DNA of 22,930 nt from positions 1-22,930 of IMG/VR virus record IMGVR_UViG_3300014903_000017. One strand, given 5' to 3'. Made by a program: the position numbers and the translations under genes. Under the pieces are notes generated by a model that was given only the letters and a program-made list of their open reading frames with translations, had not been told where the DNA came from and did no database searches. This document shows, in pieces, positions 1-22,930 of this stretch. Origin of the DNA: a virus. The stretch's first letter is position 1, and each line of letters begins with the position of its first letter.

Positions 1-657
1 CAATTCCAATATTTCAGGTATAGGTTTTCCATTTTTCCACTTAACAAAATTATGCCATCGATTTTTTATTACACTACTTCCATAAAATAAATTATGTACT
101 TTTTGAACATCTAACATCACATGGTCATTTCTGTAATGAGAAAATTCAGATAATCCCATTTCTAATATATGCTTATCGGAAAACTTAAACGCTTTTGAAT
201 TTGTTTTGTAATGACTTCTCCTATCTGTAAGTTTCCCTGCTATGGCTGTAACACTATCATAAACAACTTTATCAGCATTATTTATATAAGACTGTACAAG
301 CGATAAAGTATTTTTAAATGTAACAATGAAATCTTTAGCAATAATTTTTATGTCGCTTCGCATTCTATCTTTCTGTTCGAAATTCATAAAATCTGCAAGG
401 TTGAAAGTGCTAAAAATAGACTCAATAAAAGCTATTTTTAATTTATATTCATAAGGTGAATTTCTTAAATCTTCTATGCCGTGTAGGTATCCGCAAACTG
501 TTCTAGGTTTTGAGTTTTGGATTTCAATATATAATGAATTAAAATTAATATCAATTTTTGAAAGTTCTTTGCAGAAATTCAAATTAGCTAGATACCTATC
601 TATTTCTTTATTTAACTTAACTATATTTACATCTTCTTTTGTTGATAATTCATTCAT
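1..657 (-). CDS. DUF4942-like phage protein, 3' end beyond the window
   Basis: An open minus-strand frame of 219 codons runs from ATG at 657 to the left edge without a stop, so the C-terminus is missing. AGAGAGG (670-664) sits six bases before the ATG, which fixes the start. The N-terminal half is helical and charged. Residues about 105-195 have a pattern I associate with DUF4942 proteins of phages and plasmids: a helical block with FKNTLSLVQSYINNADKVV, then LTDRRSHYKTNSKAFKF, then a loop and MLDVQKVHNLFYG. That family's role is not established, and some members lie next to or are fused with methyltransferase-like domains. The gene stands apart from the late operon, behind a structured leader (658-1128) that may control its translation. 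The family assignment is from memory of sequence pattern only, while the gene itself is secure. Confidence 0.6.
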   Translation of the reverse strand, partial: MNELSTKEDVNIVKLNKEIDRYLANLNFCKELSKIDINFNSLYIEIQNSKPRTVCGYLHGIEDLRNSPYEYKLKIAFIESIFSTFNLADFMNFEQKDRMRSDIKIIAKDFIVTFKNTLSLVQSYINNADKVVYDSVTAIAGKLTDRRSHYKTNSKAFKFSDKHILEMGLSEFSHYRNDHVMLDVQKVHNLFYGSSVIKNRWHNFVKWKNGKPIPEILEL

Positions 658-660
658 TTT

Positions 661-668
661 AAACCTCT
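661..668 (-). promoter_or_regulatory. Ribosome binding site of the DUF4942-like gene, complementary to twin hairpin loops
   Basis: On the minus strand 668-661 reads AGAGGTTT, six bases before the ATG at 657. The sequence AAGCCTCT, present in both 25-base hairpin loops upstream (905-898 and 823-816), can pair with all eight bases, with one G.U. Confidence 0.6.
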
Positions 669-690
669 CTTTATTTTCCTAAACCATTTT

Positions 691-732
691 ATGTAAACAT
701 TTTTTACATTGCTCATGTAAACATTCTTTACA
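691..732 (-). repeat. Tandem 18-base repeat with internal inverted repeat, possible operator
   Basis: ATGTAAACATTTTTTACA (691-708) is repeated as ATGTAAACATTCTTTACA (715-732), a 24-base period with one difference. Each copy is itself an inverted repeat (TGTAAA, five bases, TTTACA). The pair lies 34-75 bases before the ATG of the leftmost gene, where a tandem operator would fit. The spacer between copies contains TGCTCAT on the plus strand, the complement of the twin hairpin loops as read in the RNA, so an RNA role is equally possible. Confidence 0.5.
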
Positions 733-735
733 AGG

Positions 736-775
736 AAAGCCTAACGCAATTCTGCAGAAATTAACGCTAGGCTTT
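736..775 (-). ncRNA. Eleven-base-pair stem-loop in the leader RNA
   Basis: On the minus strand AAAGCCTAGCG (775-765) pairs with CGTTAGGCTTT (746-736), with one G.U that would be A.C on the other strand. The 18-base loop contains TTCTGCAGAA, which can extend or dimerise. The run after the stem (CCTTGTAAAG) is not a clear U-tract, so a terminator is possible but weak. Confidence 0.5.
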
Positions 776-791
776 GAGTCCTTTTATTTAG

Positions 792-830
792 ACACGGTGA
801 AAATGAGCATTACAAAGAGGCTTACCGTGT
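792..830 (-). ncRNA. Twin hairpin A with 25-base conserved loop
   Basis: ACACGGT (792-798) and ACCGTGT (824-830) form a perfect seven-pair stem around a 25-base loop. Read on the minus strand the loop has AAGCCTCT, five free bases, then ATGCTCATTT. The same loop, also 25 bases long, recurs 82 bases away on a stem of unrelated sequence (875-911). Confidence 0.6.
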
Positions 831-874
831 TGTTTAGTCCCAACCGGGCAACCCCAATCAGGACTTATTTCGGA

Positions 875-911
875 CACCTCGGAAATGAGCATAGTTTAGA
901 GGCTTGAGATG
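875..911 (-). ncRNA. Twin hairpin B with 25-base conserved loop
   Basis: On the minus strand CATCTC (911-906) pairs with GAGGTG (880-875), six pairs with one U.G. The 25-base loop (905-881) repeats hairpin A's AAGCCTCT and ATGCTCATTT exactly, with a different five-base centre. Conserved loops on unrelated stems point to function in the loop. Confidence 0.6.
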
Positions 912-925
912 CTTGTTTTTATTCA

Positions 926-1004
926 GAATGTACCAGCGTTGGATTCGAACCGCCCTCTGCTATTTCTAGCATGCTTTCACCAAATAAGCTAGTCTGATAC
1001 ATTC
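926..1004 (-). ncRNA. tRNA-shaped element without an anticodon loop
   Basis: On the minus strand GAATGTATCAG (1004-994) pairs with CTGGTACATTC (936-926), eleven pairs with one U.G. Inside lies an A-box-like TAGCTTATTTGG with a D-arm (GCTT, nine-base loop containing GG, AAGC), then TGCTA-GAAA-TAGCA, then the B-box-like GGTTCGAATCC. The layout and the 79-base length resemble a tRNA. However, the anticodon arm ends in a GNRA tetraloop, the T-stem is broken by an AA bulge or mismatches, and no CCA follows. It therefore cannot decode. It could be a tRNA mimic, a decayed phage tRNA, or a domain of the larger leader RNA. Confidence 0.45.
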
Positions 1005-1030
1005 GTTACTTTTTCTACATAAGTAGATAA

Positions 1031-1047
1031 GCTATATTTAGTATAGC
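1031..1047 (-). repeat. Small perfect inverted repeat
   Basis: GCTATA (1031-1036), a five-base loop, then TATAGC (1042-1047). On the minus strand it lies just past the T-rich tail of the 1066-1097 hairpin. With TTGCAA (1058-1053) it could also form a poor promoter (TTGCAA, 16 bases, TATAGC), which I do not trust. Confidence 0.3.
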
Positions 1048-1055
1048 ATATTTTG

Positions 1056-1097
1056 CAAAAGAATACCCCCTAGCGGGAAGTTATAAACGCTAAGGGG
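1056..1097 (-). terminator. Terminator-like GC-rich hairpin with T-rich tail
   Basis: On the minus strand CCCCTTAGCG (1097-1088) pairs with CGCTAGGGGG (1075-1066), ten pairs with one U.G, and is followed by TATTCTTTTG. It lies past the last late gene (stop 1172-1170) and about 30 bases into the transcript from the 1135-1163 promoter. It could end the late mRNA, make a short RNA of about 70 bases, or act as an attenuator. The 12-base loop is long for a classical terminator. Confidence 0.5.
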
Positions 1098-1134
1098 AGA
1101 GGTTAGGAGGTAACACAGCTTATTGGTATAGGTC

Positions 1135-1163
1135 ATTATATTAAATGGTACGGAGTTTGTCAA
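1135..1163 (-). promoter_or_regulatory. Perfect consensus sigma70 promoter, leftward
   Basis: On the minus strand TTGACA (1163-1158), exactly 17 bases, then TATAAT (1140-1135). Transcription would begin near 1128/1127 and read into the structured RNA region and the DUF4942-like gene. It starts seven bases past the stop of the metallophosphoesterase gene, so it separates a new transcription unit from the late operon. Confidence 0.8.
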
Positions 1164-1169
1164 GTTAAA

Positions 1170-2042
1170 TTATTGAATATAAACTTCTTGCGGTTCGTAA
1201 CTAATTTTAAGTTGGTCGGCAATTTTAACATTAACAATAAATCTAATATACCCAGTTGGTCTAATTTCCCCGTCGTAAAATTCGGGGTAATCGCAATTCT
1301 TAGCATCAATACTAAAACTTTTTCTAAACCCGCCACCTCTAATCATTGGAACATATTTTACTTTAGCATCGCCTATTTTATTTAGATAGGGTCTGGGCTT
1401 CATAATGCACCCTAAAAAATGAGAGTGCGCATAGAAATAAGCGTCGGCTATTGGCACGTTTGAACTTTCCTGAATTTTGTTTAAGTCATTACCTTTTTTG
1501 TTGCCGGTTTTTGTGTGGTGTGAAATCCAAAAATCTTGCTTTCTGCATTTACTTTTATTTTTAAATATGTTTAATCTAAGGAACCCACTGTGCATACCAA
1601 GTAAAGGCAATCCGGCTTTTCTACACAAATATTCGATATTAGTATCGCCGTTTGAGAATATTTTAAAATGGTTTCCCATAATAACGCCCATGCATTTATC
1701 CGATATGCCTTTAAATAAAGGTGCGATGTGCTTGTCAATAAAATCCATGTCATCTTCATCTTCTGTGGTTAATGTGCTTACTGTCATTCTTCCGTCTTGA
1801 TATGCTTTTCTTTTTCTGGTGGTATTGTTTGTGTCCTCAAACAAATCGCCATTAATAAAAAAATATGTGTCCTCGTTATCTCGAACTTCTTTTAATGCTA
1901 TTTTAACGCCTCGAATGTCACATACTGATTTTGAGTTATCTTTTCGGAACGCTCGCTTATCTATGTGTAAATCGCAAAGGGGTAATATTGTAAAGCTTTT
2001 TTGTTTCGGTTTTATTTTTATTGTAAATCTTCCGTTAAGCAT
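1170..2042 (-). CDS. Calcineurin-like metallophosphoesterase
   Basis: The 290-residue protein carries the ordered metal-binding motifs of the metallophosphoesterase superfamily: D24-L-H26, G65-D66, G123-N-H125, H175/H176 and A205-H-S-H208. These residues hold two divalent metals and cleave phosphomono- or diesters. The substrate cannot be read from sequence. The spacing differs from lambda-type protein phosphatases, which have GDxxDRG, and is nearer the broad YfcE/SbcD-like group. No signal peptide is seen, so it should act in the cytoplasm. AAGGAGG stands before the ATG, and the start overlaps the stop of the upstream lipoprotein gene as TAATG. It is the last gene of the late operon, an unusual place for an enzyme with no obvious role in lysis. 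Roles in DNA handling or in breaking down a host signal nucleotide are guesses. Confidence 0.75.
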   Translation of the reverse strand: MLNGRFTIKIKPKQKSFTILPLCDLHIDKRAFRKDNSKSVCDIRGVKIALKEVRDNEDTYFFINGDLFEDTNNTTRKRKAYQDGRMTVSTLTTEDEDDMDFIDKHIAPLFKGISDKCMGVIMGNHFKIFSNGDTNIEYLCRKAGLPLLGMHSGFLRLNIFKNKSKCRKQDFWISHHTKTGNKKGNDLNKIQESSNVPIADAYFYAHSHFLGCIMKPRPYLNKIGDAKVKYVPMIRGGGFRKSFSIDAKNCDYPEFYDGEIRPTGYIRFIVNVKIADQLKISYEPQEVYIQ

Positions 2043-2254
2043 TAATCCTCCTTGCAGAAATTTTTCAAGTCCTCAATAGTATTAATGTTATCGTAACTTA
2101 AACACCTGCTGTTTTTAATCGACGTGCGTTCCTCTGCTGAGAAATTTAGATTGTTTACCTTGTCGCAAATTACGCTAGTTTTAACTGTAAAAGTATTACA
2201 ACCTGTCGACAATATCATCATAATTATCGCCGTCATTACGTTTAATAATTTCAT
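2042..2254 (-). CDS. Small lipoprotein, probable outer-membrane spanin subunit
   Basis: This 70-residue protein has a short basic start, a hydrophobic stretch and a lipobox, LSTGC, with the lipidated Cys at residue 19. The mature part is about 50 residues, polar, with two further Cys. I chose ATG at 2254 because AAAAGGA lies at good distance before it. A GTG at 2278 would add eight residues but has no ribosome site. The start lies inside the preceding gene in another frame, the classic layout of Rz/Rz1 spanin genes, in which the lipoprotein sits in the outer membrane and links to an inner-membrane partner to fuse the membranes at lysis. The Pro-rich region usual in Rz1 is absent, so the role rests on lipobox, overlap and location. 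Confidence 0.55.
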   Translation of the reverse strand: MKLLNVMTAIIMMILSTGCNTFTVKTSVICDKVNNLNFSAEERTSIKNSRCLSYDNINTIEDLKNFCKED

Positions 2255-2396
2255 CAATAATTTCCTTTTCTTTTTCACGGTTTTTATAGTCCCGAAGTTC
2301 GTATTTGTTTTTAAAATATTTATAGATACTAAAAGTGAAAAGGGCTAGTAGTCCTATACCACCTAGCCCCTTAATTAATTCTGCGGTTTCAAACAT
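2196..2396 (-). CDS. Small membrane-anchored helical protein, possible inner-membrane spanin subunit
   Basis: The 66-residue product has one hydrophobic segment (about residues 10-27) followed by a highly charged, helix-prone tail rich in Lys, Glu and Asp. AAGGAA precedes the ATG, and the start overlaps the stop of the upstream membrane protein by eight bases. The lipoprotein gene begins inside it in a different frame. That architecture and the lysis neighbourhood suggest an Rz-like spanin. Against this, it is shorter than usual for Rz, and the many Lys/Arg directly after the membrane segment would favour a cytoplasmic tail, opposite to a spanin. A holin or antiholin role is the main alternative. 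Confidence 0.5.
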   Translation of the reverse strand: MFETAELIKGLGGIGLLALFTFSIYKYFKNKYELRDYKNREKEKEIIDEIIKRNDGDNYDDIVDRL

Positions 2397-3261
2397 TTCT
2401 TTTCCTTAAATTTATGTAATCATCTAAAAATTTTAGCATGGCAAACATTATACATAATTCTATCATAAATGTATATCTTTGAAAATACATACTTGTGGCT
2501 AAAAGTATTTCTGCATAGTGAAAACTTGCGGCGAATAGTAAAAATCTTACCTTGAGCGAGCCTAAGAAAAACAAAAGCGGTATCACGAAAAGCTGATGAA
2601 GTCTGAAATTATCATAAATCTTACTGCCGACAACTTTTAAAAATTTTGTAAGATTAAACTTACTAACGTCTACGTTTCCGGCGATATCGTCTAAGTGCTT
2701 ATTGAACCAAACCGAATGCGATATCTTGTCAGGCTTAGTATCGTATTTTGTGGCGATATAGTTAATGGGTATCGATAGTCTTGATACTGGGTTTAGACCG
2801 CATTTAAAGCCTATTAGAAATAGAAGCACACAGCTTACAATAAAATATTTAATTGTTTTTCTGTCGATTAGAAACAGGCAGAATAAAAAGCAATACTGCC
2901 ACCGGGCGAGTGTGGCTAATACTACCAGCCAAAAAAACTTCTCTTTGTTTTTATGAAACATGGCTAGTGCGAATAGCATTAGCGAATAACCCATTAAATC
3001 ATTGCCGATTTTAAGACCCCAGCATAATATCGGGGAAATTGCAACACAAAAAGTTAATGCTTTGAGATACCTATTTTTAAGACCCAGCCAATTTGTTATT
3101 TTACATGAGGCAAAAAACAGTAGTGCTATTTGAATTAGCACAACAATGTCAAGTTTAAACTTTCCGAATATTGAACATACTTTTATTAATGCGCAATAAA
3201 CAGGGGGCATTGTTGAAATCCAACTAATATAAGCACTACTGTCTTGGGTTAGTTCGTACAT
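2389..3261 (-). CDS. Polytopic membrane protein, possible GT-C-type glycosyltransferase
   Basis: The 290-residue protein has about seven or eight hydrophobic segments separated by short basic loops. The start (QDSSAYISW...MPPVY) resembles the first outer loop of GT-C fold glycosyltransferases, where an acidic residue and a Pro pair lie just after the first membrane helix. Here that first helix would be missing. Such enzymes in phages can modify surface polysaccharide and block superinfection, but the match is only by pattern. The ATG follows the stop of the preceding ORF with nothing between (TAAATG), and the two ORFs are in the same frame. No Shine-Dalgarno site is visible, so it depends on reinitiation or readthrough. 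It sits inside the lysis block, an odd place for a glycosyltransferase. Confidence 0.5.
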   Translation of the reverse strand: MYELTQDSSAYISWISTMPPVYCALIKVCSIFGKFKLDIVVLIQIALLFFASCKITNWLGLKNRYLKALTFCVAISPILCWGLKIGNDLMGYSLMLFALAMFHKNKEKFFWLVVLATLARWQYCFLFCLFLIDRKTIKYFIVSCVLLFLIGFKCGLNPVSRLSIPINYIATKYDTKPDKISHSVWFNKHLDDIAGNVDVSKFNLTKFLKVVGSKIYDNFRLHQLFVIPLLFFLGSLKVRFLLFAASFHYAEILLATSMYFQRYTFMIELCIMFAMLKFLDDYINLRKRNV

Positions 3262-3486
3262 TTATTTTTTAATTAATGCTATTAGCTCTTTTGCTTCTTT
3301 TTTGATTTCGGCAATTTCTTCTGCGGTAACTTTATTATCTTCTAATGCGTGCATTAATTTATAGATTACGTCGATAGCTTCTTTTGCAACCTTAAACCAC
3401 CTATTGCCTAAAATTCCTGCAACTACACCCATCGAAACTACCGCTGTCGTAACATAACTAATAACTTGATTAATATCAATTTCCAT
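3262..3486 (-). CDS. Holin-like small membrane protein
   Basis: The 74-residue protein has one hydrophobic segment (about 7-27, VISYVTTAVVSMGVVAGIL) followed by an amphipathic helical tail with repeated Lys/Glu (KVTAEEIAEIKKEAKE). Many small phage holins and holin-associated proteins look like this. It lies directly after the endolysin gene with AAAGGAG before its ATG, so a role in letting the lysin reach the wall is plausible. The stop codon is followed at once, in frame, by the ATG of the polytopic membrane protein. No family name can be given. Confidence 0.5.
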   Translation of the reverse strand: MEIDINQVISYVTTAVVSMGVVAGILGNRWFKVAKEAIDVIYKLMHALEDNKVTAEEIAEIKKEAKELIALIKK

Positions 3487-3488
3487 TG

Positions 3489-3956
3489 TTAATCTCCTTT
3501 GAATAAATAAAATTTTACATCATTTTTAAATACCGACTTCCACGCATAACTTAATTTTTTGACAAAGTTTTCTTTTCCCACATTTGCCACTATCGGTACA
3601 TAACCACCCCAGTGCCCGCTCATTTCGCTAGGCTTTGGGTATAATGCACATATATGCCCATGTCCGCCTTTTTTACTTTGGCAAGCAAACACTAGTTTAT
3701 TTTCTTGAGCTAATGCACTAGCGTCGTTCATGCTCACTTTTACAAAGCTATCAGAACTTTTGATTATTTCTATTTGCTTGTTAGCTAAAAATGCGTGTTC
3801 ATTATCTCGCCATAAAATATCGGAACCGAAGCATGATAAAATAAAAGCTGAACCGATATTACAATATGTAAAAAGCGTTCCGCCGACCTGCTTTGGCTGA
3901 AGGTCGATATCTTCAACGGTTAATTTTAATAGTTTTTTAAATGCTATATTGTTCAT
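3489..3956 (-). CDS. Endolysin-like Cys/His peptidase or amidase
   Basis: The 155-residue protein has the layout of a papain-fold wall hydrolase: a Cys at the head of a helix (T30-Y-C32-N-I-G), a downstream H99-G-H101-I-C strand, and P121-I-V-A-N125-V-G. This resembles phage lysins of the CHAP/NlpC-P60 type, in which the Cys and the second His are catalytic and the enzyme cuts peptidoglycan peptide or amide bonds. There is no signal peptide, so it needs a holin. Its start overlaps the stop of the XhlA-like gene as TAATG. It sits among small membrane proteins in the lysis block. The exact bond cut is unknown. Confidence 0.7.
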   Translation of the reverse strand: MNNIAFKKLLKLTVEDIDLQPKQVGGTLFTYCNIGSAFILSCFGSDILWRDNEHAFLANKQIEIIKSSDSFVKVSMNDASALAQENKLVFACQSKKGGHGHICALYPKPSEMSGHWGGYVPIVANVGKENFVKKLSYAWKSVFKNDVKFYLFKGD

Positions 3957-4213
3957 TATGTCAATCTCAGAAAAACTTGTATGCCTACGTTTATGACAAA
4001 AGTAGCTATTACTATAGTCCAGCCTAGTCGGGTCTTAACGCCCCTCACTTCCTCCGCCAAACCCTTTTTTCCGTTACCATTGACGGTATGCTCAAGGTTT
4101 GTTATTTTAACGTTTTGACTTTTATTCTCTATGTCAGCCATTTTTTTATGAGCCACCTGGTTAGCTTCGATTCGTGCAAGCCTTTCGATTGTTTGGCTTT
4201 CAAATTCTGTCAT
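3956..4213 (-). CDS. XhlA-like coiled-coil protein with C-terminal membrane anchor
   Basis: From ATG at 4213 the product has 85 residues: a polar helical, coiled-coil-prone N-terminal part, a short Gly-Asn break, a basic stretch, and a final hydrophobic segment (about residues 64-83). This is the layout of XhlA/haemolysin-type phage lysis proteins, which help the lysin or holin at the membrane. GAGAGG stands seven bases before the 4213 ATG, which itself forms TAATG with the upstream stop. A GTG two codons earlier (4219) is less likely. It precedes the endolysin gene directly. Assignment is by architecture, not by a diagnostic motif. Confidence 0.6.
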   Translation of the reverse strand: MTEFESQTIERLARIEANQVAHKKMADIENKSQNVKITNLEHTVNGNGKKGLAEEVRGVKTRLGWTIVIATFVINVGIQVFLRLT

Positions 4214-5595
4214 TACCACCCTCTCTTTAAAATTACTTTAGCTTCAACTGCGGCGGTAGTTGATATTTGACCGCCTGCCCCACCGTTACCTGTAATTAAT
4301 CCGTTAGATTGAAAAGTGTACATTGTACATGAATTTTCTAGCATCGGATATAATTGAAAACCATTGTTTGAAGCTGCTGCCGAACCCGTCATTGCGATAT
4401 GCATAATACCTAAATTGCCACCTCCGCTAGTTGCGGCAAGTAACGTGAAATCTAAGGGAATAATGCCCAAGTTATGGTCTATAGTGTAGCTTGATGCTGC
4501 CGCAACTGCAAATCTTCCGCTGTCAAACTTACCACGCAAGGCATAAGTGATAACATCTGTAACTGCTGAGCCGTCGCTTACCCATTCGCCTAAAAAAGTA
4601 GCAGGGGTTACGGTCCAAACTGAACCGTCATACTGATGCATTTTCATCATAGGAATACTAAAGTGCCAATCTTCCGCTGTAGGGCTTACGGGGTAGGCAT
4701 AGCCGTAGGTTAATGTGCTTGTGGTGTAGTCTAAAGTAGGAGTTCCACTATTATAATCTATATATATATATCCTGTTTCGTTGGCTGGAACTTGCACATT
4801 TGTTGTGGATAATACAGTAGCTGAGTAATCAATATTGCCGAGGCTATCAAAGCCATTTGCAATAGCCATTATTAATGGTTCTTCAGAACTTGCACCCACG
4901 TCTACCGAAATAGCCGCACCGATAGCCATAAAATCAGCATAGCCAGTAGCGTCAATAGAACCTGTTAATGCGGTTTGCCTAACTTCTGCTTTAAATGTTG
5001 CGGTAGAAATAACGGCGGTAACTTGCTTTGTCCCGTCGCCAAAAATTATGCCGTCGCCGCCGTCTAAAATTTTAATATTTCCGCCTTTAACTTCTAGGCG
5101 TTCAGTTGCTGGGTTAACACCATTTCCAATACTAATATCGCCATTGCTGTCAATAAAGAATCTTGCAGAATTGTTCACATATAGCCACATACCATTTATG
5201 GAATGGTCATACGCTAAAGCCCCAATGAAAGTATCGTTAGCGTCAGCAAATCCATAAGTTCCCTGCTTATCGTTCTTAGATTTTATTAACACATTGGCGT
5301 GATTATTTCTTTCTACTATCATGGCGGCATTAGTGTCATAAGAACCGCCTACTGGTGTTCCGTCCTGTAGTATGTGAAGCCCCACAACTGGCTCAATACC
5401 TAAACCAAGCCTACCATTAACGCCGTCTAAAATAATAGTATCAGTCGTCGGAGTAGTTGAACTTGCGCCAACACCAATAGTACCGCCAACGTGCATATCA
5501 GCAGTCCCAGTTGTGGTGTCGATAGTTACACCGTAATAATCGCCCGCGAAAACTGGAGCGATAAATAATAATGAGGCTAGTAGAATTTTACGCAT
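4213..5595 (-). CDS. Tail fibre-like protein with an N-terminal signal peptide
   Basis: From ATG at 5595 (TAATG overlap, GAGG upstream) the product is 460 residues. Residues 1-17 form a typical signal peptide (MRKILLASLLFIAPVFA, then GDYY). The next region is low-complexity and rich in Gly, Thr and Asp, with fibre motifs of the type NGRLGLGIEP, LEVKGGNIKIL and IIFGDGTKQ, seen in trimeric phage fibres and S74-type tailspikes. The C-terminal part (about 370-460) has IDHNLGIIP and Gly-rich strands that may bind the receptor. No S74 chaperone domain is evident. A signal peptide on a virion fibre is unexpected, because tail proteins normally assemble in the cytoplasm. It is the third of three consecutive exported fibre-like genes. 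Confidence 0.65.
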   Translation of the reverse strand: MRKILLASLLFIAPVFAGDYYGVTIDTTTGTADMHVGGTIGVGASSTTPTTDTIILDGVNGRLGLGIEPVVGLHILQDGTPVGGSYDTNAAMIVERNNHANVLIKSKNDKQGTYGFADANDTFIGALAYDHSINGMWLYVNNSARFFIDSNGDISIGNGVNPATERLEVKGGNIKILDGGDGIIFGDGTKQVTAVISTATFKAEVRQTALTGSIDATGYADFMAIGAAISVDVGASSEEPLIMAIANGFDSLGNIDYSATVLSTTNVQVPANETGYIYIDYNSGTPTLDYTTSTLTYGYAYPVSPTAEDWHFSIPMMKMHQYDGSVWTVTPATFLGEWVSDGSAVTDVITYALRGKFDSGRFAVAAASSYTIDHNLGIIPLDFTLLAATSGGGNLGIMHIAMTGSAAASNNGFQLYPMLENSCTMYTFQSNGLITGNGGAGGQISTTAAVEAKVILKRGW

Positions 5596-6329
5596 TATTC
5601 GGCTACCTCGTACCATTGCAATAATACGCTTACATTTTTCGCCTGCCCTGCTATATTAGTAATGGAAACAAGATAGTCCTCTCCCCCGCCTAAAACCCAT
5701 TCAATAGCTCCCTCGCCCGCCGTCCCTGCGGATTGCGGACCGCTACCGCCCTCGAGAAAAACACTGTCTATGATTAAGCCGCCGATATCTGAAATAGTCG
5801 CCTTGTACATTAGGGTTTTGCCTATCTCGGCAGAAAAGTCCTCTTGGTTTAAATTGGCGACGATTAGTAATGTGTCGGTGCTTGTTATAACTGGAGCGGA
5901 GCTAATTGTTACCAGTGAATTTCCGCCAACGTTATAAGAAATATGTAAATGCGTGTCCGCAGTATTTGTAGTTCTGATTAGAACATAGCCCGTGGCATCG
6001 TCGGCTAATTCTAAAAATGTGGCAACCGCTCTTCTCTGCGTGCCTCTATGAGCCTGATTATGTTCCTCTGATATAGTTACTAATGCTGGCACTTCTCGGT
6101 CGATAGGCGCGATTGTTATTCCGTCCCAAAGCATAATTTTGGAATGTGTACTAATAGCAGTTTGCGGGGCATAGGTGCCGTCGCCATTATCAGACAATGG
6201 AACCGAATAAGCAGTTTGCGTAACATAATCGTTAATTGTATATTGACCGTCCGCCGCATAAATTTTACATCCGCACGTTATTAAAAATCCTACAAATAAA
6301 ACCGTCCATATCTTCATTAATTTATTCAT
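5595..6329 (-). CDS. Exported virion-type protein, paralogue of its upstream neighbour
   Basis: The ATG at 6329 is preferred: AGAGG precedes it and it overlaps the upstream stop as ATGA. The 244-residue product begins with a signal peptide (MNKLMKIWTVLFVGFLITCGCKIYA, about residues 1-25). The rest aligns along its length with the next gene upstream: EHNQAHRGTQRRAVA against EHTMVHEGYAYRATA, ELADDATGYVLI against DLADAATSYVSI, and NVSVLLQWYE against NVSVAIEWYE. Proteins with an H-x-x-H-x-G motif and a WYE-type end occur in many environmental phages near the fibre genes and are probably virion parts. A Cys at 20 or 22 could be a poor lipobox. The two genes are a tandem duplication that has diverged greatly. 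Confidence 0.6.
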   Translation of the reverse strand: MNKLMKIWTVLFVGFLITCGCKIYAADGQYTINDYVTQTAYSVPLSDNGDGTYAPQTAISTHSKIMLWDGITIAPIDREVPALVTISEEHNQAHRGTQRRAVATFLELADDATGYVLIRTTNTADTHLHISYNVGGNSLVTISSAPVITSTDTLLIVANLNQEDFSAEIGKTLMYKATISDIGGLIIDSVFLEGGSGPQSAGTAGEGAIEWVLGGGEDYLVSITNIAGQAKNVSVLLQWYEVAE

Positions 6330-7048
6330 TGTATTACCCTCTCGTACCATTCTATAGCGACAGAAACATTAGTAGCACTTCCGCGAATATTTATCAAACG
6401 CATTGTGTAAGTCTCGTTTTCGTCCAACAGCCACTCAAAGCCTGAACGAACATCGCCGCCTGTGGCTTTGTTTTTCTCTCCACCAATAAGAAGCTCGTCA
6501 TCGCTCCAGTCATTGTCCACGCTTAATGTCGCATCTGCCCGAACTTGGGATACTGGGGGATAGGAAAATACTTTATTCATGGTCGTGATATTTAATAATG
6601 TGCCACCAGTTGTGACGGTCGTGCTTGACATTGCAACAAGAGCATCGCCCGAAGCGTTTACCTTAAACTTTAAATGTGCGTGCCGTCCGCTTCCTGTGTC
6701 GATAGAAACATAGGAAGTCGCGGCATCAGCTAAATCTATTTTAGCCGCCGTCGCTCTATATGCGTACCCCTCGTGAACCATTGTATGCTCAGGGTCGATA
6801 GCGACTAGTGCGCTTGACTGCTCGTCAATATTAACACTGGTGTCGCCGTCTCGAACAGAAACAGGGGCGGTAGTTGTAATAGCCACCCCTTGTGAAAATG
6901 TGGTCCCATTGTCATATAAAAAAATAGGACGTGTTTCCTGAGTTGCTATGTCGATTATCTGATATTCAGAGTCGGCACAAAGCCCAACTATGCACAACCC
7001 AAAAACTACAATGTAAAAAATAAATAATGATTTAAAATTCAAGTTCAT
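6326..7048 (-). CDS. Exported virion-type protein, first of a tandem pair
   Basis: The 240-residue product starts with a signal peptide (MNLNFKSLFIFYIVVFGLC..., cleavage likely after A25, before DSEYQ). The mature part is beta-rich, with EHTMVHEGYAYRA near residue 88 and the terminal VAIEWYERV, both shared with the gene that follows. AGGGGAC stands before the ATG, and the start lies inside the end of the lipoprotein gene (17-base overlap). I infer a surface or fibre-associated virion role from the family pattern and position. It could equally be displayed by the infected cell, given the signal peptide. Confidence 0.6.
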   Translation of the reverse strand: MNLNFKSLFIFYIVVFGLCIVGLCADSEYQIIDIATQETRPIFLYDNGTTFSQGVAITTTAPVSVRDGDTSVNIDEQSSALVAIDPEHTMVHEGYAYRATAAKIDLADAATSYVSIDTGSGRHAHLKFKVNASGDALVAMSSTTVTTGGTLLNITTMNKVFSYPPVSQVRADATLSVDNDWSDDELLIGGEKNKATGGDVRSGFEWLLDENETYTMRLINIRGSATNVSVAIEWYERVIQ

Positions 7049-7304
7049 TTTCGTCCCCTATCATTTTTTCAAATTCATTAGCGGACCGTCGCCAATGTTC
7101 CTTCTGTGCTTCATTTCCTGATTGCTCAACTTCGGAAAGTTGCTTGTAAAAATTCAGCGTTGTTTCATATTCTTCTCGCGCTTGCTTCAAATTCGTCTCC
7201 ATAAATCTAATGCCGTCGTTAAACCCCTTCTTGTAACTCTTTTTGTGAATGCCGCCGCAACCTGTAAAACTTAGTGCTAATCCTATAATTAATATGTGTT
7301 TCAT
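7032..7304 (-). CDS. Small lipoprotein with coiled-coil mature part
   Basis: The 90-residue product has a clear lipoprotein signal, MKHILIIGLALSFTGC, with the lipidated Cys at residue 16. The mature 75 residues are helical and charged (FMETNLKQAREEYETTLNFYKQLSEV...), probably a coiled coil. AGGGGAT precedes the ATG. Lipoproteins in phage late regions are usually spanins or receptor-blocking proteins such as T5 Llp. This one sits among fibre-like genes rather than lysis genes, so blocking of superinfection is worth considering, without direct support. A second spanin candidate lies at 2042-2254. Confidence 0.6.
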   Translation of the reverse strand: MKHILIIGLALSFTGCGGIHKKSYKKGFNDGIRFMETNLKQAREEYETTLNFYKQLSEVEQSGNEAQKEHWRRSANEFEKMIGDENELEF

Positions 7305-7317
7305 GTTATCCCCTTTT

Positions 7318-7545
7318 TTATGCTATTAATGTAAACCCATTGTCGCCGTCGGCAGTATTTCCACTATACCCCCACCATTGCCCCATATCGTGTGCGTAGC
7401 AGAAAAATAAGTCCGTCGGATTTTCGTCTGCAAATGTTATCATTTCGTCGTAGGTTAATCTTTTTAGAGAAAGTTTTGTGAACCACTCTTGAACCGCGCT
7501 TGCATCAGGAAAATCGCCATTGCTAATATCATCAGGATATCCCAT
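7318..7545 (-). CDS. Small fibre-linked protein
   Basis: The 75-residue protein begins MGYPDDISNGDFPDASAVQEWF, close to the start of many phage fibre-associated proteins (an N-G-x-x-x-D-A-x-x-V pattern). It ends QWWGYSGNTADGDNGFTLIA, which resembles the GDNGF end of small fibre domains. It probably joins or caps a tail fibre, but this rests on motif pattern only. Its ATG overlaps the stop of the tail hub gene as TAATG, with GAGGTGG just upstream. No signal peptide is present, unlike its downstream neighbours. Confidence 0.5.
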   Translation of the reverse strand: MGYPDDISNGDFPDASAVQEWFTKLSLKRLTYDEMITFADENPTDLFFCYAHDMGQWWGYSGNTADGDNGFTLIA

Positions 7546-10040
7546 TAAACCACCTCTACTAAGTCATATTTAATTTTCCAAGCCATAACATCAAATTCTA
7601 TTCCCTCTATTCTCATTGGGGTATTATACAAAGAAAAAGAAGATTTTGCAAATGCTTGATTATAGTAAACTATATCAGTATCGCCCCATTTTCTATCATT
7701 ATCGCCCCATAACCATAATGGGAACACTGAATTTTCGGGAATATTTACATCGAGAATATCGCCCAACTCAAACTGAACAAAAAATTTAACTGAAAGTGTA
7801 GCTCGTTTGCGGATATCTTTTGTGTAGGCATAAACCGTCGGAGCGATAGCGTCTGCCACGTTTACGGATTTTGCAGGCAATAATTGCGAGGACGATATAC
7901 CGTATTCTTTTAATCCGTATTTTTCTAAACTATTAGGCGAAGCGTCGCCCTCGGTTTCGCTATCAACAGTTTTTATGTAGATACCATACTGAACATCTAT
8001 CCTGTTGAAAATTCTATCGATACCCTCGGAAAGGTAATCGATACCCTCAAAATTGTCGCCGTTTATTTCGCCAACAGAGGCGATAGTGCTTTCTCTTGGT
8101 CTGAAAATAAAAACATCATTACCTTTAAAACCTATTTCGTAACTAACCATTTCGGCTAATTGGACTAGCGCATCATAACAATTTAACCCTGTTAAATTTA
8201 CTAACGGAATCGTTACGGTTGACGTTTTCCAGTCAATATTCCACTCCGCCAAAGTTGGAGTAGCTGAACCGTCGGAATTGAATACCATGCGAATTTTTAC
8301 ATAGCGTTCAGTAGCCGGCAGCGTGCCTGTGTTTTCTATATCGACGTAAGAACTGTATGTGATATCATCGGAGCTTTCCGCCCATTGAATAACTGAACTG
8401 GTATTGGTTGCGTTTGCTGCGGAGGCTAAAACTCTGCCCCAAGTTGTTAGGCTAGCTGTACCGTCTATAGTCGGGGTCTCATATATTCCGTAAGGGTAAT
8501 AATCGCCGAAATTTGTTTGGACTAAATCAGACTCGGCAATATCTGAAAATAAAAAACTACTGCCGCCTGATAAAAATTTATGTACCTCGGCAATAATATA
8601 ACCGGGTGTGTTATGTGTGGTATCAGTTGCCCAATTCAAAAGATAATTTTGGTTCTGCCAAGTTGAAGAAATTCTAACTCTAATTAGTAAATTAAAATTA
8701 CCGGAGCTGTCTCGACTTATCCTGATTTCGTGATATGCCTGTCCGCTCAATGTGGTTAAAATTGCGTTAGCTAAAATGGTTTCAGACCCGGCGGTTATCT
8801 CAACTAAATAAAGATAAATGCCTGAAATTTTAAGAGCGTAACCGTTTGTGCTTGTTGGGTTTCCTGTATCTGAAATGAAATGAAAATACACCGGACCGCC
8901 TGCCTCGCTTCCGCCCCACTTGTTAAATATCCATGTTCCTACTGTTTCCGTTGCGGCAGTATAGGCATAATAGTGTTGGCTCGGGTCTCCACTATCAACT
9001 ATACATCTGATGCTTGTTGCGTCATATCCAGAAACTGGGTAAACGAAATTTGTTACCGAATTATCAGTCCATGAAACAGAAATTTTATTATCAGCATGAA
9101 ATGTTTGTTTTAAAAGCACTTCGCCTGTCGACTGTTCAGTATTGGTATTAGTTCCTAAATCAAAATCTGTTTCATCGGTTTGGGTAAAATTGTTTGTTGC
9201 GTCGGTTGAGAATATCGCCGGACTGATTTCTCTATTTGGTGCGGTTACGCCTACGGTATCGCAAATCTGCCCCACAATCCATTCTATAGATTTATCTTTA
9301 AACCAATAAACGTAAGTAACCCATAATGACTCTGTGCCAAGTAATGCCTGGTTTAATGTAACCTTTAGTGGATTATCATAATCGTTTTCATCGCTTAAAG
9401 TGAAATCGTCGTCAGGTAATAATTCCGTGGCACTACCCGCCCCGCCAACGGTCAGCCCTTTTTTTACGGACGAATAAGCTGCGGTAAATCCGCTACCGTC
9501 ATTAGTTACTGTGAATTCTGTACCACTACCTGAACCCACTAATTCGTCGGTTACAGGGGTACTTATTGTTTCTGCTGCAAATTCTGAAAAGTTAGCGAGG
9601 TGCCCTCGCAATACTATGTCTACTGTTTTTCCGTCAGGGCGATATGTGGGGTCTTGATAAATAAAACCTGTAAATATATATTCTGTTTCTGTTGACTCGT
9701 CGTAAATTTTAGCCCCAGCCTTAACCACTATTTTAGAGCCGTATAATAACTTATCAGTACCGAAAAAACCGTTCTCAAAACCTTGCTTAAATTTCTGTTT
9801 TGAATTATTAAAAGTTATCGTACAGTTAGACAACTCCCATTGATTATATTTAACTTTATCTAGTTTCCAAAGGATAGGCGAAACTCCGCCGTCGCTCGTT
9901 ATATAGTCGGTAATATCAACAGCATCGTCGAAAACATAAGCCGAACCGTTCCATTTTTTCACATACAAAAGTACCTGCTTTCTGTATTGCGGGGTTTGCG
10001 AGTCTAATTGTTTTTCTAATCCTGTTGTAATTTCTAGCAT
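7545..10040 (-). CDS. Tail tip / hub protein with carbohydrate-binding-like insertions
   Basis: The 831-residue protein follows the Dit-like gene and is the best candidate for the tail hub. Residues 1-160 look like the first hub domain (DITDYI, KYNQWELSNCTITFNN, TGFIYQDP). Residues about 610-831 resume the hub-like pattern (NCYDALVQLAEMVSYEIGF, FELGDILDVNIP) and end MAWKIKYDLVEVV. Between these, about 315-505 is beta-rich with the rhythm of a concanavalin/LamG-like lectin domain, and 515-605 resembles an F5/8 or fibronectin-like module (VIQWAESSDDITYSSY...RYVKIRM). These inserts would let the tail tip touch surface glycans. The start is TAATG-coupled. Domain names are by pattern; the positional role is firmer. 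Confidence 0.65.
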   Translation of the reverse strand: MLEITTGLEKQLDSQTPQYRKQVLLYVKKWNGSAYVFDDAVDITDYITSDGGVSPILWKLDKVKYNQWELSNCTITFNNSKQKFKQGFENGFFGTDKLLYGSKIVVKAGAKIYDESTETEYIFTGFIYQDPTYRPDGKTVDIVLRGHLANFSEFAAETISTPVTDELVGSGSGTEFTVTNDGSGFTAAYSSVKKGLTVGGAGSATELLPDDDFTLSDENDYDNPLKVTLNQALLGTESLWVTYVYWFKDKSIEWIVGQICDTVGVTAPNREISPAIFSTDATNNFTQTDETDFDLGTNTNTEQSTGEVLLKQTFHADNKISVSWTDNSVTNFVYPVSGYDATSIRCIVDSGDPSQHYYAYTAATETVGTWIFNKWGGSEAGGPVYFHFISDTGNPTSTNGYALKISGIYLYLVEITAGSETILANAILTTLSGQAYHEIRISRDSSGNFNLLIRVRISSTWQNQNYLLNWATDTTHNTPGYIIAEVHKFLSGGSSFLFSDIAESDLVQTNFGDYYPYGIYETPTIDGTASLTTWGRVLASAANATNTSSVIQWAESSDDITYSSYVDIENTGTLPATERYVKIRMVFNSDGSATPTLAEWNIDWKTSTVTIPLVNLTGLNCYDALVQLAEMVSYEIGFKGNDVFIFRPRESTIASVGEINGDNFEGIDYLSEGIDRIFNRIDVQYGIYIKTVDSETEGDASPNSLEKYGLKEYGISSSQLLPAKSVNVADAIAPTVYAYTKDIRKRATLSVKFFVQFELGDILDVNIPENSVFPLWLWGDNDRKWGDTDIVYYNQAFAKSSFSLYNTPMRIEGIEFDVMAWKIKYDLVEVV

Positions 10041-10819
10041 TATTTTTGTTTAAGATTTAAGGTTAATGTAAAAAGTTGTGTTTTCCTTTCAAAAACTTCT
10101 ACCGGGCGTGAAGCTAAAGCCATGGTGTAAATTGCGGTCGGGTCATAATCAGAATAAAATGCATACGTTAGGAACTCATTATCGGTTAATGCTTCCTGTA
10201 AAGTATCCCTTTGTTCTTGAGTTAAATTTTGAATAGTTAATTCTCCGCCGAATTTAGTAAACTCGGTCCATTTAATTAACGGTCCGTTATGCGTTCTAAA
10301 ATGCCCCTCTTTTGCATCGTCTTGGCGATTAAATTGCGTTAAAGCATTAAGCTCCAAAACTAATTTTAGTATCATAATTTCGCCTATCTTTTTTTCTTCG
10401 TTAATATTTTTAGTAAATTGAGGTAATAAAATTATCTTTTTCGGAATTCTGCTTGGTATCAACACTCGGTTCATGTCCAGCAGAAAATCAGTATCGTTAT
10501 TGAAGAATGCGCCTAGCGAAGTCATATACCAAAAATTATTATTCATGTCGATTATCTCGCCGCCGCCCTGCTTCCAATTTGTGTTCAGCATGGCGATATG
10601 GTCATAATCGTGCGCCACAATTCCGCCCACATCATTTTTAAACGCAAGCTCGATAGTTGAAACTATGGCATCCGAATCTTCGCCCACAGATTCCCAATAA
10701 GTGTCTCTTTTTCCGTCGGCGATAAATTTAGCGGTATCGCCCCCGCTTGAAACTGAAATCTCTGTGTTCGCATCTACAGAATTTGGTAAAAAAATCTTCA
10801 TTGCATTAGGTAATGTCAT
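10040..10819 (-). CDS. Distal tail (Dit-like) protein
   Basis: The 259-residue protein lies between tape measure and hub, where siphoviruses keep the distal tail protein. Its N-terminal half has a discoidin-like pattern (FIADGKRDTYWES, STIELAFKNDVGGIVAHDYDHIA). The C-terminal half is beta-rich with GELTIQNLTQEQRD and ends LFTLTLNLKQK, like tail-tube-derived proteins. GGGGAGG precedes the ATG, and the start overlaps the tape measure stop as ATGA. The name Dit-like rests mainly on order. It could also be a separate tail-tip adaptor. Confidence 0.55.
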   Translation of the reverse strand: MTLPNAMKIFLPNSVDANTEISVSSGGDTAKFIADGKRDTYWESVGEDSDAIVSTIELAFKNDVGGIVAHDYDHIAMLNTNWKQGGGEIIDMNNNFWYMTSLGAFFNNDTDFLLDMNRVLIPSRIPKKIILLPQFTKNINEEKKIGEIMILKLVLELNALTQFNRQDDAKEGHFRTHNGPLIKWTEFTKFGGELTIQNLTQEQRDTLQEALTDNEFLTYAFYSDYDPTAIYTMALASRPVEVFERKTQLFTLTLNLKQK

Positions 10820-12804
10820 CGTGATGCCTCCCCACTTCTTGACTGTGCGACCGAACTTGAAACTTTAGCAAGTTCTACGGCTTGAGTTGCCCCACGTCGC
10901 ATAGCTTCTGTAATTTTAGGTATGATGCTTTCGTCTGCGGAGCCCTGAATATTAACTGTGTTAGTCATGTTAATAGGCTGTAATGGTCTAGCCCCTAGTG
11001 ATGCAATTTTATTAACCGCACCGCCAACGCTCATACCCTGAAGTCCTAGGCTAGAGGTTATGGCTTCGGGTAAAATAAACTCTTTTCTATGTGCAAGCCC
11101 TGCGACTTCGTTCGGGTCCCCTGCTCCTGTAAATCCGCCACCTTTAAACCCTAAAAACTTTGAAAATGTGCCAGCAAGTCCGCCGAAAATTCCGCCACTA
11201 AATAAATCTAGGAATCCAAACAATGCCATTTTCGCAACCATTTGCCCTAGCAAGTCTGTAAATGCTGCTAGCACCGAATTAAAAAACGATTTAATCATAC
11301 TGGCTAGCATTGTAAACATATTTCCGCCATCGGAAATTATTGAACTAAATGCACTTGCAAAACTACTTTCTATTCCAGATATTGCGGAAGTGAAACTAGC
11401 ACGCCAATTAGTGCCAGCGTTTGCCATTTCGATGAGCATTTGTTTCCACCCGCCGGAAATTGTAAGTCCAGCGGTTGCATAGTCAGCCGATAGCTGAACC
11501 AGTGCTGCTTTTGTCAAATTAGCGGCTTCTTGTGCGGTGAACGCAACAGCTATCTTATTTTTTTCTGCTTCGATTCTAACTTTCCCGAAAAAAGCTAAAT
11601 AATTTCTTCCTTTTTCAGTATTCATTTGCGCTACAAAATCAGCAACCGCCGCAGCGTTAATTTTCTCTCCTGTCGAACCGTCCGCTTTAATCCTTCTTCT
11701 TTTAGGTCTTTTTCTTTCAAAAGGGCGAAATTTATCTCGAACTGTCCCTGACATAGTAGCTAGCAAGTCTGCTATAGACTCATTAATATTGTCTGTAAAA
11801 GTCAAGCCGAACTCTTCGCTAAATTCTTTATCTAACTGTTTCTTTAATTTGCCAGCTTCAGCTACTCCTTTCGTGAGCATTACATGAATTACCCCCACGG
11901 TATTCCCTATTCCTGTTCCCATTCTTGAAAAAACTTTTGTTGTGTTTAAGGCTAGCTTTGCCAACACCGATATTACTTTCGCCACACCTCTTATTATTGA
12001 CACAAAGCCGCTACTAGCTTTTGCGGCTGAATTAATCTCCACGACCCACTCCGTAAATACTGGGAGCAAGTCATTGCCGATAACTCCAGCGATATCTAAA
12101 AGGTTAGACCTCATGAATTTAGTTTGGTTTGCAAAAGACCCCCACGACCTAGATAAGTCGCCGATACCTTTTTGAGATTGCTTTATTGCGATATCTAAAG
12201 TCGTCAAGGCTTTAGCTTGAAGTAAGGTTTTCCCCTCAACCTCCCGATACCTTTTTACACTGGTTCTAAATTCTTCGGATTGCTGTCTAACCACAATTCC
12301 CAACGCTTTAACTTGCTCTGTTTCTCCCACCAGTGCCTTTGTTAGCGCAGCGCTAGCCCTAGTTGCTCCGCCCTCGAGATTAGTGAACGATGCTAAATCT
12401 ACGGCTAATTTAGAAACTTTTAACGACAAGTCTAATGCTGCCTGTTCCTGAAATCCGAAACCCACAAGCAAATCGCCTGTTGCCGCTAACATGTCTTTAG
12501 ATTCTACTTTTGCTAATCCATAATTTTTCGACAAATCTTTAAATGCCTTTTCGGAATTTGCTGACACGTTTTCAAAAACAGCATTAAATTTATTATCTAT
12601 TTCCTCTATGTCTGAGGCAGCTTTTAAAAAATGACTCGTAACTCCATGTACTGCCCTAAAAGAAAGTACGCCTAGTAAAAGATTAGCACCTTTAGCGAAC
12701 TTCTTAACTCTCTTTTCTAATCTATTGACAGAATTAACCGCCGCATTAAAACTCTTTGCGTCGATGTCTAATCCGAAATCAGCTACTAATGCTGGGTTTG
12801 CCAT
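10816..12804 (-). CDS. Tail tape measure protein, TP901 type
   Basis: The 662-residue protein sets tail length and is ejected at infection. Residues about 140-172 (DLASFTNLEGGATRASA...ALVGETEQVKALGI) carry the core signature of TP901-family tape measures. Long Ala/Lys-rich helices fill the N-terminal half, hydrophobic segments lie around 250-290 and 480-560, and the Gly-rich GFKGGGFTGAGDPNEVAGLAHRKEFILP near the end is typical of these proteins. By the usual rule of about 0.15 nm per residue, the tail would be near 100 nm. AAGGT precedes the ATG, four bases past the stop of the frameshifted chaperone ORF. Confidence 0.9.
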   Translation of the reverse strand: MANPALVADFGLDIDAKSFNAAVNSVNRLEKRVKKFAKGANLLLGVLSFRAVHGVTSHFLKAASDIEEIDNKFNAVFENVSANSEKAFKDLSKNYGLAKVESKDMLAATGDLLVGFGFQEQAALDLSLKVSKLAVDLASFTNLEGGATRASAALTKALVGETEQVKALGIVVRQQSEEFRTSVKRYREVEGKTLLQAKALTTLDIAIKQSQKGIGDLSRSWGSFANQTKFMRSNLLDIAGVIGNDLLPVFTEWVVEINSAAKASSGFVSIIRGVAKVISVLAKLALNTTKVFSRMGTGIGNTVGVIHVMLTKGVAEAGKLKKQLDKEFSEEFGLTFTDNINESIADLLATMSGTVRDKFRPFERKRPKRRRIKADGSTGEKINAAAVADFVAQMNTEKGRNYLAFFGKVRIEAEKNKIAVAFTAQEAANLTKAALVQLSADYATAGLTISGGWKQMLIEMANAGTNWRASFTSAISGIESSFASAFSSIISDGGNMFTMLASMIKSFFNSVLAAFTDLLGQMVAKMALFGFLDLFSGGIFGGLAGTFSKFLGFKGGGFTGAGDPNEVAGLAHRKEFILPEAITSSLGLQGMSVGGAVNKIASLGARPLQPINMTNTVNIQGSADESIIPKITEAMRRGATQAVELAKVSSSVAQSRSGEASR

Positions 12805-12808
12805 ATCG

Positions 12809-13057
12809 TTACCTTGTCGGGAATCCTATTGAGGATAATTTTTCGTTATCGCTTCGAGTGTCGGTTGCTGCTTTATCTTCGTCTGATAACCCAAAAATAG
12901 TGCTTATTTTTTTATACAAATCTAAGTCAATATTAACAGCTTGGTTTGTTGCCCAAAAAATGAAAGCAGGACTTTTATTATAAAGTTCTTCAAAAGTATA
13001 CTGTGGAAATTTCGCCGCTATTACCCTGAAAGCCAGAGCTAATCCGTCTTCATTGCT
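12809..13057 (-). CDS. Tail assembly chaperone, -1 frameshift extension (gpT-like)
   Basis: In the -1 frame relative to the preceding chaperone ORF, an open stretch from about 13057 to TAA at 12811-12809 encodes some 82 residues (NEDGLALAFRVIAAKFPQYT...LSDEDKAATDTRSDNEKL). It has no ATG or GTG start and no ribosome site, and it fills exactly the gap before the tape measure gene. This is the arrangement of lambda G/GT and its relatives, in which ribosomes slip back one base near the end of the first ORF to make a longer fusion that helps assemble the tail on the tape measure. Slippage probably occurs at ACA-AAA-G (13062-13056). The fusion would be about 205 residues. Confidence 0.75.
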   Translation of the reverse strand, partial: SNEDGLALAFRVIAAKFPQYTFEELYNKSPAFIFWATNQAVNIDLDLYKKISTIFGLSDEDKAATDTRSDNEKLSSIGFPTR

Positions 13058-13425
13058 TTTGTTACTTTCAGCACGGCGGACAGAAAAAGCGTTTTTATTT
13101 CCTTAATTTGCGAAACTTCTAATGCGGCATCAATTATTTGCATGCATTCAAGTATTGATAATTGCCCCACCTTTTCTTTAAACTCGGAATTAGCATCAAA
13201 TTTGCAAAGCAAAATTAATATAAGTTGCGACGGTTTAACTCCGCACGATTTTAACATTTCCGCACTTCCTGCTTCTGCGGCATTTAGCATAGATTGATAA
13301 TTTCCTGATGCTTCCTGCAGTGCATCAATTTGCATTAGCGTAAAAGGTTTTAACGTAAATTCGCCTAACGAATTTTTAATAGTTTTTGTTTTTGGGTTTA
13401 TTGCTTGTTCGGTACTAATATCCAT
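13039..13425 (-). CDS. Tail assembly chaperone, short form (gpG-like)
   Basis: The 128-residue protein lies between the major tail protein and tape measure, the usual place for gpG. It is mostly helical (FTLKPFTLMQIDALQEASGN, KEKVGQLSILECMQIIDAA), with an N-terminal TEQAINPKTKTIKNSLGEFTL strand region, as in related chaperones. TAGGAG precedes the ATG at good distance. The last codons include the probable slip site, after which a -1 frame continues into the extension at 13057-12809. It is not expected in the finished virion. Sequence similarity to named families is weak; position and the overlapping frame make the case. Confidence 0.7.
   Translation of the reverse strand: MDISTEQAINPKTKTIKNSLGEFTLKPFTLMQIDALQEASGNYQSMLNAAEAGSAEMLKSCGVKPSQLILILLCKFDANSEFKEKVGQLSILECMQIIDAALEVSQIKEIKTLFLSAVLKVTKAMKTD
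13056..13062 (-). promoter_or_regulatory. Candidate -1 frameshift site
   Basis: On the minus strand ACA-AAA-G (zero frame ACA AAA GCA) lets the Lys tRNA re-pair perfectly after slipping back one base (AAA to AAA). It is not a classical X-XXY-YYZ heptamer. The zero-frame stop follows 15 bases later (13041-13039), so slip before that point is required. Confidence 0.5.
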
Positions 13426-13445
13426 TTTAAAAGCTCCTATTTTAA

Positions 13446-13467
13446 GGGGCGGATTTCACACCGCCCC
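13446..13467 (-). terminator. GC-rich intercistronic hairpin after the major tail protein gene
   Basis: GGGGCGG and CCGCCCC form a perfect seven-pair stem with an eight-base loop in the 54-base gap between the major tail protein and chaperone genes. The minus-strand tail is CTTAAAATAGG, not a U-run. Partial termination or mRNA 3' end protection is more likely than full termination. Confidence 0.5.
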
Positions 13468-13479
13468 ATGTTATTTTAT

Positions 13480-14352
13480 TTATGCACCTGTGAAATACGA
13501 AAGGTACGGTTCCGCTAAATAATTACCGGCAGAATCTTTAAGCCCTGTCGTAACTGCAAGCTGGTAGGTTTCTGTCGCCCAATTATTAGTCGGGGTAAAT
13601 GTAACTACTTTAGTGGTGGAATCATATGTTATCGAACCAGCGACTAAAGTATTAGGCGTTCCCTGTAAGTATATGCTTATCGTTGCGCCGTCGCCACTAC
13701 CGTAAACTATAGTGCTTTGGTTCATGCCGTTGGTTTCCGTGATAGTCATTGTTACGATAGTTTTGGCTCCGTCAACAACAGTACCAGCTTCGGCGGGCGA
13801 GGTTATAACAATAGTAGGTGCAGTTGTGTCTGCTCCAGTTTCCGTAGAGTATCCGTATTTTTCACCAGCGGATTGGTCGCAATCGTAAAGAATTTCAAAC
13901 TCAACGTCATGTAGAGTTTCTTCGTCCCGCTTATAGGCGGGCGATGTTTTGCCCGTAGGTCTTGCCTTGTGAAATACGTATTTTCTAGTTCCGGGACCGG
14001 GACCTTTTACGTTTATATACATTGTTTTTTCTACATCTTCTGTCGGCGCGCCTATCGAAAGTCTTGACCCAGCGACCGAATCGGTGGGTAATCCAAACGC
14101 TAAAGCCATGTTTGCAAGAGTGGCTTCGCCCATGGAGAACGTAACTTTATAAGAAATCTCAGTTGTTACCTTCCCAATAGTTCCTAGAACTTGGTCTACT
14201 TTAATTTCAAGCTGTGTTTCGTCTTTTTCAATCGCAACACCGCCTTTAATGAAACCTAAATCACGTGCCGCGGATTCGTTTTCACCATACTCGCCTACTT
14301 TTATGGTGTTTGTTCCTTGAACTCCAACTACTATGTTTGCTTTTGTACCCAT
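13480..14352 (-). CDS. Major tail tube protein with C-terminal Ig-like domain
   Basis: The 290-residue protein sits between tail terminator and chaperone, as the tube protein does. Residues 1-170 show a tube-like pattern (LGFIKGGVAIEKDETQLEIKVDQ, followed by TEISYKVTFSMGEATLANM and VEFEILYD). Residues about 177-290 form a Big_5/bacterial Ig-like domain (TTAPTIVITSPAEAGTVV, ITYDSTTKVVTFTPTNNW, GLKDSAGNYLAEPYLSYFTG). Such add-on domains project from the tail surface and may hold weakly to glycans. The start is TAATG-coupled with GGGAG upstream. A GC-rich hairpin follows the stop, fitting a highly expressed gene. Confidence 0.8.
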   Translation of the reverse strand: MGTKANIVVGVQGTNTIKVGEYGENESAARDLGFIKGGVAIEKDETQLEIKVDQVLGTIGKVTTEISYKVTFSMGEATLANMALAFGLPTDSVAGSRLSIGAPTEDVEKTMYINVKGPGPGTRKYVFHKARPTGKTSPAYKRDEETLHDVEFEILYDCDQSAGEKYGYSTETGADTTAPTIVITSPAEAGTVVDGAKTIVTMTITETNGMNQSTIVYGSGDGATISIYLQGTPNTLVAGSITYDSTTKVVTFTPTNNWATETYQLAVTTGLKDSAGNYLAEPYLSYFTGA

Positions 14353-14756
14353 TAGTTTTTTCTCCCGAATTTAAGGGCAAACTGCAACACCCTGTGATAT
14401 ATGCGGAGACCATTATTATCTTCATAAAAACTATCTCCGCCGACTTTTTTAGACCAATAGATATATTCATTATCGGCTAGAATTACTATTTGGTCCTGTA
14501 AATCTAAAATTGTTTTAAGTCTTTCTGCTATTACATCTGCATCGCCGAATTTTAGCGTGTAAATATTCATGTTTATAACGATATCGTCCAAAACTTCATC
14601 ACGTCCGCCGTCTTGATTTACACTAAGAACTAGATATTTAGGCTTCATGTTTTCATCGGCTAAATCCCAAAACATGCGTGGGTTTTCTGCCGTCCCACCT
14701 AATAAAGTAAGCAGTGTTGAGTCATTTTCTAAGTATGCCAATAACGCTTTTAACAT
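14352..14756 (-). CDS. Tail terminator-like protein
   Basis: The 134-residue protein begins MLKALLAYLENDSTLLTLLGG, the helical opening common to tail terminator and tail completion proteins of siphoviruses (gpU or SPP1 gp17 position). It continues with mixed alpha/beta sequence including VINMNIYTLKFGDADVIAERLKTIL. It would cap the tail tube and bind the head connector. It starts directly after the stop of the gp10-like gene (TAAATG) with GGAAGA nearby and ends in a TAATG overlap with the tube protein gene. Assignment is from order and the N-terminal pattern. Confidence 0.65.
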   Translation of the reverse strand: MLKALLAYLENDSTLLTLLGGTAENPRMFWDLADENMKPKYLVLSVNQDGGRDEVLDDIVINMNIYTLKFGDADVIAERLKTILDLQDQIVILADNEYIYWSKKVGGDSFYEDNNGLRIYHRVLQFALKFGRKN

Positions 14757-15236
14757 TTATTTCTTCCACTTTTTGGCGGCTTTTTTTATAACCCGCTCTA
14801 AACTTTTTTTAGCGGCAGACTCGTTTCTTCTTATTGTTCCCCAAAAAAAAGGTCTAGCTGCCATGTTGGTTGTTCCATATTCTAACATATGCCCATAAAA
14901 CGAATTTGAACCGGGGAACTTTACACGCACTCTTGCGATAATCTCTTTTCCAAAGCGAGGCTTGAATAATTTCCATTTCACAGAGGCTTTTAAATCGTAT
15001 TTTCCAACGCTTGAATTTAGCTTTTTTGTTTCTCGTGTTTTTTGAGAATGTGGCGCGCTTCCCTCTGCCGACGGGTCGCCGTTGCCGTCCGCCAATTTAC
15101 CCTTAATTTCTTTTACCATTTTAGCAGATGTTGATTTTACGACTTTTTTAGCTCCGTCCTCTACGTTTCCACGAAATTGTTTTAGCTTTTTAATTAATTC
15201 TTTTTTGCCTCTTAAGGTAAATTTTTTAGCTGCCAT
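14757..15236 (-). CDS. HK97 gp10-like tail/neck component
   Basis: The 159-residue protein is very basic (Lys-rich start and end) and contains YGHMLEYGTTNMAARPFF at residues 114-131, the hallmark E-x-G-T ... A-R-P-F of the HK97 gp10 family, which works at the head-tail junction. An SAPHSQKT-type loop (about 60-67) is also usual in this family. It lies between the head closure and tail terminator genes, as expected. The ATG follows the upstream stop by one base. No unusual features are seen beyond the strong positive charge. Confidence 0.85.
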   Translation of the reverse strand: MAAKKFTLRGKKELIKKLKQFRGNVEDGAKKVVKSTSAKMVKEIKGKLADGNGDPSAEGSAPHSQKTRETKKLNSSVGKYDLKASVKWKLFKPRFGKEIIARVRVKFPGSNSFYGHMLEYGTTNMAARPFFWGTIRRNESAAKKSLERVIKKAAKKWKK

Positions 15237-15237
15237 A

Positions 15238-15603
15238 TTAAGCCCCAGTGGGTGCTGGTCTCGTCGGACCTACATGAATCTCATAACACATTAAATCTAA
15301 AAAAACAGTCCGCATATCAGGTTGCTCAACTCGGCTTATTTCAAAAATTCTGCTACCCCATACGACACGCCATTTTGCCAAAATGCCAGCTTGGTATCTA
15401 ATTCTAATTCTCGTGTCGATTTTAGAACTAATTACTTGTGAAGCTAAAAATTCTTTTCCAGTCATAGGCCAAATTGCGGCTCTAATATCAGCGTACACAT
15501 CTGTCCATGTTTCGATTTTCTGCCCGTAGTCATCACGGCTACTCGATACCGGTTGCTGTATCGTTATAACGTGCCGAAGATTACCAGCTTTTACAGGTCT
15601 CAT
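15238..15603 (-). CDS. Head-tail joining / head closure protein
   Basis: The 121-residue protein has the pattern of the Phage_H_T_join family: GNLRHVITIQQPV, DDYGQKIETWTDVYADIRAAIWPMTGKEF, then TRIRIRYQAGI and RVVWGSRIFEISRVEQPD near the end. It is a small beta-barrel that plugs the connector after DNA is packaged and docks the tail. The start overlaps the connector gene stop as ATGA. Length and order (connector, closure, gp10-like, terminator) match other HK97-like siphoviruses. Confidence 0.85.
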   Translation of the reverse strand: MRPVKAGNLRHVITIQQPVSSSRDDYGQKIETWTDVYADIRAAIWPMTGKEFLASQVISSKIDTRIRIRYQAGILAKWRVVWGSRIFEISRVEQPDMRTVFLDLMCYEIHVGPTRPAPTGA

Positions 15604-16271
15604 ATCCCGTCGCCCTCGTACATTATGTATGGGGCTAAAATAGCGGCGATACCTTGTGGCATTTCTTTTAATGTGATATCAGATACAGATTCACGATGCT
15701 CATAATAATGACCCGCCAATAGTTTTATAGTACTTTTAATATCTTCAGGGACTTCTGTTTCGTCTGCACCATATCCGGCAATAAAGGTAATGTAGACCCC
15801 ATTAGCTGCCCTAAGCGTTGTAGTAGGATAACTAACAGAACTTTTTTTAACAATTCGCGCCGGAACTGAAACGGTATCGACAACATAGTTATCAGAACTC
15901 CATACAGTTTCATTGTCATCTGAATCAATATAGGCTATAGCTGATATCGCCGAAACTGGTCCTATCGGAATATATATAGTGTTCGTTCGATATTTTCCTA
16001 TAATTACTGGCGAGGTTGAGATATCAATGCTGGCAGATACATTAGAATTAATACTGCTATTTATAAAAGGCGGAAATCCGTCAAGCCAATATTTCCATGT
16101 CGAATTAATAAACCGCCGACCCGTTATTTTTTCAATAGTGCCTCGAGCTGCCGAAATATAAGCTGATATCAAAGTATCGTCATCAGATATATCTATCCGT
16201 GAATGTAACTTTTGTTCGGCTAGTGTTACAGGCTCTTGGACTGCGGCGGTTATTAATTCTAGTGCGGGCAT
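15600..16271 (-). CDS. Head-tail connector (gp6-like) protein
   Basis: The 223-residue protein opens PVTLAEQKLHSRIDISDDDTLISAYISAARGTIEKITGRRF, the signature of head-tail adaptor proteins of the HK97 gp6 group, which form a ring under the portal. The middle is beta-rich, and the end has VPEDIKSTIKLLAGHYYEHRE, also typical. Its ATG overlaps the stop of the small Lys-rich gene as TAATG. It is complete and normal in length. Confidence 0.85.
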   Translation of the reverse strand: MPALELITAAVQEPVTLAEQKLHSRIDISDDDTLISAYISAARGTIEKITGRRFINSTWKYWLDGFPPFINSSINSNVSASIDISTSPVIIGKYRTNTIYIPIGPVSAISAIAYIDSDDNETVWSSDNYVVDTVSVPARIVKKSSVSYPTTTLRAANGVYITFIAGYGADETEVPEDIKSTIKLLAGHYYEHRESVSDITLKEMPQGIAAILAPYIMYEGDGI

Positions 16272-16510
16272 TATTTTTTACCTTTACTTTTTTTACCTTT
16301 TTTAGGTTTACTGTTTTTAACTTTTTTATCTTCCGAAATGTCAAGCGATTTATTTTCAATAGGTGCTTCTTTTTCAGGTTCTTTTTCAATAAGCTCTGCA
16401 TAATTTCCGGCGATTAAAGCCTTAGCTTTATCTTCAGGAAAATCTACAATAGAACCAGCTTTAAAAACACCTAAAGGCGAGCATGACATTGCTTTTAACT
16501 TAATTTTCAT
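16271..16510 (-). CDS. Small head-region protein with Lys-rich tail
   Basis: The start is ATG at 16510, which overlaps the upstream stop as TAATG and has GAAGG nearby; an ATG at 16528 would lie within the upstream gene. The 79-residue product has a compact N-terminal part (SPLGVFKAGSIVDFPEDKAKALIAGNYAEL) that matches a common small phage protein pattern in head modules. A disordered Glu/Lys tail follows, ending in a dense run of Lys. The tail may touch DNA or a capsid surface. The function is unknown, and many phages carry a similar gene just before the connector. Confidence 0.6.
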   Translation of the reverse strand: MKIKLKAMSCSPLGVFKAGSIVDFPEDKAKALIAGNYAELIEKEPEKEAPIENKSLDISEDKKVKNSKPKKGKKSKGKK

Positions 16511-16935
16511 TACCAAACCGCCTTCCACGAGGTAGCGGCTGAAACAGTCTCTGTTGCGATATATAATGTGTTATCGCTAGTTAAATAGCATTGTGAACAT
16601 TCTGCGTATCCGCTTGTTGGAAGGGCGGCTTTTGCTCCGACAAAAGTACAATCAAATGCGGTTGCGGTATTAGACGATACAGTAACTTCGGCAGATGAAG
16701 TAATGCCCGAAACAGACATTAAACCAGTAGCGGTAAATGTTGAACCGCTTACCATGGTTAAAGCTCCGCCAGTTTCTACCGTAATAGTTCCGCCTGAGCA
16801 TACTTTCTGTTCACTTCCGCCTTGTGCGGTGTAAATATCCGTAACATAGGTTGCGTCGCAAGCTGCGTAAATCAAAGCAGTGCCTCCTCCGACTAAACCA
16901 AATGTAATTGCAATTATCATTAAAATTCTTTTCAT
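16510..16935 (-). CDS. Exported beta-repeat protein in the head gene cluster
   Basis: The 141-residue product starts with a signal peptide (MKRILMIIAITFGLVGGGTALIYA, cleavage likely before ACDATY). The mature protein is Thr/Ser/Gly-rich with short strand repeats (GGTITVETGGALTMVSGSTF, SGITSSAEVTVSSNT) and several Cys, then ends TLYIATETVSAATSWKAVW. That ending resembles small phage surface proteins encoded near the capsid gene. AAAGGAA precedes the ATG. A capsid decoration role would fit the order, but a signal peptide would send it out of the cytoplasm, where heads are built. The conflict is unresolved, and no alternative downstream start removes the signal. Confidence 0.6.
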   Translation of the reverse strand: MKRILMIIAITFGLVGGGTALIYAACDATYVTDIYTAQGGSEQKVCSGGTITVETGGALTMVSGSTFTATGLMSVSGITSSAEVTVSSNTATAFDCTFVGAKAALPTSGYAECSQCYLTSDNTLYIATETVSAATSWKAVW

Positions 16936-16955
16936 TTTTCGCTTTCCTTTACAAC

Positions 16956-16981
16956 TCCCCCGCCCAATTGAGGGCGAGGGA
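16956..16981 (-). terminator. GC-rich intercistronic hairpin downstream of the capsid genes
   Basis: On the minus strand TCCCTCGCCC (16981-16972) pairs with GGGCGGGGGA (16965-16956), ten pairs with one U.G, around a six-base loop. It fills the gap after the gene at 16992-17444. No U-run follows (GTTGTAAAGG). An mRNA-protecting or partly terminating stem is likely. Confidence 0.5.
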
Positions 16982-16991
16982 ATTATTTAGT

Positions 16992-17444
16992 TTATTTAGT
17001 TCCCTCGTCGGGAGTAGCCAGCTGATTAACTCCGTCAACGGTTGAGCTTTGCACGGTCGGCATGCCTTTGGGACCGAACTTGATAACGCTGATGCTATCA
17101 ACTTCGACGTTAGCGGTTGCGCGGTCAATCAATGCCTTGACATATCGCTCCCCAGGATTAATAATTTCAATAATTATAATCTTTTGAGTTGCGGTATCGC
17201 CACTTGATATTTTAGCGGACCCCTCAAGGTCAGCATAAGCATCGGCATCGGCATCGTCGCTTGACTGTTGCAAGTAACAATTAGCGGTTCCTGTTGAGGT
17301 TATGGCTCCCAAAGTGAATATGAAATACGCACTATTAAAGCCTTTCATATCAACAGCATCAGAAGTTAATGTATCCGATGTTCCTGCCGCTTCTGATTCT
17401 AAAATGCGTTGCATTTCGCCATTTTTTAATATAGATTGTTCCAT
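16992..17444 (-). CDS. Capsid-associated virion protein
   Basis: The 150-residue protein directly follows the capsid gene. It has a pattern frequent in phage proteins at this position: GFNSAYFIFTLGAITSTGTA, CYLQQSSDDADADAYADLEGSA, then PGERYVKALIDRATANVEVDSISVIKFGP. These are probably beta-sandwich head-decorating or head-completion proteins. No signal peptide is present. The start lies 15 bases after the capsid stop, with GGAGAA nearby. A strong hairpin after the stop suggests heavy expression. Role by analogy only. Confidence 0.65.
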   Translation of the reverse strand: MEQSILKNGEMQRILESEAAGTSDTLTSDAVDMKGFNSAYFIFTLGAITSTGTANCYLQQSSDDADADAYADLEGSAKISSGDTATQKIIIIEIINPGERYVKALIDRATANVEVDSISVIKFGPKGMPTVQSSTVDGVNQLATPDEGTK

Positions 17445-17459
17445 TTTATTTTATTCTCC

Positions 17460-18704
17460 TTAACTGTCAGCCAGTTTCATTCGAGCAGATGCCTCTTCAA
17501 GCACGGGCATGCCGTCGGTGTATTTTCTACCGATGTAGCCGACTTGGTTTGTTTCTGCGTATTTTTCATTAAGCACTTGCATTTCCATGCCAGCGGTATC
17601 CGCAATGTAATAGTAACTTAAATCAGTATACAACCCGATGTATTCGCCAGCTGTGAATGTGTTAGGCATAAACTCTGATTCTGTTACGGGGTCGCCATAT
17701 AGTCTGTCAGGCTCTCCAGCTTGAACTGAGGGCTGCCAGATGTATTGACCGTTAGAATCTTTTAAGAGCATGAGCTGCTTTACAGCATCTCTATGAAAAA
17801 ACCAAGAAGCATTTTTTCTATATTGTGCTTTAAGCGACATTCTCGTATTAATGACGCCGTCAATAGTTATAGACGTAGTCGTATTGCCAGTCGAAATATC
17901 TCTGCCCGTTGAGATACCCATGTTGGAAGGAGTCATTAAACCAAGAGGCTGCCCGTCTCCTGTGCCAAGCAAAAAGGCTTTTTCTTCGGCAACACTAAAC
18001 TTATAACCGAGTCTGCTTAATATAAAATCCATGGCGTACGAAGCGTTGTGGGTTAACAGTTTTGATATTTTCAGCAATTTAGAAAGAAGATTAGGTTTAA
18101 GTTCTCTTTTTCCAAATTTCATACTAGTATCTTCGGAAACCGCAGGGCTAATTTCACCAGTCCAGTCGGGGTCGCTGGGGTCGTCGGTCAATGTAGGAAA
18201 ACCCAAAGACTGTACGCCGTCAGTTCTAAATTTACTTGCGCCCGCTCTGATGTAAACTAAATCCTCGAGGGTGGCGATGATTTTCTTTTCAAAACCGTCG
18301 GGAACAAGGTACCCGCCGGAGGTAGGCAAGTCTTGCTGTAGTGATTTTTTCTTTAAAGCATCGATAGTAGCGGAATCTTTATTAATGACATAATCTTTAA
18401 ACGCTTTTTTGTATTCTTCAGTAACGTTCATCACGCCTTTCGCCTCATCGTCATTAAGATTTCCTGCGGCGATTTTTCTGCCGGCGGTTTCGTCTAATGT
18501 TCGCTCTGCTTCCAATACTTTTTCAGAAGCCTCAAAAGTTTTCTGAAGACCTTTTGCGTTACTTAAAAGCTCCTCACACTGCTTAACTTCCTCAGGTGTC
18601 TGATTACGTTCTTCTTTTACCGCTTTTTCTGCGATTGCGCGCGCATCTGTAATACATTTTGCACGCTGGGTTCTTTGCTCAGTTATTTGATTTACGAGTT
18701 CCAT
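17460..18704 (-). CDS. Major capsid protein, HK97 fold
   Basis: The 414-residue protein has the two-part layout of HK97-type capsids. Residues 1 to about 90 form a charged coiled coil (the delta, scaffold-like domain). The shell domain then begins around LPTSGGYLVPDGFEKKII (126-143), with GFPTLTDDPSDPDW, KFGKRELKPNLLSKLLKIS and LLGTGDGQPLGLM as family landmarks. The delta domain is normally cut off by the upstream protease as the head matures. AAGGAG stands before the ATG. Length and gene order (protease, capsid) are standard. Confidence 0.95.
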   Translation of the reverse strand: MELVNQITEQRTQRAKCITDARAIAEKAVKEERNQTPEEVKQCEELLSNAKGLQKTFEASEKVLEAERTLDETAGRKIAAGNLNDDEAKGVMNVTEEYKKAFKDYVINKDSATIDALKKKSLQQDLPTSGGYLVPDGFEKKIIATLEDLVYIRAGASKFRTDGVQSLGFPTLTDDPSDPDWTGEISPAVSEDTSMKFGKRELKPNLLSKLLKISKLLTHNASYAMDFILSRLGYKFSVAEEKAFLLGTGDGQPLGLMTPSNMGISTGRDISTGNTTTSITIDGVINTRMSLKAQYRKNASWFFHRDAVKQLMLLKDSNGQYIWQPSVQAGEPDRLYGDPVTESEFMPNTFTAGEYIGLYTDLSYYYIADTAGMEMQVLNEKYAETNQVGYIGRKYTDGMPVLEEASARMKLADS

Positions 18705-18723
18705 TTTCGCAATTCTCCTTTTT

Positions 18724-19458
18724 TTAATTTTCCAGTTCGTCTATTGCACTTAAAATTTTAGTGGGGTCATTTAAACCCAAGCTATTATTTAAAGTTTTTT
18801 GAACTGTAGTCAGCAAGCGCAACTCGTCAGCGGAAAGTTTTTGACCACTTTCAAGCTGCATCAGCGCACTGAAAATTTTATTCTTCTTTTCTTCTATTTC
18901 TTTATCTTTGTTTTTTAAATCTTTTTCATCTTCCATTATAACTAATGCTTTTTTTACCGCTTCCGCTAAAGAATTTGAATCGGCGGGAACGGCGACTAAA
19001 GATATTTCAAAAATTTCTGCAAGGGTTAAGTTGTTCGGATTTTTAGAATCCTCAAAGTGGAAACGTCCGGCAATCGAAATTCCTTTAGCATGCCCCTCGA
19101 CATAAACTTCTCGAGCGTGTTTGATTATTGGAAAATCAGACTTTGAAAGTTCGGCTTTGAAAAATAAACCTTTTTCGTCTTCTGAAATTTCAGTCATAGA
19201 ACCTGCCACGTGGTCAATGCGGTTAACGTGGTCAATTAGAACTACGGGGTTCTTTTTATATTCCTTCAATTCGTACACATAATCCCTTTTTTCAGTAAAA
19301 ACAGTGGGGATATCGCCATATCTATCGGCGGAATTTTTTGTATTTGCGTACCCCTCTAAAAAAGTTTTATCGCCGTCTTTTGTTATTTTAACATCAGAAA
19401 TCGGTAATATTTTTACTGCGGGTGCGGTTTGCGTTCCAATACTTTTAATTTTATCCAT
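18724..19458 (-). CDS. Prohead maturation protease (S78 type)
   Basis: The 244-residue protein has the serine protease core of HK97 gp4-like enzymes: a conserved SADRYGD (43-49), the catalytic His in VVLIDH77, the catalytic Ser in KGIS128IAG, and EIFEISLVAVPA (148-159). It digests the capsid delta domain inside the prohead. The C-terminal 70 residues are charged and helical (DLKNKDKEIEEKKNK), probably for packing inside the shell and self-removal. It lies between portal and capsid, with short gaps on both sides. Confidence 0.9.
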   Translation of the reverse strand: MDKIKSIGTQTAPAVKILPISDVKITKDGDKTFLEGYANTKNSADRYGDIPTVFTEKRDYVYELKEYKKNPVVLIDHVNRIDHVAGSMTEISEDEKGLFFKAELSKSDFPIIKHAREVYVEGHAKGISIAGRFHFEDSKNPNNLTLAEIFEISLVAVPADSNSLAEAVKKALVIMEDEKDLKNKDKEIEEKKNKIFSALMQLESGQKLSADELRLLTTVQKTLNNSLGLNDPTKILSAIDELEN

Positions 19459-19466
19459 AATTTTTC

Positions 19467-20702
19467 CTATGTTTGGGTAGAATCTTTACTCATGTCAGCT
19501 TCAAGCTCAGTCATATTTGCCTGCACTAAATAAACTTTGCCTCTACCCTCGGGCAAAGGGTTCATGTCTTGTATCGCTCGAATTTCGTCGGCGTTCATCC
19601 ACCCGTCAATTCTAGCGTTGTGAAAAAAGTTTGACATCGCGCCGGAATCGCCGCGCATCATGTCAGCAAGGTCGTGGCGGAAGTAGCTTGTGTCCCATTC
19701 TTTTTCGGGGACTAATTTTATCAATAATTCCTGTTCAATATTAGTTGTCCACGGTTTAATTGTGTCAGTTCCAAACTCAATAGCCTGCTGTTCGATATTA
19801 TTATTAGTCGAACGCTCCATAATTCCTACTTTATGCTGCGGTATTCGGTAAATTTGTGCGATATCTTCGCGCGTTAATTTCTTTTGTTCAATCAATTTAG
19901 CATCGGCGGGACTAACGGAAATAGAATTAAACTTCATGCCCGCATCAATAATAGCGACTTTATGGTGGTTTTCTAACCCTTTATGTCCTTTTTCCCACGC
20001 TTTCCTTATATTAGCGCGAGTTTCTTCGTCTATTTTTTGCTCAGTGGTTAGAATGCCCGACGGAACGGAATCATTGCTGTAGAATTTGCCGGACGAAACT
20101 TGAGCGGCTAAACCAATGCCTACCGCTTCACAATGGGCTTTTATGGGGCTAATACCCACAATTCCGTCACCAGCAAGTCCCTTAAAGTGTAAAATTTCTT
20201 CGGGAAATAAAAATATAGATTTCCCATTATCGACTTGCACTTCATAAATTAGTTTTCCGTCTACCCTAGTGGGCGTAACCCGCCACGGCTCAATAGGCCA
20301 TAATGCAATAGGGTCGCCAGCATTATTCCTTTCTATTTCAGAATAATGATTTCCGTTTAATCCTAAATTAAACATGATTAAGCTACGCCATTGAAGTGCC
20401 GTCATCTCAGAATTAGGGCGACGTGCCACTAATCTAGTTAAATTACTGGTTAGGTCTACGAATTTACCATCTTTTGTTACCTTTATTAATGAAAGTGGTA
20501 GTGCTGATATAGTTTGTGCTAAAACTTGAACGCAAGCCCAAACTGTAGGCAGTCCTAATGATGAGGATTCTGTAACGTACACCCCGGAAGACGAGGCATT
20601 TGAACACCCAAGCATCGGGATATGGGTTGTTGAGTTTCCGTGTATTGGGTTTGATTTTATCCCAAATAAGGATTTTATATTTTCAAGGAAATTTATTTTC
20701 AT
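19467..20702 (-). CDS. Portal protein
   Basis: The 411-residue protein matches the HK97-type portal family: SSSLGLPTVWACVQVLAQTI, RPNSEMTALQWRSLIMFNLGLNGNHY, EEILHFKGLAGDGIVGISPI, LTREDIAQIYRIPQHKVG and the final MNADEIRAIQDMNPLP. Twelve copies would form the vertex channel for DNA. No Shine-Dalgarno site precedes the ATG at 20702. The strong promoter at 20719-20747 would start RNA only about ten bases upstream, so translation from that RNA would be nearly leaderless. Longer transcripts from the terminase side could also serve it. Confidence 0.95.
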   Translation of the reverse strand: MKINFLENIKSLFGIKSNPIHGNSTTHIPMLGCSNASSSGVYVTESSSLGLPTVWACVQVLAQTISALPLSLIKVTKDGKFVDLTSNLTRLVARRPNSEMTALQWRSLIMFNLGLNGNHYSEIERNNAGDPIALWPIEPWRVTPTRVDGKLIYEVQVDNGKSIFLFPEEILHFKGLAGDGIVGISPIKAHCEAVGIGLAAQVSSGKFYSNDSVPSGILTTEQKIDEETRANIRKAWEKGHKGLENHHKVAIIDAGMKFNSISVSPADAKLIEQKKLTREDIAQIYRIPQHKVGIMERSTNNNIEQQAIEFGTDTIKPWTTNIEQELLIKLVPEKEWDTSYFRHDLADMMRGDSGAMSNFFHNARIDGWMNADEIRAIQDMNPLPEGRGKVYLVQANMTELEADMSKDSTQT

Positions 20703-20712
20703 TAATTTATTT

Positions 20713-20739
20713 ATTGTAATTTTACTACAAATTTACAAT
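20713..20739 (-). promoter_or_regulatory. Inverted repeat over the portal promoter, possible operator
   Basis: ATTGTAA (20713-20719) and TTACAAT (20733-20739) are perfect inverted copies separated by 13 bases. They cover the spacer and -10 box of the promoter at 20719-20747. A dimeric repressor or activator site is plausible. The protein that would bind it is not in the window. Confidence 0.45.
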
Positions 20740-20747
20740 TATGTCAA
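20719..20747 (-). promoter_or_regulatory. Sigma70-type promoter for the virion gene operon
   Basis: On the minus strand TTGACA (20747-20742), exactly 17 bases, then TAAAAT (20724-20719), in the 53-base gap between large terminase and portal. Expected start is near 20712, ten bases before the portal ATG. Confidence 0.7.
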
Positions 20748-20755
20748 GTTTTATT

Positions 20756-22375
20756 TTAGAAAAATGTTATTTCAGGCGCATCAGATTCTTTTCTCCGCAT
20801 GTATCTATCGACGGAAAGTATCGAGGAGACCACGCCGTCTATTTTCTTTTGATTGCCGCCTTTTTCTGCTGGCTTAAACGGTCTAATTACACCATTTGGA
20901 CCAGTTTGGACCTCTACATTATCTATCATCCAGTTCATAACCGGATTATCAGAATGAACTAATCCGATACTTTCGTCGTCTTTTGCACCTTTTATAATTT
21001 GGCGTTCAAATTCTCTTGAGGGCGGCGACATGTTTCCGTAACCTTGAGCCGTCGGAACCATAATTAAACCCATTTTTTCAGCAGTAGATGCCGCCATGCT
21101 TGCATTCCAGGGGTCATAGGCTATGTCTTTTAGGTCGTATAGTTTACTGCATTCAACCATTTGCCCTATTACGGAATCATAGTCAACGGTATCGCCAGGC
21201 GTTGCGATAATATGCCCTTGAGCCACCCATCTATCGTAAGGAACTTTATCACGGTTTTTCATTTCCTCAATTCTTTCTATAGGTATAAAAAAATATGGTT
21301 TCAGATATAATCTGCCGTCGGGCATGGGAAATATTAAACTAAACGCCGTAATGTCTATTACCGTTGAAAGGTCTAGCCCGCCATAACACGTTTGATTTAG
21401 TAGCGAACCGTCCGAAACTTTGCCAGCGCAACTATCCCATTTTTCACGCTGCAGCCAGCGAGTTAACTGGCTAGTCCATATATTAAGATTCAATCTTTTA
21501 AAATTGTTTTCATGCCGTGGATTTTCAATAGCTTGCTTTGCATCGTCTTCGATATTTTGAGCATCAAAAGTTACGCCCATATTTGGATTAGCTTTTTTCC
21601 ACACTTCGGGATTTTTCCAGTCGTCATCTTTTCCCGCTTCAAAAATCATGGCAAATAATTGTTCATCTTTTTTTTCGTCTTTAATAACTTTTTTAGCGTG
21701 GCAATATTCGTCATAGCAAACGCTGGTGCGGTCGTGTCCGGCGGTAGTAATTGTGGTATGTAGTGGCTGGCTTCTTGCATAGCCGGAGCCATGTGTCATA
21801 AATTCGTAAAGCTCGGCGTCTTTAAGGGCATGTAGTTCGTCGAAGATTAAACCGTGAATATTTAAACCATGTTTTGATTTGCTTTCACGAGATATAGTTT
21901 CGTATTTTGATTGCATTTCAGGAAAAATCAAACGTCCTACGGTATGTTTTACAATAGACTTAAGGCTGGATAATGCAACCATGCGGGCAGCTTCATCGAA
22001 AACTATTTTAGCTTGCCCTCGTTCGGTTGCGGCGGAGTATATTTCTGCCCCATATTCGCCATCAGCGACTAATAAATAGTTGGCTAATCCTGCGCACAAT
22101 GTTGACTTGCCGTTTTTTTTCGGGATACCTAGAAATGATTTACGAAACCTACGCTTGCCGTTAGATTTTTTTTTCCACCCAAACACAGTTCTTAGGAATT
22201 TCTTTTGCCAGTCTTCAAGCAAAAAAGGTTTATTGTGAAAATCTCCTTGAGATAAAACTAAAATTTCTTCAAAAAATATTACAACCCGCTCGGCGGAATC
22301 GGCATCGTAATAGTATTTGCCACCACATGACGTTACTTTTTGCTCAGGGCATGGCTTAACTTTTCTTTTTGCCAT
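20756..22375 (-). CDS. terL: Terminase large subunit
   Basis: The 539-residue protein is a packaging ATPase-nuclease. Walker A is GIPKKNGKS (83-91), Walker B is LIFDE (176-180), and the coupling motif is TTITTAG (207-213). The RNase H-like nuclease begins at GGLDLS (332-337, D335 as first metal ligand) with DPWNAS further on and a late Asp in KKIDGVVS. This is the Terminase_1 family, usual with HK97-type portals. It cuts the concatemer and drives DNA into the prohead. The ATG lies inside the small terminase gene (20-base overlap) with AAGG close by. Intact, normal length. Confidence 0.95.
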   Translation of the reverse strand: MAKRKVKPCPEQKVTSCGGKYYYDADSAERVVIFFEEILVLSQGDFHNKPFLLEDWQKKFLRTVFGWKKKSNGKRRFRKSFLGIPKKNGKSTLCAGLANYLLVADGEYGAEIYSAATERGQAKIVFDEAARMVALSSLKSIVKHTVGRLIFPEMQSKYETISRESKSKHGLNIHGLIFDELHALKDAELYEFMTHGSGYARSQPLHTTITTAGHDRTSVCYDEYCHAKKVIKDEKKDEQLFAMIFEAGKDDDWKNPEVWKKANPNMGVTFDAQNIEDDAKQAIENPRHENNFKRLNLNIWTSQLTRWLQREKWDSCAGKVSDGSLLNQTCYGGLDLSTVIDITAFSLIFPMPDGRLYLKPYFFIPIERIEEMKNRDKVPYDRWVAQGHIIATPGDTVDYDSVIGQMVECSKLYDLKDIAYDPWNASMAASTAEKMGLIMVPTAQGYGNMSPPSREFERQIIKGAKDDESIGLVHSDNPVMNWMIDNVEVQTGPNGVIRPFKPAEKGGNQKKIDGVVSSILSVDRYMRRKESDAPEITFF

Positions 22376-22895
22376 TGCCTTGGGTTAAAAAATTCATAAG
22401 TTTTTCTTTATCTTGGTCGGGGGTGGCGATATTTAACCGTCCTCTTGCAGACGGAGTCATGCCTAGCTCGGCAGATAGCCGGTGCATTATTTCAATCCAT
22501 TGGCGAGCTTGCGAAATGTAGGGTATCGCCTGAATAGAACCGTTAGGGGTTAGTATTACATTTTTAAATTCACGAACAACCTTATCTCCGTTAGATTTTT
22601 CAGTTTCTATTAATACTGGTTTACATTTCTTTAATTCGTCTTGAGCTATAAAAAATTGTGAATGTGCATAGCAGTAATTTGAAAGCGTGTCTAGGTCTGA
22701 TACTTTTAAAACGCCACTGTTTTGTAAAATCGGGTAAAGCTCGTTCCATTTTTCTACACCTATTTTATCTAAATGCTTTGGAGCCTTATATTTTTTAGGT
22801 GCGGTTGTTATTTCTGGCGAATCAGGTATTCTGCAGGGTCTAACCCCGCTTAATTTTTTAGCTTCGGCTGATTTCGGTTTAGTTCCGGGCTTCAT
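22356..22895 (-). CDS. terS: Terminase small subunit, P27 type
   Basis: The 179-residue protein has the P27-family opening (KPGTKPKSAEAKKLSGVRPCRIPDSP), the PKHLDKIGVEKWNELYPIL and SDLDTLSNYCYAH helices, and the RQWIEIMHRLSAELGMTPSAR C-terminal pattern. It recognises phage DNA and loads the large subunit. The frame remains open upstream of ATG 22895 to the window edge (GTGWDPRGFAI), so the true start could lie outside. Only AGGGG, ten bases upstream, could serve as ribosome site for the start given here. The next gene to the right is not in view. Confidence 0.85.
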   Translation of the reverse strand: MKPGTKPKSAEAKKLSGVRPCRIPDSPEITTAPKKYKAPKHLDKIGVEKWNELYPILQNSGVLKVSDLDTLSNYCYAHSQFFIAQDELKKCKPVLIETEKSNGDKVVREFKNVILTPNGSIQAIPYISQARQWIEIMHRLSAELGMTPSARGRLNIATPDQDKEKLMNFLTQGNGKKKS

Positions 22896-22930
22896 AATGG
22901 CAAAACCCCTAGGGTCCCAACCTGTACCGA

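Follow-up and report, generated by a model that had tools for sequence, protein, structure and literature searches.

A phage non-coding RNA with tandem abiF-type hairpins and no AbiF gene in the available sequence: a putative decoy antitoxin

The window, by which we mean the whole stretch of DNA that was analysed, is a 22.9 kb fragment of a phage genome (22,930 nucleotides) and carries a structured non-coding region flanked by two genes. The gene upstream of this region (1170-2042) matches a DNA repair exonuclease PHROG, and the ORF downstream of it (1..657, minus strand) comprises at least 219 amino acids and is cut by the window end. The flanking proteins were used to look for relatives: the exonuclease and the downstream ORF had none and the terminase a single distant one (38%), so that a syntenic comparison was not possible. 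A sigma70 promoter (TTGACA-17-TATAAT) is located on the minus strand at 1163-1135, matches the consensus at 12 of 12 positions, and is the only exact site in the whole window, where 0.03 sites are expected by chance. No ORF of 50 amino acids or more was found between 682 and 1160. On the minus strand, region 658-1165 folds with -135.3 kcal/mol (z = -3.9), a value equalled by none of 100 shuffled sequences, while the plus strand reaches z = -2.0, with 4 of 100 shuffles as good. Furthermore, several stems read from the sequence have a G.U on the minus strand as their sole non-Watson-Crick pair, among them 775-765/746-736, 1004-994/936-926 and the outer one of 912-874. The preliminary description of this DNA had proposed a perfect promoter reading into about 470 non-coding bases, with single stem mismatches that become G.U on the minus strand only; each of these observations holds, and the promoter together with the strand-biased folding supports its view of a structured non-coding RNA on the minus strand.

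Read from the promoter, the first element is a terminator-like hairpin (CCCCUUAGCG/CGCUAGGGGG) followed by UAUUCUUUU (1057..1097, minus strand), for which two overlapping sites were found near 1097-1066 compared with 0.3 expected, and which is a possible attenuator or late-operon terminator. Positions 1013-1028 were compared with the Cas12a-type repeat (Racr V-A, UUUCUACU-NNN-GUAGAU) and fit only partially, the minus strand reading UAUCUACUUAUGUAGA and the plus strand UUUCUACAUAAGUAGAU. A tRNA-like cloverleaf follows (926..1004, minus strand), composed of an extended acceptor stem, a D-arm with a GG loop, a canonical UUCGAAU T-loop and an imperfect T-stem, and having a 5-bp stem with a 4-nt GAAA loop where the 7-nt anticodon loop belongs. 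Two hairpins at 912-874 and 830-792, which are the subject of this study, are separated by a further hairpin (AGUCCUGAUUGGG/CCCGGUUGGGACU; 836..865, minus strand, from folding). Downstream of the pair, folding indicates a long hairpin with a weak U tract (736..775, minus strand), possibly the 3' end of the RNA or a terminator, and a repeat search identified two palindromic direct repeats of 18 nt, nearly identical and spaced 24 nt apart (691..732, comprising 691-708 and 715-732), which may serve as an operator for the next gene. No relatives were found among the loci compared for the terminator-like hairpin, the cloverleaf, the hairpin at 836..865, the long hairpin or the tandem repeats.

Most of these elements had been anticipated. 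The terminator-like hairpin and the tandem repeats were recovered as described, and the twin conserved loops correspond to a direct repeat, D1, at 791-823 and 873-905. The tRNA-shaped unit stands as a shape, since a cloverleaf descriptor fits 999-931 and only 1 of 60000 shuffled sequences, a figure to be read in the light of the descriptor having been written post hoc, after the sequence had been seen; as a tRNA it does not stand, as neither ARAGORN at its default settings, which finds no tRNA in the window, nor Rfam recognises it as one, and relaxed ARAGORN matches occur at chance level. Rfam at its own cut-offs returned nothing for the locus, and the models suggested for a check, tmRNA, ROOL, GOLLD and T-box, gave no match even at E 10. 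Sub-threshold matches to Fibro-purF, NBR2, Clostridium-PBP and ctRNA in the Rfam search were attributed to chance. The statement that no known RNA class fits the locus has to be revised, however, because the twin hairpins correspond to the motif of abiF-type antitoxin RNAs.

A permissive search of 775-925 with the Rfam abiF model (RF03085) placed both hairpins at about 14 bits (14.1 for hairpin 1 and 14.5-14.9 for hairpin 2, compared with a cut-off of 37), almost all of the core being identical. Of the validated pair of RCd22 motifs of Clostridioides difficile phage, one also falls under this cut-off (19.5 bits), and we therefore name the window hairpins abiF-type rather than members of the Rfam family. 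A covariance model (R1) was built from 22 hairpins of other phages with zero window sequence, and it matches the window at two places and nowhere else: hairpin 1 (CUC AAGCCUCUAAACUAUGCUCAUUUCC GAG; 912-874, minus strand) with 36.5 bits and an E value of 9.8e-8, and hairpin 2 (ACACGGU AAGCCUCUUUGUAAUGCUCAUUUUC ACCGUGU; 830-792, minus strand) with 27.8 bits and 2.4e-5. The same model scores the two RCd22 motifs of phiC2 at 25.5 and 15.9 bits, below both window hairpins, and gives exactly one match per contig across 366 kb of other loci. Judged by sequence and predicted pairing, the twin loops are abiF-type RNA hairpins built on the core AAGCCUCU-N-AAC-N'-AUGCUCA: AAGCC...AUGCUCA is kept in both copies, the inner pairs are A-U and U-A, and an outer stem forms around the core in both. 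The triloop is AAC in copy 1 and UGU in copy 2. Resemblance of the loop letters (CAAG/GCUCAU) to a twister-sister ribozyme was considered and rejected, there being no Rfam match and the letters being explained by the abiF match.

The hairpin is widespread in other viruses, among them many unrelated phages. A first scan of viral contigs with the pattern AAGCCTCTN{3,9}ATGCTCATTT identified four contigs (L015, L022, L032 and L033) in which a fully paired stem other than that of the window encloses the core, and one of these contigs (L015) exceeds the Rfam abiF cut-off with 41.5 bits; most matches to the first, loose patterns were unrelated coding repeats in prophages. The strict core AAGCCTCTNAACNATGCTCA is present in at least 119 viral contigs. 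In all 85 instances examined, N can pair with N' (as C-G, U-A or A-U), although the pattern does not require pairing at these inner positions. The core is invariant among the phage hairpins while the outer stem covaries, with both sides changing in seven of seven pairs over 22 hairpins, a figure biased upward because these hairpins were picked for pairing. The covariation check proposed in the preliminary description is thereby passed by both abiF-type hairpins, with a conserved loop and covarying stems, and the other hairpins of the locus had no relatives on which it could be made. In the antitoxin RCd22 it is the structure of the stem that matters, not its sequence (PMC12373285). On the bacterial side, the exact core was not found in 398 genomes of one phylum, E. 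coli genomes gave no match, and RF03085 was not found in 10 bacterial genomes, a search that is insensitive with so short a model.

Variants of the arrangement were seen in individual records. L032 (1060-1370) has, about 100 nt upstream of its first abiF motif, another that is degenerate; the two are separated by a GCUAGAAAUAGC hairpin, and the same 12 letters build the GAAA-capped stem of the tRNA-like unit in the window. A Phocaeicola plasmid (L282, 2528-2588) has a second abiF hairpin with an apical loop of about 26 nt in place of 3. Metallophosphoesterase-like genes, recognized by eye from a SAFVTSDLHLDH...GD start, lie near abiF hairpins in L146, L183, L200, L215, L249, L275 and in the window (1170-2042); this annotation is given in L275, and Pfam gave no match for L146.

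The abiF RNA is the antitoxin of AbiF, a HEPN ribonuclease of the Abi_2 family from which Cas13 evolved (PMC12373285; PMC12737573; PMC12165695); for the origin of Cas13, PMC12373285 cites the primary report of Zilberzwige-Tal et al. Known members of RF03085 include RCd22 of the C. difficile phages phi027/phiC2 and AbiFr of Prevotellaceae, with which the window shares the core and the hairpin architecture. RCd22 consists of two abiF motifs 19 nt apart and neutralises AbiF in trans (PMC12373285). The window has the same tandem pair, separated by 43 nt with an extra hairpin, and its spacers read UUUCC/UUUUC where AA[U/C]N is usual. It further differs from the family by its sub-cut-off Rfam scores, by a tRNA-like unit upstream of the pair, and by lacking an Abi_2 gene, for which no match was obtained in the 22.9 kb even at E 10. 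A toxin could be encoded elsewhere in the phage genome, of which the window covers only a part; within this fragment, the Abi_2/AbiF gene that directly follows the RNA in the RCd22-AbiF system is absent.

The same orphan state is found in nearly all related phages. An Abi_2 gene is present in only one of the 55 viral records that carry abiF hairpins, a number that includes the window's own record (0 of 5 in a first set and 1 of 50 in a second). Among eight complete phage genomes it is present in phiC2 only, the known toxin-antitoxin case, where it lies downstream of the RNA; no Abi_2 gene was found in the complete genomes of S-SZBM1, S-CREM1, S-SRM01, Redno2, Acj61, CRP-143 and PZL-Ah8, all seven of which carry abiF RNAs above the Rfam cut-off. 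On plasmids, Abi_2 is directly downstream of the abiF RNA in three of four cases. Where the genes after the phage copies could be identified they are ordinary phage genes (integrase, capsid, small terminase), which, together with the rarity of Abi_2 near phage abiF, indicates that the phage hairpins are mostly orphans. The available 22.9 kb and its relatives thus present a phage RNA that resembles an antitoxin and is accompanied by no toxin gene.

The main rival reading is that the locus is a complete toxin-antitoxin pair active in phage exclusion, in which ORF 1-657 would encode the toxin, a HEPN or AbiF-like protein that is either new or strongly diverged, and the RNA would be its antitoxin and leader. 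The order of promoter, two abiF motifs, hairpin and gene is that of RCd22-AbiF in C. difficile prophages (PMC12373285), and the ORF starts 135 nt past motif 2 with a ribosome-binding-site-like sequence of its own, as read from the sequence. Nevertheless, we regard this reading as unlikely: ORF 1-657 matches neither Abi_2 nor any Pfam, PHROG, NCBIfam or PADLOC family, its first 219 residues lack the R-[N/D/H]-xxx-H motif, and the genes that follow the motif in nearly all other phages are ordinary or unknown ones instead of Abi_2. The predicted structure of the ORF, with a mean pLDDT of 41, was unusable.

The phage hairpins are clearly associated with tRNA genes. Among 91 non-redundant phage instances, 31 have a tRNA within 250 nt, where random placement in the same stretches would give 6.4, and in 13 the hairpin ends immediately ahead of a tRNA, compared with 0.23 expected. 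The gap between hairpin and tRNA is 4 nt in S-CREM1 and S-SZBM1. A run of Rfam tRNA matches in S-SRM01 (L274, MW015081.1 near 184077), the first about 5 nt after the abiF hairpin, has no counterpart in the listed annotation of that stretch. This strong clustering, and the tRNA-like cloverleaf of the window, would suit a phage role unrelated to AbiF, for instance as processing or stability elements of tRNA arrays, the host antitoxins being similar by convergence or descent; such a role appears quite improbable to us, as AbiF-binding antitoxins have this same conserved core and many copies lie far from any tRNA. As for the cloverleaf itself, one may speculate that it is a processing site (tRNA punctuation) or a relic of the unit's origin in a tRNA array.

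With abiF hairpins present and no AbiF gene in the sequence at hand, the most likely function is that of a decoy antitoxin, and we consider it probable that the locus encodes a phage non-coding RNA whose tandem abiF-type hairpins neutralise the AbiF of the host in trans. In this model, which is built by analogy with known systems, the RNA would be expressed from its own promoter during infection and would fold into two AbiF-binding hairpins; these would bind the AbiF ribonuclease of the host in trans and keep it inhibited when infection upsets the host's own antitoxin, and the phage may thereby be protected. Several observations speak against the decoy: the hairpins score 14-15 bits against the 37 of Rfam, the triloop of hairpin 2 is UGU, the truncated ORF 1-657 occupies the usual place of the toxin, and the terminator-like hairpin precedes the abiF pair, where it would stop transcription unless the polymerase passes it or the RNA begins at a point beyond it. 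The promoter, the terminator-like hairpin and the long 5' region ahead of gene 1-657 could alternatively constitute a cis-acting leader or attenuator of that gene with no function in trans, much as the AbiD1 and AbiF leaders regulate their own genes (PMC12373285). This seems very improbable, because in other phages the abiF motif precedes many genes that are unrelated to one another, as well as tRNAs.

The proposed decoy would act in counter-defence in the same manner as pseudo-ToxI of phage PhiTE, the experimental precedent for RNA antitoxin mimicry, directed against ToxIN (PMC3475682). The two differ in the toxin, ToxN there and the HEPN protein AbiF here, their RNA folds are unrelated, and the PhiTE case was shown by experiment whereas we infer that of the window from comparison. 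Phage RNA mimicry of defence RNAs has also been demonstrated for the Racr RNA anti-CRISPRs (PMC10651486), solitary repeat units which, like the window RNA as we interpret it, are phage mimics of a host RNA that binds a defence effector, and which often lie just downstream of a promoter, as in the window; they mimic CRISPR repeats, whereas the window would mimic an antitoxin. The closest phage-borne counterpart is the abiF sRNA of cyanophage S-CREM1 (PMC9964418), located beside a tRNA in a genome without Abi_2; it has a single motif above the Rfam cut-off, compared with two below it in the window, and the available part of that report proposes no anti-AbiF role.

More generally, orphan abiF RNAs might be a widespread phage counter-defence against AbiF, the source family of Cas13, held in tRNA arrays so that tRNA processing frees the hairpin while the tRNAs make up for those that HEPN nucleases destroy, in which case the locus would be a composite of two hairpins and an anticodon-less tRNA mimic. 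We offer this extension tentatively, as an idea with somewhat less in its favour than against it. In the literature covered, which mostly excludes subscription journals, no report was found that describes orphan abiF RNAs as decoys of phages or a clustering of these RNAs with tRNAs, and RNA antitoxin mimicry by phages has so far rested mainly on the ToxIN case. If abiF decoys are indeed used by cyanophages, mycobacteriophages, T4-like and T7-like phages as well as the window phage, they would represent a broad anti-defence strategy, directed at the ancestors of Cas13, that can be recognised from sequence and tested in AbiF systems already available. Phage genome annotations of abiF RNA would then have a function, and their location beside tRNAs an explanation.

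A DNA region of lactococcal phage sk1 is reported, according to the title of a work cited in PMC12737573, to protect another phage against AbiF. The covariance model found no abiF motif in sk1, and its protection is therefore not explained by the decoy mechanism. At 27986-28033, sk1 (L280) carries a sub-threshold partial tRNA match, beyond its two tRNA matches at 27505 and 27645. Finally, L015 (IMGVR_UViG_3300006919_000318) has an orphan abiF hairpin and, 515, 197 and 62 nt upstream of its core, solitary repeats of the Cas12a type (UUUCUACUUC[A/C]GUAGA), all three sharing the strand of the hairpin. A search of this record for Cas12a found none, its control being likewise without any match; the arrangement of the repeats and the hairpin is possibly a strip of several anti-defence RNAs.
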